Positions 1 to 64,000 of a stretch of DNA of 64,000 bases are shown piece after piece. The translations under genes and the position numbers were made by a program. Below the pieces are notes generated by a model, which did no database searches, was not told the origin of the DNA, and saw only the letters and a list, made by a program, of their open reading frames with translations. Source of the DNA: Sapientia aquatica (lineage in GTDB: Bacteria > Pseudomonadota > Gammaproteobacteria > Burkholderiales > Burkholderiaceae_D); assembly GCF_004358105.1 (NCBI RefSeq), contig NZ_SMYL01000002.1:1-64000 (forward strand), in the 5' to 3' direction. Within the stretch, counting starts at the first letter, position 1. Every line of letters begins with the position of its first letter.

Positions 1-6
1 CAGTTA

Positions 7-122
7 TGCCTGATGACCATAGCGAGTTGGTCCCACCCCTTCCCATCCCGAACAGGACCGTGAAACGACTCTGCGCCAATGATAGTGCTGCAACCAGTGT
101 GAAAGTAGGTTATCGTCAGGCT
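7..122 (+). rRNA. rrf: 5S ribosomal RNA
   Basis: This is the RNA of the large ribosomal subunit that closes an rRNA operon. The 5' end TGCCTGATGA pairs with the 3' end ATCGTCAGGC, giving helix I, and the interior has the conserved 5S words TGGTCCCACC, CCCATCCCGAAC and GAAAGTAGG. The length of about 116 nt is normal. The matching 23S and 16S genes must lie to the left of the window. End positions are good to a few bases. Confidence 0.93.
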
Positions 123-131
123 GTTATTCCT

Positions 132-166
132 AAAACCCCCGCTACTTAACTAGCGGGGGTTTTTTT
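132..166 (+). terminator. rRNA operon terminator
   Basis: A perfect stem AAACCCCCGCTA / TAGCGGGGGTTT around a six-base loop is followed by a run of T. It sits 10 bases after the 5S gene and is a textbook intrinsic terminator for the rRNA operon. Confidence 0.92.
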
Positions 167-591
167 ATGCCCTATCCGGTTCCGCACATCTTGCTCGGCA
201 GCGGGCACGGCTGATCGGCTTGTGGTGCGGATGAGTTCTTTACGATCTTTGCAGACTGCTCAGCTGAATTGTTCACATACTTTTGAACTGAGTTTCACCG
301 TTTATAAACTGTAGTGGGCTAAAGAAACTAGCGCGACATCTTTTTGCCGGTTCATCTTATCCAGAGATGGTCGCTTATTCGATTCTATTAGGTATTACAA
401 CAAATCCAATCACTCAGGATTGCCTCACTTCAATTTTCACTGACCAGCTTTCTTGTTAGAGCAATCGCTAACTTTATTGAGTACGGTGAATAAACTACGC
501 TATTATTTTGCTGCATCGGCATCGAGATGAGTCATGCTGGTTTGACTTCCTTTCTTTTATTTCAATAGCGTGATTTTTTTAAAAGTGAGTC
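167..591. other. Intergenic region, rRNA operon to aat
   Basis: This stretch of 425 bases has no convincing reading frame or RNA gene. The only element I can support is a candidate aat promoter at 477-506, listed separately. The rest looks like unstructured AT-richer spacer. Confidence 0.6.
477..506 (+). promoter_or_regulatory. Candidate sigma-70 promoter for aat-bpt
   Basis: TTGAGT at 477-482 and TATTAT at 501-506 are separated by 18 bases. Transcription would begin near 513 and give a leader of about 80 nt before the aat start. This is motif matching only. Confidence 0.45.
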
Positions 592-1317
592 ATGATTCCT
601 TGGCTTGATCAAAACAGTCCTTTCCCAAATGTTGACACCGCGTTGACGGCCCAAGACGGATTGGCGGGATTGTTGGCGGCGGGGGCTGACTTATCGCCAC
701 AGAGATTGTTGGATGCATATCGCCATGGGATTTTTCCGTGGTACTCGGACGATCAGCCGATTTTGTGGTGGTCTACTGACCCACGCATGGTTCTTTTTCT
801 GGACAACTTCAAACTTTCTAAAAGTCTGAAAAAGACGCTCCGAAAATTCCAAAAAGACGATTCGATTGAATTTATATTCGATAAAAGCTTTCAATCGGTG
901 ATGCAAAATTGCGCGATGCCAAGAGCAAATCCGGGTGAAGCTAACTCGGGAACGTGGATTTCAGACGATATAATTCTGGCCTATACGAAGTTACACCAAT
1001 TGGGTTTTGCCCATTCGTCCGAGGTGTGGGTCAACGGCGAATTGGTAGGAGGCGTTTATGGAGTTTGTATCGGAAAAATGTTTTACGGCGAGTCGATGTT
1101 TTCACGTGTGACAGACGGTTCAAAGATGGCGCTGGCGCACTTGGTTCATTTTTTACGTATGCATGACGTGAAGCTCATCGATTGCCAGCAAGAGACCGGA
1201 CATTTGGCTTCACTAGGCGCCACGCCAATTCCACGGGCAGAGTTTATTCGTTGGATTCAACAGGCAACTAAATTGCCGCCAATCTTGGAGTGGAAAACAT
1301 GCGGCGCGGGAGTTTGA
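592..1317 (+). CDS. aat: Leucyl/phenylalanyl-tRNA-protein transferase
   Basis: This cytoplasmic enzyme moves Leu or Phe from its tRNA to the N-terminus of proteins that begin with Lys or Arg, marking them for ClpS/ClpAP degradation (bacterial N-end rule). The 241-residue length is typical, and the N-terminal part has the family signature [18 protein letters not shown], followed by [18 protein letters not shown] in the second half. The ATG start follows AAAAGTGAG. The stop codon is 1 base before the GTG of bpt, so the two genes are translationally linked; Bpt feeds the same degradation pathway by adding Leu to acidic N-termini. Confidence 0.95.
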
Positions 1318-1318
1318 T

Positions 1319-2056
1319 GTGACACAGTTGAATGATTTGCCGATCAAGGCGATTCAATTTTATGCGACGGCTCCGTATAGCTGTAGCTACTTGAGCGATC
1401 GTTCCGCGCGTTCGCAGGTGGCAACGCCGCCGCAGTTTATTGATGCCAAAGCCTATTCCGTCTTGGTAAAAAATGGCTTTCGTCGCAGCGGGGAATTTAC
1501 CTACCGGCCTTATTGCGATGATTGTCGTGCTTGCATCCCGGTGCGTGTTTTGGTCAATCAATTTACCCCAAATCGCAGTCAGCGACGCTCTTTGGCGCAA
1601 CACGCTTCGTTAGTCACAAGGGTCTGCGATTTAAGTTATATACCCGAACACTATGAACTTTATCAACGCTACCAACAATCGCGTCATTCGGGCGGCGGCA
1701 TGGATCACGACAGTCGCGAGCAATACATGCAATTCCTACTGCAAAGCCGGGTTGAGTCGCGCTTAGTTGAGTTCAGAGACCAGAATAAGGTCCTCAAAAT
1801 GGTCAGTCTGATTGATATTTTGGATGACGGTTTTTCGTCGGTGTACACCTTTTATGAACCAGAACAAGGCACTTCCTACGGTACCTACAACGTGTTGTGG
1901 CAAATAGAGCAAGTAAAAAAAGTCGGCTTACCTTATCTGTATCTTGGTTATTGGATTAAAGAAAGCCGTAAAATGTCATATAAATCTAATTTTCGGCCTT
2001 TCGAAGCGTTAAACGAGGATAGCTGGGCCTTAGTTGATTACATCAACAATTCATAA
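1319..2056 (+). CDS. bpt: Aspartate/glutamate leucyltransferase (arginyl-tRNA transferase family)
   Basis: Bpt is an ATE1-like aminoacyl-tRNA transferase. In proteobacteria it attaches Leu to proteins beginning with Asp or Glu, the second bacterial entry to the N-end rule. The 245 residues include the N-terminal ATE domain with a Cys pair in [13 protein letters not shown] and the C-terminal segment [18 protein letters not shown] typical of the family. The start is a GTG one base after the aat stop, so translation probably re-initiates. I chose bpt over ate because the aat neighbour and length match the bacterial form; substrate preference is inferred from family knowledge. Confidence 0.92.
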
Positions 2057-2128
2057 ATCTCTCCTAAACTTCTCCGTATCCGATTTACTTCATCTATAAA
2101 CCAAACCAGCCCGAGCTGGAAATAGCCT

Positions 2129-3169
2129 ATGTCCACAAAACTTTTATACGCCTGCGCGCGCCCATTTTTATTCTCTATGGATCCAGAGGGCGCTCACAAT
2201 CTGACTTTGCCTTTATTAAAAGATGTCGCCTCGCTAGGTTTGACCAAATTAATTTGCCGACCCGACGCCGATCGCCGTCAGGTAATGGGCATCACGTTTC
2301 CCAACCCGGTTGGCTTGGCTGCAGGCTTAGATAAAGATGGTGCGTATATTGATGGACTGGCCGCGTTGGGTTTTGGCTCGATTGAAATTGGAACTGTCAC
2401 TCCGCGGGCGCAAGCGGGCAATCCCAAGCCGCGCATGTTTCGCTTACCGCAAGCGCAGGCGATTATTAATCGCATGGGATTCAATAATGGCGGTGTGGAT
2501 GCATTTGTGGCCAATGTTCAACGTTCCAAGTTTTATCAGGATAAGTTGGGCGTGCTCGGTTTAAATATTGGTAAGAATGCCGACACCCCGATTGAACGTG
2601 CGGCGGACGACTATTTGCATTGCTTGGGAAAAGTCTATCCGTACGCGAGCTATGTGACGGTCAATATTTCTTCTCCCAATACAAAAAATCTTCGTCAATT
2701 GCAAGGCGCGAGCGAGTTGGATGAATTGTTGGCTAAGCTCAAAGATGCACAACAGCGTTTAGCCGATCAACATAAGCGCTATGTTCCGTTGGCGTTGAAA
2801 ATCGCGCCCGATATGGATGTTGAGCAGATCAAAATGATTGCCGACAAATTATTGCAACACAAAATTGACGCCGTTATCGCCACCAATACCACCTTGAGTA
2901 GAGATGCGGTTGCGGGATTAAATCACGCGCAAGAAGCTGGTGGTTTGTCTGGCGCACCGGTGTTTGAATTATCGAACGCAGTTATCCGTGGCTTGAAGGC
3001 TGAACTTGGTGACGCGATTCCCATTATCGGTGTTGGTGGAATTTTGTCTGGGGAAGATGCGCAGGCCAAAATCAACGCTGGCGCGCAACTGGTGCAGTTA
3101 TATTCGGGGCTTATTTATCAAGGACCAGCCTTGATTCGTGAATGCGCAGAAGCCTTAAAACGCAAGTAA
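2129..3169 (+). CDS. pyrD: Dihydroorotate dehydrogenase (quinone), class 2
   Basis: PyrD oxidises dihydroorotate to orotate in pyrimidine synthesis and passes the electrons through FMN to the quinone pool at the inner face of the membrane. The 346-residue protein has the N-terminal helical extension that marks class 2 enzymes, then the barrel with [22 protein letters not shown] and the [15 protein letters not shown] loop that carries the catalytic serine, and [11 protein letters not shown] near the C-terminus for FMN phosphate binding. It lies 72 bases after bpt and converges on nrdR. Confidence 0.96.
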
Positions 3170-3200
3170 AAGCGCCATCACGCGTGATCTCAACCTTGCT

Positions 3201-3686
3201 TTAACTGCGTTTCGGCGTCTTTTTTCTCGGGAAAGACGCCGGACTGAACTCTTCAATCATGTCGCGGAATTCGGCGACGTCTTCAAAACTCTTGTACACG
3301 GACGCGAAGCGGATGTAGGCGATTTTGTCGAGCTTCTTTAATTCATGCATCACCAATTCGCCAATCTTCACCGACAAAATTTCACGCTCACCGCTGGCCA
3401 ATAAACGCTCTTCAATATGCTCAATCGCGCTATCAATGGCGGGTGCGGAAACTGGGCGCTTGCGCAATGCCAGCATCAAGCTAGCGCGCAATTTGGTCGA
3501 ATCATAATCGCAGCGACTACCGTTTTTTTTCACGATATACGGCATCGCCAATTCGATGCGCTCGTAAGTTGTGAAGCGTTTTTCGCACTTATTGCACCGA
3601 CGCCGACGTCGAATCGCATCACCTTCTTCGGAGACGCGCGTATCGAGCACTTGGGTATCGTCGTTATGGCAAAAAGGGCATTTCAT
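3201..3686 (-). CDS. nrdR: Transcriptional repressor NrdR
   Basis: NrdR represses ribonucleotide reductase genes by sensing ATP/dATP. The N-terminal zinc ribbon has Cys3, Cys6, Cys31 and Cys34, followed by an ATP-cone at about residues 49-139. At 161 residues the length is normal. It lies directly downstream of glyA on the same strand, an arrangement frequent in proteobacteria, but a hairpin followed by T at 3702-3741 separates them, so nrdR may receive only read-through or have its own promoter. Confidence 0.96.
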
Positions 3687-3701
3687 TGGCTAGCCTGATT
3701 T

Positions 3702-3741
3702 AAAAAGTGCTGCGTTTGTTATTCAACAAAAACGCAGCACT
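3702..3741 (-). terminator. Hairpin between glyA and nrdR
   Basis: On the minus strand AGTGCTGCGTTTTTGTT and AACAAACGCAGCACT form a long stem with a two-base bulge, followed by TTTTTAAA. It has the form of an intrinsic terminator or attenuator after glyA and before nrdR. Confidence 0.65.
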
Positions 3742-3777
3742 GGGTCCGACATTTGACTTACTAATTTTACTGACTAA

Positions 3778-5025
3778 CTACACCTCGTACACTGGATGGG
3801 CATCGGTCAATTTTTTCACTTCTGCTTTGACTCGCTCGATCGTGGCAGCATCTTCTGGGTTGTCCAACACGTCTGCGATCAAGTGACCAACCTTAGCGGC
3901 ATCTGCTTCGGTAAATCCGCGGGTTGTCATTGCAGGGCTACCTAAACGGATGCCAGAAGTCACGAATGGTTTTTCCGGGTCGTTAGGAATCGAGTTTTTG
4001 TTACAGGTAATGTGTGCGGTGCCTAACAATGCTTCGGCGGCTTTACCGGTAATATTTTTGGAGCGCAAATCGACTAACATCACGTGCGATTCGGTGCGAC
4101 CAGAAATAATACGCAAGCCGCGTTCGATCAGAGCTTTTGCTAAGGCATCGGCATTCTTCACAACTTGCGCTTGATAAGCTTTGAATTCTGGTGACAACGC
4201 TTCTTTAAACGCCACGGCTTTACCGGCGATGACGTGCATCAAAGGACCGCCTTGCAAGCCTGGGAAGATGGCCGAATTAATGATTTTTTCGTGTTCCGCT
4301 TTCATCAAAATGATACCGCCGCGTGGGCCGCGCAACGATTTGTGCGTGGTCGATGTGACGAAATCGGCGAACGGCACTGGATTGGGATACACGCCAGCGG
4401 CAATCAAGCCAGCGTAGTGCGCCATATCGACCATGAAGTACGCGCCGACTTCTTTGGCGATTTTCGCGAAGCGTTCGAAGTCGATGCGCAACGAATAGGC
4501 CGATGCGCCAGCGATGATGAGTTTTGGTTTGGTCTCGCGCGCTAATTTTTCCATCGCGTCGTAGTCGATTTCTTCTTTGGCGTTCAGACCATAGGAAACA
4601 ACGTTAAACCATTTGCCAGACATATTGAGCGGCATACCGTGAGTCAAGTGACCGCCTTCGGCCAAGGACATGCCCATGATGGTGTCGCCTGGTTTTAACA
4701 CGGCAAAAAACACACCTTGGTTGGCTTGGGAGCCAGAATTCGGTTGCACGTTGGCAGCTTCTGCGCCAAACAATTGCTTCAAACGATCAATCGCTAATTG
4801 CTCCACCACGTCCACGTGTTCGCAACCACCGTAGTAACGCTTGCCCGGATAGCCTTCGGCGTATTTATTGGTCAACTGCGAGCCTTGCGCTTGCATCACG
4901 GCTGGCGAAGTGTAGTTTTCGGATGCGATCAATTCAATGTGTTCTTGTTGACGCACATTCTCACGTTGGATCGTGGCGAAAAGTTCTGGATCGATATTTT
5001 CTAAAGTGTGATTTTTGCTAAACAT
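3778..5025 (-). CDS. glyA: Serine hydroxymethyltransferase
   Basis: GlyA converts serine and tetrahydrofolate to glycine and 5,10-methylene-THF, the main source of one-carbon units for purines and thymidylate. The 415-residue protein has the PLP-binding lysine in [14 protein letters not shown] near residue 229, plus [10 protein letters not shown] and [13 protein letters not shown] near the N-terminus. The ATG is preceded by AGGAAAAAC. Upstream is a leader of about 265 nt with a ZTP riboswitch, which implies control by the purine precursor ZMP/ZTP, a sign of low 10-formyl-THF. nrdR follows. Confidence 0.97.
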
Positions 5026-5134
5026 TGTTTTTCCTAGCGATGAAGGATAAGTCCGATATCGTTGATGGCTGCGTTGTTGATGAAATGAGAGGCAAATTAT
5101 ACAGACAGGCAGCCGACGACGTTCTTACCATATT

Positions 5135-5284
5135 GGCTACCCAGGCGCACGGCTTTGGACATGATTTCAGCAAACGTGTAACTGATGAAAAAATGCTCAA
5201 ATAAAATCTCACGCTTCCCGATGGAACTCCATCTTGCGCTAAACCTTGGTAAAAGCTTAACGACTTCGCCAGTTGCGTGAGACG
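5135..5284 (-). ncRNA. ZTP riboswitch (pfl motif) in the glyA leader
   Basis: On the minus strand the leader contains every main block of the ZTP (pfl) aptamer in order. P1 is CTCACGC (5275-5281) pairing with GCGTGAG (5208-5214). Inside are AACTGGCGAA, then hairpin GATGGAGTTCCATC, then GGGAAGCGTGAG. After a linker comes GCCGTGCGCCTGGG (about 5140-5153). GGCG of the first block can pair with CGCC of the last, the family's pseudoknot. This class is known to sit before glyA, purH, folD and fhs and to switch genes on when ZMP/ZTP accumulates. Unusual here is an extra hairpin CGTTAA/TTAGCG (5237-5262) between AACTGGCGAA and the GATGG hairpin. I see no clear terminator, so control may be translational. 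Confidence 0.87.
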
Positions 5285-5297
5285 AAATGGTCGGCAG

Positions 5298-5326
5298 ATT
5301 CTACGCGATGCCCACTATTTCAGCAA
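5298..5326 (-). promoter_or_regulatory. Promoter of the ZTP-glyA leader
   Basis: Read on the minus strand, TTGCTG (5326-5321) and TAGAAT (5303-5298) are 17 bases apart. The start of transcription would fall near 5291, about ten bases before helix P1 of the riboswitch, which is where an aptamer leader should begin. Confidence 0.65.
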
Positions 5327-5483
5327 GTTTTGCGGCTCTTTTTGCCCCGATTTTCCGAGGATAAATACTTGAATTGTCTGAAAATAATATACTGCGGGTT
5401 GGATTGCATCGCTAAACAGCCACAACAGGCCTTTGGGCTGGTTAAATTAATATAAAACAACTGAAAACCAATAGGAAATAGAC

Positions 5484-6233
5484 ATGATCGTACTAATTAC
5501 AGGAGCAAGTTCAGGATTTGGCGCAGCAATGGCGCGCGTTTTTGTTAAGGGTGGACATAAAGTGATTGCCGCCGCGCGACGGGCTGAAAAATTGGCCCAA
5601 CTGCATACCGAATTGGGCGATGCCTTATTACCGATTACCTTGGATGTGACCCAAGTCGACACCATCCCAACAATGTTAGCGGCGTTGCCAAGCGACTGGC
5701 AAAACATCGATGTGCTGATCAATAACGCTGGATTAGCGTTAGGCGTTTTGCCCGCGCAGAAGGCGTCGTTAGAGGATTGGGATACCATGATTGCCACCAA
5801 TAATCGCGGGTTGGTGCACATGACGCGCGCTGTATTGCCGGGCATGGTTGAGCGTAAAAGCGGCTTGGTAATCAATCTGGGTTCTATCGCGGGCACGTAT
5901 GCATATCCCGGTGGAAATGTATACGGTGCAAGCAAAGCCTTTGTTGATCACTTCACCCTCAATTTACGCTCTGACTTGGCCGGAACTGGCGTGCGTGCGA
6001 CCAATATTGCGCCGGGCTTGTGTGGTGGCACTGAGTTCTCGCAAGTGCGTTACCGTGGCGACGAAGAACTCGCCGCCAAAGTCTATCAAGGCACGCAGCC
6101 ATTGACCGCCGAAGATATCGCTGAAACCGCCTACTGGATTGCTACATTGCCCAAACACGTGAATGTGAACAATATTGAATTAATGCCGGTTTGCCAAAGT
6201 ATTGCTGGACTGGCGATCCACCGCGAAAGCTAA
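5484..6233 (+). CDS. ydfG: NADP-dependent 3-hydroxy acid/serine dehydrogenase, short-chain family (YdfG-like)
   Basis: This short-chain dehydrogenase resembles YdfG, which oxidises L-allo-threonine, serine and 3-hydroxy acids such as malonic semialdehyde's partner 3-hydroxypropionate. The 249-residue protein has the nucleotide-binding GASSGFG at residues 7-13, NNAG, and the catalytic Ser in NLGSIAGTYAYPGG with Tyr-x-x-x-Lys in YGASK. The ending ELMPVCQSIAGLAIHR is characteristic of the YdfG branch. It is divergent from glyA across a leader region. Exact substrate in this organism is not provable from sequence. Confidence 0.85.
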   Translation: MIVLITGASSGFGAAMARVFVKGGHKVIAAARRAEKLAQLHTELGDALLPITLDVTQVDTIPTMLAALPSDWQNIDVLINNAGLALGVLPAQKASLEDWDTMIATNNRGLVHMTRAVLPGMVERKSGLVINLGSIAGTYAYPGGNVYGASKAFVDHFTLNLRSDLAGTGVRATNIAPGLCGGTEFSQVRYRGDEELAAKVYQGTQPLTAEDIAETAYWIATLPKHVNVNNIELMPVCQSIAGLAIHRES

Positions 6234-6255
6234 AATACCGTCAGATTAAAAATTC

Positions 6256-6290
6256 GAGCGGCATTGTCTTTCACTCAGGCAACGCCGCTC
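6256..6290 (+). terminator. Possible terminator after ydfG
   Basis: GAGCGGC (6256-6262) and GCCGCTC (6284-6290) form a stem with a 21-base loop. The following ATTTATTTCT is only weakly T-rich, so termination is uncertain. Confidence 0.4.
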
Positions 6291-6394
6291 ATTTATTTCT
6301 CGGCAAAGGCACCCTAGTTAAGTATAAAACCAGCTATTTTGCTGGATAGAAATACGATAAAATGCCCCGTTCTTGTTGATTTGGAAAAACACCT

Positions 6395-6823
6395 GTGACT
6401 CAAGCTGCTCAGTTTTCTTGGCCTATCCGCATTTATTACGAAGACACCGACGCGGGCGGCATTGTGTATTACGCCAATTACCTTAAGTTTTTTGAGCGCG
6501 CCCGCACCGAATGGCTGCGTCACGCGGGTATTAATCAACAACTGATGGCCGAGCAACAAAAAGCGATGTTTGTCGTTAAATCAACCTCCATGGATTACCA
6601 TTCGCCCGCTAAATTGGACGACCAACTGCGTATTACCGTGGCGGTAGAAAAGCTGGGCAAAGCGTCGATTTTGTTCACCCAAGAAGGGTGGCGCGGCGAT
6701 CAACGCTTAGCCAGCGGGTCGATCAAAGTAGGCTGTGTGGATTGCGAGCTGGTTCGTCCCTGTGCAATTCCGCCCAATGTTGTACAACAAGTCCAAGCAC
6801 AGTATTTTCCGGTCAATGCATAG
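6395..6823 (+). CDS. ybgC: Tol-Pal system-associated acyl-CoA thioesterase
   Basis: YbgC is a hot-dog-fold thioesterase that acts on short-chain or phospholipid-linked acyl thioesters and is the usual first gene of tol-pal clusters. The 142-residue protein shows the 4-hydroxybenzoyl-CoA thioesterase signature YYEDTDAGGIVYYANYLKF with catalytic Asp, then FERARTEWLR. The start is GTG at 6395. tolQ begins 47 bases downstream, so this is probably the head of the tol-tam operon. Confidence 0.94.
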   Translation: MTQAAQFSWPIRIYYEDTDAGGIVYYANYLKFFERARTEWLRHAGINQQLMAEQQKAMFVVKSTSMDYHSPAKLDDQLRITVAVEKLGKASILFTQEGWRGDQRLASGSIKVGCVDCELVRPCAIPPNVVQQVQAQYFPVNA

Positions 6824-6870
6824 CTGTTTAATCAATTTATCTCACCTTCCTTAAAGTTAGTTTCCAGAAC

Positions 6871-7554
6871 ATGATGACTGTCACTCAAGACCTTTCCTTT
6901 ATTACGCTCATTACGAATGCTTCAATCATCGTTCAGATTGTTATGGCGATGCTGTTATGTGTTTCTCTGATGAGTTGGAATTACATCTTCCGCAAGCGCT
7001 TTGCGATTAACAAAGCCCGCAAACAAACCGAAAGTTTTGAACGTGAATTTTGGTCCGGCGGCAGCTTGCAAGAACTGTATAAATCATTGGAGTCGCGTCG
7101 CGCCAAAAGTGGAGCGTTAGAGCGTATTTTTGGTGCTGGTATGAGTGAATTTCATAAAAGCCGCGCCAGTGGTCAAAGCGCAGATAATGCGGCCATGCTG
7201 GATGGCGCGCGCCGTGCAATGCGTGCTGCTTACCAACGTGAAATGGACGCGCTTGATTCGCATTTATCGTTCCTAGCTTCGGTGGGCTCGGTGTCGCCTT
7301 ACGTCGGTTTGTTCGGAACGGTGTGGGGAATTATGAATGCGTTCCGCGGTTTGGCTAACGTGCAGCAAGCCACGTTAGCGGCGGTTGCGCCGGGGATTGC
7401 GGAAGCCTTGATTGCCACGGCGATTGGTTTGTTTGCGGCGATTCCAGCGCTGGTCGCATATAACTCCTGCACCCACGACATCGATCGTTTATCGATTCGT
7501 TTCGAGAGTTTTGTCGAAGAATTTTCGAATATTTTGCAACGTCAAGGACGCTAA
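6871..7554 (+). CDS. tolQ: Tol-Pal system proton channel subunit TolQ
   Basis: TolQ is an inner-membrane MotA/ExbB-family subunit. With TolR it uses the proton-motive force to drive TolA, which pulls on the outer membrane at the division site. The 227-residue protein has three membrane spans at about residues 18-40, 132-155 and 170-193. The conserved region SVSPYVGLFGTVWGIMNAF precedes span 2 and PGIAEALIATAIGLFAAIPA forms span 3. ATG at 6871 was taken; a second ATG follows directly. tolR begins 5 bases after the stop. Confidence 0.96.
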   Translation: MMTVTQDLSFITLITNASIIVQIVMAMLLCVSLMSWNYIFRKRFAINKARKQTESFEREFWSGGSLQELYKSLESRRAKSGALERIFGAGMSEFHKSRASGQSADNAAMLDGARRAMRAAYQREMDALDSHLSFLASVGSVSPYVGLFGTVWGIMNAFRGLANVQQATLAAVAPGIAEALIATAIGLFAAIPALVAYNSCTHDIDRLSIRFESFVEEFSNILQRQGR

Positions 7555-7559
7555 GTATT

Positions 7560-7979
7560 ATGGCAGTCAGCATGCGTAGCGGTCGCACCCGCAAATTAAA
7601 ATTTGAAATTAACGTGGTTCCCTATATCGACGTGATGTTGGTGCTGGTAGTGATTTTGATGGTAGCTGCGCCAATGACCAACCCAAGTGTGGTCAATTTA
7701 CCCAACGCAGGGCCATCAAAACAAGCGCCAACAGATTATTTAGAAATCGCGATCAAACCAGATGGCACGGCCACCGTCGGCAAGCACAGCGCAGGCAAGC
7801 CCGAAAAAACCTTGAGCCACGCGGATTTGCTGGAGCGTTTGCAGCATCTGCACGAAACCGAACCGGATTTGCCGCTGTTGATCGCGGCAGACAAAGAGAT
7901 CAAATACGATGAAGTCATGCAAATGATTGCAGGAGCAAAGAAATTAGGTATCACACGAGTAGGTTTAGCCACTAAATGA
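7560..7979 (+). CDS. tolR: Tol-Pal system protein TolR
   Basis: TolR belongs to the ExbD/TolR family: a short cytoplasmic start, one membrane span (about residues 20-40) with the proton-path Asp in VPYIDVMLVLVVILMV, and a periplasmic domain of about 95 residues. At 139 residues the length is typical. Its stop codon overlaps the next start in ATGA at 7976-7979. Unusually the next gene is tamA and not tolA. Confidence 0.95.
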   Translation: MAVSMRSGRTRKLKFEINVVPYIDVMLVLVVILMVAAPMTNPSVVNLPNAGPSKQAPTDYLEIAIKPDGTATVGKHSAGKPEKTLSHADLLERLQHLHETEPDLPLLIAADKEIKYDEVMQMIAGAKKLGITRVGLATK

Positions 7980-9904
7980 AATTGACACCTTGGGTGATTC
8001 TCGCGCTCGTTGTGGGCGCGAGCTTATCAGCACAGACACAACAAGCAGCGCCTGCAGAGCAGCTTGTGCCAGTCGAAAAGTCAACCCAAGAATTGCCTAA
8101 CGAAGCCGTGCAGTCGAATAAAGGTTCAACTCCAATTCCGACTCCATCCCCAGCTTCAGCCTCAACACAAGAATTAGCCCCGCAAGCGCCCCAAGAAACG
8201 CCGGCCGAAACCCAAGCCGCCGATGAACCAGAAGTCGCATTGGTGACGGATTTTGAATTGCTCGATAATCACAATGTGGACGAGAAAATTCACGATTTGC
8301 TGATTAAATATGTTTCTGTGTTTAATCGTCCCAAAGAAAAAATTACTCCCTCCGAAGCGCGTTTGCTGCGCTTTTCAGTCAGAAAAGAAATCGGCGACAT
8401 CCTAGCGACAGAAGGCTATTTCAGCCCGACGATAGGTTTTGAAGCTGTGACCGAAAAAGACAGCGCAAAGGTAAAGATTAAGCTCGACTTAGGAGCGCCA
8501 ACCAAAATCAGTTCGGCCCAAATTCGTTTCATCGGCAGCGCGGTCACGCCTGAATTGCAAAGCAAAATTCGCCAAAGTTGGGGCTTGCCGGTGAATGCAG
8601 TTTTTCGTGATGACGATTGGACTCGCGCTAAGAGTCACGCCTTGGAGTCGCTAACCGAACGCAGCTATCCCGCCGCTAAGATCGCCAATAGCGAAGCCGT
8701 GATTCAAGACCTGCAAGCTGATCTGGCTATCGATTTGGATAGCGGCCCGATTTTTTATATGGGGCAATTGCATGTGCAGGGGCTGAGTTTATATAAGCCG
8801 TGGCTGCTGGAACGCTATCACCCACCGAAGCCCGGCGACGCCTACGATAGGCAAAAATTACTCGACTTTCAGCGCGAATTACAAAATTCGCCGTACTTTT
8901 CTTCCGTGACCGTCAGCGTTGATCCTGATCCAGCGGTTGCCGCTGCGGTGCCCGTTGAAGTGCTGCTCACCGAGCGCAACGAATACGATGTTGGCCTAGG
9001 TGCTGGATATAGCTCGAATACCCGCGCACGCGGCGAAGTGTCATTTCGTGATCGAAATTTTTATGACGCGGCCTATGATTTACGTAGTGTCATTCGGATT
9101 GAGCAATTGCGCCAAGTTGGTTATACCGATATCTATCTTCCGCCGCGCCGAAGTGGCTATTTGGATTCGTTTGGCGTGTTATTTGATCGCTCTGATATTT
9201 CCGGCTTATTAACCGCGACGACTTCATTTGGCGCAAAACGCGTTATTACCGAGGGTGCACTTGAGCGTCGCATCGGCTTATCGTTTGTGTACGAAGACAG
9301 CACGGTCAATGGCGGTGACCAAGTGTTGGCTAAAGCTTTGGTCGGCTCCTTAGGTTGGACTTGGCGGCGAGTCAATAACACCTTCGATCCACGCCAAGGC
9401 AGCATTTTGCAACTCGACGTGAGCGGCGCCACCAAGGCGCTGTTGTCCGACCAAAATTTTGTGCGCCTATATGGTAAATACCAATATTGGATTCCCATCG
9501 GCGCGCGCGACGTGATTATTTTGCGTACCGAAGCGGGTTATGTCGCGTCCCCAAGTAGCGATGGCATTCCTGAAGATTATTTATTCCGCGCCGGTGGCTC
9601 CGGTAGCGTGCGGGGTTATTCCTATCAAAGCCTTGGTGTAAAACAAGACAACGGTGTGGTGGGCGGACGGATACTTTCCACGGCAACGGCGGAATACGTG
9701 CATTGGTTAAAAGAAAACTGGGGCGTTGCTGCCTTTGTTGATGTGGGCGACGCGGCCGATAAGGTTTCAGCGCTGGACCTTAAACAAGGTTTCGGCCTGG
9801 GCGGACGTTACAAAACGCCGGCTGGTCCGATTGCGATTGATTTGGCGTATGGTCGTCAGGTTAAGCGCTTTCGTTTAGATTTTTCTATTGGGATTGCGTT
9901 TTAA
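7976..9904 (+). CDS. tamA: Translocation and assembly module outer-membrane protein TamA
   Basis: TamA is an Omp85-family outer-membrane beta-barrel that, with TamB, assists outer-membrane protein insertion and lipid transport. The 642-residue protein begins with a signal peptide (about residues 1-19), then a Pro/Gln/Ala-rich linker to about residue 80 that is longer than in E. coli TamA. POTRA-like domains follow to about 330 (GPIFYMGQLHVQGL marks the third), then the barrel, with GGSGSVRGYSYQSLG forming the family's inner loop motif (RGY) and a terminal Phe. It starts inside the tolR stop codon and is followed by tamB after 3 bases. Confidence 0.92.
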   Translation: MKLTPWVILALVVGASLSAQTQQAAPAEQLVPVEKSTQELPNEAVQSNKGSTPIPTPSPASASTQELAPQAPQETPAETQAADEPEVALVTDFELLDNHNVDEKIHDLLIKYVSVFNRPKEKITPSEARLLRFSVRKEIGDILATEGYFSPTIGFEAVTEKDSAKVKIKLDLGAPTKISSAQIRFIGSAVTPELQSKIRQSWGLPVNAVFRDDDWTRAKSHALESLTERSYPAAKIANSEAVIQDLQADLAIDLDSGPIFYMGQLHVQGLSLYKPWLLERYHPPKPGDAYDRQKLLDFQRELQNSPYFSSVTVSVDPDPAVAAAVPVEVLLTERNEYDVGLGAGYSSNTRARGEVSFRDRNFYDAAYDLRSVIRIEQLRQVGYTDIYLPPRRSGYLDSFGVLFDRSDISGLLTATTSFGAKRVITEGALERRIGLSFVYEDSTVNGGDQVLAKALVGSLGWTWRRVNNTFDPRQGSILQLDVSGATKALLSDQNFVRLYGKYQYWIPIGARDVIILRTEAGYVASPSSDGIPEDYLFRAGGSGSVRGYSYQSLGVKQDNGVVGGRILSTATAEYVHWLKENWGVAAFVDVGDAADKVSALDLKQGFGLGGRYKTPAGPIAIDLAYGRQVKRFRLDFSIGIAF

Positions 9905-9907
9905 ATC

Positions 9908-12900
9908 ATGGTTAGTCCCAACTCCACCCAAAACAGCGCCAGCGCACAAGCTCCCAAGCCGATTGCGCACAATGCGCGTTATCGGCTGTTGAAAACGCTG
10001 CTCGGCGTTGTCGCTGCTTTGCTATTGGTTGTGGTGATCGGCGCTTACTGGGTGCTTGGTACCGCATCAGGCGCGAGAACGGTTTTGGGATTAATTAGCC
10101 AATCAGCCGGGGTTCAATTTTCGGGCATCTCGGGAAGCTTTACTCAACAATTAAGCATCCAACATATTGACCTGCATACTGCCAAGCTCGATTTGCAAGC
10201 CGACGATATTAGCCTGCAATGGCGCTTGTCCGAACTCTGGCAACACCGATTACACCTCGATTTTTTGCGGGTGAATAATCTTAAATTAGCTACTCCCGCC
10301 GGAGATGGCAAGCCTGCTACCTTGCCTAAATCACTGCAATTACCCGCAATGATTAAATCGATTCAAGCTGATCAACTGTCGGTAAATCGCTTTGAGTTAA
10401 GCACCTTAGAGCCGGACGGCAAACACAGCAATCCGCTGCAATTTGAGGCCCTGTCCGCGCAAGCCTCTATAGACTCATCCAGCTACCGAGTAACCTTATC
10501 GGGCACAACTCCGTGGGGTAATGCGAATGCTAAAACTGAGCTCGCCAGCGCAGCTCCATTTAATCTGACGACCCAATTAGATTGGCAAGGTTTGGCGCTC
10601 AATCAAGATGGACTCATGCTGCCGGTCAGCTCCGCGCATGCTGATCTGAGCGGCAATTTAAGCCGAATTGTGGTGCAAGCCAATCTCAGGGTCAGTGAAT
10701 TGACAGCGGTTAATCCAATTAACTCAAAGAGCGCTGGCGCAAGCAAATCCCTGCCGAGTTCGACTTCTGCAAACGGAACTATCCATGCCATTATCACGCC
10801 GTTTGCGCCTTTGCCTCTGGAGGTTTTGCAGTTTGATCTGCGCGATCTCAATCCAGCAACTTTTTATGCTGATGCGCCCAAAGCCTTGCTTGGATTGGTG
10901 GGCGATTTTAAATTGCTTGGCACCGGTGCCGCGCCTGAATTACAGGGCGACTTTTCGGCGAGCAATGCACGTTCCGGTCCATGGAATTTAGGCGCGATTC
11001 CTGTTGCCGCCTTAAAAACCAAACTCGCTATTTCAGCACACCAAATCACGTGGCAATCGGCAGTTATCGAATTAGGCGGAGGCGCTTCGGCGAACAGTTC
11101 GGGAAGCTATATTTTTCCGGCCAAATCAGAAACCACAAAAACACTAGAAACCTCAGCAACCCAATCAGGGCATGTGCTACCCAGCGTGAACGCATTGCTC
11201 AGTGTGGTGAACCTGGATTTATTGCAGTTGGATGGACGGCTGAAAAAAACTCAGCTTAGCGGCAAAGCCGACGTTGCATCCACTAAAGCAGGTATGCAAA
11301 TTAAATTGGATTTGACGGAAAACCAAGCCCGCTTCGGTGCCAATTTAGTTGCTCAGGCGGCGTTAAGTCAGGATTTGAAAATTGATCTTAAGCAGTTTTC
11401 GTTATCCTCTAACGACGCCAAGTTATCCGTCAAGGGCAAATTTGATTTGCAAGGTAAGCAAGCCTTTGAATTGGTGGGCGAGGCGCAAAACTTCAATCCT
11501 GCGCGTTGGATTGATGTACCTGCTGGACGTATCGGCAGTCACTTCTCTGTGGCAGGGCAGTTGCAGCAAGGCTGGTTGGTGGATGCCAAAGTGGCCGAGC
11601 TATCCGGTCAATTTGCTGGTTTGAATCTGCAAGGGGAGTCGGACGCGGTGGCGCAAGAAGGCCAATTGCTTTCGATTAAAAAGTTGGAATTCAACTGGGG
11701 TAAGAATCATCTTTCTGCTTCGGGAAACTGGCAGTTAGGGGCGTTGAATAAGTCCAAAGCGAACGCAGTTTCCCATTCAGAAAAGTTGCAATTATCGATT
11801 GCGATTCCCAATTTATCGGGCTTGAGCAAACCGTTTCAAAAACTCGTGCCAGTGGAACTATCTGGTGCCATTTTTGTGGATGCCGTTTTGTCGGGTAACG
11901 CAGCGCAACCGAGTGGAACGTTAGCGATAAAAGCGACCAAGTTGGCTATTCCGAATCGCGTATTACTCGACAATTTGCAGGCTTCATTAGGTTTGGCTGA
12001 GGGAACGCAAGGTCGGTTTGAAGGCAATGTCGACATAACTGGATTGGTTCTCGGTCGAGCCGAGATTGATCCCGATACGGGCGAAAGTACCGCGTTCTCC
12101 ATCGATCAAATTAAAGCAAACTTATCCGGCGTGCGCCATGCGCATCAACTTACCCTGCTCGCTAATCTGCCGCAACAGCAGCAAGTGGCGTTGCAAGCCA
12201 GTGGCGATTTGCATGAGGCGACCAATGCTAATTTAGCCAATCACAATGGAATCCAATGGCAAGGCCAAATCGCGCAATTTAATTTAACTGGTCCGCTGGA
12301 TTTTCATTTAGACCAGCCATTCGCACTGCAGGTGTCATCGAATTCTGCCCAGATTGGCGCGGCGAGTTGGCAGGGTAAATTAGGCCAGCTTAAAGTTGGG
12401 CAATTGATCTGGTCGGATGGAACGATCAAAACTGCGGGAAGCTTCCAAGGTTTGCCAGTCGTTACTGCGCTGCGACTTTGGCGCAAAGATTTGCCGCTGA
12501 CCGGCAAACTGATGATTGACGCTGCGTGGCATTTGGATTTGAGTGATCGTGCTACGGGTGAACTTGAAATCAAGCGTAGCAGCGGCGATTTATCGGTGCG
12601 CGATCTGACCAGTGGGCATGTTCAATCGCTGGCGTTAGGATTGCAGAATGTGCTACTCAAAGCCACAGTGGGTGATCCGGATGCCGTTTCAGGCGTGCGT
12701 CAAATTGGGAAAACTAGCATCCTATCGAATACCCAGCGCGAGCCGATTCATATTCAATTACTGGCGCAGGGTAAGCAACTCGGTAGTATTGAGGCGCAGT
12801 TTAATTCCATGTTGAACAAGACCGCGCAAGGTTGGGAATTTCCGCACGATGCGCCCTTATCCGGAACCGCGGATATGAGCATTCAGGATATTCAATTTTT

Positions 12901-14248
12901 AAGTCAACTTGCTGGTTCCGGCGTGGCGTTGCGCGGCAAATTAAATGCCCACGGAAAGCTAATGGGCAGCTTGGATAAGCCCGATTACGCGGCGCAGGTT
13001 ACTGGACAAGATTTACAAGTTTCGCTCACGGACATCGGCGTGTTGCTACCCAATGGAACATTAGACGCGAGCTTGGATAGTCAGTTGTTTAAATTGACTA
13101 GCCTTAAATTCTCGCAAGCGATTAAGAATCCGCCTAAGCACGATAACTTAACCAATCTTGCGTGGCTCAAAGAAATCGGGGTCGTTGAATCAAGCGGGGC
13201 GATTAATTGGCAAACAAAGCTGGGCGCGATCAATACCAATTGGCAGCGTTTCCCATTTATCCAAAATCCCGATTCGTGGATGGTGGCCTCAGGCGACGTG
13301 CTGCTTGGCACGACTAGCCAATCATGGAATGTGACCGGCCAGTTGAACGTGGATGCGGCTTATTTTTCGGTTCCCAAAGATGCCGCGCCAAGGCTTTCCA
13401 GTGATGTTGTAGTGCTGAAAAAGAACGCGAAGAAAAGCACCGAGAAACCTGGTGCTATGCAATCGAATCTGGATTTCAGTATTCGAACGGGCAAAAATTT
13501 TGTGTTCGTTGGGCGCGGTTTGGATACTAGTTTGGACGGCGACATTCGCCTGCGCAGTAAAAACAGCAGCTCGATCCAAGCCACTGGTTCGATTCAAACA
13601 GTCGGTGGAAATTACGAAGGCTACGGACAAAAGCTAGCAATCGAGCGCGGGATTATTAATTTCCAAGGCGCGCCAGATAACCCAGGTCTTAACGTGCGCG
13701 CCATGCGCCGCGGATTGCCGGTCGAAGCAGGGGTGGAAGTAATTGGGACTGTCGCCAAGCCTGAGGTGCGTTTAATTTCCGAACCCAATGTGCCCGATTC
13801 GGATAAATTGTCTTGGATGGTTTTGGGGCGTGGCTCGGATCAAATGGCAGGTTCAGAAGCAGCATTATTGATGAGCGCCGCGGGGGCGATTTTTGGTGGG
13901 GATAGCAGCAGTAGCATGCCGCGCGATATTGCTCATACCTTGGGATTGGATGATATTTCGCTCGGCACCACGAGCACCGCGCCGGGATCGCAATTGCCCG
14001 CCCAAACCGTTGCTGGCAGCATCGGCAATACCGTCTCAAGCGACCAAGTCTTTAGCGTTGGCAAGCACCTGACGCCCAATCTAGTGTTTTCGATTGAGCG
14101 CAGCCTCACTGACGCGACCAATGGAATTAAACTCACTTGGCAGCTTACAAGACGCTTTAGTTTGATCGGGCGCACTGGCAGTGATAACGCAATTGATGGA
14201 CAATACACATTTTCTTTCGATTCAAATCGTAATTTGGTAAAGAAATAG
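9908..14248 (+). CDS. tamB: Translocation and assembly module inner-membrane protein TamB
   Basis: TamB is an AsmA/VPS13-like bridge that is anchored in the inner membrane and spans the periplasm as a long beta-taco, working with TamA. The 1446-residue protein has one N-terminal membrane span at about residues 28-50. A very long region of repeated beta-strand segments follows. The C-terminal DUF490/TamB domain covers about the last 350 residues, with GGNYEGYGQKLAIERGIINF and the conserved SWMVLGRG. It lies 3 bases after tamA and 1 base before tolA, so both pairs are expected to be co-translated. Confidence 0.92.
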   Translation: MVSPNSTQNSASAQAPKPIAHNARYRLLKTLLGVVAALLLVVVIGAYWVLGTASGARTVLGLISQSAGVQFSGISGSFTQQLSIQHIDLHTAKLDLQADDISLQWRLSELWQHRLHLDFLRVNNLKLATPAGDGKPATLPKSLQLPAMIKSIQADQLSVNRFELSTLEPDGKHSNPLQFEALSAQASIDSSSYRVTLSGTTPWGNANAKTELASAAPFNLTTQLDWQGLALNQDGLMLPVSSAHADLSGNLSRIVVQANLRVSELTAVNPINSKSAGASKSLPSSTSANGTIHAIITPFAPLPLEVLQFDLRDLNPATFYADAPKALLGLVGDFKLLGTGAAPELQGDFSASNARSGPWNLGAIPVAALKTKLAISAHQITWQSAVIELGGGASANSSGSYIFPAKSETTKTLETSATQSGHVLPSVNALLSVVNLDLLQLDGRLKKTQLSGKADVASTKAGMQIKLDLTENQARFGANLVAQAALSQDLKIDLKQFSLSSNDAKLSVKGKFDLQGKQAFELVGEAQNFNPARWIDVPAGRIGSHFSVAGQLQQGWLVDAKVAELSGQFAGLNLQGESDAVAQEGQLLSIKKLEFNWGKNHLSASGNWQLGALNKSKANAVSHSEKLQLSIAIPNLSGLSKPFQKLVPVELSGAIFVDAVLSGNAAQPSGTLAIKATKLAIPNRVLLDNLQASLGLAEGTQGRFEGNVDITGLVLGRAEIDPDTGESTAFSIDQIKANLSGVRHAHQLTLLANLPQQQQVALQASGDLHEATNANLANHNGIQWQGQIAQFNLTGPLDFHLDQPFALQVSSNSAQIGAASWQGKLGQLKVGQLIWSDGTIKTAGSFQGLPVVTALRLWRKDLPLTGKLMIDAAWHLDLSDRATGELEIKRSSGDLSVRDLTSGHVQSLALGLQNVLLKATVGDPDAVSGVRQIGKTSILSNTQREPIHIQLLAQGKQLGSIEAQFNSMLNKTAQGWEFPHDAPLSGTADMSIQDIQFLSQLAGSGVALRGKLNAHGKLMGSLDKPDYAAQVTGQDLQVSLTDIGVLLPNGTLDASLDSQLFKLTSLKFSQAIKNPPKHDNLTNLAWLKEIGVVESSGAINWQTKLGAINTNWQRFPFIQNPDSWMVASGDVLLGTTSQSWNVTGQLNVDAAYFSVPKDAAPRLSSDVVVLKKNAKKSTEKPGAMQSNLDFSIRTGKNFVFVGRGLDTSLDGDIRLRSKNSSSIQATGSIQTVGGNYEGYGQKLAIERGIINFQGAPDNPGLNVRAMRRGLPVEAGVEVIGTVAKPEVRLISEPNVPDSDKLSWMVLGRGSDQMAGSEAALLMSAAGAIFGGDSSSSMPRDIAHTLGLDDISLGTTSTAPGSQLPAQTVAGSIGNTVSSDQVFSVGKHLTPNLVFSIERSLTDATNGIKLTWQLTRRFSLIGRTGSDNAIDGQYTFSFDSNRNLVKK

Positions 14249-14249
14249 C

Positions 14250-15173
14250 ATGAATGAACGCATAAACACAGGAGCAGGCGCTGGCGCACTATTGGCGACT
14301 GTCGGTTCGCACTATCCAATCCCCAAAGAGCCGGGAAAAAACTCAGCGCTAGTGTTGGCTGGCTTGATGCACGTGCTGCTGTTTTTATTTCTGTGGATCG
14401 GTATCCGTTGGCAAAGCCAAGAACCGGTTGGCGTGGAAGCGGAAATCTGGGATATGACCACCCGCGAAGCCGCGCCTTTACCAACGCCCGAAGTCGCGCC
14501 GCCGCCTGCGCCGGTCGAAGTCGAGCAAAAACCGCCTGAACCAACTGCGAAGCAAATCGAGCAAGAACAAGAAGCCGACATTGCAATTGAACGCGCCAAG
14601 GAAAAAAAGCTGCAAGAGAAAAAATTGCAGGAAGATAAAGAAAGAATGCAAAAAGAAAAAGACGCGCAAGCTGCGAAAGAGCGCCAACAAAAAGAAGATT
14701 TAGCCAAAGAATTAAAGAAAAAAGAAGATCAGGCAAAAGAAGCGAAGAAGCAAGAACAAGACAAGCTGGCACAGCAAAAGAAAGCGGACGCACTCGCCCA
14801 AAAACAGCGCGACGACAACTTGAAACGCTTAACTGGCCAAATTATTGGCTCCGGCGGTAATGGTGATGCGGTCAAATCCACTGGCAATAATCGGGTCGAC
14901 CCTAGTTATGCTGGTAAAATTGCGGCCAAGATCAAATCCAACATGGTGTACGTCGGTTCAGATAATGGCCCGGATAACCCAACGGTGGAGTTCAAAATTG
15001 AGTTATTTCCAGATGGTTCAATCAAAGGTGTTCCACAAAAAACGAAATCCTCTGGGGTAGCAGCATTCGATGATGCGGTGGATCGCGCGATTAGAAAATC
15101 AGCCCCATTCCCAGCAGACAAATCAGGTAACGTGCCTGCAACCATTCCATTGACTTATAGACTGAAAGATTGA
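14250..15173 (+). CDS. tolA: Tol-Pal system protein TolA
   Basis: TolA couples the TolQR motor to Pal across the periplasm. The 307-residue protein has one membrane span (about residues 32-51), a Pro-rich stretch, and a Lys/Glu/Gln-rich helical domain (about 95-190) that forms the long coiled region. The C-terminal TolA/TonB-like domain follows (about 210-307), containing IKSNMVYVGSDNGP and PFPADKSG. It starts one base after the tamB stop. The helical domain is shorter than in E. coli. Confidence 0.94.
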   Translation: MNERINTGAGAGALLATVGSHYPIPKEPGKNSALVLAGLMHVLLFLFLWIGIRWQSQEPVGVEAEIWDMTTREAAPLPTPEVAPPPAPVEVEQKPPEPTAKQIEQEQEADIAIERAKEKKLQEKKLQEDKERMQKEKDAQAAKERQQKEDLAKELKKKEDQAKEAKKQEQDKLAQQKKADALAQKQRDDNLKRLTGQIIGSGGNGDAVKSTGNNRVDPSYAGKIAAKIKSNMVYVGSDNGPDNPTVEFKIELFPDGSIKGVPQKTKSSGVAAFDDAVDRAIRKSAPFPADKSGNVPATIPLTYRLKD

Positions 15174-15176
15174 GTA

Positions 15177-16466
15177 ATGACTATTGCAATGAATTATTTT
15201 TTGAAAAAATACCTAGGTTTATTTTTGCTAATCGCTAGTGTGCTGAGCGCCCCAGCCCAGGCTCAATTGCACGTAGAAATTTCCGGCGTTGGCGCATCGC
15301 AAATTCCGGTCGCCATTGCTAGCTTCGCCAATGAAAACATTGCCCCGCAAGTCGTATCGCAAATTATTAAAGATGATTTAAGTCGCAGCGGATATTTCCG
15401 CGTTATTGCCACTTCCGGACCATTATCCGAAACCGATAGCGTCAATTTGGCCGATTGGAAATCGCAAGGCGTGGATGCCTTGTTGGTCGGTAGCGTCCAG
15501 CAAACTCCTGATGGCCGCTATGATGTGCGGTATAAACTGTACGACACAGCCCAATCAAAAACCTTATCGGCGTTCGCCATCGCAGCGACACCTCAATACA
15601 CGCGGGTAACGGCGCATAAAGTCGCGGACGATGTTTATGAAAAACTCACCGGTATTCGTGGCGTGTTTTCGACCCGAATTGCTTATGTCACTAAAAACGG
15701 TCCGAACTACCAGTTAGAGATTGCTGATGCGGATGGTGACGGAGTGCAAATCGCATTCCGCTCGAAAGAGCCTATCATTTCCCCGTCATGGTCGCCTGAC
15801 GGAACTAAGGTCGCTTATGTGTCGTTTGAATTGCGAAAGCCAGTCATTTACGTGCAAAATTTAATGACCGGCGGCCGCACATTGGTGGCGAACTTCAAAG
15901 GCAATAATTCGGCTCCCGCTTGGTCGCCCGACGGCAGCAAACTCGCTGTTGCATTAACTAAAGACGGTTTAACTCAGGTTTATTCAGTTAACGCCGACGG
16001 TAGTGGGGTGCAACGTTTGACCAATACCAGCGGGATTGATACCGAACCACAGTATTCCGCGGACGGACAATCCATCTACTTCACTAGCGATCGCAGCGGT
16101 GGGCCACAGATTTATCGTATGAGTGCAGCCGGCGGGGAAGCGCGCCGCGTCACCTTTAACGGAACCTACAACATTAGCCCTCGAATTTCGCCAGATGGCC
16201 AATCTTTGGCCTATATTTCGCGCCGCGATGGAAAATTCCAACTCTATGTGCTTGATTTGGGTAATAATCAAGAGCTACGCTTGACAGATACACAAAATGA
16301 CGATTCACCTAGTTTTGCACCGAATAGTAAATATATAATGTATGCCACAGAAGTTGGTGGTCGCGGTAACTTGGGGGTTGTTTCTGTTGATGGACGAACC
16401 AAGCAACGATTAACCACTCAGGCCGGAGACGTTCGTAACCCTACCTGGGGGCCATTTATGAAGTAA
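15177..16466 (+). CDS. tolB: Tol-Pal system beta-propeller protein TolB
   Basis: TolB is a periplasmic protein that binds Pal and controls its contact with peptidoglycan. The 429-residue protein has a signal peptide ending near residue 30 (VLSAPAQAQ), an N-terminal alpha/beta domain (to about 165), and a six-bladed beta-propeller. The propeller repeats the motif SWSPDGTKVAY / AWSPDGSKLAV / QYSADGQSIYF / RISPDGQSLAY. It starts 3 bases after tolA. Confidence 0.97.
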   Translation: MTIAMNYFLKKYLGLFLLIASVLSAPAQAQLHVEISGVGASQIPVAIASFANENIAPQVVSQIIKDDLSRSGYFRVIATSGPLSETDSVNLADWKSQGVDALLVGSVQQTPDGRYDVRYKLYDTAQSKTLSAFAIAATPQYTRVTAHKVADDVYEKLTGIRGVFSTRIAYVTKNGPNYQLEIADADGDGVQIAFRSKEPIISPSWSPDGTKVAYVSFELRKPVIYVQNLMTGGRTLVANFKGNNSAPAWSPDGSKLAVALTKDGLTQVYSVNADGSGVQRLTNTSGIDTEPQYSADGQSIYFTSDRSGGPQIYRMSAAGGEARRVTFNGTYNISPRISPDGQSLAYISRRDGKFQLYVLDLGNNQELRLTDTQNDDSPSFAPNSKYIMYATEVGGRGNLGVVSVDGRTKQRLTTQAGDVRNPTWGPFMK

Positions 16467-16547
16467 CGTTACTTAAATAAAAGTTAAGTAACATCTAGCA
16501 GTAACTCAGCGGATTATTATTTTCGTTGTTATAAGTAGTGTGATTTT

Positions 16548-16570
16548 CAGTGCTTGTGTACAGTGCTTGT
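16548..16570 (+). repeat. Direct repeat upstream of pal
   Basis: The ten-base word CAGTGCTTGT occurs at 16548-16557 and again at 16561-16570, spaced 13 bases start to start, in the 160-base tolB-pal gap. Such tandem words can be binding sites, but no factor can be named. Confidence 0.5.
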
Positions 16571-16626
16571 AGTGAGTACTTATGTGATGCAAGTTGGTTT
16601 ATTTTAATTTATTAAAGGGAATAAAA

Positions 16627-17151
16627 ATGAATAGTACCTCAACCAAATTGGGCTTAATTTTTGCAGCCGCAGCATTGATGAGCGCTTGCAGCACTCCACC
16701 AAAAGTGGAAGAAAAGCCAGTCGTCGTAGAAGCACCAAAACCAGAACCAGTCAAAGCACCAGAAGTACGCGCTGTTGTTCCAGTTCAAGCTGAAATCGAT
16801 CCTTTGAACGATCCAAAAGGCGTATTGGCTCAACGTAGTGTTTATTTTGATTTCGACAGCTATGCAATCAAAGATGAATACAATCCATTGTTAGCGGCAC
16901 ACGCTAAATACTTAGCTGCACACACAGCACGTAAAATCTTAGTTCAAGGTAATACCGATGAACGCGGTGGCCGTGAATACAACTTGGCTTTGGGTCAAAA
17001 ACGTGCAGTAGCTGTTACTAAGTCGTTGACAGCGCAAGGCGTTGCAGCAACTCAATTGGAAGCAGTTTCATTGGGTAAAGAAAAGCCAAAAGCAACTGGT
17101 AGCAACGAAGAAGCTTGGGCACAAAATCGTCGCGCTGACATCGTTTATTAA
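16627..17151 (+). CDS. pal: Peptidoglycan-associated lipoprotein Pal
   Basis: Pal is the outer-membrane lipoprotein that clamps the outer membrane to peptidoglycan and is moved by TolQRA. I chose ATG at 16627 because it follows AAAGGGAATAAAA and starts a lipoprotein signal with lipobox LMSAC (Cys21). A Pro/Glu/Val-rich tether follows and then an OmpA-like domain (about residues 65-174) with FDFDSYAIKDEY and the peptidoglycan-binding TDERGGREYN. The 160-base gap upstream suggests an extra internal promoter. Codon use is plainer than in the neighbours, as expected of an abundant protein. Confidence 0.96.
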   Translation: MNSTSTKLGLIFAAAALMSACSTPPKVEEKPVVVEAPKPEPVKAPEVRAVVPVQAEIDPLNDPKGVLAQRSVYFDFDSYAIKDEYNPLLAAHAKYLAAHTARKILVQGNTDERGGREYNLALGQKRAVAVTKSLTAQGVAATQLEAVSLGKEKPKATGSNEEAWAQNRRADIVY

Positions 17152-17164
17152 TCGGACCTGATCA

Positions 17165-17926
17165 ATGAAGCGCTTCTTACGCCCTTTACCATTCCTGCTA
17201 GTTGTTTTATCTGTAAATCTGATGACAAGTCCGGCACATGCCGGGTTGTTTGACGACGATGAGGCGCGCAAGGCGATTTCGTCCTTGAGCGCTAAGTTAG
17301 ATGCGTTGAGTAGCAAAGTTGACGATCAACTTGCTACCAAGACCGATAAAACAGTAGTTCTTGATCAATTGAATCAAATTGAAGCATTGCGTCAAGAAAT
17401 CGCAAAATTGCGCGGTCAGGTTGAAGTTCTGTCTAATGATGTAAGCGATAACGCTCGTCGGCAAAAAGATTTTTATGTCGATTTAGATAATCGCCTACGC
17501 AAATTAGAACCACAGAAAGTCGTGGTCGATGGCAAAGAAGCGCAAATTGATCAAAACGAACAAAAGAGCTACGACACGGCCTTGGCCGTGTTTCAGTCGG
17601 GTGATTATTCAGGGGCTGCCAATGCTCTGAATACCTTCACCCAGACTTACCCACGCTCAGTTTATGTGCCGAACGCGCAATATTCTCTCGGTATCGCTTA
17701 TTACGCGCAAAAAGATTATAAAAACGCGATTACCACTTTCCAAGCGTTGATCAAAGCAAGCCCGGATAGCCCCAAAGCGCCGGATGCAATGCTCAATATT
17801 GCGACGTGCTATACAGAGCAAAAAGATAAAGTCCAAGCCAAAAAAGTATTGTTGGCTTTACGCTCCCAATATCCTGATTCTGCCGCGGCCAAAGCTGCTG
17901 CGGATAGATTATCGACACTGAAATAA
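17165..17926 (+). CDS. cpoB: Cell division coordinator CpoB (YbgF)
   Basis: CpoB links Tol energy use to septal peptidoglycan synthesis by PBP1B in the periplasm. The 253-residue protein has a signal peptide ending near AHAG (about residue 23-26), an N-terminal coiled-coil trimerisation segment (about 32-115), and C-terminal tetratricopeptide repeats (about 133-250). It begins 13 bases after pal and ends the operon. No clear terminator was seen before the tRNA promoter. Confidence 0.95.
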   Translation: MKRFLRPLPFLLVVLSVNLMTSPAHAGLFDDDEARKAISSLSAKLDALSSKVDDQLATKTDKTVVLDQLNQIEALRQEIAKLRGQVEVLSNDVSDNARRQKDFYVDLDNRLRKLEPQKVVVDGKEAQIDQNEQKSYDTALAVFQSGDYSGAANALNTFTQTYPRSVYVPNAQYSLGIAYYAQKDYKNAITTFQALIKASPDSPKAPDAMLNIATCYTEQKDKVQAKKVLLALRSQYPDSAAAKAAADRLSTLK

Positions 17927-18020
17927 CTCATCGCCGAACGGCGGTGTTAATGGACTGAGTAACTAAAAAAACCATTTTGGATTTGGTGTTAACGAATCCA
18001 AACAGAAAATCAGTTTTTGT

Positions 18021-18050
18021 TTGACAGTAAAGTCCCAACTACCCTATAAT
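18021..18050 (+). promoter_or_regulatory. Strong promoter for the first tRNA-Lys gene
   Basis: TTGACA (18021-18026) and TATAAT (18045-18050), both perfect consensus hexamers, are 18 bases apart. The transcript would start near 18057, a few bases before the tRNA. Confidence 0.85.
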
Positions 18051-18061
18051 AGCTGTCTTTC

Positions 18062-18137
18062 GGGTCGTTAGCTCAGCTGGTAGAGCAGCGGACTTTTAAT
18101 CCGTTGGTCGCAGGTTCGAATCCCGCACGGCCTACCA
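18062..18137 (+). tRNA. tRNA-Lys (anticodon UUU), copy 1
   Basis: This 76-nt cloverleaf begins GGGTCGT and ends ACGGCCTACCA, so CCA is encoded. D arm AGCTCAGCTGGTAGAGC, T arm with GGTTCGAATCC, and anticodon TTT at 18095-18097 in loop CTTTTAA are clear. It is identical to copy 2. Confidence 0.97.
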
Positions 18138-18146
18138 CGAATACCT

Positions 18147-18178
18147 AAAAGGCTTAGGTTTTATATCTAAGCCTTTTT
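18147..18178 (+). terminator. Terminator after tRNA-Lys copy 1
   Basis: AAAAGGCTTAG and CTAAGCCTTTT form a stem with a 9-base loop followed by TATTTT. Confidence 0.85.
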
Positions 18179-18255
18179 ATTTTGTTAAAAATTTGTTGAA
18201 GTTTTAACGACAATAATTAACAGCAAAAAAGCGCTTACGCGCAATCAATAGTTTT

Positions 18256-18331
18256 GGGTCGTTAGCTCAGCTGGTAGAGCAGCGGACTTTTAATCCGTTG
18301 GTCGCAGGTTCGAATCCCGCACGGCCTACCA
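18256..18331 (+). tRNA. tRNA-Lys (anticodon UUU), copy 2
   Basis: The 76-nt sequence, including CCA, is identical to copy 1; the anticodon TTT is at 18289-18291. The sequence between the two copies is unrelated to the tRNA, and each copy has its own terminator. No strong consensus promoter is visible directly upstream, so it may depend on read-through or a weaker promoter. Confidence 0.97.
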
Positions 18332-18339
18332 AAATAGTG

Positions 18340-18367
18340 AAGGACTTAGGTGAAAACCTAAGTCCTT
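18340..18367 (+). terminator. Terminator after tRNA-Lys copy 2
   Basis: AAGGACTTAGGT and ACCTAAGTCCTT pair around a GAAA tetraloop and are followed by six T. Confidence 0.9.
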
Positions 18368-18438
18368 TTTTGCATTTGGGCTATGTTGCAAGGCCGTAAT
18401 TTGAGTTAGTCTCTTCAATCTGGGAAAAGGTGATTGGG

Positions 18439-19353
18439 ATGAAAAAAAATAATAGTAAATTTGCGGTGACCGACGCGACTGTGGATTCGGCCAAAAGTCC
18501 GGTCGTGAAATCGTCGGCGTCCAACATCGCTCCAGAAATCCGTCCAGGCCAATCGATTGAGCTACTCAAAGAGCTGCATATTTTGACGCGCGACGGCAAG
18601 ATGAATCAGGATAGTCGGCGCAAGTTAAAGCAGGTCTATCACCTTTACCAATTCATTGAGCCGCTCATGCAGGCGGTGCAGCAAGACCATGCTGATGTGT
18701 CCTTGGTCGATCATGGTGCTGGAAAATCTTATCTTGGTTTTATTCTGTACGATTTGTATTTCAAATCGCAGCAAAACCAGTCACGTATTTACGGGATTGA
18801 AACGCGCGACGAATTGGTAGCGAAGTCGCAGGAATTAGCCGCGCGGTTGGAATTCTCCGGTATGGAATTCCTTAACTTGTCCGTGGCCGAATCCATTACT
18901 TCCCAATCGTTACCCGAGAAAATCGACATCGTCACGGCGTTACATGCATGCAATACAGCTACAGATGACGCGATTGAGTTTGCCTTGAAGAAGAAGGCAA
19001 GCTACATTGTTCTCGTTCCTTGTTGCCAAGCCGAAGTTGCCGCTGCGCTGAAGAAGAACAAAAGTCCTGCCGTAAAAAGCAATCCCATGTCCGAACTCTG
19101 GCGTCATCCGCTGCACACGCGCGAGTTCGGTAGTCAATTAACTAACGTTTTGCGCTGCCTGCAATTAGAAGCGCACGGTTATCAAGTTACTGTGACAGAA
19201 TTGGTCGGCTGGGAACATTCGATGAAAAACGAATTGATTATCGCCACCTATAAAAAGTTGCCGCGCAAGCAGGCAGCGGAGCGGTTGCAGGATGTGTTGG
19301 AAAATACCGGTTTAACGTCGCTCAACGAGCGCTTTTTTACACCCTCATTCTGA
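18439..19353 (+). CDS. SAM-dependent methyltransferase, Methyltransf_32-like
   Basis: This 304-residue protein is a class I Rossmann methyltransferase with unknown substrate. Evidence: the SAM loop VDHGAGKSYLGF (about residues 84-95), a YGIETRDELV acidic strand, and the family-typical ALHACNTATDDAI and VLVPCCQAE segments seen in Methyltransf_32/Trm13-like proteins. The ATG at 18439 is preferred over the in-frame GTG at 18430 because AAGGTGA lies 5 bases before it. It stands alone between the tRNA genes and ppx. An RNA substrate is possible from the family but unproven. Confidence 0.75.
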   Translation: MKKNNSKFAVTDATVDSAKSPVVKSSASNIAPEIRPGQSIELLKELHILTRDGKMNQDSRRKLKQVYHLYQFIEPLMQAVQQDHADVSLVDHGAGKSYLGFILYDLYFKSQQNQSRIYGIETRDELVAKSQELAARLEFSGMEFLNLSVAESITSQSLPEKIDIVTALHACNTATDDAIEFALKKKASYIVLVPCCQAEVAAALKKNKSPAVKSNPMSELWRHPLHTREFGSQLTNVLRCLQLEAHGYQVTVTELVGWEHSMKNELIIATYKKLPRKQAAERLQDVLENTGLTSLNERFFTPSF

Positions 19354-19417
19354 GTCGCACCCAGGAATCCACCCACTCAATTATTACTAAATCGTGTCAT
19401 TGGAATGTCATTCTAAT

Positions 19418-19446
19418 TTGCTACGGTATTAGACCGTGAATATAAA
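19418..19446 (+). promoter_or_regulatory. Candidate promoter of ppx
   Basis: TTGCTA (19418-19423) and TATAAA (19441-19446) are 17 bases apart; the spacer includes the inverted repeat CGGTATTAGACCG. The start codon is 20 bases downstream of the -10. Confidence 0.4.
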
Positions 19447-19466
19447 TACGAAATGAAGGAAGTGCC

Positions 19467-20924
19467 ATGTACGCAGCGGTAGATCTAGGTTCCAACAGTT
19501 TTCGTTTGCATGTCGGTCGTTTTGATGGCGACGCGATGCGAATCGTGAAAAGTGCGCGTGAACCGATACGTCTTGGCGCTGGCTTGGATGCGCAAGGCAA
19601 CTTAACGCCGGCTGCGATTCAAAGTGCACTTACGGCGTTGACCCGATTTCGCACGATTTTGGCGCAATACAATCTAGAGTCGGTGCGCGTTGTTGCCACC
19701 AATACGATGCGTATTGCCAAAAATGCCGCTGAATTTATGCCCAAGTTGGAAGCGGCGATCGGGTATTCAATTGAAATCATTTCTGGCGAAGAAGAAGGCC
19801 GTTTGATTTACATGGGCGTTGCCAAAGTACTGGCAAATCCCGCTGAAACGCGCTTGGTTATCGACATCGGCGGCGGCTCGACCGAAGTTATTTTGGGTCG
19901 AGGGCAGGAAATTCTTAAGGTGGCTTCTTTCAGCGTCGGCACGGTTAAGCAAAGTTCGTCCTTTTTTCCCGAAGGGCGCATGACCAAAGAAAGCTTCGAC
20001 GCCGCCATTTTGTCGGCACGTTCCCATTTTGAAGACGCTGCGCCGCCATACCAAACTACGCGCTGGACGCATGTGTATGGATCGTCGGGTAGCATTCGTG
20101 CCGTCTCTGAGGTCTTAACGCGCAATAAAATCGGTGATGGCACGCTCACGCTGCGTAATTTAGAAAATCTCAAAGAATTTTGTATCGAAGTTGGTCAAAT
20201 TGATCAGCTCGAATTGGCTGGAATTAAACCAGAACGCACCGCGATGGTCATCGGTGGGTTAGCGATTCTGATCGGCGTGATGCAAGAATTGGGCATCAAT
20301 ATCGTGCATACGATCGAAGCTGGCTTGCGTATGGGCGTGATCTGGGATTTGCATTTGCGCGCTACTCAGCACGACAGGCGTGAGCAAGCGGTGCAAAACG
20401 TGTCGGTTGCCTTTCGGGTCGATCAGCAACGGGCTAAATTGGTAAGCGAATTGGCGCACATTTTGTTTGTGCAATTGAAACCCAGCTCTGAAGCGTACAC
20501 CGCGCAATTATTGTGGGCGGCTAGGCTACACGAAGTCGGCTTGGTCGTATCGCAAACCGGCTACCACAAGCATGGCGCGTATTTGATTGAGTACGCGGAT
20601 ATGCAGGGTTTCACGACCCGCGAGCAACGCAATATGAGTAAATTTATTCTCAGTCAAAAAGGCAATCTACGCAAAGTACAAGACGCCTTGTCGGACACGG
20701 ATTTCGCCAAAGCGGTGCTTGCTCTGCGTTTGGCAGTCTTGTTTATGCACACGCGCTTGGAGCTTACTTTGGCCGATGTGCGGGTGAGAATGAAGAATAA
20801 AATCGAGTTGGAAATCAAAGGCGATTGGCTCACCCAGCATCCGACGTTGAGTTATTGGCTGGAAAAAGAACACGAAGCTTGGTCCGAGTTAAATATCGAT
20901 TTTGTGCTACGTGTTATCCCCTAG
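19467..20924 (+). CDS. ppx: Exopolyphosphatase / Ppx-GppA phosphatase
   Basis: Ppx removes terminal phosphates from polyphosphate, and the related GppA converts pppGpp to ppGpp. The 485-residue protein has the sugar-kinase/Hsp70-fold motifs AAVDLGSNSFRLHV at the start, SGEEEGRL and VIDIGGGSTE (about residues 130-140), and a C-terminal HD-like helical region. That C-terminal domain favours exopolyphosphatase of the long type. The ATG follows AAGGAAGTGCC. No ppk lies in the window. The strong hairpin at 20969 ends the unit. Confidence 0.9.
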   Translation: MYAAVDLGSNSFRLHVGRFDGDAMRIVKSAREPIRLGAGLDAQGNLTPAAIQSALTALTRFRTILAQYNLESVRVVATNTMRIAKNAAEFMPKLEAAIGYSIEIISGEEEGRLIYMGVAKVLANPAETRLVIDIGGGSTEVILGRGQEILKVASFSVGTVKQSSSFFPEGRMTKESFDAAILSARSHFEDAAPPYQTTRWTHVYGSSGSIRAVSEVLTRNKIGDGTLTLRNLENLKEFCIEVGQIDQLELAGIKPERTAMVIGGLAILIGVMQELGINIVHTIEAGLRMGVIWDLHLRATQHDRREQAVQNVSVAFRVDQQRAKLVSELAHILFVQLKPSSEAYTAQLLWAARLHEVGLVVSQTGYHKHGAYLIEYADMQGFTTREQRNMSKFILSQKGNLRKVQDALSDTDFAKAVLALRLAVLFMHTRLELTLADVRVRMKNKIELEIKGDWLTQHPTLSYWLEKEHEAWSELNIDFVLRVIP

Positions 20925-20968
20925 TGCTTTGATTTTAAAGATTTATTTCTTTAAAGCAAGTAAAAACG

Positions 20969-21007
20969 AAATGCCGGATTTAGCTAAAATCCGGCATTTT
21001 TTTTTAT
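20969..21007 (+). terminator. Terminator after ppx
   Basis: AAATGCCGGATTT and AAATCCGGCATTT form a 12-13 bp stem followed by nine T. Confidence 0.92.
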
Positions 21008-21152
21008 TCCAAAGTTGATTTAAATGACTTTAAAGCCGAATTTTTGGCGTTTCATCCTCGTGTTTTGACGGTTTGTCGCATACGCCTCGCATGCCGATTT
21101 GGGCTTGCGTAAAGTGTGCACATCAACCAAACAATCCCAGGAGGGAACCAAA

Positions 21153-21482
21153 ATGAACACCTTAAATTTAAACACATCAGTTCAATCAAAATTACTGTTA
21201 GCCGTAGCTGTATTGAGCGCCTCGGCCGCGATTAGCTTAGCGTTCCATAATGGCGCGACCGCTAAAAATACTGCATTAAGCCTCCATGAAGCTGCCGTGC
21301 CGCAAGTTGTGATCGTGGGCCAACGCATGAGTCCAGAACAAAAACTGGCCTACGACTTAGCCCCACAAGAAGTCGCCCAAGTTGAAATCATTGGAACACG
21401 TTTAAGTACAGAAGAAAAGTTAGCCATGGATGTTGCCGACGCTACTTCAGTCAAGTTGGCTGCAACCCGCCGAAAAGTATAA
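21153..21482 (+). CDS. Small exported protein with a duplicated motif, function unknown
   Basis: I do not recognise a family. ATG at 21153 is chosen because CAGGAGGGAACC lies just upstream. The 109-residue product has a hydrophobic stretch at about residues 15-30 that may be a signal anchor or signal peptide. After it, two imperfect copies of a 20-residue motif occur: QVVIVGQRMSPEQKLAYDLA and QVEIIGTRLSTEEKLAMDVA. The VVIVGQR/VEIIGTR core resembles the start of TonB-dependent receptor plug regions, but there is no receptor. The strong ribosome site suggests good expression. Confidence 0.75.
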   Translation: MNTLNLNTSVQSKLLLAVAVLSASAAISLAFHNGATAKNTALSLHEAAVPQVVIVGQRMSPEQKLAYDLAPQEVAQVEIIGTRLSTEEKLAMDVADATSVKLAATRRKV

Positions 21483-21845
21483 GTAGGACTCAATGCGATA
21501 CGTTCAGTCTATTTTAATTGGTGATTTCTCCATTCAACCATGTTCAATGTGATCTGCGACAGCTTGATCGGCGCAACCCGTCAGCCGCACAAATCGCTGC
21601 ACATTGAGCATGTTTCAACTGTGTTTTCTCAGTAACAATTCCATTAAGCCCGCTCGGCCCACCCGCCAACTTATTCCTCTGTGCCACGGTTCTGCGAGAT
21701 TCCGTGACAAAGCTACTCTGTCGTCTAGTTATCTATTATTCCTAAGCAATAATCCTATTTTTGCTGGGAGAATATGGTAATGTTGCACCGCGTAATCTAT
21801 ACCTAACTGTATTGCATTTACTTAGACACTTTACTGGAATTTCCT
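21483..21845. other. Intergenic region before apt
   Basis: These 363 bases have no convincing reading frame. They contain the large imperfect hairpin at 21539-21612 (listed separately) and a smaller inverted repeat CACGG / CCGTG near 21686-21707. No clear promoter consensus for apt could be fixed. Confidence 0.5.
21539..21612. repeat. Large imperfect inverted repeat, possible structured RNA
   Basis: CATGTTCAATGTG (21539-21551) and CACATTGAGCATG (21600-21612) are inverted copies with a single mismatch (a G-T wobble pair in RNA). Inside, GCGA (21556-21559) pairs with TCGC (21594-21597), and CGGC with GCCG further in, giving three stacked stems of a 74-nt hairpin. There is no T-run, so a simple terminator is unlikely. 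Confidence 0.6.
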
Positions 21846-22388
21846 ATGTACAACCCCGCCGAATATATTAAAGATCACATCCGCACCGTTCCCAATTGGC
21901 CGCAAGAAGGCGTGATGTTTCGTGATATCACCCCGCTGCTGCAAAACCCCAAAACATTTCGCGTGCTGATCGATTTATTTGTGCACCGCTACATGGATGC
22001 TAATCTGGACCTAATTGCCGGCATGGATGCGCGCGGTTTCATCATTGGTTCGGTGGTGGCCTATGAATTGAATTTAGGGTTTGTGCCTATCCGCAAAAAA
22101 GGTAAATTGCCTTTCACCACTATGTCAGAGGAATACACCTTGGAGTACGGTTGCGCGACGGTCGAAATGCATACCGACGCCTGCAAAGAAGGGGATAGAG
22201 TAGTGTTGATTGATGATTTGATCGCGACTGGCGGAACGATGCTCGCCGGTAAGAAATTGCTCGAGCGCAATGGAGCGATTATTGTAGAAGGAGCCGCGAT
22301 TGTCGATTTGAACGATCTGGGCGGCTCCAATGTGCTCAAGAATAGCGGCTTGCCTTTATTTACCGTGTGTCAGTTTTCAGGACATTAA
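21846..22388 (+). CDS. apt: Adenine phosphoribosyltransferase
   Basis: Apt salvages adenine to AMP using PRPP in the cytoplasm. The 180-residue protein is of normal length and shows the PRPP-binding signature [13 protein letters not shown] (about residues 119-131), preceded by [12 protein letters not shown], and starts with the typical helix [26 protein letters not shown]. It converges on pstS with 17 bases between the stops. Confidence 0.97.
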
Positions 22389-22405
22389 GCCAACAAACTG
22401 ACCAA

Positions 22406-23458
22406 TTACATCGGCGACCAATTCAGTCGGTTGCCTTTGTTGTCGGTGATGGAAGTCATTTGTTTGAAGATTTTGGCTTGAATCGCATCCGGCAAATGCA
22501 CGAAATCCAAGCTATTGACTACGCTGTCGCCCTGCATAAAACCCCACGAAAAGAACTTTAAGGCTGCAATCGTTTTATCGTTATTGGCGGCCATTTTCGG
22601 CATGATGATAAATGTGCCCATCGTGATCGGCCAACTCTCAGCGCCGGACTTTTCGGTCAAGGTCTCGTTAAAGTTGGATTGGGTTTTCCAAGTACTATGA
22701 TTGAGCGCAGCTTCAAAGCTGGCAGGCTTAGGCGCAACAAAGACGCCATCCGCATTTTTCAATTGCACTGACGTAAGTTTGTCTTGCACCACATAGTTGT
22801 AATCCACATACGAAATCGAGTTGGGAGTTTGCTTGAGGGTGGCCACAATCCCGCTGCTTCCCTTGACCAACTGCACATCGCTAGGCCATTTGATGATGAA
22901 ATTGGTGCCAAAAGTAGTTTTCCACGCTGCGCTAACTTTGCTTAAATAATCGCTGAAATTGTAGGTCGTACCCGATCCGTCCACCCGCGCAATAACCGCG
23001 ATCTGGGCTTTAGGTAAGGCAACGTTAGGATTTAATGCGGCAATGGCTGGATCATTCCATTTGGTGATTTGACGGGAAAAAATTCCAACCAGAACTTCGC
23101 TGGTGAGCTTGATTTCGCCGGAGCGCACGCCGGGCACATTGATGATCGGAACCACCCCAGAAATTGCACTAGGGAATTGAATCAACTGAAATTTTTGTAA
23201 ATCCTCAGCGCTCAGGGCAACGTCGCTGGCGCCAAAATCGACGGCTTTTTCTTTGATTTTCTTGATACCCGCCGACGAACCGCTAGGCTCGTATTGGATC
23301 ACGACGCTATTTTTCTTGACGTAGCCTTCTGCCCATTTTTCATACAAAGGTTTAGCCGCCGAAGAACCTGCGCCATTGACGGGTTCGGCACATGCTAGTG
23401 GGACTAGGCTGCAAACAGCCAATCCGACCACGATATGTTTGATATTGAACATAGCCAT
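22406..23458 (-). CDS. pstS: Phosphate ABC transporter substrate-binding protein PstS
   Basis: PstS captures phosphate in the periplasm for the PstCAB importer. The 350-residue protein has a signal peptide ending near LACAEP, and the phosphate-contact segments GAGSSAAKPLYEKW, PSGSSAGIKKI, DFGASDVAL and RVDGSGTTYNF. The ATG at 23458 has AAGG six bases upstream. The pstC, pstA and pstB genes are not adjacent, so it is a lone copy here; they may be elsewhere. A cysteine precedes the mature region (LACAE), so a lipoprotein form is possible but the lipobox is poor. Confidence 0.93.
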   Translation of the reverse strand: MAMFNIKHIVVGLAVCSLVPLACAEPVNGAGSSAAKPLYEKWAEGYVKKNSVVIQYEPSGSSAGIKKIKEKAVDFGASDVALSAEDLQKFQLIQFPSAISGVVPIINVPGVRSGEIKLTSEVLVGIFSRQITKWNDPAIAALNPNVALPKAQIAVIARVDGSGTTYNFSDYLSKVSAAWKTTFGTNFIIKWPSDVQLVKGSSGIVATLKQTPNSISYVDYNYVVQDKLTSVQLKNADGVFVAPKPASFEAALNHSTWKTQSNFNETLTEKSGAESWPITMGTFIIMPKMAANNDKTIAALKFFSWGFMQGDSVVNSLDFVHLPDAIQAKIFKQMTSITDNKGNRLNWSPM

Positions 23459-23564
23459 TTAAAACCTTGTTGATTAATTAAGCGAAAAGTGCCACATGGC
23501 AACATTTTAGAATGTTAAGTCCAAAATATGACACGTTGATGATTGCGGGCGACATTCTATATGT

Positions 23565-23597
23565 TTCCGTACGGAATTAAAAAAGATTTCGAAATCT
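23565..23597. repeat. Two perfect palindromes in the pstS-capD divergent region
   Basis: TTCCGTACGGAA (23565-23576) and AGATTTCGAAATCT (23584-23597) are perfect palindromes of 12 and 14 bases with 7 bases between them. They lie in the 277-base divergent promoter region, where dimeric regulators could bind. No regulator can be named. Confidence 0.6.
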
Positions 23598-23735
23598 CTT
23601 GTTGTTTTGTGTAAGCAAAGTAAGATTTATTCATACTAGTTGCTAAAATGCTGCCGTGCAGCGAAACTTGTCGATATTTCTTAATTAACAAGCGATCTCG
23701 CCTACTTGAAATAAACGGACAACAGAGAAAACTCA

Positions 23736-25679
23736 ATGATGAAGTTATTTTTATCGTTATCCCGCCTACAAAAACAAGTCATTGCGGTCATTACCGACTT
23801 GATCTTTTTGCCATTAATGTTGCTAGTCGCAATCTGGTTGCGCTTTGACTCCTTGGGCAACGGCATTATTAGCCAGTTTGGCGTGTTATTTGCCGCCGTC
23901 CCGCTGATCGCTATCCCGATCTTTATCCGACTCGGCTTATACCGCGCCGTGATCCGTTTTGTGGATCAAAAAATTGTTTATGTGGTGGTCTACGGTGTTT
24001 CGCTAACGGTCTTTGCGTTGCTGGCCTTGGCCGTGTTTTTGCAGGTTGGCGTGTTGTCGCGGGCTGTGTTCGGGATCTTTTGGATTGCCGCGGTGATGTA
24101 TATGTTAGCCAGTCGCTTCGTGGCGCGAGCCTACTTGATTCGACTCAGCATTAATAATAATGCGATTCGGGTCGCAATTTATGGGGCAGGGCGCACGGGT
24201 ATGCAAGTTGCGGCAGCTTTTCGTAGCAGCCATGAATACGCACCGATGTTTTTGATCGACGATAAGCCAGAACTGCGCGGCGCTATCATTTCTGGGATGC
24301 AGGTATTTTCCTCGGAAAATTTACCGGAATTAATTCCAAAGTACGGCGTGCAAGAAATCCATTTGGTGATGCCTTCCATCCCCAAAAAGACGCAAAAATT
24401 GATCTTAAATCGATTGGAATCTTTGCGTGTAAAAGTGCGCGTCACGCCGCCGATTCGGGATTTGTTCAATGGTGAATTGTCGGTTAAAGATATCCGTGAA
24501 ATCGAGATTGAAGATTTGCTTGGTCGCGATTCGGTCGAGCCCAATGTCGCGTTGATCTCAGCCTGCGTTAAAGACAAAACAGTCTTAGTGACAGGCGCAG
24601 GTGGGTCGATTGGTTCTGAGTTATGCCGCCAAATTTTGCGTCAACGTCCAACCCGATTAATCTTGTTGGAGATGTCTGAATTTGCGTTGTATTCGATTGA
24701 AAAGGAATTACTCGCGCTGAGCGAAAGCTTGAACCACGAAGTGGATATCAAGCCATTTTTAGGTTCAGCACTCGATTCTGACAAATGCTTAAAAATCTTA
24801 ACAACCTTTTCTGTGCAAACTGTGTACCACGCGGCAGCCTATAAACACGTGCCATTAGTGGAGCAGAACCCCATTGAAGGCATACGTAACAATGTCTTTG
24901 GAACGCTCAGCATCGCGCAAGCCGCGATTAAAGCGCAGGTTGCTAATTTCGTCTTAATCTCAACCGATAAGGCGGTGCGCCCAACCAATGTCATGGGCTC
25001 AACCAAGCGGATGGCGGAATTAATTCTGCAAGCCTTATCCGAGCAAAAATCATCTACCTGTTTTTGCATGGTGCGTTTTGGTAACGTATTGGGTTCATCC
25101 GGCTCGGTCGTTCCCTTGTTCCGCGAACAGATCAAAGCGGGTGGCCCGATTACCTTAACCCATCCTGATATCACCCGTTATTTCATGACCATTCCTGAGG
25201 CAGCTCAATTAGTTTTGCAAGCTGGCTCGATGGCAGAAGGCGGCGATGTGTTTGTACTGGATATGGGCGAACCGGTAAAAATTCTCGATTTGGCAAAACG
25301 CATGGTGCACTTAAGCGGTTTGTTGTTGCAGTCGGAAAGTAACGATGACAAGGCAATCGCTATCGAACATGTTGGTTTGCGTCCGGGCGAAAAGTTATTC
25401 GAAGAATTGCTCATTGGTGACAACGTGCATGGTACGGAACATCCTTTGATCATGCGCGCCGAAGAAATGAAATTGCCTTGGCCGGTATTGCAGCAATTGC
25501 TGACCAAGCTCGAACAGGCTTGCCAACAATTTGAATTTGAAGAGATTCGCGCCCTGTTGCTACAAGCTGTGGCGGAATACCAACCGCAATGCGGTATTGA
25601 AGACATGATTTGGTCGCAAGAACAGAAGCGGCCAGTCAGCGCAATTAACCTCCATGCGGGAAGTCGACAGCTGCATTAG
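23736..25679 (+). CDS. Membrane NDP-sugar 4,6-dehydratase (WbpM/CapD/FlaA1-like)
   Basis: Proteins of this type make the first committed sugar of many surface glycans, usually converting UDP-GlcNAc to a 4-keto-6-deoxy sugar. The 647-residue protein has four membrane spans (about residues 12-125), a CoA-binding-like Rossmann domain with [14 protein letters not shown] (about 150-165), and a second extended SDR domain. The SDR domain has [15 protein letters not shown] (about 286-300), [14 protein letters not shown] and [13 protein letters not shown]. It stands alone and not in a polysaccharide locus. Substrate cannot be read from the sequence. Confidence 0.9.
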
Positions 25680-25719
25680 AATTGCGGTCGGGATATGGTT
25701 CCTAAATTTGGAGGTAGAT

Positions 25720-26256
25720 ATGATATTAACGAGTTATAAGTTGAGTGCCTTGCTAATTGCAGCTTTTGCCGCGCTGACGGTTTCCGCCAGTTTTGCTGCT
25801 GAAGTGACTGTAAACGAGCTCGATGCGAGTGGTAAGTCGGTGGCGATTGGAACAGTATCATTCACGACGACACCCTATGGCGTGTTGGTGACTCCGAATT
25901 TAACTGGCTTGCCACCTGGAATGCACGGCTTTCATTTGCATGAAAAGCCGAACTGCGGCAATACCACCGTGGATGGCGTGGTTACCTTGGCTGGCGCGGC
26001 TGGCGGGCATTGGGACCCTGAACATAGCGGCAAGCACGAAGGTCCTTACGGTGCGGGTCATTTAGGCGATTTGCCGGGTTTGTACGTCGCCGCTGATGGC
26101 ACTGCAACCACGCCGGTTTTGGCGCCACGCATCAAAGACGCAAATCAATTACATGGCATCGCTTTGATGGTGCATGCCGGTGGTGATAATCACAGTGATC
26201 ATCCAGCCAAATTAGGTGGTGGCGGTGCGCGCATTGCCTGCGCTGTAATTAACTAA
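25720..26256 (+). CDS. sodC: Periplasmic Cu,Zn superoxide dismutase
   Basis: SodC dismutates superoxide in the periplasm. ATG at 25720 is chosen because TTGGAGGTAGAT lies before it and a signal peptide (to about residue 27, ASFAAEV) follows. In the 178-residue protein all metal ligands are present: His72, His74, His97 and His152 for copper; His97, His106, His114 and Asp117 for zinc. Cys79 and Cys174 form the expected disulphide. It begins 40 bases after the dehydratase gene, so it could share its transcript or use a promoter inside it. Confidence 0.95.
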
Positions 26257-26306
26257 GTTAGTTCCAGCAATTTTGCTTGTACCCAGCAGATTGGTCATCG
26301 TTGTAC

Positions 26307-26846
26307 TTAATAATGAATGACCACTCTGCGATTTATCTTTAACTGAATGCGGTACAGCGACTTCACTACTTTTGTCCCGCGCATTCCAGGCAGAAAAACG
26401 ATTTCTTTAAATGCCGAAATCAATTTTTGCTGATTCTCTTCACTCAGGTTGCCTTTTTCTTCCAATTCGACCTTATCAACGAGTCCCGCTTCATTAATAT
26501 AGATCGCCAAGATGACGATTCTCTCGATCGGAATAACTTCATTGGCCGCATCGCTTTTGACCACGGCCACTTGCTGACTTAATTCAGCCGGCAAGTAGTA
26601 ATGATCCGGATCAACCGGTTGATCTTGGTCGAGCGTGCTAGTGAGTTCGTCTGGCGTGATGACATTGTCGCTTAAGTCAGGCAGGGTAACATCCGGTCGC
26701 GTCGGTGCCGTAATGGGCAAGATCACGCGGATGTACTGCTTACTTGTGGCACGGCTATCCCGATGATGAAACGAAACCATCGCACCGAGAAATAGGGCGA
26801 CATGGAGTAACAACGTGGCGCAAAAGGAAAGCGGTGAAAACTTCAT
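26307..26846 (-). CDS. TonB-like energy transducer protein
   Basis: The 179-residue protein has a short cytoplasmic start, one membrane span (about residues 8-24), a Pro/Asp-rich linker, and a C-terminal domain (about 105-175) resembling the TonB C-terminal fold with LAIYINEAGLVDKVELEEKG and LPGMRGTKVVKSLYRIQL. TonB-type proteins pass ExbBD energy to outer-membrane receptors. No exbB, exbD or receptor gene is adjacent, and the linker lacks the usual Pro-Glu/Pro-Lys run, so the exact role is open. Confidence 0.65.
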   Translation of the reverse strand: MKFSPLSFCATLLLHVALFLGAMVSFHHRDSRATSKQYIRVILPITAPTRPDVTLPDLSDNVITPDELTSTLDQDQPVDPDHYYLPAELSQQVAVVKSDAANEVIPIERIVILAIYINEAGLVDKVELEEKGNLSEENQQKLISAFKEIVFLPGMRGTKVVKSLYRIQLKINRRVVIHY

Positions 26847-26920
26847 TTTTCCTGTTGGTTCGATGTTGGTTTAGTGGTGGCTAAGATGTGATTTGCTTCG
26901 AATTTGGCCTGCACTTGGTC

Positions 26921-27685
26921 TCAACTCAGCGTGGCAATGACTGGCGCATGATCGGACGGCTGTTCCCATTTGCGCGGCACCCGATCAATCACGCAGCCAG
27001 TGCAGCGGGCGGCGAGGGCCGGCGAGAGCAAAATATGATCAATCCGCATGCCTTTATTTAAGCGGAAGCCCAAAGCCCGGTAATCCCACCAGCTAAAGCT
27101 TTTATCGGCTTGCTCAAACTGGCGGTACGAATCGACCAAAGGCAGATTGAGCATTGCTTGAAAGGCCGCCCGTTCAGGTTCGGACACCAAATTTTGCCCC
27201 ACCCAAGCGGCGGGATCGTGCACATCACGATCTTCCGGCGCGATATTGAAATCACCCAGCAAGGCTAATTCTGGGTAGCTAGCTTTTTGTTGTTCTAGCC
27301 ATTTTTGCAGGGCAGCCAACCAAGCCAGCTTGTATTGAAATTTATCGGAGTCTGGCGCTTGTCCGTTCGGAATATAGGCACAAACAATCCGCACGCCTTC
27401 GATGGTCACGGTCAATAGTCGCTGCTGCTCATCCTCAAACAATGGATTGTTTTTGACCACATCGGAAATCGGAAAGCGCGATAAAACCGCCACGCCGTTA
27501 TACGTTTTTTGACCGTTAAAAACCACGTGAAAACCGGCCGCTTCAATCTCAGCGACGGGGAATTTATCGTCGGTTAGTTTGGTTTCTTGCAAGCACAACA
27601 CATCGACTGGATTATCTTGCAACCATTGCAAAACCTGTGGCAAACGGACTTTGAGTGAGTTGACATTCCAGCAGGCTAATTTCAT
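26921..27685 (-). CDS. xthA: Exodeoxyribonuclease III
   Basis: XthA is the main apurinic/apyrimidinic endonuclease and 3'-5' exonuclease of base-excision repair. The 254-residue protein shows the EEP-fold motifs WNVNSLK, LCLQETKL with catalytic Glu, GDFNIAPEDRDVHDP, and the ending RIDHILLSP with SDHAPVIATL, containing the Asp/His catalytic pair. The ATG start gives the family's canonical MKLACWNVNS. It lies 74 bases upstream of the TonB-like gene on the same strand. Confidence 0.96.
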   Translation of the reverse strand: MKLACWNVNSLKVRLPQVLQWLQDNPVDVLCLQETKLTDDKFPVAEIEAAGFHVVFNGQKTYNGVAVLSRFPISDVVKNNPLFEDEQQRLLTVTIEGVRIVCAYIPNGQAPDSDKFQYKLAWLAALQKWLEQQKASYPELALLGDFNIAPEDRDVHDPAAWVGQNLVSEPERAAFQAMLNLPLVDSYRQFEQADKSFSWWDYRALGFRLNKGMRIDHILLSPALAARCTGCVIDRVPRKWEQPSDHAPVIATLS

Positions 27686-27813
27686 GATTTTTCGATTGCA
27701 GTTAAGTTGATTGGATGGGCGATGATTCGGTGCTTAGGCATCGCAAGTGCCGTTGATCGCGCCGCGCGTCGAGTATATAGCCAGATCAACACGGCATTAT
27801 ACTCAGCGCGCAA

Positions 27814-27849
27814 AATAAAAAAAGACGCCGCTGTGAAGCTGGCGTCTTT
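27814..27849 (-). terminator. Terminator after the small TonB-C gene
   Basis: On the minus strand AAAGACGCC and GGCGTCTTT form a stem and are followed by TTTTATTTTG. It ends transcripts from the gene at 27925-28269. Confidence 0.88.
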
Positions 27850-27924
27850 GTCGATTTAACGGGCGCAGTGCTAACGGACAAACAATAGTGCATCCTGCGT
27901 CCGATTCGTCACGCTTAACTCTGT

Positions 27925-28269
27925 TTATTCAAGTTTCCAAACAAATTCGACTTTGGCCCAAAGTTGATCCGGTTTGCCATCTTTGGTACCCGGTTTGAAT
28001 TTGCATAGGCTAAAAGCCTGCAATGCCGCTTTATCTAAACTTTTGCTGCCACTCGATTTATCGACTTTGGAATCAGTGACTTTGCCATCCGGAGAAACCA
28101 GGAACAGCAATGCCACCGTTCCTTGTTCTTCATTCATTAAAGCAGCCTTAGGATATTTGGGCGGTTCACAAGACTTGCCGTCCAGAACTGGCGCGACTTC
28201 GGCGCTAAATACACTGGCACACAAGCAAAATAAGCATGTGAAACTAAGGATCGATAACGGGGTTTTCAT
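27925..28269 (-). CDS. Small periplasmic TonB-C domain protein
   Basis: The 114-residue protein has a signal peptide (about residues 1-22, ASVFSAEV) and then almost only a TonB C-terminal-type domain: EPPKYPKAALMNEEQGTVAL, followed by FLVSPDGKVTDSKVDKSSG and LDKAALQAFSLCKFKPG. There is no membrane anchor beyond the signal, so it probably acts free in the periplasm. Two cysteines (in KSCEPPKYP and LCKFKPG) could form a disulphide. Such stand-alone domains are common in Burkholderiales; the partner is unknown. Confidence 0.8.
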   Translation of the reverse strand: MKTPLSILSFTCLFCLCASVFSAEVAPVLDGKSCEPPKYPKAALMNEEQGTVALLFLVSPDGKVTDSKVDKSSGSKSLDKAALQAFSLCKFKPGTKDGKPDQLWAKVEFVWKLE

Positions 28270-28341
28270 ACGTACATTCCTATCTAAGTTTGATAAATTT
28301 AGTTGTTTTTGTTTTGGTACTGCATCTTCGTTGCGGATTGG

Positions 28342-30132
28342 TCAGAACTCTTCCCAATCGTTGTTATCTACCGCCGCGCTTTTCTTGGGCGCTGGTTTCG
28401 GCGCTGGCGGCAGCGATTTTACCGAGCTGGTTGCCTTGGCCTTGACTTGCATTGGCTTGACGTTTGGTCGGGCTTTAGCGGCGGGTTGTGCTGCAACGAC
28501 GGTGGCGCTGGTCGCTGGCTTTTTGCCGATATTGACCGTGCTGTTGGAACTCAATTTGAAGATGCTGACCACTTTGGCTAACTCAGAAGCCTGATCTTGC
28601 AAGCTTTGGGCAGCGGCGGCGGCTTCTTCAACCAAGGCGGCGTTTTGCTGGGTCATGCCATCCATATCGATCACAGAATGGTTGATACCTTCAATATCAG
28701 AGCTTTGGTCTTGGCTGGCATGGCTGATTTCAGAAATGATTTCGGTCACATGCTTAACGCTGGAGACAATTTGATTAATTGTCACACCGGCTTGGCCGAC
28801 CAATTTGCTACCGATTTCGACTTTTTCGACCGACGTGGTAATTAAGCCTTTAATTTCTTTGGCAGCTACGGCGCTGCGTTGTGCCAGATTACGCACTTCG
28901 GACGCCACCACCGCAAAGCCACGGCCTTGTTCACCTGCACGGGCTGCTTCAACGGCGGCGTTTAAAGCCAAGATATTGGTTTGGAAAGCGATACCATCGA
29001 TGACGCTAATAATGTCTTCAATCTTTTTGGCCGACTCGTTAATCGAGCTCATCGTATCAACCACTTGGGCAACGACCGTGCCGCCGTGGCGCGCCACTTC
29101 CGAGGCAGACAAAGCCAATTGATTTGCTTCACGTGCATTGTCGGCGTTGAGTTTGACGGTCTTGGTCAACTCTTTCATCGCGGACGAGGTTTTTTCTAAC
29201 GAGCTAGCTTGTTGTTCAGTGCGCGAAGAAAGATCCAAGTTACCCATCGCGATCTCGCTCGAAGCAGTCGCAATCGTATCGGTACGCACCCGCACTTGAC
29301 CGACAATGTTGACCAAGCTGTCGCGCATTGTGCTCATTTCGGCAATCAGGCTGGTGGTATCGCCCGGCTTGGTTTCAATTTTGGCGGCGAGGTCACCAGC
29401 GGCAATTTGGCTCGCAATTTGGCTGGCATATTCTGGCTCGCCACCTAATTGCACCAGGATGCTGCGGGTAATGAGTGAGGCAGCCACAGCACCGGCGACT
29501 ACGGCTAAGGCACCTAACACCAACATCAACGTGCGTGCTGTGCCAAACGCCGCGCTGGCGTCTTTCGCGGCACTTTCATTGAGCTTGTCTTCCAAGGCAG
29601 TCATCTCATCGAGCGCGTCTAGCCATTTTTTCTGCACGGGACGCAGCTTTTTGATTAACGTGACCGTTGCCACTTCAGGATTATTAGCTAACCCTAATGC
29701 TTGGGCTTTTTCCGGTAATTGGGCGGCGGCGGTTTCTTGTTCTTTCAATTTGGCGAGCAGCGTTTTTTCTTCCGCTGTGGTGCCACTGTCGCTATCGAGC
29801 ATTTTGGCCAGCTTATCCCGGGCTGCGCCGTATTTGTCGGATTGCTCTTTGATTTTGGCGATTTCGGGAGCCATGTCATCGGCATCGGTCAGCAACGTCA
29901 GGTTACGTAACGACACCATGCGGTCGTACACGATAGCGCGCATTTCGATGATTAACCGAACTTCAACATTGCTGACAGAAACCACTTTATCAAGTCGGTC
30001 CTGAATCTGTGACATTCGCGTAATGCCGAGCAATGTCACGACAATCAAAAATGCAAGCACAAGAGCAAATCCTAGGCCTAAGCGTTTCCCCACTTTTATT
30101 TTTGAGAGATTCATATTTTTGTTTGTGTCCAA
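28342..30132 (-). CDS. Methyl-accepting chemotaxis protein
   Basis: The protein is an inner-membrane chemoreceptor that controls CheA. The 596 residues comprise a membrane span (about 17-37), a periplasmic four-helix-bundle (4HB_MCP) sensor domain (about 38-200), a second span (about 203-225), HAMP, and the cytoplasmic signalling rod. The rod has the invariant hairpin [21 protein letters not shown] Lys/Pro/Ala-rich tail ends in DWEEF, which resembles the CheR/CheB-binding pentapeptide. The ligand is unknown. No che genes are nearby. Confidence 0.93.
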
Positions 30133-30147
30133 AGAATTAAAAAAATC

Positions 30148-30174
30148 TTATCTGAGCAAATGACTTGGCATTAA
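30148..30174 (-). promoter_or_regulatory. Candidate sigma-28 (FliA) promoter of the chemoreceptor gene
   Basis: On the minus strand TTAA, 15 bases, TCAGATAA is found, against the FliA consensus TAAA-N15-GCCGATAA (9 of 12 positions). It lies about 15 bases before the start codon, which is close but workable. Chemoreceptor genes are often FliA-dependent, but this match is moderate. Confidence 0.33.
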
Positions 30175-30413
30175 CGATAAGAAGACTGAATGACAAGTTG
30201 GTGTTGCGTATGGTGTTAATTTCGCTGTTCGAACAAATAAGAAATGTTGTTAAGCGAAAAATATTTTTTTACGATCATGACTACGAGATTTCATCTTAGA
30301 ACGCAAAATTTTAATTTCAATAAAGAAATGACCATCTTCGGTAAAAAGTGAAATTAATTTCTGCTTTATCAATGAAATAAGAGGGAAGCGTGCGTGAAAG
30401 TGGACATCAGAAA

Positions 30414-30452
30414 GTAAAAAACCACCGCGATCAGAAATGACAGCGGTGGTTT
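30414..30452 (-). terminator. pepA terminator
   Basis: AAACCACCGC (30419-30428) and GCGGTGGTTT (30443-30452) form the stem; on the minus strand it is followed by TTTTAC after the stem's own T run. It lies 65 bases after the pepA stop. Confidence 0.85.
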
Positions 30453-30516
30453 AACATTGTGAGCAAAGGAAGAAGTTTTGCTCGGCGGGTGCAAATTTAG
30501 AATTGCTGCATTAAGT

Positions 30517-32046
30517 TCAATTTGCCGCGCGGTTAATTAAGAATGTTGTTAAGAGTGAAACCGGGCGGCCCGTTGCACCTTTGGCCGAACCGGATTTCCA
30601 CGCTGTGCCAGCAATATCCAAATGCGCCCAGGTATATTTCTTAGTGAAGCGCTCCAAGAAACACGCCGCGGTGATGCTGCCGGCTGCCGAACCGCCAATA
30701 TTTGCCATATCGGCAAAATTGGATTTGAGTTGTTCGTTGTAGGCTTCGCCAATTGGCATACGCCAAGCGGTGTCACCGGTATCGATACCAGCGGCTAACA
30801 ATTCATTGGCCAATTCATCGTGGGCGGCATCGTGGCGGGTGAACAAGCCAGAATTATGGTGACCCAAGGACGTGATGCAAGCACCAGTCAAGGTCGCCAC
30901 ATCGACCACGGCGGCTGGGTTAAAGCGTTCAGCGTAGGTTAAGGCGTCGCACAAGATTAAACGGCCTTCAGCATCCGTGTTCAAAATCTCAATGGTTTGA
31001 CCGGACATCGATGTGACGATATCGCCCGGTTTGGTTGCGCGGCCATTCGGCATGTTTTCGCAGGAAGGAATAACAGCGATCACGTTGAGCTTGAGTTTTA
31101 ACTCAGCAATTGCGCGCATGGTTCCCAACACAGAGGCAGCGCCGCCCATGTCGTATTTCATTTCATCCATGCCAGCGCCAGCTTTTAAGGAAATCCCGCC
31201 GGAGTCAAAAGTAATGCCTTTACCGACCAATACCACCGGAGCATCTTTGGCCTTGCCGCCCATGTGTTTGAGAACGATAAATTTAGGTGGCTCATCGCTG
31301 CCGTTTGTGACCGACAAAAAGCTGCCCATTTTTAAGGCTTGGCATTGTTTGCGATCTAAAATCTCCGCGCTGATTTTGGATGTGGTGGCATTGAATTCGC
31401 TAGCAATCTTTTTAGCTGCGTTCGCTAAATAAGTAGGAGTGCAGAAGTTGCCCGGTAAATCGGCTAAATTTTTGGTCAAATCAATTCCGTTAGCCAGAGC
31501 GATGCTTTGCGCCAAACTCAGTTTGGCAGCCGCTTGGTCAGCGCTGTGGATTGATAGGGCGATTTTGCTGACGCCAGTGGTGATGACTTCAGGCTTGCTT
31601 TTTAAACCATCGGCGCGATAGGCGCTGGCGCGAATCGCTAATACAACACTGCGAATCGCCGCGTTGAGATGTTCAGCGTGCAAAGTGACTGTGATGATTG
31701 CATCAGCGGCGGACAAGCCGGCGAGCACATTGGCGATGGATTGGGCGACTTTGGTAAAGGTGGTATTGCTAATTTTGCCAGACGATTTTGCGGCAGGTGC
31801 GGCGCCCAAACCAACCAAAACAACACGTTCTGCGGCGACTCCGGCAACTTGGCGCAAAACCAAGGTGCTGCCAACCTTGCCAGTAATGTCACCGGATTTT
31901 AAGACTGCAGCGATCGCGCCTTGCGCATTAAGAGCTTCTGCTTCTGGTGTCAATTTCTTATTTTCGTAGATACCAACCACGATGCAAGCAGTTTTGCTGC
32001 TTGTGAAGTTACTTTTTGCGTCAATGGGTTTTGTGCTAAAGTCCAC
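30517..32046 (-). CDS. pepA: Leucyl aminopeptidase (cytosol aminopeptidase)
   Basis: PepA is a hexameric M17 di-metal aminopeptidase that trims peptides and, in some bacteria, also binds DNA. The 509-residue protein shows the M17 signature [10 protein letters not shown] and the metal-binding [17 protein letters not shown] and [13 protein letters not shown]. It uses a GTG start at 32046 with GAGGAG in front. It is divergent from lptF with only 59 bases between the starts, a linkage widely conserved in proteobacteria. Confidence 0.96.
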
Positions 32047-32105
32047 GTGTTTCTCCTCTTTAATATTTGGTTAATTCGTACTAACTCGCAATTATAGCCC
32101 CTCCC

Positions 32106-33254
32106 ATGATTTTTAAGCGCGCTCTTCAACGTGAGTTGGCAAGTACAGCTAGTGCTGTCTTCACGATTCTCTTCACCATTGCCATCACGGTTAGACCAAT
32201 CAAAATTTTGGGTATGGCGGCCAACGGTAAGGTCAACTCTGATGATGTGTTTACCTTAATTGGTTTTGCTGCGCTGAATTTATTACCAATTATTATTGTG
32301 TTGACCGGATTTATTGCCGTGCTCATGGTGATCACGCGCACGTATCAAGATTCAGAAATGGTGGTTTGGTTTGCGTCCGGTGTGAGCTTGGCCGATTGGG
32401 TCGGGCCGATTGTGCGCTTTGCCACGCCCTTGTTTATTTTGACCGCCCTGATGTCGTGCGTGGTGACGCCGTGGGCTAACCAGCATAGCCAAGAATATAC
32501 CGATCGATTTGAGCAACGCTCCGACATCGCGCGCGTGTCGCCCGGCAAATTTCAAGAGTCGTCCTCGCGTGAGCGGGTATTTTTCGTTGAAGGTATAGCG
32601 GGCGACTTATCCCGAGTGCAAAACATTTTCGTCAATACTATCCAAAACAATCGCCATAGTGTGGTCATCGCCAAAGAAGGTGAAATGGTGGTCGATAAAT
32701 TTGGTGATAAATTTTTGATCATGCATCAAGGGCGGCGCTACGATGGCGCACCAAACCAGACTGATTTTCAAATGATGCAATTTGATCGTTATGGCGTTTT
32801 GGTGGACGAAGAAAACCGAGCATTAATTGTGGAAAGAAAATCGGAATCATTAAGTACTCTAGAGTTGTTAGCAGATCCAAATCCCATTAATTTAGGTGAA
32901 TTTTTATGGCGTATTTCGCTGCCGATTATGGGTATTTTATTGATGTTATTAGCGGTGCCCTTGGGTTATGTAAATCCGCGTTCGGGACGCTCGGCTAACT
33001 TCTTGTTGGCACTGTTTTTATGCGTGTTCTATTACAACATGGTGCTGGTATCGCAAGCTTGGGTCAAACAATCCAAAGCGTCATTGTTGATGGCTTGGTG
33101 GCCGGTGCATTTGGTTTGTATCGTCTTAATTGTCGTGTTATTCGCTTGGCGCCTCAACGTTAATAATCGATTCCATCCACTGCGAATTTGGTCGGCCTTA
33201 ATTAGGAAGAAATCGGACCCTGCATGTAAAACTGTCGCAGGAGCCGCGCAATGA
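32106..33254 (+). CDS. lptF: LPS export ABC transporter permease LptF
   Basis: LptF forms, with LptG and the ATPase LptB, the inner-membrane engine that extracts lipopolysaccharide and sends it over the LptA bridge. The 382-residue YjgP/YjgQ-family protein has six membrane spans: three near the start (to about residue 115), a periplasmic beta-jellyroll domain (about 130-255), and three at the end. It overlaps lptG by four bases (ATGA). Confidence 0.96.
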   Translation: MIFKRALQRELASTASAVFTILFTIAITVRPIKILGMAANGKVNSDDVFTLIGFAALNLLPIIIVLTGFIAVLMVITRTYQDSEMVVWFASGVSLADWVGPIVRFATPLFILTALMSCVVTPWANQHSQEYTDRFEQRSDIARVSPGKFQESSSRERVFFVEGIAGDLSRVQNIFVNTIQNNRHSVVIAKEGEMVVDKFGDKFLIMHQGRRYDGAPNQTDFQMMQFDRYGVLVDEENRALIVERKSESLSTLELLADPNPINLGEFLWRISLPIMGILLMLLAVPLGYVNPRSGRSANFLLALFLCVFYYNMVLVSQAWVKQSKASLLMAWWPVHLVCIVLIVVLFAWRLNVNNRFHPLRIWSALIRKKSDPACKTVAGAAQ

Positions 33255-34390
33255 TGAACACCTTAGAAAAATATTTTGCCCGCGAAATTATCCGCTCTGT
33301 ATTGTTCGTCTTGTTGGCCTTCGTCGCTTTGTTGGCGTTTTTTGATATTGTTAATGAAGTCAAAAGCGTTGGTGTCGGCGGCTACACTATTTTTAATGCG
33401 CTGTATTACGTGGCATTAGGTACTCCGGGTAATGTCTATGAATACATGCCTTTGGCGGCGCTCATCGGCACGATATTTGTCATGGCCCAATTTGCGCAGC
33501 GCTCTGAATTTACCATCATGCGCGTCTCGGGTTTTTCGACCCAACAAGCGATTACGATGTTGTTAAAAATCGGCGCAATCTTTGTTGTCTTGACGTTTAT
33601 ATTTGGCGAAATTTTCGCGCCGTACACCTTTAAAATGGCGGAGAAATATAAAATTAGCGTCATGCCAAGCGCCCATAAGCAAGATTTTCAGTCTGGCTTA
33701 TGGACCAAAGATTTGATTCGTTCGCAAGGACTGACCGGTGGCGTCATCGGTTCCCGTTTTTTGAACGTGAATGTAGTTGATCTGGGCGGAAAGCTCGTTG
33801 GAATTACCTACTACGACTTAGATTTACAGTTCCGCTTAACCAAGCAGGTTAAGGCCGAATCGGCGTCCTATCAGGGCGGCTCAGTTTGGCGTTTAAACCA
33901 TGTTGAGGAAACCTATTTCCCCGAATCGTTAAACGACTCTGAAATGACTCCGGTGGTCGTCAAAGAATTACCTACGCTGGATTTGATTTCTGAAATTACC
34001 CCAGCCATTTTATTAGCGTCTTCTGCGGACAACGATACCGATCGCATGTCGGCTTATGACTTGGCGCTGTATTCCAAACACCTGCTCGACAACAAACAAA
34101 GCGCTGAGAAATTCGAAATCGCATTTTGGAAAAAAATCATTTATCCCTTTGCGGTATTTGTCATGATGGCGTTGGCATTGCCGTTCGCCTTCTTGCACTT
34201 CCGTTCCGGCGGCGTAAGTTTGAAAATTTTTGCGGGCATCATGATCGGTGTGGTGTTCTATCTGCTCAATAACGTATTTGCGCACATTGGATTGCTGCAT
34301 ACTTGGCCGCCATTCGTGACCGCGGTGTTGCCGAGCTTGCTATTTTTAGGCGCTGCCATGGCGGCGTTGTGGTGGGTAGAGAATACATGA
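33251..34390 (+). CDS. lptG: LPS export ABC transporter permease LptG
   Basis: LptG is the partner permease of LptF. The 379-residue protein has the same plan: N-terminal spans with the conserved start LEKYFAREIIRS, periplasmic jellyroll (about residues 130-270), and C-terminal spans with PFAFLHFRSGGVSLKIFAG. Its start overlaps the lptF stop and its own stop overlaps the start of cbiX, so the three genes form one unit. Confidence 0.96.
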   Translation: MMNTLEKYFAREIIRSVLFVLLAFVALLAFFDIVNEVKSVGVGGYTIFNALYYVALGTPGNVYEYMPLAALIGTIFVMAQFAQRSEFTIMRVSGFSTQQAITMLLKIGAIFVVLTFIFGEIFAPYTFKMAEKYKISVMPSAHKQDFQSGLWTKDLIRSQGLTGGVIGSRFLNVNVVDLGGKLVGITYYDLDLQFRLTKQVKAESASYQGGSVWRLNHVEETYFPESLNDSEMTPVVVKELPTLDLISEITPAILLASSADNDTDRMSAYDLALYSKHLLDNKQSAEKFEIAFWKKIIYPFAVFVMMALALPFAFLHFRSGGVSLKIFAGIMIGVVFYLLNNVFAHIGLLHTWPPFVTAVLPSLLFLGAAMAALWWVENT

Positions 34391-34776
34391 CGACTCAAGC
34401 TGAAAAGTCCCAACAGGCTTTAATCCTGTTCGCACACGGCGCGCGCGATCCACGTTGGGCTGAGCCACTGCAACGGCTGCAACAAATCGTCTCTAAGCAA
34501 GTATCTGGCGACGTGCTAGTGCATCAAGCGTTTTTAGAGTTGATGACGCCGAGCCTGCCGGAATTAATCGCGCATTTAGTGCAACAGCAGGTTGCGGCGG
34601 TAACGGTGGTGCCAATTTTTTTAGGCCAGGGCGGACATGTGCGACGTGATTTGCCAGAACTAATTACCCAGCTATCGGCAGATTATCCGCAAGTGCGTTT
34701 TACGTTAGCGCCCGCCATTGGGGAAGATGAACAAGTATTGAAAGCGATTGCCGACGTCTGTATTGCTCAACTTTAG
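34387..34776 (+). CDS. cbiX: Small CbiX-type sirohydrochlorin chelatase
   Basis: CbiX-S proteins insert Co2+ (or Fe2+/Ni2+) into sirohydrochlorin for cobalamin, sirohaem or F430-type cofactors. The 129-residue length matches the short homodimeric form. The metal-binding histidines are in FAHGARDPRW (His17) and GQGGHVRRDLP (His84). I chose the ATG at 34387, which overlaps the lptG stop in ATGA. No other cobalamin or sirohaem gene is near, so the metal is uncertain; linkage to lptFG looks positional. Confidence 0.88.
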   Translation: MTTQAEKSQQALILFAHGARDPRWAEPLQRLQQIVSKQVSGDVLVHQAFLELMTPSLPELIAHLVQQQVAAVTVVPIFLGQGGHVRRDLPELITQLSADYPQVRFTLAPAIGEDEQVLKAIADVCIAQL

Positions 34777-34802
34777 TAGCTCAGTTGAATTGTTCAGCGC
34801 AT

Positions 34803-34837
34803 AAAAAACGCCTAGTTTCACAACTAGGCGTTTTTTT
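34803..34837. terminator. Bidirectional terminator between cbiX and fbp
   Basis: AAAAAACGCCTAGTT and AACTAGGCGTTTTTT form a perfect 15-bp stem with a four-base loop. T-runs occur on both strands, so it can serve cbiX and fbp, which converge here. Confidence 0.92.
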
Positions 34838-34883
34838 CATCTAAACAGCGGCGACTACATTTAAATCGCCGCGTTTCTCTGAT

Positions 34884-35888
34884 TTATTTTTCCAAGTGGT
34901 ACGAAGTGACACGCTCCACTTCATTTTTAGAGCCTAAAAATACAGCCACTCGTTGATGGAGTTTTTCAGGTTGAATATCCAAAATCCGTTGTTTGCCGTT
35001 AGTCGATGCGCCGCCTGCTTGCTCGATCAACATCGACATCGGATTGGCTTCGTACATCAAACGCAACTTACCTGCCTTGTCCGGTTCACGCGCATCTGCC
35101 GGATACATGAAGATGCCGCCGCGATTTAAAATGCGGTGCACGTCAGTCACCATCGCCGCAATCCAACGCATATTGAAATTCTTCCCGCGCGGACCCGTTG
35201 TGCCAGCCAATAATTCATCGATATAGCGCGTCACAGGTGGATACCAATGGCGGGAGTTGGAAGCGTTGATGGCGTATTCCTGGGTGTCTTCAGGGATAGT
35301 CATATTGCGCTGTGTTAGCACCCAAGAACCCATTTCGCGGTCCAAGGTAAAGCAATTGACGCCTTGTCCAGTGGTCAGCACGAACATGGTTTGCGGGCCA
35401 TAAATTGCATAACCCGCAGCCACTTGTTTGGAACCCGCTTGCAAGAAATCTTGTTCGGTAGGTGTTGCCATGCCTTCCGGCGCTTTGATCACGGAAAAAA
35501 TCGTACCGATTGTCACATTGACGTCGATGTTGGACGAGCCATCCAATGGATCAAACAACAACATGTATTCGCCCTTAGGATAGCGATTCGGAATCAAGTG
35601 AATTGACTCCATTTCCTCGGACGCCATGGCCGCCAAATGACCGCCCCATTCGTTGGCTTCCAACAGAATTTCATTGGATAAAATGTCCAATTTCTTTTGT
35701 ACTTCGCCTTGAATGTTTTCGGTTTCGGCGGAACCTAACACCTCACCCAAAGCACCTTTGCCAACGGCGTGGCTAATCGTTTTACAAGCGCGCGCGACGA
35801 CTTCAATCAATAGTCGTAATTCGGCCGGAATGTTGTTGTTGAGGCGTTGTTCCTCAACGAGATATTGCGTCAGGCTAATGCGTTTCAT
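34884..35888 (-). CDS. fbp: Fructose-1,6-bisphosphatase class 1
   Basis: Fbp hydrolyses fructose-1,6-bisphosphate to fructose-6-phosphate in gluconeogenesis. The 334-residue protein has the class 1 signature [13 protein letters not shown] and the metal-site [15 protein letters not shown], and [19 protein letters not shown] near the C-terminus. I prefer ATG at 35888 because GAAAGAAATT precedes it; an in-frame GTG at 35900 is possible. pepN lies 51 bases upstream of that GTG on the same strand, so they may be cotranscribed. Confidence 0.96.
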
Positions 35889-35951
35889 AATTTCTTTCAC
35901 AAAGTAAGGCGGGTTGAATTGATTTGGTCAACTCAACTCGGTCAAGTTAAT

Positions 35952-38654
35952 TTATGCAGCGAGCGCCTTGTTGATAATTTCTAATACGTCTTTCGAGATG
36001 TTTTTCGCCGACGCTACTTTTTCCAAGGCTGTCTTCATATGTTCTTGCAGAGCTGGCGTGTATTTCTTCCAGCGATCTAAACTACGTGCCAAACGCGCGG
36101 CGACTTGTGGATTAATCGCATTGAGTTGAATCACCAGATCAGCCCACAGCGCGTAACCGCTGCCATCAGCCGCATGAAATTGCGCTGGGTTGGCGTTGCA
36201 GAAAGCGAAAATCAAACTGCGTGCGCGATTCGGGTTGGTAAGGGTGAAGGCTGGATGCTTCAATAACTGACGCATTTTTTTGACATCGGTACTCGCAGCG
36301 CTGCCTTGCAGCGTGAACCATTTATCGATGACGAGCGCCTCGTTTTTAAACGCGTTGTAGAAATCTTTTAATGCACCGTCAAGGGCAAGCTGAGCGGCTT
36401 TGCGGGCAGACTTTGACGCGCTATCTTTTTGGCTCAGAATCGCGGCGTTAATCATGCTCGATAACGCGCCAATCCGATCAGTCATGTTCTTGGCGTTTTT
36501 GTATTGAATATGCGCTAAATCGAACGTGCTGTCTTGCGGCCATTCTTGCAAGTACGAAAGTGCTAAGTTTTTCAAAGCGCGTTTGCCAGTAGATTCAGCG
36601 TCTGGGCTGTATTTTCCGTTGGTCAAATTGCTCTCATAAGCAGTCAGCAAATCGTCCTTTAAATGACGCGTGATTTCGCTACGCATGAAATGACGGGCTG
36701 TTTGAATCGCGTGCGGGTCGATCACTTTTAATTGCTCAGCGATGTTGGTCGCAGACGGTAACGTCAATACCTGTTCGCGGAAAGCAGCATCAAGCGTCGT
36801 ATCGTTGAGCGTTTTGCTTAACGCATCGATGAACATCGTGTCGAGTTCTAACGGCTTACCGGCTTGCACCGCAGCGGTGAGTTTCAATAAACGGCGCATC
36901 GCCAAACGCTGACCGGCTTCCCAACGATTAAAGGCGTCGCTATCGTGCGCTAACAGATGGGCTAAGTCTTCGTCGCTGTAGTTGATTTCCACTTCCACTG
37001 GCGCCGAGAAGTTACGCAAAATCGATGGCGTTGGACGTTCTTTTACATTGGTGAAATGGAATACTTGCTTGGCCTTGGTGACTTCCAATACCAGCGTTGT
37101 GCTATCGGTTGGATTGGCTTGCTCTTGGCACTTTAGCGACATGTCTTGACCAGCAGCGTTTAATAAACCAACCGCGACAGGGATATGGAAGGGCAGCTTT
37201 TTAGATTGTCCGGCTGTTGCTGGGCAAGATTGGGTGAAGCTGATTTCATAAGTTTTCTTGGCGGCGTCGTAAGTGGTGCTGACTTTTAGGCGCGGTGTAC
37301 CGGCTTGGCTGTACCAACGTTCAAATTGGGTCAAATCACGACCATTAGCATCGGCCATCGCAGCGCGGAAATCGTCACAGGTCACAGCTTGTTCGTCATG
37401 ACGTTTGAAGTACAAATCCATGCCTTTTCTAAAGCCTTCGTGGCCCAGCAAGGTGTAGTACATACGAACGACTTCAGCGCCTTTTTCGTACACGGTCACG
37501 CTGTAGAAATTGTTGATTTCAACGTAGGATTCTGGGCGCACCGGATGCGACATTGGACCTGCGTCTTCGGGGAATTGAGCTTGGCGCAACATACGCACGT
37601 CGGCAATTCGGTTGACGGCGCGGCCGCTATTGGTGCCTATCATGTCGGCGGAAAATTCTTGATCGCGGAAAACGGTCAAGCCTTCTTTGAGTGACAATTG
37701 GAACCAGTCGCGGCAGGTAACCCGATTACCAGTCCAGTTGTGGAAATATTCGTGTCCGACCACTGATTCAATACCAGCATAATCCGCGTCGGTCGCCACT
37801 TTGGCGTTGGCTAACACGTATTTGGTGTTGAAAATATTGAGGCCTTTGTTCTCCATGGCGCCCATGTTGAAATCCGATACCGCCACGATCATGAAACGGT
37901 CTAAGTCCAATTCCAAACCAAAGCGTTGCTCGTCCCAGAAAATACTATTCTGCAAAGAGTCCATCGCGTGCTGGGTCTTATCCAGATTGCCTTTTTCGAC
38001 CCAAACCTGTAACAAAGCTTTACGACCTGATTTGAGCTTGATTTTTTCTTCTTGGCAGACCAGTTTTCCGGCCACTAAAGCAAATAAATAGGAAGGCTTT
38101 TTAAACGGATCTTCCCATTTAGCGTAATGACGTCCGCCGCTTAATTTGCCTTCTTCTATCAAATTGCCGTTGGACAGCAGCACCGGATATTTCTTTTTGT
38201 CCGCGCGCAACATGACCGTGTATTTGGCCATCACATCGGGGCGGTCTTGGAAGTAAGTAATCTTGCGGAAACCTTCGGCTTCGCATTGGGTGAAGAAATT
38301 ACCGTTAGATACGTACAAGCCGTTCAATGAGGTATTTTTGATCGGATTGATTTGTGTTTCGATGTCTAACGTGATGTTGTCCGGTGGGTTAAAAATACGC
38401 AACGAATGTTTATCGATTTGGTAAGCGGTGCGCGCCAGCTTTTGTCCGTTCATGCGGATTTGCACTAGCTTCAATCCTTCACCGAACAACACCAATTCTT
38501 TTTCTTTGCTGTCGGTATTCCTTCTGAGCGTGGTGCGCGTTGTTACGTGAGTTGCTTTGGGATCGAGATCAAATCCCATTTCAACGGTATCTACCCAAAA
38601 ACTGGGGGGCGTGTAATCTTTACGGAATATCGTGATATTGTTGTCAGTGCGCAT
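35952..38654 (-). CDS. pepN: Aminopeptidase N
   Basis: PepN is the M1-family zinc aminopeptidase that carries out most general peptide trimming in the cytoplasm. The 900-residue protein has the substrate-anchoring GAMENKGLN (near residue 270), the zinc motif HEYFHNWTGNR (near residue 300) with the downstream Glu in SLKEGLTVFRDQEFS, and the long C-terminal helical domain. The length is somewhat above the E. coli enzyme (about 870), the difference being at the ends. Confidence 0.97.
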   Translation of the reverse strand: MRTDNNITIFRKDYTPPSFWVDTVEMGFDLDPKATHVTTRTTLRRNTDSKEKELVLFGEGLKLVQIRMNGQKLARTAYQIDKHSLRIFNPPDNITLDIETQINPIKNTSLNGLYVSNGNFFTQCEAEGFRKITYFQDRPDVMAKYTVMLRADKKKYPVLLSNGNLIEEGKLSGGRHYAKWEDPFKKPSYLFALVAGKLVCQEEKIKLKSGRKALLQVWVEKGNLDKTQHAMDSLQNSIFWDEQRFGLELDLDRFMIVAVSDFNMGAMENKGLNIFNTKYVLANAKVATDADYAGIESVVGHEYFHNWTGNRVTCRDWFQLSLKEGLTVFRDQEFSADMIGTNSGRAVNRIADVRMLRQAQFPEDAGPMSHPVRPESYVEINNFYSVTVYEKGAEVVRMYYTLLGHEGFRKGMDLYFKRHDEQAVTCDDFRAAMADANGRDLTQFERWYSQAGTPRLKVSTTYDAAKKTYEISFTQSCPATAGQSKKLPFHIPVAVGLLNAAGQDMSLKCQEQANPTDSTTLVLEVTKAKQVFHFTNVKERPTPSILRNFSAPVEVEINYSDEDLAHLLAHDSDAFNRWEAGQRLAMRRLLKLTAAVQAGKPLELDTMFIDALSKTLNDTTLDAAFREQVLTLPSATNIAEQLKVIDPHAIQTARHFMRSEITRHLKDDLLTAYESNLTNGKYSPDAESTGKRALKNLALSYLQEWPQDSTFDLAHIQYKNAKNMTDRIGALSSMINAAILSQKDSASKSARKAAQLALDGALKDFYNAFKNEALVIDKWFTLQGSAASTDVKKMRQLLKHPAFTLTNPNRARSLIFAFCNANPAQFHAADGSGYALWADLVIQLNAINPQVAARLARSLDRWKKYTPALQEHMKTALEKVASAKNISKDVLEIINKALAA

Positions 38655-38840
38655 ATTTGTTTATAAGTATGATTGTGTTGGGGCAAGGCTAATATTCTAC
38701 CAATGTCGTGGCGTAAGCAGATAAAATTCGACCCGAATTAGCCCAGCCAGCTAAAAATAGGCTTCATTTATTTACAAAATGAAACATTGTGAACTGTTTT
38801 ATGTAGGATCATGAATAATAATTGTTTTAAGGAGAAGATC

Positions 38841-39410
38841 GTGAAAAGAAGTTTGATTTTGGGCGTTATTGCCATCACAGCATTATTGAGCGGCTGCGCA
38901 GCGCCCGGCGTAACTAGTAACGTTACTGTATTTCATACTCTGACCGGCGCAGAAACCAACAAAACGTATATGGTTGAAGCGACTCCAGAGCAATCAAATA
39001 ATCTCGAATTTAGCAGCTATGTCACCCAGTTGAACCAAGAATTACAGCACCGCGGTTTCACAATGGTGAACAAAGATCCAGCCTTAAAAGTGTCGCTCAA
39101 CTATGGCACGACGGCGACCGTAGCTAGCTCGTTGCAACCTACGCCATTCTATGGGCCATATGGTTTCCGTCATGGGCCTTATTATGGTTCTGGATGGACG
39201 ACCTCTGTGGACACCGTGTTCTTGCATGAAGCTCAGGTTTCGATTAGCCGAGTTGCAGACGGTAAAGCGATTTACACCGTGCGTAGCCGCTTGTTGAGTG
39301 CTAATCCTGAGTTGTCGTTGAGCATGGAATATTTGCTCGACAGCGCCTTCCAAAATTTCCCCGGTAAAAACGGCACGACCGAGACAGTGACTTTGCCAAT
39401 ACATCAATAA
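38841..39410 (+). CDS. Outer-membrane-type lipoprotein, DUF4136-like
   Basis: The 189-residue protein starts best at GTG 38841, after AAGGAGAAGATC, giving a lipoprotein signal with lipobox LLSGC (Cys19). The mature part resembles DUF4136: alternating beta strands, a Gly/Tyr/Pro-rich insert around residues 105-120 (FYGPYGFRHGPYYG), then ISRVADGKAIYTVRSRLLS. The family is widespread in Burkholderiales and of unknown function. It stands alone, facing the DUF1631 gene. Confidence 0.78.
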   Translation: MKRSLILGVIAITALLSGCAAPGVTSNVTVFHTLTGAETNKTYMVEATPEQSNNLEFSSYVTQLNQELQHRGFTMVNKDPALKVSLNYGTTATVASSLQPTPFYGPYGFRHGPYYGSGWTTSVDTVFLHEAQVSISRVADGKAIYTVRSRLLSANPELSLSMEYLLDSAFQNFPGKNGTTETVTLPIHQ

Positions 39411-39428
39411 TTGATAGTGCTGTTCAAT

Positions 39429-39459
39429 AAAAAAGCCTGACAGCAGTCAGGCTTTTTTT
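39429..39459. terminator. Bidirectional terminator between the lipoprotein and DUF1631 genes
   Basis: GCCTGAC (39435-39441) and GTCAGGC (39446-39452) form the stem around AGCA, flanked by A6 and T7, so it works in both directions. Confidence 0.9.
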
Positions 39460-39482
39460 ATGGGCGGTTAAATAATTAGTGC

Positions 39483-41696
39483 TTATTCAGAACGTTCATC
39501 CAACACTGCTTGCAATGCACGTTCCACCACTGGATCGTCGCTAATTAAGACTGCGCGACCGGAACGGAAAATTTCAATCAACTCTTCCGATGAAATCGAA
39601 AACGCATCGTGTCCTTGGCGATTGGTGAAAATAAAGCGGCTGCGACGTGGGCTGACCCAAGCCAATTTAAAGCGCACCACCGAGCCGTTATTGCGGGTGA
39701 AATCAAACCAATTGCCACGCTCAATTTGATCGATGAAGAACACGAATTGATCGGGAATACTGTGATCCATCCGACTCTTTTGCATGCTGCGTTCGCTTGC
39801 TTTTTGCGCTACGTTGACCGCCAATTCAACTTGGCGACGAGCCGATACTTCGAGCGGAGCGCGGGCAATGCTGGCGTGACGTTCGGCCAGTTTTGAGAAG
39901 AAAATTACACGGCTTGGATCTTCCCATTTAATCGCATTGAGCCACGTATTTAATGAGCTCAATAGCGCCGGCAATTTGTTGACTAATTCATGCCGTTCTT
40001 CAACGCTGTTTTTGGGTTTGACGCTCCAAATCAAATCGTCCATGGTCTTGAGCGTGCGCTCCAAGGCCTGCGGCTTTTGCTCTTTAACGGTGTGCGCCAA
40101 GACCAAAATATTGACCCATTGCTGCTCTAAAAACGATTCGATAAAACCCGCTACTTCGCCGGTGTCGGTGCGCGCTGCGACATCGTTGCTGGCTAGTTCA
40201 CGCGCTTGGCGGATTTTTTCTTGTTGGATGGCTTGCGCAATCGGCTCTTCTAAAGCCTTCTCAGAAATGCGTTCTTCTTCTTCGATGAATTGCGTTAAAT
40301 CGGCGGCAACATCGGTAAATAATTCTAGCTGTTGATCGAACTCGTTTTGAACGCGTTCTACCGTTTTGGCGATCATTTTATAGAGCGGATCGTCAACGCC
40401 TTTATCTGGATTCCATGTGACGCTGGATTTGGCCAGCGTGTCGATCAAGACCCGTGCGGGGTGGGTTTGCTTAAAGAAGAACTCTCGATCAATTAACGCG
40501 GCTTTGAGTGTGGGGATTTGCAGTTGCCCAATCAGACTTTTTAAATCGGCAGGAATGTGCGGATCGGAAAAAACAAAGTCAAAAATCTTGGCCAACAAAC
40601 CAATCGTGTTCGAATCAATTTGGCTGATGGTGTTGACCGGCGCTTGGTCAACAATGCCGCGCAAAGTGGTGGCATTGTGGTTTTCAGAGCCGATCTGAAC
40701 GGTTTTTGATTGAATACCGGTTAGGTACTCAAAAAAGGCGCGATCAATCGTGATCGTGCCGGGCGTTCCCGCTCCTGATTGGCTGCCTGGGTTTGCACCT
40801 GCGTTGGCAGCGCCATGATTACTAGAGTAGTTGCTGCCACTGCCGTTGCCATTTGAATTGGGTGCGCCGAAATCGTTGGGATTGAGCTGTTGCTCACCTT
40901 CAGTGGGCTGATTGGCGTACAAAATCCCTTTGATTTTGCTTTCAAAAAACGGATCAACGGTTTGCTTTTTGGATAGCGTGGACGAAGCCGAAGCAGGGGA
41001 TTGTTTGTGTTTGTTGAATTTATAGAGATCGGTATCTTTGGGCAAAATGCCGCGATCTTTTAGCGCGTTATTGAGTTCGCGCAGGATCGGATTCAATTGC
41101 AAGAAAATCTCAGGGCGCATGATGCGCAACATTAAATGGTGCGAGTCCGATACCGGTTCAAATTCGCACCATGCTTTGTAGATCGCCTTTAAAAAAACTT
41201 CGGGGCGGAAAGGGTTGGTTTTGACGCTCATCTGATCGATTTTGAGCAGATGGCTGATACGTAAATTGAGCTTAACTAACTCGTCGGCATTGTCCAGCTC
41301 GACCGCTTGCGTCAAGGTTTCGAGCAATACCTTGTTCTCCATCTCATCGAAGGTCACCAAGGCCAATGAGGCATCGTCTTCCAACTGGCGCTGCTGATGG
41401 CCTTTTTCGAGAATACGGACTTCGCGGGCAAATAATTCGCTGAGTTTGCTCGATGCTAAGCGATAAAACGCCGAGCTATTTTTCTTGATGTGGTTGTAGG
41501 AGTGGAAGCTGATATTGGCTTCTTCTGGGCGCACCGATTGGTCTGATAATTTGAATAAAGCCTCACCCAAACGCAGAGTGAAACCTTCAAGTTGCGTGGC
41601 CGTTAAACTGGTCGCAATCGGAATCAGACTTTGTAAAATCAAAATCCGGCTTGATTGCGACATGCCTTTGGTGGCAGATGGTTTTTCGGTAATCAT
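39483..41696 (-). CDS. DUF1631 family protein
   Basis: This 737-residue protein belongs to DUF1631, found in Oxalobacteraceae, Pseudomonas and relatives, and is of unknown molecular function. It is largely helical with a low-complexity Gly/Asn/Ser-rich linker near residues 255-300. The last 110 residues (GNWFDFTRNNGSVVRFKLAWVS onward, cut here at its key part RFKLAWVSPRRSRFIFTN) resemble a PilZ-like beta-barrel, suggesting, by inference only, a cyclic-di-GMP link. The 49-residue membrane peptide gene lies 44 bases upstream on the same strand. Confidence 0.8.
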   Translation of the reverse strand: MITEKPSATKGMSQSSRILILQSLIPIATSLTATQLEGFTLRLGEALFKLSDQSVRPEEANISFHSYNHIKKNSSAFYRLASSKLSELFAREVRILEKGHQQRQLEDDASLALVTFDEMENKVLLETLTQAVELDNADELVKLNLRISHLLKIDQMSVKTNPFRPEVFLKAIYKAWCEFEPVSDSHHLMLRIMRPEIFLQLNPILRELNNALKDRGILPKDTDLYKFNKHKQSPASASSTLSKKQTVDPFFESKIKGILYANQPTEGEQQLNPNDFGAPNSNGNGSGSNYSSNHGAANAGANPGSQSGAGTPGTITIDRAFFEYLTGIQSKTVQIGSENHNATTLRGIVDQAPVNTISQIDSNTIGLLAKIFDFVFSDPHIPADLKSLIGQLQIPTLKAALIDREFFFKQTHPARVLIDTLAKSSVTWNPDKGVDDPLYKMIAKTVERVQNEFDQQLELFTDVAADLTQFIEEEERISEKALEEPIAQAIQQEKIRQARELASNDVAARTDTGEVAGFIESFLEQQWVNILVLAHTVKEQKPQALERTLKTMDDLIWSVKPKNSVEERHELVNKLPALLSSLNTWLNAIKWEDPSRVIFFSKLAERHASIARAPLEVSARRQVELAVNVAQKASERSMQKSRMDHSIPDQFVFFIDQIERGNWFDFTRNNGSVVRFKLAWVSPRRSRFIFTNRQGHDAFSISSEELIEIFRSGRAVLISDDPVVERALQAVLDERSE

Positions 41697-41740
41697 TTCA
41701 ATGGAAACCAGTTCAATTTTTGTATCGGGTTGTTATTGGC

Positions 41741-41890
41741 TTATGACCAATAAAGCTCGGTAGCCCAGGTGATGACGCCAATTAAAAATACTGCGAAGAT
41801 CAACACCAACAGCAAGCGACCGAATTTGGGTTTGCCATCATCGCTCGATTGCTGGGTTTGACGCTCAGTTGCTACTTTTTGCTGATCCAT
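41741..41890 (-). CDS. Small single-span membrane protein, 49 residues, unknown function
   Basis: A complete reading frame begins with ATG at 41890 and ends with TAA at 41741. The N-terminal half is polar (MDQQKVATERQTQQSSDD), followed by KPKFGR and one membrane span with RLLLVLIFAVFLIGVITWA, ending in TELYWS. The positive charges before the span predict a cytoplasmic N-terminus. It lies 44 bases before the DUF1631 start and 18 bases after the qor stop, all on one strand, so it fills the space tightly. I know of no named family. Confidence 0.7.
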   Translation of the reverse strand: MDQQKVATERQTQQSSDDGKPKFGRLLLVLIFAVFLIGVITWATELYWS

Positions 41891-41908
41891 AGTTGGTGTG
41901 CCATTCAA

Positions 41909-42886
41909 TTAATCGATTAACAAGATACTACTGCCGGTGGTCTTGCGGCGCTCTAAATCTTGATGGGCGCGCGCGACATCGTCCAAGGCATAACGCTGAT
42001 TAATATTGACGGTTAATTTTTTGGCTTCCAGCATGGCAAATAATTCAGCCGCCATTAAATCCAGCTCAGAGCGCTCCGCTGTGTAATGCATGAGCGATGG
42101 GCGGGTGATAAATAGCGAGCCGCGACTCGATAATTCATTCAAACTAAAATCTGGCGCAGCGCCAGAGGAACTGCCAAAACTAACCATCATGCCTAACGGC
42201 GATAAGCAATCCAACGACCGTAAAAAAGTATCTTTGCCGATAGAGTCATAAACGACGGGAACGCCTTTTCCTTGAGTGATTTCATCGACTTTGGTCACAA
42301 AATCTTCTTCGACATAATTAATTACATGCGCGCAACCATTGGCTTTGGCCAGCTCACCCTTGTTGTCGTTACTGACCGTGCCGATCATTTTTACACCCAA
42401 CGCTCTAGCCCATTGGCAAGCTAACAATCCAACCCCACCGGCTGCCGCGTGGAACAAAATCGTTTGTCCTGGGCGAACTTTAAAGGTGCGACGGAACAAG
42501 TACTGAACTGTTAAGCCCTGCAACATCACCGCAGCGGCGGTCTCAAAACTAATGAATTCAGGCAGTTTGACCAGCACGCTGGCGTTAATAATGCGGCGTT
42601 CGGCATACGCACCCGGTGGCCCGCCAGCATACGCGACACGATCACCTACCTTAAACTGAGTCACCCCAGCGCCAACGGCTTCCACAATTCCTGCACCTTC
42701 CATGCCTAAGCCGGCTGGCAGCACTTGCTTGTATAAACCGGTGCGGAAATACACATCGATGTAATTTAAGCCGACCGCTTTGTGCTTGATTAGCACTTCG
42801 CCTGCCGAGGGAGCGCCCACTGGCACATCCACTATTTGCATCACTTCGGCGCCGCCGGTTTGGGTAATGCGCACTACTTTGTTCAT
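41909..42886 (-). CDS. qor: NADPH:quinone oxidoreductase, zinc-free medium-chain family
   Basis: Qor-type enzymes reduce quinones or reactive enones with NADPH. The 325-residue protein has the QOR-signature GLNYIDVYFRTG, the nucleotide loop AAAGGVGLLACQWARALG (about residues 148-165), and YDSIGKDTF in the second half. It lacks the zinc-binding cysteines of alcohol dehydrogenases. The small-peptide and DUF1631 genes follow on the same strand. Confidence 0.92.
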   Translation of the reverse strand: MNKVVRITQTGGAEVMQIVDVPVGAPSAGEVLIKHKAVGLNYIDVYFRTGLYKQVLPAGLGMEGAGIVEAVGAGVTQFKVGDRVAYAGGPPGAYAERRIINASVLVKLPEFISFETAAAVMLQGLTVQYLFRRTFKVRPGQTILFHAAAGGVGLLACQWARALGVKMIGTVSNDNKGELAKANGCAHVINYVEEDFVTKVDEITQGKGVPVVYDSIGKDTFLRSLDCLSPLGMMVSFGSSSGAAPDFSLNELSSRGSLFITRPSLMHYTAERSELDLMAAELFAMLEAKKLTVNINQRYALDDVARAHQDLERRKTTGSSILLID

Positions 42887-43229
42887 GTCGTCCTCTTTTT
42901 AATAAAAATGCTGTCAGTCAATCATTCTAGTGTAGTACCTAAAAGTCGGCTGAACAGCTGTTTTACAAAAGCGGTATCTTTCCTTGTGGAAACTATACAG
43001 CAGTCATTGTCAACAATGTCGTTACAGAATGCAACAAAAGCGAGTAAGCACTACATCTGCCCGGCGAATTTGGCTGTTCTAACAATAAAACCCGCCCATT
43101 GTAGGCGATCGAACTCCGTTTGTTGCGGCAGAGACTATTGAATTGTGGAAATTTGTATATGTGATTGCGGTGCGGCAACTACGTATTTTATACTTTGCCG
43201 CTTATTTGCAATATTTATGAAGAGACCAT
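42887..43229. other. Intergenic region between qor and the FKBP gene
   Basis: These 343 bases lie between divergent genes. I see a good promoter for the FKBP gene at 43165-43194 and the inverted repeat CATTGTCAACAATG near 43005-43018. Short frames here have no coding character. Confidence 0.55.
43165..43194 (+). promoter_or_regulatory. Promoter of the FKBP lipoprotein gene
   Basis: TTGCGG (43165-43170) and TATACT (43189-43194) are 18 bases apart, giving a start near 43201 and a leader of about 29 nt with GAAGAG before the ATG. Confidence 0.55.
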
Positions 43230-43736
43230 ATGAAAAAATTATTACTGGCAGTTGTTGGGATGTTTCTTACGCTAGCGATGGCGGCGTGCGGTGGAGGTAG
43301 TAGTGGTAGCTCAGCAGGTTCGAGCACCTCGTCTTGCGCTGGTGGTTCTAGCTCTACTTCCGGTTCGGCGGCGGTGACTGCATTGACCGTTACCGATACC
43401 ACGGTTGGAACTGGTGCCGCGCTGGCTGCTGGTAACACCGCTACGTTGACGGTGACGGGCTATTTATACAATGCTGGTAGCACGAATAACGAAGGAGCGG
43501 TTTTCCAGCCAACGTATTCGCAAACTGGCGCAGCCATTGGTGTGGGTAACTTTATTACTGGATTTGATCAAGGCTTGTTAGTTGGCGCTGGTACTGCCAA
43601 TGCGTTGAAAGTGGGCGGCACTCGTATCATCACGATCCCCGCAGCATTGGCCTACGGTGCTTGCGCTCCTCCAGCTAGCGCTATCCCACCAAATTCTGCT
43701 TTAGTATTTGTAGTGACCTTGGTGAGCATCCCGTAA
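43230..43736 (+). CDS. FKBP-type peptidyl-prolyl isomerase lipoprotein
   Basis: The 168-residue protein starts with a lipoprotein signal with lipobox AMAAC (Cys20), then a Gly/Ser/Thr tether (residues 21-48) and an FKBP domain (about 49-168). The domain has the strand VTGYLYNAG, FITGFDQGLLVGA and TRIITIPAALAYGA, which match the isomerase core. Unusual points are a Cys in the tether and a Cys in the YGACAPPASAIPPNSALVF loop, which normally reads Y.......IPPNS.L. It should help folding at the inner or outer membrane in the periplasm. Confidence 0.86.
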   Translation: MKKLLLAVVGMFLTLAMAACGGGSSGSSAGSSTSSCAGGSSSTSGSAAVTALTVTDTTVGTGAALAAGNTATLTVTGYLYNAGSTNNEGAVFQPTYSQTGAAIGVGNFITGFDQGLLVGAGTANALKVGGTRIITIPAALAYGACAPPASAIPPNSALVFVVTLVSIP

Positions 43737-43751
43737 AGGTCGATTGCTTAG

Positions 43752-43784
43752 AAAATGCCGCTTGCAACTGAGCGGTATTTTTTT
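43752..43784 (+). terminator. Terminator after the FKBP gene
   Basis: AATGCCGCT and AGCGGTATT pair (one G-T) around an 8-base loop, followed by TTTTTT. Confidence 0.8.
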
Positions 43785-43966
43785 GCGTAACATCCCCATC
43801 GATTTAACAGTATATTTTTGGCTTCAATAAATCCGCCCTTCCTGAGGCCACAAAGCCGAAAATATGCCCTAGTATGTTAAAATATTGCCTAGTTACACCG
43901 TTTTAGTTTTTAGTTAATCAGTCCGTTTGTGAGTGTCAATAGCTCCGCGCTTCCCAAGGAATTACC

Positions 43967-44167
43967 ATGAAAAAAATTATCGCTTTAGTTGCAACTCTGT
44001 GTTTTGCATCGACTTTTGCACTGGGTAGTGCATTTGCACAAGCTCCAGCAACTTCAACCGGCGCGCATCACGCGCATCATGCTAAACATAGCAAACATGC
44101 TAAGCACACTAAAGCCAGTCACAAGAAGTCCGGCCACAAGAAATCGGCTAAAAAACACCACGCTTAA
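43967..44167 (+). CDS. Small exported His/Lys-rich protein
   Basis: This 66-residue protein has a signal peptide (residues 1-25, ending SAFAQ) and a mature part made almost entirely of His, Lys, Ala, Ser and Thr: HHAHHAKHSKHAKHTKASHK and then KKSGHKKSAKKHHA. About a third of the mature residues are His, so binding of copper, nickel or zinc is plausible, or of polyanions. The ATG has AAGGAATTACC in front. The bufferin-type cluster is near on the other strand. No family is assigned. Confidence 0.8.
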   Translation: MKKIIALVATLCFASTFALGSAFAQAPATSTGAHHAHHAKHSKHAKHTKASHKKSGHKKSAKKHHA

Positions 44168-44200
44168 TCTGGGATTGATGTCAGTTAGTGTGATGAATGC

Positions 44201-44231
44201 AAAAAAGACCGGTAATTACCGGTCTTTTTTA
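44201..44231. terminator. Bidirectional terminator
   Basis: The perfect inverted repeat AAAAAAGACCGGTAA / TTACCGGTCTTTTTT has T-runs in both directions and serves the His-rich gene and the S4 gene, which converge. Confidence 0.9.
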
Positions 44232-44272
44232 TTGTGAATTCAGCATGGAATTCTGGCCCTGCGACGACCTAA

Positions 44273-44509
44273 TTAGCTCGATTTTGCAAGCACTTTAATG
44301 CGTACATTACCAAGACTAACCATTTGATTGGCGCGAATTTTGGCGGTTTTGCGCAATTCTTGTTGACCATCGACCTTCACATTGCCCTGCGCCACCAGCA
44401 TTTTCCCCGCGCCGCCGCTATCGACTATGCCCATGACTTTGAGCAAATTATTGATCTCGATATAGTCTTCGGTCAGTTCAAACTGCAGTTGTTGGATCGC
44501 GTTCTTCAT
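44273..44509 (-). CDS. Small S4-domain RNA-binding protein (YbcJ-like)
   Basis: The 78-residue protein is a single S4 RNA-binding domain, most similar in outline to E. coli YbcJ: FELTEDYIEINNLLKVMGI, VDSGGAGKMLVAQGNVKVDG and RKTAKIRANQMVSLG. It probably binds ribosomal or other structured RNA. The gene stands between the buf cluster and the bidirectional terminator and may be cotranscribed with DoxX (59 bases away). Confidence 0.88.
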   Translation of the reverse strand: MKNAIQQLQFELTEDYIEINNLLKVMGIVDSGGAGKMLVAQGNVKVDGQQELRKTAKIRANQMVSLGNVRIKVLAKSS

Positions 44510-44568
44510 GGTGCACTTTCTGTACTTGTTATTCTCAAGGGCAGAATTATACCCAACTCGACTCGACT

Positions 44569-45042
44569 TTATGCCGTCGTTTTAGGCGCAAGTTTGCCCA
44601 ACAAAGCGTCCACCGAAAAGCGTCCAGCACCAAATACAACGACCACCAATAGCAAAATCGTCCAATAAAAATGATCATTGATCGCAGCGGGACATTCGAA
44701 TTCAAATAACTGCGGATACGAGATCACCGCCATCGCATTCACGCCTAATAATCCAAGGGCAGCAGGGCGCGAGAATAGGCCAACGAACAATAAGCACGGC
44801 AAAAACAGCTCACCACCTGCCCCCATGTAGGCCGCCAAATCCGGCGGCAAAAGCGGAACGTGGTATTCGGTGTGGAATAATTCCAAGGTGCCGGGCCAGT
44901 TTTGCAGCTTAATCAAGCCGGAATGCAAAAACTGCCAGCCGACATAAACGCGCAAGACGAGTAACAATAAAGCGCCGCCCCAAGCACTGATAGCTTCATC
45001 AAAGCGCGTGCTGAATTGATGCAGTGTTAATAAATTTTTCAT
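44569..45042 (-). CDS. DoxX-family membrane protein of the buf cluster
   Basis: The 157-residue protein has four predicted membrane spans, with VYVGWQFLHSGLIKLQNWPG as the DoxX-typical start and YMGAGGELFLPCLLFVGLFSR in the middle. Proteins of this family often lie in bufferin-type operons with DUF2282, DUF692 and DUF2063 genes. Its start overlaps the end of bufC by four bases, so it belongs to the same operon. The function is unknown; a role in redox or metal handling at the membrane is inferred. Confidence 0.85.
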   Translation of the reverse strand: MKNLLTLHQFSTRFDEAISAWGGALLLLVLRVYVGWQFLHSGLIKLQNWPGTLELFHTEYHVPLLPPDLAAYMGAGGELFLPCLLFVGLFSRPAALGLLGVNAMAVISYPQLFEFECPAAINDHFYWTILLLVVVVFGAGRFSVDALLGKLAPKTTA

Positions 45043-45842
45043 GAGATTACCGTTAAGTGAGGAAGCGCTAAGTTGCTAAAAATTTGTTTGGTAAACCAAT
45101 CAGCTAACGCTGTTTGCACATCAAATTCAGGATCAAGTTCCATTGCCGCTTCCAACGCATGACCAAGATTTTTGCCGGACGCCAAGCTGCTCAATGCCGC
45201 GTAATTAGCGCGAGTTAATTCGCTAACTTGCACATGCCAGTTGGTTTGCCAATCAGCTCGCCAAACTAAACAAGCGCTTGGCTTGGATAATTCATGGGGC
45301 AGCGTGACTGGGCTGTCTTGATGTGCGTGCCAAATATCCGCAACGGCCCAATCCGACGTTAGCAGGGAGCAACAAGGTTGCAGCGTAATGCGCACATCGG
45401 CTAATCGTTCGGGCGGAAAGTTCACCAAATCCGCCAAGGTTGCAGGCGCTCGATGCTGCAAGTAATGCGCTTGATGCACCAGCCATTCGAGCCGCGCCAC
45501 GTCGCCCAAATACGGATAAGGTCGGCAACTGTCCAGCTCTTCAATAAAGCGTGGTAATTGCTGGCCGAACTCGGCTAAATTACCGCTTTGGGAAGGATGT
45601 TTTTCACCAAAAACGCGCGCTACATTATCGAAGAAATCGTCCCCAAGCAATTGCCGCAAAACGGGAAAAGCATTGCTCAAGGTTTGCTGCCACAAGCTGA
45701 TGATGCTGCCGCGGTATTGGGCGAAACGCTCGATGTTGAGTGCCGGATCGCCCTTAAACATCGCCAAAGCAGGTTGCACCATCTCGACATTGACCAACGC
45801 GGCGGCAAAATCGTGTTGCAGCAAACTCAAATCAGCGCGCAT
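45039..45842 (-). CDS. bufC: DUF2063 protein, partner of the MNIO enzyme (BufC-like)
   Basis: DUF2063 proteins deliver the precursor peptide to the DUF692 enzyme and are partner proteins in MNIO (multinuclear non-haem iron oxidase) systems. I chose ATG at 45842, giving 267 residues with the family start [12 protein letters not shown] and [22 protein letters not shown], which contains the N-terminal domain core. The gene start overlaps the end of the DUF692 gene by 16 bases. Symbol by analogy with the Caulobacter buf operon. Confidence 0.85.
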
Positions 45843-46699
45843 GATTGCTCCTTCAAAACCTGTTCGGTACGCTGTTTCGCTTGGTTCGCTTCGTCGAGCA
45901 AGACATCCAATTCGGGAATGTCGGTATCCCATTCAATCAAGGTCGGAATGTGCGCGCCAAACAGCCGACGCGCTTCCTTGTACAAGGCCCAAACCGCTGG
46001 ATCAACCCGACAGCCGTGCGTGTCCACCAAACCTGTATCGGTCACCAAATGTCCCGCCAAATGCAGCTCACCAATGCAGCCTGGCGGCAATTGCTGCAAC
46101 ATCGCCAACGCTTGCTGCGCCGATTCGGCGTGGTTGGCTTGATTGACATACAGATTGTTAATGTCCAACAAAATCCCGCAGCCGGTGCGTTTGACCAACT
46201 GCGATAAAAATTCGGTTTCGCTCATTTCATCGCATGCAAAGCGCACATAGCTAGAAACATTTTCCAGCATGACGCGCTGCTGCAAGGTGTTTTGCAGATG
46301 ATCGACGCGCTCGCTGATTAAAGTCAGTGCGGTCTTTATTAAAGGCAGCGGTAATAAATCATTTAAGTGCCGCCCAGCGACGGAAGCCCAGCACAAGTGT
46401 TCAGAAATTAACGCGGGTTGAATTCGTTCCGCCAGCGCTTTGATCTTTGCCACGTGTTCTAACGAGTAGCCGTGCGCCGAACCAATTCCCAAGCCAACTC
46501 CGTGCATGCTGATGGGGTAATCAGCGCGCAAATTGTCCAGCACATCCAAGTCAACTCCAACGCCAAAGTAATTTTCTGAATGAACTTCCAGCCAGTCGAT
46601 ACTGGGGCGTTGTCGCAAAAAATCCCGATAATGCTGGGTCCGTAATCCGACGCCATAACCTAGCGCCGGAAACGTCAATTTGTCGTTGGAGTGACTCAC
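45827..46699 (-). CDS. bufB: DUF692 multinuclear non-haem iron-dependent oxidase (BufB-like)
   Basis: MNIO enzymes modify cysteines in RiPP precursors, for example to thiooxazoles or oxazolone/thioamide groups that bind copper. The 290-residue TIM-barrel protein has [10 protein letters not shown] with metal-binding His/Glu/Asn, [39 protein letters not shown] and GELHLAGH, all DUF692 positions for the iron ligands. It follows the DUF2282 gene by 28 bases. Its product is predicted to modify that small protein. Confidence 0.92.
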
Positions 46700-46727
46700 G
46701 ATGTTGTTCTCTCAATACGGGTATTGA

Positions 46728-47000
46728 TTACTTCGCTGCTGGTTTGGCTTCGTCCAATTTGCCGCCCATGGAAGCGCAAGTACCGGCTGGAACATTTTTC
46801 CAATCAGCTGGGCTCATGTCTTTTTTGGATTGACCTGCGCAAGCATGGCCGCCAGTTTTGCTAGCGCAATCGTTTTGACCAGCTTTGGCAACGCCATAGC
46901 ATTTTTCCATTTTTGCACCAGCAGTGTCAGCTGCGGCGGCGATACCAGAACTCATCAAACCTGCTAATGCGACGGCGATCAAGGCGTTATTCTTAGTCAT
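46728..47000 (-). CDS. bufA: DUF2282 small Cys-containing protein, putative bufferin precursor (BufA-like)
   Basis: The 90-residue protein has a signal peptide (about residues 1-24) and a mature part with four cysteines: Cys34 ([15 protein letters not shown]), Cys45, Cys54 (GGHACAGQS) and Cys75 (GTCASMGG). This matches DUF2282/BufA1, whose modified cysteines in characterised bufferins bind copper in the periplasm. It is the first gene of the operon; TGGAGAAT lies before the ATG. Actual modification and copper binding are inferred from relatives. Confidence 0.88.
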
Positions 47001-47384
47001 ACTATTCTCCAGAAATTGATTAATGAAAGTAAATCGAATTGACCCTAACTAACCTCAGTGAATGGCTGAATGCTAAATCAAGGTACTGAGTGATAGTCGG
47101 AGTTATTCTATGTTTCCTTACAGCGAAATCTATTTTTTTTTAATTTTTCTTAAAAAAGATTTCGAGAACTGCAAACAGTGTGACTTTTTGGCGATTTAAA
47201 TATCTTTTTAAGTTGAAAAAATAACTATTAATATCGCGTCAATAACGTAGTCAATTGGCGAGTTGTCTACTATTAAACAGGGGCTCAAGCGAGAATGCCA
47301 TCGCGCTCAACAGATTTGATCATGCGTTTGGCCCTGATCTGCTATCCTCTGGCTTCGTTGATTTCCTGATCTCTTTTATTTGCT
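47001..47384. other. Divergent intergenic region between bufA and def
   Basis: The 384 bases contain no convincing gene. They hold a candidate ECF-type promoter for the buf operon at 47096-47122 and a T/A-rich block around 47130-47160. No consensus def promoter could be fixed. Confidence 0.5.
47096..47122 (-). promoter_or_regulatory. Candidate ECF-sigma promoter for the buf operon
   Basis: On the minus strand TGTAAGG (47122-47116), 16 bases, CGAC (47099-47096) occurs about 95 bases before bufA. Related buf operons are controlled by ECF sigma factors at promoters of the form GTAAxx-N16-CGAx. No ECF sigma gene lies in the window. Confidence 0.42.
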
Positions 47385-47924
47385 ATGACTATTCGCGACA
47401 TATTAAAAATGGGCGACCCGCGCCTACTGCGCACAGCCCAACTTGTGCCAACTGAGATGTTTGGTTCTTCAGAATTAAAGCAATTAATCGCTGACATGTT
47501 CGATACCATGCACGCCGCCGATGGTGTTGGCTTGGCCGCGCCGCAAATTGGGGTGGATTTGCAATTGGTGTTGTTTGGCTTTGAAGATAGCGATCGTTAT
47601 CCCGATGCGCCTTCGGTGCCACAAACGGTGTTGATTAATCCCGTCATTACACCGCTAGACGACAGTCAAGAAGACGGTTGGGAAGGTTGTTTATCGGTTC
47701 CCGGTTTGCGCGGCATGGTGCCGCGTTGGTCACGCATTCGGTACGAAGGCTTTGATCCGGACGGCAACAAGATTATGCGCGAAGTGGATGATTTCCATGC
47801 GCGTGTAGTGCAGCACGAATGCGATCATTTGTGGGGTACTTTGTACCCAATGCGGGTGAAAGACTTTACCCAGTTTGGCTACACCGAAGTGCTGTTTCCC
47901 GGACGTGAAGCGGGCGGTGAATAA
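47385..47924 (+). CDS. def: Peptide deformylase
   Basis: Def removes the formyl group from new protein N-termini. The 179-residue protein has the three catalytic motifs: [10 protein letters not shown] (residues 47-56), EGCLS (100-104; Cys102 binds metal) and HECDH (144-148) with two metal histidines and the catalytic Glu145. The usual partner fmt is not adjacent. The longer length and divergence fit a type I deformylase found outside the fmt operon. Confidence 0.96.
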
Positions 47925-48017
47925 CTTTGCATTGCTGCTTGAACTGTATATCCCGACTTGAACAACAATGCGTTCAATTCGGGATTTTTGCTATCTATAT
48001 AGTTAAATCGAGATGCC

Positions 48018-48224
48018 ATGAAAAAATACAAACATTTTAAAGGCGGTATTTACGAATGGGTGTGCAACGCCACGTTGGAGTCCGACCCCAGCGTGCAAAT
48101 GGTGGTGTATCGCTCCGCCAACGGTACGATTTGGACGCGGCCTGAAAGCGTGTTCTTTGAAGAAATTGAGCACGAAGGCCAAAAAATCCCGCGCTTTGCT
48201 TTAATTGAGTCGTCCGACTCCTAA
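48018..48224 (+). CDS. DUF1653 domain protein
   Basis: The 68-residue protein matches DUF1653: YKHFKGGIYEWVCNATLES, MVVYRSANGTIWTRP and the acidic end FFEEIEHEGQKIPRF. Proteins of this family are small, cytoplasmic and uncharacterised. It is 93 bases after def and could be on the same transcript. Confidence 0.88.
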   Translation: MKKYKHFKGGIYEWVCNATLESDPSVQMVVYRSANGTIWTRPESVFFEEIEHEGQKIPRFALIESSDS

Positions 48225-48414
48225 CTGCGCTAACTCTCCTAACTCTGCCAACGCATTCATGCACTGCACAATTGTGCGGCGCGCGAGTCCATGTATCTGC
48301 CCGCAACAGCGCAGCAGTTTTTAATTCAAATTGCGATTAACTTCTTTCTTTCAAATCAACGTTATGCGATAGTTTCGGCTTCGCTGATTCGCTCAGTTTT
48401 TACTCAATGTGGCC

Positions 48415-50721
48415 ATGTCTAATTCCTCTCAATCTAATGTGGTGAAGCCTTACATTCCTGCCGAAGCCCAGTTGCCAGAATTTAGTTTTCGCGCTGTTTT
48501 AATGGGCGTTGTGCTCGGGATGATTTTTGGTGCGTCCTCGCTGTACTTAGTGCTCAAAGTCGGTTTGACCGTTAGTGCGTCGATTCCGGTGGCGGTGATT
48601 GCGATTACTGTGTTTCGCATGTTTAAACAAGTCGGATTTAAAGATTCATCCATCTTAGAAAACAGCATTACCCAAACGGCAGGTTCGGCCGGTGAATCCA
48701 TCGCGTTTGGTTTGGGCGTGACTATGCCAGCGATTTTGATTTTAGGTTTTGATCTGGAAATCACCCGTGTCATGTTGGTTGGCGTGTTGGGTGGCTTGTT
48801 AGGGATTTTGATGATGATCCCAATGCGCCGCACCATGATAGTTGAGCAGCATAAAGAACTGAAATACCCCGAAGGCACGGCCTGCGCCGAAGTGTTAAAA
48901 GCGGCTGCGACCGAAACATCACGGGTTGCCGCTGGTTTGGTTAAACCCGGCGATGCAGCCGCCAACGAAGCCGAACTCAAAGCCGACAATAAACGTGCCC
49001 TGACTATTTTTGGCGGGTTTGGAATTGGCCTACTCTACAAATGTATTAACGTGGCCTTCAAAGGCTGGAAAGACACGCCGCAAGTTGTATTCGGTGCGCC
49101 GTTAAAAGCGGGTTCGATCGGTGCGGAAGTGTCGCCCGAGTTGCTCGGCGTGGGCTACATCATCGGGCCAAAAATTGCCTCAGTCATGGCCGCAGGCGGC
49201 GTGATGTCCTATCTGTTAATCATTCCAATGATTAAATTTTTTGGTGACGCACTCAGCGTTCCGGTGGCACCGGGTTTGAAACTTATTAGCCAAATGGGGC
49301 CAGATGAAATTCGCAGTGCCTACGTTTTGTATATTGGCGCGGGCGCGGTGGCGACGGGCGGCTTGGTGAGTTTGGTGCGTGCCTTGCCAACGATTTGGCG
49401 CAGCTTGAAGGCGGGCTTATCGGGCTTATCGCTGCCATCCAAAGCTACGTCCGCTGTTAATCCAACTAGCGGTGTTGCGTTGCGCACCGATCAAGACATT
49501 CCTATGAAATGGGTGCTCATCGGTGGTTTAGTGATTATCACCGCGATCACCCTGGCAACGCCGCTACACATGAATTTGTTGGGTGCCTTATTGATCTTGG
49601 TATTTGGATTTTTATTTTCGACGGTCTCGTCGCGCTTAACTGGCGAAATTGGTTCTTCCTCTAATCCAATTTCTGGCATCACCGTGGCGACTTTGCTGTT
49701 TACGTGTTTGATTTTTTTACTAATGGGCTGGACGGGCAATGCCTATTACGTTACTGCGTTATCGGTCGGCGCGATTGTGTGTATCGCGTCCAGCAATGCC
49801 GGTACAACCTCGCAAGATTTAAAAACTGGATTCTTAGTCGGCTCTACACCGCGTCTGCAACAATATGCGATTCTGGTTGGCGCGTTGTCGTCGGCCCTAA
49901 TCTTGGGACCGATTTTGCTGTCGCTCAATGACTCTGCAACGGTCTATGTTCCTGCGGCCCAAGTCGCACCCGGCGTGGTGGTGGATGCCCGTACCTTGAC
50001 CGACAAAGCGACCTTGAAAGGTCCGCAAGCCGAGACCGATCCCAATACCTATTTGGTTTGGCACAAAGTCGATGATGTCGGCGGTCCATCAGGCAAGTAC
50101 TTGGTTGATCAATCCGGTAAGCTCGTTTATTTGGTTGATCCGGGCATCAACGGCACGCATACTAAGCGTCCCGATGGCACCGAAGTCAAAAAATTTGACG
50201 CGCCCAAAGCGGTCTTGATGTCCTACATCATCAAAGGAATTCTAGATCGCCAATTGCCGTGGGAATTGGTGTTATTTGGCGTGATGATCGCGGTGATTCT
50301 GGAAATGTCGGGCATTCCTTCCTTGGCTTTTGCAGTCGGCGTGTATTTACCGCTGTCTTCCTCCATGCCCTTGTTCGTCGGTGGAATGATTCGTTGGTTG
50401 GTCGATCGACGTAGCAACAAAATGGAAAAAAATCAGCATTTGAGCGACGACGAAAAACAAGCCAATGGCGACCGCAGTCCGGGCGTATTGTTGGCTTCCG
50501 GTTATATTGCTGGCGGAGCGTTAGCGGGAATCTTGATCGCCATTACCGCAGGCGTTAGCGTTATGACGCCTTTTGATGAGCGTCTAACGGAATGGTCAAC
50601 GCTACATAATCCATTCTTTGAGGGCGCAAATGCGGACTATTTATCTATGTTGCCCTATGCGGTGATCGTTTTGCTGCTGTATTGGGTAGGACGTGAGAAG
50701 AAAGAAGTCGCCGTATCTTAG
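48415..50721 (+). CDS. OPT family oligopeptide transporter
   Basis: The 768-residue protein is a multispan secondary transporter (about 14-16 spans) of the OPT family, which imports oligopeptides or metal-chelator complexes. The core has FSFRAVLMGVVLGMIFG at the start, SSLYLVLKVGLTVSASIPV, ENSITQTAGSAGESIAFGLG and KYPEGTACAEVLKA, all typical of bacterial OPTs. A soluble loop of about 100 residues (around 510-600) lies before the last spans. I prefer ATG at 48415 over the in-frame GTG at 48409; neither has a strong Shine-Dalgarno site. Confidence 0.92.
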   Translation: MSNSSQSNVVKPYIPAEAQLPEFSFRAVLMGVVLGMIFGASSLYLVLKVGLTVSASIPVAVIAITVFRMFKQVGFKDSSILENSITQTAGSAGESIAFGLGVTMPAILILGFDLEITRVMLVGVLGGLLGILMMIPMRRTMIVEQHKELKYPEGTACAEVLKAAATETSRVAAGLVKPGDAAANEAELKADNKRALTIFGGFGIGLLYKCINVAFKGWKDTPQVVFGAPLKAGSIGAEVSPELLGVGYIIGPKIASVMAAGGVMSYLLIIPMIKFFGDALSVPVAPGLKLISQMGPDEIRSAYVLYIGAGAVATGGLVSLVRALPTIWRSLKAGLSGLSLPSKATSAVNPTSGVALRTDQDIPMKWVLIGGLVIITAITLATPLHMNLLGALLILVFGFLFSTVSSRLTGEIGSSSNPISGITVATLLFTCLIFLLMGWTGNAYYVTALSVGAIVCIASSNAGTTSQDLKTGFLVGSTPRLQQYAILVGALSSALILGPILLSLNDSATVYVPAAQVAPGVVVDARTLTDKATLKGPQAETDPNTYLVWHKVDDVGGPSGKYLVDQSGKLVYLVDPGINGTHTKRPDGTEVKKFDAPKAVLMSYIIKGILDRQLPWELVLFGVMIAVILEMSGIPSLAFAVGVYLPLSSSMPLFVGGMIRWLVDRRSNKMEKNQHLSDDEKQANGDRSPGVLLASGYIAGGALAGILIAITAGVSVMTPFDERLTEWSTLHNPFFEGANADYLSMLPYAVIVLLLYWVGREKKEVAVS

Positions 50722-50738
50722 TTTTAAAAACGTGACAT

Positions 50739-50777
50739 GAAAAAATGCAGCCAACTCAACATTGGCTGCATTTTTTT
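50739..50777. terminator. Bidirectional terminator between OPT and BOF genes
   Basis: AAAAAATGCAGCCAA and TTGGCTGCATTTTTT form a 15-bp stem and abut the BOF stop codon, with T-runs on both strands. Confidence 0.9.
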
Positions 50778-51175
50778 TATTTAACAATCGTGATTACTTG
50801 TTGCACATCGAATTCGGATTTGCCAAAGTGTTTTCGATCAAATTCACCCTGCAATTGAACTTGAACTTTATCGTCTATCGACACTTGTTTAGGAAAATAT
50901 TTTGCGTCAATCTCAACATTAATTTCGCCGCTGCCATCGGAAAAAACATAATGTTCGCCGCCTGTGTGGCGAATAATTTTACCGACCAAAGTGACATATT
51001 GATCGTCCCGCCCATCGGCCAATAATTGTTTGACAGTCATGACTGGCGGGGAGGATGGACCGGTGTAATGCTGAGCTGATTTGGCAGATTCGGTTGGGCC
51101 GGTATAGGTTTGCGCGAACACGGCGCTGGAACTGGCGGCGAGAATGCCAAGCAAGATTATGTGGATTGGTTTCAT
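50777..51175 (-). CDS. Periplasmic OB-fold (BOF) protein, YgiW-like
   Basis: The 132-residue protein has a signal peptide (to about residue 21, VFAQ) and a BOF domain (about 45-130): LLADGRDDQYVTLVGKI, YVFSDGSGEINVEID and VQLQGEFDRKHFGKSEFDVQQV. BOF proteins such as YgiW and YdeI take part in stress resistance and bind small cationic or peptide ligands. The linker carries the tetrapeptide YTGP twice (residues about 24-27 and 37-40), an internal repeat of unknown meaning. Confidence 0.88.
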   Translation of the reverse strand: MKPIHIILLGILAASSSAVFAQTYTGPTESAKSAQHYTGPSSPPVMTVKQLLADGRDDQYVTLVGKIIRHTGGEHYVFSDGSGEINVEIDAKYFPKQVSIDDKVQVQLQGEFDRKHFGKSEFDVQQVITIVK

Positions 51176-51380
51176 AGAGCTCCTTCGATAAAAACCTGAC
51201 CGCGCTTAAGCGGATTTAGCAGGGGGCTTTAATGGTAAGTGACAATAAAGGCAATAAAAATAAAATTTACAAAAAAACATAAATTGACTGGCTTTTCGCA
51301 ATTTGATTACTCTTTTGCCATTATGGCGCACGCGGCTTGTCGCTATAATTTACGCCTTCTAAATTGCTCAGGACGGTCGT

Positions 51381-51917
51381 ATGAAATCAGCAGTAAATAA
51401 GCTCGAAATGTTTATCTTCTGGAGCCGCTGGATCCAAGCGCCGCTCTACCTTGGGCTGATCGTGGCGCAAGTGGTGTACGTGTATTTATTCTTGAGTGAA
51501 TTGATGCATTTGGTGCAAAACGCGTTTGGTAGTGCGCCGATTAACGAAACCGCCATCATGCTCATCGTGCTCGGTTTAATTGATGTGGTGATGATCGCCA
51601 ACTTGCTGATCATGGTCATTATTGGCGGCTACGAAACCTTTGTCTCACGCCTGCATGTTGATGATCATCCGGATCAGCCGGAATGGTTATCGCACGTCAA
51701 TGCCGGTGTGTTAAAGATTAAATTATCGGCGGCTATCATTGGTATTTCGTCGATACATTTATTAAAGACCTTTATCAACGCGGCCAATATGGATGAGCAC
51801 ACGATTAAATGGCAGGTGATTATCCATATCGTGTTTTTGCTCTCAGCCTTAGCAATGGTGATGGTCGATCGCATCATGAACCAAACTTTAGTAATCTCGA
51901 AACAGAATTCGCATTAA
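51381..51917 (+). CDS. UPF0114 / YqhA-like membrane protein
   Basis: The 178-residue protein has four membrane spans and the family-typical LIMVIIGGYETFVSRLHVDDHPDQPEW and KLSAAIIGISSIHLLKTFI. These proteins (TIGR00645/YqhA) are inner-membrane proteins of unknown function. The ATG follows AGGACGGTCGT. It stands alone between a gap and a terminator. Confidence 0.93.
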   Translation: MKSAVNKLEMFIFWSRWIQAPLYLGLIVAQVVYVYLFLSELMHLVQNAFGSAPINETAIMLIVLGLIDVVMIANLLIMVIIGGYETFVSRLHVDDHPDQPEWLSHVNAGVLKIKLSAAIIGISSIHLLKTFINAANMDEHTIKWQVIIHIVFLLSALAMVMVDRIMNQTLVISKQNSH

Positions 51918-51927
51918 ATTGAAACAT

Positions 51928-51968
51928 AAAAAAACGCCCGGTTAATGTTCATCAACCGGGCGTTTTTT
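51928..51968. terminator. Bidirectional terminator between yqhA-like and uppP
   Basis: AAAAAACGCCCGGTT and AACCGGGCGTTTTTT form a long stem around ATGTTCATC, with T on both sides. Confidence 0.9.
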
Positions 51969-51983
51969 ATTGAAGCAGAGTAG

Positions 51984-52826
51984 TTAGCCTACCCACAGCA
52001 CAATTCCCGCGGCGACTAAACAATACCCGCCAAAGAAATGCCAGCGATCTTGTTCCAACCAGCGCGACAACCAACGCAGGGCCAGCAAGCCAGCTAGAAA
52101 GCTAAACACCATTCCGACCAAACTAGGCACCGCCAAATGCATGACCCAATCAGGCTGAATGGCAGCGGTAATGTGCGATTTATAGGCGCGGTAAATTTCC
52201 TTGGCAATCACGGCAGGAGTTAGCACAACACTCAGCGCAAAGCTAAATTCCTCTGCCTTGCGGCGTGCGACACCAGAAGCCAAAGCCACCGAAATCGTCG
52301 CGCCAGAGCGGGAAAAACCGCGGAACGGCAAGCATAAACCTTGTACCGCGCCAATCAAGATGGCTTTAGGCATGGAGATTTGTCCGTACGGTTGTTCTTT
52401 GATGCGTGATGAGGCGATGATGAGCACGCCAGCTGAAGCCAATGCTGCCGCCATTAGCGGCGCAATGCCAAATAAATGCTCGACTTCGAATTCGGCTGGA
52501 TTGGCCGCAAACATGTGTTTGATTATCCATAACAGCCCTAAACCAACGATGCCGGTAAAAGCGGTTGCGGCAATCAGATACAACACGTTGGTGCGAAACG
52601 CGCCGCTCGATTCAAAATAAGTCTTCTTCCAAGCGCTCCAAAAATAAACAATCGCGGCAAACATGGTGCCGGTGTGCAGCATTACCAATAACAAGGTCAT
52701 TTCTGGTGACGTAGGATCGAGCCCCATTAATTTTTCCGCCACGATGACGTGCGCGGAACTGGACACAGGCAATAGCTCAGCCGCGCCTTGGATGACGGCC
52801 AAAATCAGAATTTGAAGGAGATTCAT
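51984..52826 (-). CDS. uppP: Undecaprenyl-diphosphate phosphatase (BacA family)
   Basis: UppP dephosphorylates undecaprenyl pyrophosphate, recycling the lipid carrier for peptidoglycan and other glycans. The 280-residue multispan protein has the two active-site motifs ELLPVSSSAHV (about residues 18-28) and FRGFSRSGATISV (near 170). It carries AAEL at the first motif where many paralogues have TEFL, a variation also known in this family. Confidence 0.94.
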   Translation of the reverse strand: MNLLQILILAVIQGAAELLPVSSSAHVIVAEKLMGLDPTSPEMTLLLVMLHTGTMFAAIVYFWSAWKKTYFESSGAFRTNVLYLIAATAFTGIVGLGLLWIIKHMFAANPAEFEVEHLFGIAPLMAAALASAGVLIIASSRIKEQPYGQISMPKAILIGAVQGLCLPFRGFSRSGATISVALASGVARRKAEEFSFALSVVLTPAVIAKEIYRAYKSHITAAIQPDWVMHLAVPSLVGMVFSFLAGLLALRWLSRWLEQDRWHFFGGYCLVAAGIVLWVG

Positions 52827-53237
52827 TGGAGGATAACTTGAGTGAGTTAAATGGGGTTTGCGAGATGAACGTGTTGCACTCTTAAAAACAGCGCCATTTA
52901 TAGCTGATCAAGAGTTAGAAATCAATTAAAAGTCGTATTCGTTGGCCGCGCTAATTCAGCTTTGAGGTGTTCCGATGATTTCAATTAAATAACGAAGCAA
53001 CCATAAAGTGACTCAAAAACCGCAAAAATGCGGCAATGTGCAATAACTTCCGCTCAATATTCGCGGGATTTCATGTTATCTTTTCGCGTCGATTATTTTT
53101 GACAATCCATGTTAAGTAAAAAACGAACGAAACAGCGCACCAGTTAGCGAGGATTGCTTGGTGAAACTTATCCGGTTTTATCGGCACAAATAAAAACGCG
53201 TATAGCGAATAAAACAATTCAATTAGAGGACACAACA
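52827..53237. other. Intergenic region between uppP and the peptide transporter
   Basis: These 411 bases between divergent genes hold no convincing gene. The last 84 bases are in frame with the transporter but lack a good initiation site. A TTGACA-like word at 53098-53103 is a possible -35 site, with no clear -10. Otherwise I see nothing specific. Confidence 0.5.
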
Positions 53238-54773
53238 TTGAATACCAAAGCCATTTCCACTCACCCGCCCATTTTGGGACATCCTGAAGGCCTGTTCTTC
53301 CTCTTCTTCACTGAAATGTGGGAACGCTTCTCTTACTACGGTATGCGTAGTTTGTTGGTTTTATTCTTGGTCAGTAGTGCGATGAAAGGTGGTTGGGGCT
53401 GGGATCGGGCTGACGCCTTAAATCTGTATGGCTCCTATACATTTTGGGTCTATGTCACGGGGATTTTAGGTGGGTTTTTGGCCGATAAAGTGCTCGGCGC
53501 GCGGCGCGCAGTGGTGATCGGCGGCTTTATTATCAGTGCCGGGCATATCTGTTTAACGTTGGATACGCACATGACGTTTTATGCTGGTTTAGCGTTAATC
53601 GTTTGTGGTACTGGCTTATTCAAACCAAATATTTCAACCATTGTTGGCCAGTTATACGGCCAAGGTGAATCCGAAGACATTAAACGCGATGCGGGTTACA
53701 CGCTGTTCTACATGGGCGTTAATTCAGGCGCGTTTTTTGGTATGGCTTTGTGCGGTTATATCGGTGAGAAAATCTCTTGGAATTATGGCTTTGGTTTGGC
53801 CGGCTTTTTCATGATTTTGGGTGCGCTGCAGTTCTATTTTGCTGGCAGCGTGTTTGGCGATATTGGTGGCGCAGTAAATAAAGATTCGCCAGTTGCCAAA
53901 ACGGATCCAGAAGAGCAAGCGCACGTGGTGCGTGATCGCTTGATCGCGATCGGTGTGTTTTCGGCCGTTACGGTTTTCTTTTGGATGGCTTTTGAACAAG
54001 CGGGCGGCTCGATGACGATTTTCGCCGCTGACTATACCAATCGCACTTTGGATGGCTCGGCTGGCTTTATTTTTAAAATCATCAATACCCTGTTATTGAT
54101 CGTGCCAACGATGGTGTTGACCTGGGTTTTATATACCTTGGTGCGCCAAACTATAAAGCGCTATCCGCTTTCTAATCTATTTATTGTGATTTGTTTTGTG
54201 GCGGTCTGGGCGTTGTTGATTTGGATGTTAGAACGCGAATTTGAAGCGGATTCAGCAGTTGTGCCCGCGACATGGTTTGGTATTTTGAATTCGTTCTTCA
54301 TCATTATTTTGGCACCTTTGTTTTCTAAACTGTGGCAAGACTATTGGCAGCCAAGCGGCCCGGTAAAATTTGGCACCGGTCTGATTTTGCTAGGTTTGGG
54401 TTTTGGTGTGTTGGCCTTCGGCGCATCCGGCATCCCAAGCGGCGCGAAGACTGCGTCAGTAAGCATGATTTGGTTGGTGCTGGCCTATTTATTCCACACG
54501 ATGGGCGAATTGTGCGTTTCTCCGGTCGGCTTGTCCTACATCAGTAAATTAGCCCCAGCGCGCTTGTTGGGAATGATGTTTGGCGTGTGGTTCATCATGA
54601 CCGCGATTGCTAACAAATTAGCTGGCATGACCGGTAGCTTGATTGACGATATTTCGACCACCTATTCAATGAGTACATTCTTCCTGATCTTTACGCTGTT
54701 GCCGATTGGCGCTGGCTTGGGAATGATGGTGATTAATAAATGGATGTTGCGTAAGATGCACGGCGTACATTAA
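53238..54773 (+). CDS. POT family proton-coupled di/tripeptide transporter
   Basis: The 511-residue MFS protein has 12-14 spans and the POT signature FFTEMWERFSYYGMRSLL, then YTLFYMGVNSGAFFG (the PTR2 signature). It imports small peptides with protons. I chose TTG at 53238 because AGAGGACACAACA precedes it and the protein then starts NTKAISTHPPILGHPEGLFF; the upstream TTG at 53154 has no ribosome site. A TTG start is rare and may hold expression down. Confidence 0.92.
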   Translation: MNTKAISTHPPILGHPEGLFFLFFTEMWERFSYYGMRSLLVLFLVSSAMKGGWGWDRADALNLYGSYTFWVYVTGILGGFLADKVLGARRAVVIGGFIISAGHICLTLDTHMTFYAGLALIVCGTGLFKPNISTIVGQLYGQGESEDIKRDAGYTLFYMGVNSGAFFGMALCGYIGEKISWNYGFGLAGFFMILGALQFYFAGSVFGDIGGAVNKDSPVAKTDPEEQAHVVRDRLIAIGVFSAVTVFFWMAFEQAGGSMTIFAADYTNRTLDGSAGFIFKIINTLLLIVPTMVLTWVLYTLVRQTIKRYPLSNLFIVICFVAVWALLIWMLEREFEADSAVVPATWFGILNSFFIIILAPLFSKLWQDYWQPSGPVKFGTGLILLGLGFGVLAFGASGIPSGAKTASVSMIWLVLAYLFHTMGELCVSPVGLSYISKLAPARLLGMMFGVWFIMTAIANKLAGMTGSLIDDISTTYSMSTFFLIFTLLPIGAGLGMMVINKWMLRKMHGVH

Positions 54774-54792
54774 TTGCTCCAGGTTTGCTGAC

Positions 54793-54823
54793 AAAAAATC
54801 GCCCTTGTTAGGGCGATTTTTTT
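54793..54823 (+). terminator. Terminator after the peptide transporter
   Basis: AAAAAATCGCCC and GGGCGATTTTTT pair around TTGTTA, followed by T. Confidence 0.9.
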
Positions 54824-54984
54824 ATGGGCGTCGTATGACAGCTAGTGCCAATTCGTGATTAAAAAAAACTGATTTCAACATAGTTAACAATTCCGATGAG
54901 TTGGTTATTATTGTTTTGTAGTAATAATTTTGAATTAAATTTATACTAAACTATTCGCTTAGCCATACAACTTCCAATCGCCCA

Positions 54985-57900
54985 ATGAAAAACACGCCGC
55001 CTGCAACTCGCGCATTAAGCCGATTGAACCTACTGCAATCCAGTCGTTTGGTGCGTTGGTTTCTGTACGTAATGAGTGGCTTGCTGTTGATCGCGTTGAT
55101 TAGCTGGTTGACGGTGCCGTCGGTGCTTAAAAAAACCTTGGAACAGCAAGTTGAGCTGCAAACCGGGCGGGTTTTTAAAGTGGGCGAGGTAAGCTTTAAT
55201 CCACTCACGCTCACCGTTGAGCTGTCGCATTTTGTGTTTTACGAGGCGGATAAACAGAATCCGGCGGTTAGTGCCGATAATTTGTTAGTCAAAGCGTCGT
55301 TCGCATCAATCTTCCGACTCGCTCCGGTTATCAGCGAAATTAAACTCACTCACCCGTCTATCCATGTGGTGCGCCGTCAAGAAAATGGTCAGGACATCAC
55401 CAATTTTAGTGACGTCATTGCTCGTTTAGCCAAGCAACCAAGCAAGGGCGGCGATCCGGTGCGGTATTCATTGTCGAATATCCAAGTGCTGGATGGCGCA
55501 ATCCATTTTGACGATCAAGTCGTCAACAAACAAGTTCAGATTGATGCCTTAGCGCTTGGCGTGCCGTTTATATCCAACTTTTCTAGCTCGACCGATATCT
55601 TTGTGGAGCCGCATTTATCGGCCAAGGTGGATGGAAGTTTTTTGGAGCTTAAAGCGCGCACCAAGCCGTTTGTCGATAGCCATGAAACGATTCTGGCGAT
55701 TGATGTCAACCGGTTTGACGTAACTCAGATCATGCCGTTTTTACCCAAGTCCTTGCCGCTCAACGTGGATTCAGCCAAGTTTTCCTCGCAACTGGAATTG
55801 CATTTTATCGCCCAAAAGAATAGCCAAAACGTGACCTTATCCGGCACGGCTAGTTTGAATGATCTGGCATTGTCCGACCAAAGCGGAGCGCCATTGGTAA
55901 AGGCTGAGGCAATTAAGATCGGGATTCACGAAGCGAATTTATTAACCAAAAATATCCAATTGGATACGCTCAAGATCGTGCAGCCACAAATTTGGGCCAG
56001 CTTAAATCAACAGGGCCAGCTCAACTGGCAAGCCTTGCAAGCGCCAAAAACGGTTGCTGGTGCAGAGTCGGGCGATAAAGCATTAGGTGCCAAAGTTACG
56101 AACAAAGAAGCAACTGCCAAACCTGAAGCGGCGAATGCGACTAAGCCAGTTTTCTCGCTCACTAATTTTTCCTTGAGCAAAGGCGTGCTGCATTGGTCTG
56201 ATGCCGCCAACGCGGTGCCGACCTTGGAAATCCAGCTCGCCAATATCGCTATTGACGCACAAAAACTGTCAACGAGCGCACAAGCTGAGGCGGCCGTAAT
56301 AACGATTGGAATCGGTGACGAAGGCAAGCAAAGGCTGACTTTCTCGGGCACTGCCGATGTCGCGCACGCTGCTGTTTCTGGGCAATTAGAATTGGCTGAC
56401 TTGGCGCTAGCGGATTATCAGCCTTATTTAACTCAGCACTTAGCCGCAAGCGTTAGTGGCTTATTAGGATTTAAAACTCACATAGCGGTGCGCGATGCGA
56501 ACATCAGTTTGGGCGAATTCTCTGGTCAAGTGGAGCAATTAAAACTGACCGCCGCTAAGCCGGAATATGGCGCATTTTCAGCCGACAAAATTGGTATCGT
56601 GAATTTGTCCTTGGCGACTGAAACCAAGCAAGCCAAAATAGATGAAATTGAACTTAAACATCTGCAAGGCGATGTATTCCGCGGTGCTGACGGTATGTTT
56701 AACTTTGTGCATTTGATCAAACCGAATGCGAAGGCGGTAGCGACCAATGCTCCACCAAGCATGCCCTCCGCAGAAAATCTCACAATTCAAAAAGCGGTCG
56801 CTAATGCTAAAGCTGATGCTAAAGCAAATGCGTCCGCGCCTTGGCAAGCGTTGATTGCTAAAATCAGCTTAACCGACAGCAATCTCGCCTTTGCCGATAA
56901 ATCGGTGCAGCCAGCAGTGAGCGTCAAACTTGATAAGTTATCCGCGCAACTTGAGCAGGTGTCCAGTCAAATGGATCAAGCGATCAAACTGGCACTGCAA
57001 ACCAATATCAATAAAACGGGTAAGTTTTCTGTTAATGGCGACGCATCGACCAAGGCCGCCAAATTAAACATTTCCTTGGATAATTTTGCCGTCGCCACAT
57101 TGCAGCCGTATTTCACCGAATTTCTCAACATTACTTTATTGGGCGGGACATTCAGCACCCAAGGGCAAGTAGCGTGGTCGGCGCCGAACGCGCTTGGATT
57201 TAAAGGTGGTTTGAGACTCGCTAATTTGCGTTCATTGGATAAATTAACCTCTGATGACTTTTTAAAATGGAAGCTGCTGCAAATTGACGGAATTGATGTT
57301 GATTTGAAGGATAAGCAGCAAACCATTACGTTGGGAAAAATCGCGTTAAATGATTTTTATGCGCGCACTATTTTGTCCGAGAGCGGAAAATTAAATCTCA
57401 ATGACATTGTTGTGCGCTCCGATCAGCCTAACTCAGCTAAAGTTAGTGATGATTCGAATAAGGCCCGCGCCACCGATGCCAATGCCGGGTCGGTTTCGGT
57501 AGCTCAACCGGTCGCCGTCGCGCCGTCGCCAACCATTGCGCGCGTCATTAATATCGGTCAAATTAGTTTGAACGGCGGCACGATTAATTACACTGATAAT
57601 TTCATTAAGCCGCATTACACGATGCGAATGGCTAGCATGCAGGGAACGGTTGGTGCGATTCATTCCAACGTTGCAGAGTCCGCGCCAATCGACCTCAACG
57701 GTAAAGTCGATGATGAAGCGCCGATAGCGATTTCTGGTTCCTTAAATCCGCTGTTTGCGCCCATGCTGCTCGACATCAAAATGACTGCCACTGGCGTTGA
57801 TTTGCCGCGCTTAACTAGCTACTCAGCCAAGTACGCGGGCTACCCAATTATCAAAGGTAAGCTGTCGTTGGACGTGGAATATCACATTAAAGACAACCAA

Positions 57901-58728
57901 TTGTCGGCCAACAATTCGCTCAAATTAGATCAACTTACCTTTGGCGAGAAAAACGATAGTCCCGACGCAACCAGCTTGCCAGTGCCATTTTTGGTTTCAC
58001 TGCTGACCGATGGCGAAGGCCAAATCAATTTGGATTTGCCGATTTCGGGCACGATCAACGATCCACAGTTTTCGATCGGCGGATTGATCGTCAAAGTCTT
58101 GTTTAATGTGTTGGAAAAAGTGATTACTTCACCCTTTAGTTTGCTGTCGCACGCCTTAGGCGGCGGTAGTGGCGAAGAATTTTCTTACATTGAATTCCCC
58201 TCTGGACTAGCGGTATTGGATGACGCCAGTAAGGCAAAACTGGATAACTTAGCGAGTGCGTTGCAACAGCGACCCGCCTTAAAGTTAGACATTATTGGAC
58301 GGGCAGATTTGGCCGCTGATGATCTCGGTTTGCGCGCGCAATTATTGGAGCGAAAAATCAGAAAATTAAAACAGGCTGATAGCCCTGATGTCGATACAGC
58401 GCATTCTGTTCTGACGCCAGCGGAGCGTGCCAAAGCGATTGAGCGACTTTATTCTGATGCTAAATTTGATAAGCCACGTAACTTCCTTGGGCTAGCCAAA
58501 TCGCTGCCTGTGGAAGAAATGGAAAAGCTCATTATTGCGAACACAAAAATTAGCGAAGACGATTTGCGCTCGCTTGCGGTTCGGCGTGAAAATGTGGTGC
58601 GGGCCTATTTTAATGACGCGGCCCATATCGCGCCTGAGCGTTTATTTCTGATCGCGCCTAAGTTAAATGGAACGGACATAAAAGATAGCGGTGCGGTAAC
58701 GCGGGTTGATTTTGAACTGAAGATGTAA
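54985..58728 (+). CDS. DUF748 family AsmA-like giant periplasmic protein
   Basis: The 1247-residue protein has one N-terminal membrane span (about residues 24-46) and a long periplasmic part of repeated beta segments, the DUF748/AsmA-like plan of proteins that bridge the two membranes in lipid traffic. Two spans of Ala/Lys-rich low complexity lie near 350-390 and 600-630. Near the C-terminus EFPSGLAVLDDASKAKLDNL and LKLDIIGRAD resemble a distant OmpA-like peptidoglycan-binding fold, which occurs in this family. It is monocistronic here. Precise role is inferred from the AsmA superfamily. Confidence 0.85.
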   Translation: MKNTPPATRALSRLNLLQSSRLVRWFLYVMSGLLLIALISWLTVPSVLKKTLEQQVELQTGRVFKVGEVSFNPLTLTVELSHFVFYEADKQNPAVSADNLLVKASFASIFRLAPVISEIKLTHPSIHVVRRQENGQDITNFSDVIARLAKQPSKGGDPVRYSLSNIQVLDGAIHFDDQVVNKQVQIDALALGVPFISNFSSSTDIFVEPHLSAKVDGSFLELKARTKPFVDSHETILAIDVNRFDVTQIMPFLPKSLPLNVDSAKFSSQLELHFIAQKNSQNVTLSGTASLNDLALSDQSGAPLVKAEAIKIGIHEANLLTKNIQLDTLKIVQPQIWASLNQQGQLNWQALQAPKTVAGAESGDKALGAKVTNKEATAKPEAANATKPVFSLTNFSLSKGVLHWSDAANAVPTLEIQLANIAIDAQKLSTSAQAEAAVITIGIGDEGKQRLTFSGTADVAHAAVSGQLELADLALADYQPYLTQHLAASVSGLLGFKTHIAVRDANISLGEFSGQVEQLKLTAAKPEYGAFSADKIGIVNLSLATETKQAKIDEIELKHLQGDVFRGADGMFNFVHLIKPNAKAVATNAPPSMPSAENLTIQKAVANAKADAKANASAPWQALIAKISLTDSNLAFADKSVQPAVSVKLDKLSAQLEQVSSQMDQAIKLALQTNINKTGKFSVNGDASTKAAKLNISLDNFAVATLQPYFTEFLNITLLGGTFSTQGQVAWSAPNALGFKGGLRLANLRSLDKLTSDDFLKWKLLQIDGIDVDLKDKQQTITLGKIALNDFYARTILSESGKLNLNDIVVRSDQPNSAKVSDDSNKARATDANAGSVSVAQPVAVAPSPTIARVINIGQISLNGGTINYTDNFIKPHYTMRMASMQGTVGAIHSNVAESAPIDLNGKVDDEAPIAISGSLNPLFAPMLLDIKMTATGVDLPRLTSYSAKYAGYPIIKGKLSLDVEYHIKDNQLSANNSLKLDQLTFGEKNDSPDATSLPVPFLVSLLTDGEGQINLDLPISGTINDPQFSIGGLIVKVLFNVLEKVITSPFSLLSHALGGGSGEEFSYIEFPSGLAVLDDASKAKLDNLASALQQRPALKLDIIGRADLAADDLGLRAQLLERKIRKLKQADSPDVDTAHSVLTPAERAKAIERLYSDAKFDKPRNFLGLAKSLPVEEMEKLIIANTKISEDDLRSLAVRRENVVRAYFNDAAHIAPERLFLIAPKLNGTDIKDSGAVTRVDFELKM

Positions 58729-58803
58729 ATTAAAGCGTACACATCAAAACTAGCGCGTGGAAATGCAGTGTTGGCGTGCTATTTTTCGACAGTGAGCGTT
58801 GGT

Positions 58804-59466
58804 TTAATAGGCCACGCAAAAACGCTCTTTGGTGTGTTTGGGATGTTCTAATTCATTGATCATGGCCACGGCGTAATCTTGCAGCGATATATAACTTTTA
58901 CCTGCGCTATCGACTAACAATTGATCTTTTCCGAGGCGGAATTTACTGGTGCGCACGCCCGGTTCGATCTTGGTCGGCGGACTGAGCATGGTCCACTTTA
59001 AGTCACGTTCTTGTTTGAGTAAGTCGAGCGCGTCGCGCACACCTTGTGCGCTGGAGCGCCACTTTTGGGGAAAAAGTTCGGTATCGACCACCGGCAAGCC
59101 TGGCGTAACTTCTAAGCTGCCCGCGTCGCCAACGATTAATAAGCGCGTGCCGATTTTTTCATTTTTGCTGACCTTGTTGACCATTTTGGTGGCATGAATA
59201 ATCGACTTTACGCCGCTGACGTAATAGTCGTAAGCATCCGTTTGCGTGCGACCACTAAAGGCGCTGATGACGGCATCAAATCCGTAAATTTGTTCGGCTA
59301 ATTCGCCGGTGTCGTGCACATTGGTTTTGACGATGGTTTGATTGACTTTCCAAGGTAGTTTGGCCGGCTTTGAGACCAGCGATTTAACTCGATGTCTACG
59401 TGACAGTGCTTCTTCTAATATGGCAGAGCCGATAAACCCGCTGGCACCGATTAAGACAATTTTCAT
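58804..59466 (-). CDS. NAD(P)-binding atypical short-chain reductase (NmrA/YwnB-like)
   Basis: The 220-residue protein starts with the nucleotide-binding GASGFIGSAI (residues 7-16) and matches NAD(P)H-binding/NmrA-type reductases, with AFSGRTQTDAYDYYV and LLIVGDAGSLEV. The catalytic Tyr-x-x-x-Lys of classical SDRs is absent, so it could be a redox sensor or reductase. It is divergent from a LysR gene with 131 bases between their starts, suggesting LysR control. Confidence 0.85.
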   Translation of the reverse strand: MKIVLIGASGFIGSAILEEALSRRHRVKSLVSKPAKLPWKVNQTIVKTNVHDTGELAEQIYGFDAVISAFSGRTQTDAYDYYVSGVKSIIHATKMVNKVSKNEKIGTRLLIVGDAGSLEVTPGLPVVDTELFPQKWRSSAQGVRDALDLLKQERDLKWTMLSPPTKIEPGVRTSKFRLGKDQLLVDSAGKSYISLQDYAVAMINELEHPKHTKERFCVAY

Positions 59467-59597
59467 ACTTGCGTATCCCTTTACAATCGTTCACAAAATT
59501 TCACGAATTACGTTTCATATGTTGCTTGATTTCATTGTTTGGATATACGCCAGATCGCATAATTCATTATTATGAAAATCGAATCAGTGAGGTAATT

Positions 59598-60500
59598 ATG
59601 TCGCTGCCAGGACAAGTAGATTTGAATGATTTGGTGGTGTTTAATGCAGTCGTTGAATCCGGCGGATTCACTGCTGCGGCGCAGCGTTTAGGCGTATCCA
59701 CCGCCAAGGTTAGCCTTGAAATTGGACGCCTGGAAGAACACCTTGGCGCACGACTATTTACCCGAACAACGCGCAAAGTTATCTTGACCGAAGCGGGGTT
59801 GAATCTGTCGCAAGAATGCCAACCGCTGCTGCGTGGATTGCAAGATTTGTTAAATCTGCATAGTGCTGCCAAAGCCGATCTAAGCGGCACTTTGCGCATT
59901 GCAACAACGATTAATTATGCCGAGTTATTCCTTGGCCCCGCCTTGGCGCAATTCTCGGCCATACATCCGAGTTTGCAAATTGATTTACACACCGATGAGC
60001 GCGTCACCGATTTGGTGGGAAGTGGGATTGATTTATCGGTGCGGCTTGGTTGGTTGCGCGACTCGTCGATGTATGCGGTTAAGTTGGGCGAGTTCGAGCA
60101 ATTTACCGTTGCTTCGCCCGCGTATTTGCGCCGTCATAGTTTGCCTACCCATCCCGATGATTTGGTGTGTTTAGATTGGGTGGCATTAACGTTGCTCAAA
60201 ACGCCGCTGACTTGGACGTATCTTTCTACTGAAGGTGTTGCAACCGAAATCCAAGTGAAGTCACGATTTAAAGTCGATTCACCGCACGCTTTGCGCACGG
60301 TATTGCGTAACGATGCGGGAGTCTCGGTGTTAGACCAGCTCAGCGCACAACAAGATATTGAGCGCGGAACTTTGGTGCGTTTGCTACCCGACTGGACACT
60401 TCCCAAAGGTGGGATTTTTGCGGTATATCCAGCCGGTCGCCATGTGCCGCAAAAAGTGCGCGCGTTTATTGAGTTTTATCGGGATTTTTTGCGTCATTAG
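59598..60500 (+). CDS. LysR family transcriptional regulator
   Basis: I chose ATG at 59598 because GTGAGGTAATT precedes it; the protein is then 300 residues. It has an N-terminal winged helix-turn-helix with VVESGGFTAAAQRLGVSTAKV (core GFTAAAQRLG), LEEHLGARLFTRTTRKV, and a C-terminal ligand-binding domain of two lobes. It faces the reductase gene divergently and probably regulates it. The 3' end overlaps the deacetylase gene by 35 bases on the opposite strand. Confidence 0.93.
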   Translation: MSLPGQVDLNDLVVFNAVVESGGFTAAAQRLGVSTAKVSLEIGRLEEHLGARLFTRTTRKVILTEAGLNLSQECQPLLRGLQDLLNLHSAAKADLSGTLRIATTINYAELFLGPALAQFSAIHPSLQIDLHTDERVTDLVGSGIDLSVRLGWLRDSSMYAVKLGEFEQFTVASPAYLRRHSLPTHPDDLVCLDWVALTLLKTPLTWTYLSTEGVATEIQVKSRFKVDSPHALRTVLRNDAGVSVLDQLSAQQDIERGTLVRLLPDWTLPKGGIFAVYPAGRHVPQKVRAFIEFYRDFLRH

Positions 60501-62013
60501 CCGGCACAATCGGCGCTACCTGTATCGGTGTAATACTTGGCGAGGCGGGTGTGTTGGGAAGGTTTGGGTCGATAGAATTGTTAGGCGCATTGCTTGGTGC
60601 AGAATTTTCTTTGATCGCTTCGTCACGATTCGTTGGCACTAAATTTGTCCCATCCCAGTTCACAAAATGATAATCGCGTTTGATCAGCTCATCGAGCAAC
60701 ATAGGTAATGCGATGACGGTTTTGGGATGAATGTCATGCATCAAAATAATCCCGCGACCAGCATGTTCTAACTCTTGCAAAATTCGATGCACGATCGATT
60801 CAGGCACTGGGTCAGACCAATCGAGAGAATCCACATTCCACAATACCGAGCGCAGCCCGCGTTCGCCAATTTCACCCAAAATCATTGAGTTGCGAGCGCC
60901 GTAAGGGGCGCGAAACATGTGGGTGCGCTGTGCGTCATCAGGGATGATTAAATTGAGCAAGGCTTGCGTTTTATCGATTTCTTGCTGCACCTTCTCTTGA
61001 TTTAATTTCGGTAAAAATGGATGGGTGAAACTGTGATTAGCGATCGCATGTCCGGCTGCCAAAATTTCTTTTTCCACTTCTTCATTACGGGTTAATTCAG
61101 CATGACCATCCGTGACGGTGCCCAAGTTTTGCCCGAGTTGAAAGAAGATTGCTTTGACTTTGTAGCGCGCCAAAATCGCTAAAATTTCTTTGGTGTATAC
61201 CGGATGCGGGCCGTCATCGAAGGTAATCAACACCTGACCTTTTTCGAGCTGCAAGCCTTGCCATTCGTTTTTACGGGCTAGGGTAATGATGTCAGTGCCT
61301 TTGTCGGAAGGCGTGACTTGTTGCTCTGCTGTGGGTAGATTACTTTTTAATTCTTCTAACAAACTAGTAGCTGGATATTCTTGCTCAACTTCGGCGAGAT
61401 AAGCGGCCCAGGCTGGTCGTTCTGGTTTGGCTTGGCTAATCGCTTTTTGGCTCAATACTGTGCTTAATTCTTGGCCGTATTTGTTGTGTGCATTCGCGAT
61501 ATTTTTTAGCGTTAGGCGCAATTGTTTGCCTTGGGCGGGAGTTAATATGGCTTTTTTTGCTACCTCGGTGGCAATGCCGCGTATGGCAAATAGATCGGCA
61601 TCTTTTAAGTTCGGTGCGTTTATTGCGGCTAAGAAATCATCGATATCGCTATTGGATTTGGTTTTATCGTGGTTAATTAATCGTTCGGTGAGCTTGGAGG
61701 CCAAATGCTGGTTTTCGATAAATAAATATTCTCCCGCGCGTACCGCTTCTTGGTGCAATGGCGGGGTGATGTTGGCGCTGGTGCTAAAGCCTTGTAGCGA
61801 TAAAATGCGGCGATAATTTTTCACTAAATTTTGCACCACGTCAGCAGTTGATTCTGGCGTTATCAGATTTGCGGGTTTGCTTAGTTCCGCTGGAGCTGCC
61901 AAGAGCGGCGCTGATTGCGTCCAAGCCGACGTGCCAGTTAGTGTCAAATAAACGCCAAAACATAAGGTGGCAAGAGGTTTTAATGGCATTTTGATTGAAT
62001 TGTGGCTGAGCAT
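60466..62013 (-). CDS. Exported polysaccharide deacetylase (NodB domain) with a helical N-terminal domain
   Basis: The 515-residue protein has a signal peptide (about residues 1-33), a helix-rich domain of unknown type (about 50-245), a NodB domain (about 258-445) and a Pro/Asn-rich tail. The catalytic motifs are complete: TFDDGP (264-269) with Asp266/267, HSFTH (His327, His331), FRAPYG and DIHP. It should remove acetyl groups from N-acetylated glycans in the periplasm or outside; the substrate is unknown. Start uncertain: the alternative ATG at 61989 gives a shorter signal, and neither has a clear Shine-Dalgarno site. Confidence 0.88.
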   Translation of the reverse strand: MLSHNSIKMPLKPLATLCFGVYLTLTGTSAWTQSAPLLAAPAELSKPANLITPESTADVVQNLVKNYRRILSLQGFSTSANITPPLHQEAVRAGEYLFIENQHLASKLTERLINHDKTKSNSDIDDFLAAINAPNLKDADLFAIRGIATEVAKKAILTPAQGKQLRLTLKNIANAHNKYGQELSTVLSQKAISQAKPERPAWAAYLAEVEQEYPATSLLEELKSNLPTAEQQVTPSDKGTDIITLARKNEWQGLQLEKGQVLITFDDGPHPVYTKEILAILARYKVKAIFFQLGQNLGTVTDGHAELTRNEEVEKEILAAGHAIANHSFTHPFLPKLNQEKVQQEIDKTQALLNLIIPDDAQRTHMFRAPYGARNSMILGEIGERGLRSVLWNVDSLDWSDPVPESIVHRILQELEHAGRGIILMHDIHPKTVIALPMLLDELIKRDYHFVNWDGTNLVPTNRDEAIKENSAPSNAPNNSIDPNLPNTPASPSITPIQVAPIVPANDAKNPDKTQ

Positions 62014-62156
62014 GGAATAGTGTGAAAGAGATTGGTTGAGCGATTGCCGTCAAAGTTGCGACCGACGAAGTGCGTATGATAGCTAGAAACGGTTGGATTG
62101 AAAAATGATTCCGGTTGTCCGAATTCGATTCACATCGAGAGAAAAGGCGCTAAGTG

Positions 62157-62921
62157 ATGGAAAATTCATTATTTTCATTAGAGGCATATTTCAAGCGAAT
62201 TGATTATCAAGGTGAAGCCAAGCCCAACTTGGCGACAGTGACGGCGTTAATGCGCCGTCAGTTATTGAGCGTTCCATTTGAAAATTTGGATATCCAAGAT
62301 GGAAAAATTATTTCGCTTAACCCGAACGACATCGTTCAGAAAATCCTTCACCAACAGCGCGGCGGTTATTGCTACGAAGTAAATGGCTTGTTCGCCATGG
62401 CGCTGGCAGCATTGAGCATTCCTTACTTCTTTATCGCGGCTCGTCCTATTACCCACGGCGCGAGAAAGCCCAAAACCCACATGGCCTTGGTGGCTAAGTT
62501 GCAAGGCGAAAAATGGCTCTGTGATTTAGGATTCGGCGGCTACGGTATTCGCGCACCGATCCGCTTGAGCGCTTTAGACCTTGAAGTTAATCAAGATGGC
62601 GAACTGTTTATGCTGAGCTTAGACCAAGAAAATGAGCTGATACTAAAAATGCACAATAAAGCAGCTTGGGAAGAGTTGTACGGATTTGATCTAACCCCGC
62701 AGAATTGGGCCGACTTCGCCCCCGCCAACTACTTCAATTCCACTCACCCTGATTCTATTTTTACCCGCAAATTATTGGTCGCCATTTGCACACCAACGGG
62801 ACGGAAAATCGCCTTTGGTAATCGGTTTAAAAAAATCGAAAACGGTCAAGAATCCAAACAACTCCTCAGCACAGAAAATCGTTCGCAGATTCTGCGTGAG
62901 GAATTTGGATTACATTGGTAA
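62157..62921 (+). CDS. nat: Arylamine N-acetyltransferase
   Basis: Nat transfers acetyl from acetyl-CoA to arylamines, hydrazines or related compounds in the cytoplasm. The 254-residue protein carries the full catalytic triad: Cys72 in RGGYCYEVNG, His108 in KTHMAL and Asp123 in LCDLGFGGYG, and the early PFENLDI. I chose ATG at 62157; the GTG just before it (62154) is possible. It converges on the ThDP enzyme with no gap between the stops. Confidence 0.95.
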   Translation: MENSLFSLEAYFKRIDYQGEAKPNLATVTALMRRQLLSVPFENLDIQDGKIISLNPNDIVQKILHQQRGGYCYEVNGLFAMALAALSIPYFFIAARPITHGARKPKTHMALVAKLQGEKWLCDLGFGGYGIRAPIRLSALDLEVNQDGELFMLSLDQENELILKMHNKAAWEELYGFDLTPQNWADFAPANYFNSTHPDSIFTRKLLVAICTPTGRKIAFGNRFKKIENGQESKQLLSTENRSQILREEFGLHW

Positions 62922-64000
62922 TTACTTACTCAACGCGGCATCGCGGATTGCATCCAGGGTAGCGCCCGGCGTAATCAAATTCACGTCATACCGCAATTCA
63001 ATCAAAGCTGGCAACGAATGCTCGCGGCTGAACGCTAAAGCGCGGCTCAGCGCTGGGCCGAATTGGTCGGTCTTCGTCACAATCTCGCCCGATCCGCCGT
63101 AAGCGCGCGCTAGGGCGGCGAAGTCGGGATTATGCAATTCGGTACCGACTTGGCGATTTGGGAATTCGCGTTCTTGGTGCATGCGTATCGTGCCGTACAT
63201 GCCGTTGTTAAACAGAAGGATCACCACGCCGGCGCGGTATTGCGCGGCGGTGGCGAGTTCTTGGCCGTTCATCATAAATTCACCGTCCCCTGCAAACGTA
63301 ATGACGGTGCGCTCAGGATGGGTGATTTTAGCCGCGATTCCAGAAGGCACGCTGTAGCCCATGGCGCCCGAAGTCGGTGCCAATTGGGTACGCATTTCGC
63401 CATAGCGATAGTAGCGGTGTGCCCAGGTGGTGTGGTTACCTGCACCGTTGGTGATGATGGTGTCTGCGGGAACTTGGCGATTGAGTTCTTGGACGCATTC
63501 CCACAAATTGAGCGGATGGTTGCCGTCTTTGAAAATCGCCGATGGACCCTGATTGGCTTCGTATTCCGCGCGCGCTTGTGCAACGCTGGCTTGCCAAGCG
63601 CTGGAATCCAAGGTCGGCAAGGCGGCTAACGATTCTGCGATCTGCGCCATGCCACTATTGAGCAACATATCGGCTTGATACACCCGTCCCAGTTCTAAGG
63701 CATCGCTATGAATGTGAATCAAGCTTTGCTTGGGGACTGGCGCTTCAAGAATGCTGTAGCCGCTCGTGGTCATTTCCCCCAAACGCGGGCCGATGGCGAT
63801 GACCAAATCGGATTGTTTGATGCGCTCAGCGAGCTTGGGATTAATTCCAATACCAACGTCGCCGATATAGTTTGGATGTTGGTTGTCGAATAAATCCTGA
63901 AAGCGAAACGCGCAGGCGATGGGAAGTTTTTGTTGCTCGGCAAAGTGGCGCAAATTAGCACAGGCTTGTTTATTCCACCCGCCGCCGCCCAAAATTACGA
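62922..64000 (-). CDS. Thiamine-diphosphate enzyme, acetolactate-synthase-like (partial)
   Basis: The 5' part of this gene lies beyond the right edge; what remains is about 359 residues of the C-terminal two-thirds. It has a central domain with NPKLAERIKQSDLVIAIG and GEMTTSGY, followed by a thiamine diphosphate domain with the motif ITFAGDGEFMMNGQEL and NNGMYGTIRMHQ. It is typical of acetolactate synthase-like enzymes (ThDP-binding family). The normal N-terminal catalytic Glu domain is not seen. Reaction cannot be told from this part; decarboxylases and carboligases share the fold. Confidence 0.88.
   Translation of the reverse strand, partial: VILGGGGWNKQACANLRHFAEQQKLPIACAFRFQDLFDNQHPNYIGDVGIGINPKLAERIKQSDLVIAIGPRLGEMTTSGYSILEAPVPKQSLIHIHSDALELGRVYQADMLLNSGMAQIAESLAALPTLDSSAWQASVAQARAEYEANQGPSAIFKDGNHPLNLWECVQELNRQVPADTIITNGAGNHTTWAHRYYRYGEMRTQLAPTSGAMGYSVPSGIAAKITHPERTVITFAGDGEFMMNGQELATAAQYRAGVVILLFNNGMYGTIRMHQEREFPNRQVGTELHNPDFAALARAYGGSGEIVTKTDQFGPALSRALAFSREHSLPALIELRYDVNLITPGATLDAIRDAALSK

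Follow-up and report, generated by a model that had tools for sequence, protein, structure and literature searches.

The closest described relatives of the locus studied here are the bufferin-1 (Buf1) cluster CC3254-CC3257 of Caulobacter vibrioides, the gigPABT operon of Cupriavidus metallidurans, and the Legionella GIG operon. In published Buf1 precursors, modification falls on the central cysteines, with a disulfide joining the outer two, and a survey of these systems reported sigma-factor genes for Buf1 clusters and none for Buf2 clusters (PMC12452194). ECF control in Caulobacter involves sigmaF, NrsF, and a GTAACC-N16-CGAA promoter (PMC3511200). The gig-type operons are inducible by copper and gold, and in C. 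metallidurans rpoQ, together with an anti-sigma gene, lies divergent from gig (PMC10304878).

Two further systems, Neisseria sigmaE/MseR and Haemophilus influenzae RpoE2/HrsE, resemble the one proposed here in pairing an ECF sigma factor with a small ZAS anti-sigma. Meningococcal sigmaE is held by the ZAS protein MseR and has the promoter consensus -35 GTMAGBWTT and -10 CGTCTAAH with a spacer of 12-13 bp; its operon contains a DoxX-like gene and three genes whose function was then unknown, and the sigma factor controls MsrA/MsrB (PMC2893595). Neisseria NGO1945 is a DUF2063 MNIO partner (PMC12452194). The Neisseria and Haemophilus clusters encode EGKCG-type precursors (gonophorin, oxazolin; PMC13097082), whereas here the proposed targets are a Buf1 and a Buf2 operon, far from the sigma gene.

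The buf operon and its surroundings

We analysed a 64,000-nucleotide stretch of Sapientia aquatica DNA (the window), in which a sequence-only reading had placed DUF2282, DUF692, DUF2063, and DoxX genes in one tight operon at 44569-47000. All four genes were present there, on the minus strand, with Pfam scores well above the cut-offs. The bufferin-1 precursor gene bufA (46728..47000; 90 aa; DUF2282, PF10048, 85.4 bits against a cut-off of 22.4, E=2.6e-24) is preceded by a ribosome binding site, GGAGAA (47005..47010, minus strand), that is kept in relatives. It is followed by bufB, encoding the MNIO maturase (45827..46699; 290 aa, GTG start; PF05114, MbnB_TglH_ChrH, formerly DUF692, 314.9 against 25, E=5e-94), bufC, encoding an MNIO partner with DUF2063 and RRE-type domains (45039..45842; 267 aa; PF09836, 73.2 against 27.2), and bufD/gigT, encoding a DoxX-family membrane protein within the cluster, as expected of bufferin-1 (44569..45042; 157 aa; PF07681, 64.9 against 23.6, E=1.1e-17). 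The spacing is indeed tight, with 28 bp separating bufA from bufB and overlaps of 16 bp (bufB/bufC) and 4 bp (bufC/bufD). Because bufA adjoins bufB in 79 of 80 fetched relatives, with bufC next in nearly all of them, this arrangement is not due to chance. The closest BufB relatives (77-82%) come from uncultured Oxalobacteraceae and Solimicrobium silvestre; the organism itself belongs to the Oxalobacteraceae, close to Solimicrobium.

The four cysteines previously counted in the precursor (Cys34, Cys45, Cys54, and Cys75) are invariant among 22 aligned BufA sequences. A Sec signal peptide was predicted at residues 1-24 (46929..47000, minus strand) by inspection of the A-x-A motifs, with exact cleavage uncertain between residues 22 and 24; the mature part therefore has the proposed 66 residues if cut after A24, with A22 and A23 equally plausible. 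BufA thus combines the DUF2282 family, four conserved cysteines, and a Sec signal peptide (this last by inspection only), as expected of a bufferin-1 precursor. Its sole NCBIfam match, to the BufA2 precursor model, scored 25.6 bits, under the cut-off of 60, and as a DUF2282 protein BufA was therefore assigned to Buf1 rather than Buf2. BufB exceeded the cut-off of the NCBIfam MNIO_BufB model (NF050167; 339 against 310 bits), as expected of a bufferin maturase. BufA, BufC, and BufD were under, or without, NCBIfam equivalog cut-offs, with the HvfC model matching BufC below its cut-off and the HvfX model scoring 52.4 on BufD against a cut-off of 80.

The four Pfam assignments, the MNIO_BufB score, the invariant BufB residues and BufA cysteines, and the BufC model described below all support the bufferin-type reading. 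On sequence grounds, the locus is a canonical bufferin-1 (Buf1/gigPABT) cluster and a member of a family already known from other bacteria, so the cluster itself is ordinary. It shares with Caulobacter the four families, their order, the DUF2282 precursor, and, as argued below, probable ECF control, and its gene content and order are those of the gig operons; a peptide deformylase gene lies divergently next to it, in contrast to rpoQ in C. metallidurans. The operon very probably serves to produce and chemically modify a small exported protein that would buffer excess copper. We put the probability of the complete explanation, comprising a bufferin-1 operon, maturation by BufBC, copper chelation, and a TIGR02943-family sigma factor driving both bufferin operons of the genome, at about 0.82.

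Two small genes lie beyond bufD. An S4-domain RNA-binding protein (YbcJ-like) is encoded on the minus strand at 44273-44509, 59 bp downstream of bufD; most Oxalobacteraceae relatives have an S4 gene no more than ~3 kb from the buf operon, in one of three arrangements (upstream of bufA, or downstream of the operon in either co-directional or convergent orientation). On the plus strand beside the operon, 43967-44167 encodes a 66-aa, probably exported, His/Lys-rich protein (HHAHHAKHSKHAKH) with no family match in Pfam or NCBIfam. It is kept in the four closest relatives and could bind metal.

A predicted promoter upstream of two bufferin operons

The genome contains two MNIO genes, bufB and one in a bufferin-2 operon (C22:524881-526816). 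This second operon, like that in the window, combines an MNIO with a DUF2063 protein and an exported Cys-rich precursor, and the two have a common promoter; it differs in its CKG-type precursor, which passes the BufA2 model (94.5 bits against a cut-off of 60), and in having no recognised DoxX gene. Directly after bufC2, where DoxX might be expected, is a gene for a 95-aa probable membrane protein (L001 386-673; C22:524584-524871) without an NCBIfam match. Neither the promoter nor the second operon featured in the sequence-only reading, whose range ended before the promoter.

The predicted ECF sigma promoter (47094..47122, minus strand) consists of a -35 element TGTAAGGA (47122-47115), a 15-bp spacer, and a -10 element CGACTA (47099-47094). 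This block lies ~100 bp upstream of bufA and, in an alignment of the window with four relatives, stands out as conserved within an otherwise unconserved upstream region. The pattern TGTAAGGA-N14..17-CGACTA has exactly two matches in the 4.43-Mb genome, compared to ~0.13 expected by simple chance, and these lie upstream of bufA and bufA2, with spacers of N14/15, so that both precede MNIO operons. A relaxed pattern, GTAAGG-N15/16-CGAC, gave 6 genome matches versus 28 for a reversed control and is therefore uninformative outside the two buf operons. In spacing, the bufA promoter fits the meningococcal sigmaE consensus, and its sequence comes close, with CGACTA in place of CGTCTA.

Our first hypothesis, Caulobacter-type sigmaF/NrsF control, was rejected for this genome because NrsF is absent (no PF06532 match in the genome; the Caulobacter control was positive) and the promoter match is poor. 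The best sigmaF-type match (GTAACC-N16-CGAA) upstream of bufA has 4 mismatches, in contrast to the GTAAGG-N15/16-CGACTA pattern found here.

Genes preceded by the strict motif in family relatives are bufA1, bufA2, MsrP, MsrA, MsrB, CutA-DsbD, and ArsS genes. The motif gave 21 matches in the family compared to 7 for the reversed-pattern control, so some matches arise by chance, and single ones without a telling neighbour are not to be trusted. At class level, motif and reversed control gave 13 matches each, which leaves what lies downstream as the only informative feature; outside the family, the genes found there encode DUF2282 and EGKCG precursors, DoxX, and ArsS-like proteins.

These neighbours bear on a second reading, in which the biochemistry is the same, the main role lies in another stress, such as gold, chromate, cadmium, or oxidant/methionine damage to the envelope, and copper is of secondary importance. 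The presence of the same promoter before MsrP, MsrA, MsrB, and DsbD genes in relatives favours it, as do the responses of gig operons to both gold and copper (PMC5413113, PMC10304878) and of Caulobacter sigmaF to chromate and cadmium (PMC3511200). Against it, characterised bufferins improve growth under copper stress (PMC12452194) and the cation-tolerance gene CutA likewise carries the motif, and we regard a mainly non-copper role as rather doubtful.

The candidate sigma factor

Of the four ECF sigma genes in the genome, a single one belongs to TIGR02943 (247 bits against a cut-off of 162). It is located at C44:53465-54004, divergent from argB, and is followed by a gene for a 71-aa anti-sigma with the ZAS pattern C-x25-H-x3-C-x2-C, an adjoining pair of the sigmaE/MseR type.

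Among 60 family genomes, a TIGR02943 sigma over the cut-off was found in 31 and bufferin maturases in 34. The promoter, allowing at most 1 mismatch, was present upstream of 17/26 buf operons in sigma-bearing genomes versus 1/18 in the others (Fisher p=1e-4; 44 operons, with G010 counted as sigma-bearing despite a sigma match in two pieces). Per genome, the counts were 13/20 versus 1/14 (p=1e-3); both p-values are optimistic, since the genomes are related and not independent. Nine of the 26 operons in sigma-bearing genomes are without a close promoter match, and in G038 a promoter match was present with no sigma gene detected. An independently fetched set had the promoter in 37 of 78 relatives; the majority of these 37 are Oxalobacteraceae and none is a Paraburkholderia. 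In four family operons (G013, G016, G026, and G059), a sigmaF-like GTAACC-N16-CGAATT takes its place, which suggests that the family is divided between two ECF systems.

Three loci outside the family (L200, L203, and L207) have a related sigma gene next to the motif, with an MNIO-type precursor downstream in L203 and L207. In L207, the motif is situated between the precursor and a sigma gene whose protein, at 155 bits, narrowly misses the TIGR02943 cut-off of 162. Two adjoining DUF2282-type precursors (CYGINKAHMNDC and CYGINKAHQNDC) are encoded downstream of the strict ECF promoter in that locus, with the TIGR02943-like sigma and a ZAS-like gene on the promoter's other side.

Motif, co-occurrence, and neighbourhood together point to probable in-trans control of both bufferins by one sigma factor. 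Transcription of bufA would start from the ECF promoter, read by the TIGR02943-family sigma encoded elsewhere, and the same sigma would also drive the bufferin-2 operon in response to a presumed inducing signal. The promoter could instead be read by one of the other ECF sigmas, encoded at C11:504729 (RpoE/RseA type), C56:129172 (with a large anti-sigma), or C11:394002, as there are four such genes in the genome and the proposed sigma gene does not adjoin the buf operon. We consider this unlikely, since the motif fits the meningococcal sigmaE/MseR consensus, tracks the TIGR02943 sigma across genomes, and adjoins a TIGR02943-like sigma in L207.

Control by the TIGR02943 sigma is the only part of this explanation that a specialist might not expect. 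Although the published survey reported sigma genes in Buf1 clusters and none in Buf2 clusters, both operons here have one common promoter, which resembles that of Neisseria sigmaE/MseR. If this is correct, one stress sigma ties copper-buffering peptides to methionine sulfoxide repair, and promoter searches can find bufferin regulons even without a regulator gene nearby. The cluster itself extends a large known family by one organism, and the useful part is its regulation.

The genome also encodes a third DUF2282 protein from an orphan gene (L086 1390-1695; G000:C44:226556), in which NAC replaces NDC at the second Cys motif; it has no adjoining MNIO and no strict promoter match. A possible role for this protein is as a substrate modified in trans. 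We lean slightly towards a composite picture in which the far-encoded TIGR02943/ZAS ECF sigma coordinates the Buf1 and Buf2 operons, which make up nearly all of its strict-promoter regulon in this genome, bufferin operons of Oxalobacteraceae are divided between this sigma and a sigmaF-like promoter, and the orphan may serve as such an in-trans substrate.

Proposed maturation by BufB and BufC

BufB aligns with the solved MNIO PDB 3bww across the metal-site motifs (E=3.1e-31), and residues invariant in 79 sequences include H66, H101, E146, D179, H213, D226, H228, E256, and D258. For FonB, Asp249 has been proposed as the catalytic base, with the adjoining residue tuning substrate choice (PMC13097082). 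By analogy, we take D258 and T259 to be the presumptive equivalents in BufB. The residue after the proposed catalytic Asp is Thr in BufB and Asp (D-D) in the genome's Buf2 maturase, as expected of a DUF2282 enzyme and a Cys-Lys enzyme, respectively (PMC13097082).

Sequence and profile searches with BufC found no solved structures, including TglI and NGO1945. In Foldseek searches, the AlphaFold2 model of BufC (pLDDT 94.7) matched the known MNIO partners TglI (8hci, 8hi7) and NGO1945 (3dee), with the 8hi7 and 3dee matches spanning most of the length, and, much more weakly, 5v1v, an RRE protein bound to a leader peptide. The PF09836 match and the fold match to 8hi7 and 3dee thus point to the DUF2063 partner with a fused RRE-type domain expected of bufferin-1, and the model supports a role for BufC as the substrate-presenting partner. 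For BufA, the predicted structure (pLDDT 53) was too poor for use, and no solved structures were found by sequence search with its profile.

Based on the published Buf1 chemistry, thiooxazoles are predicted at Cys45 and Cys54. In the proposed pathway, BufA would be synthesised with its Sec signal peptide, and in the cytoplasm BufB, a multi-iron oxidase, would oxidise these two cysteines to thiooxazoles while BufC presents the precursor. Modified BufA would then be exported, with formation of a Cys34-Cys75 disulfide, and the mature protein would chelate excess periplasmic copper, with BufD as a putative inner-membrane accessory. The older gig model, proposed from annotation (PMC10304878) and favoured by the relation of DoxX to a quinol oxidase subunit, has GigP/GigT (BufA/BufD) oxidising periplasmic Cu(I) into the quinone pool and GigA/GigB acting on DNA, and is very improbable given that the GigA and GigB families are now known as RiPP maturation partners (PMC12452194, PMC13097082) and that the BufC fold resembles TglI.

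Elsewhere, L189 and L187 (G005 and G048) encode an MNIO over the bufferin cut-off, preceded by an ORF that is atypical of a bufferin precursor and ends in PPAPTDLRLALPPST, possibly reflecting a different substrate or arrangement.
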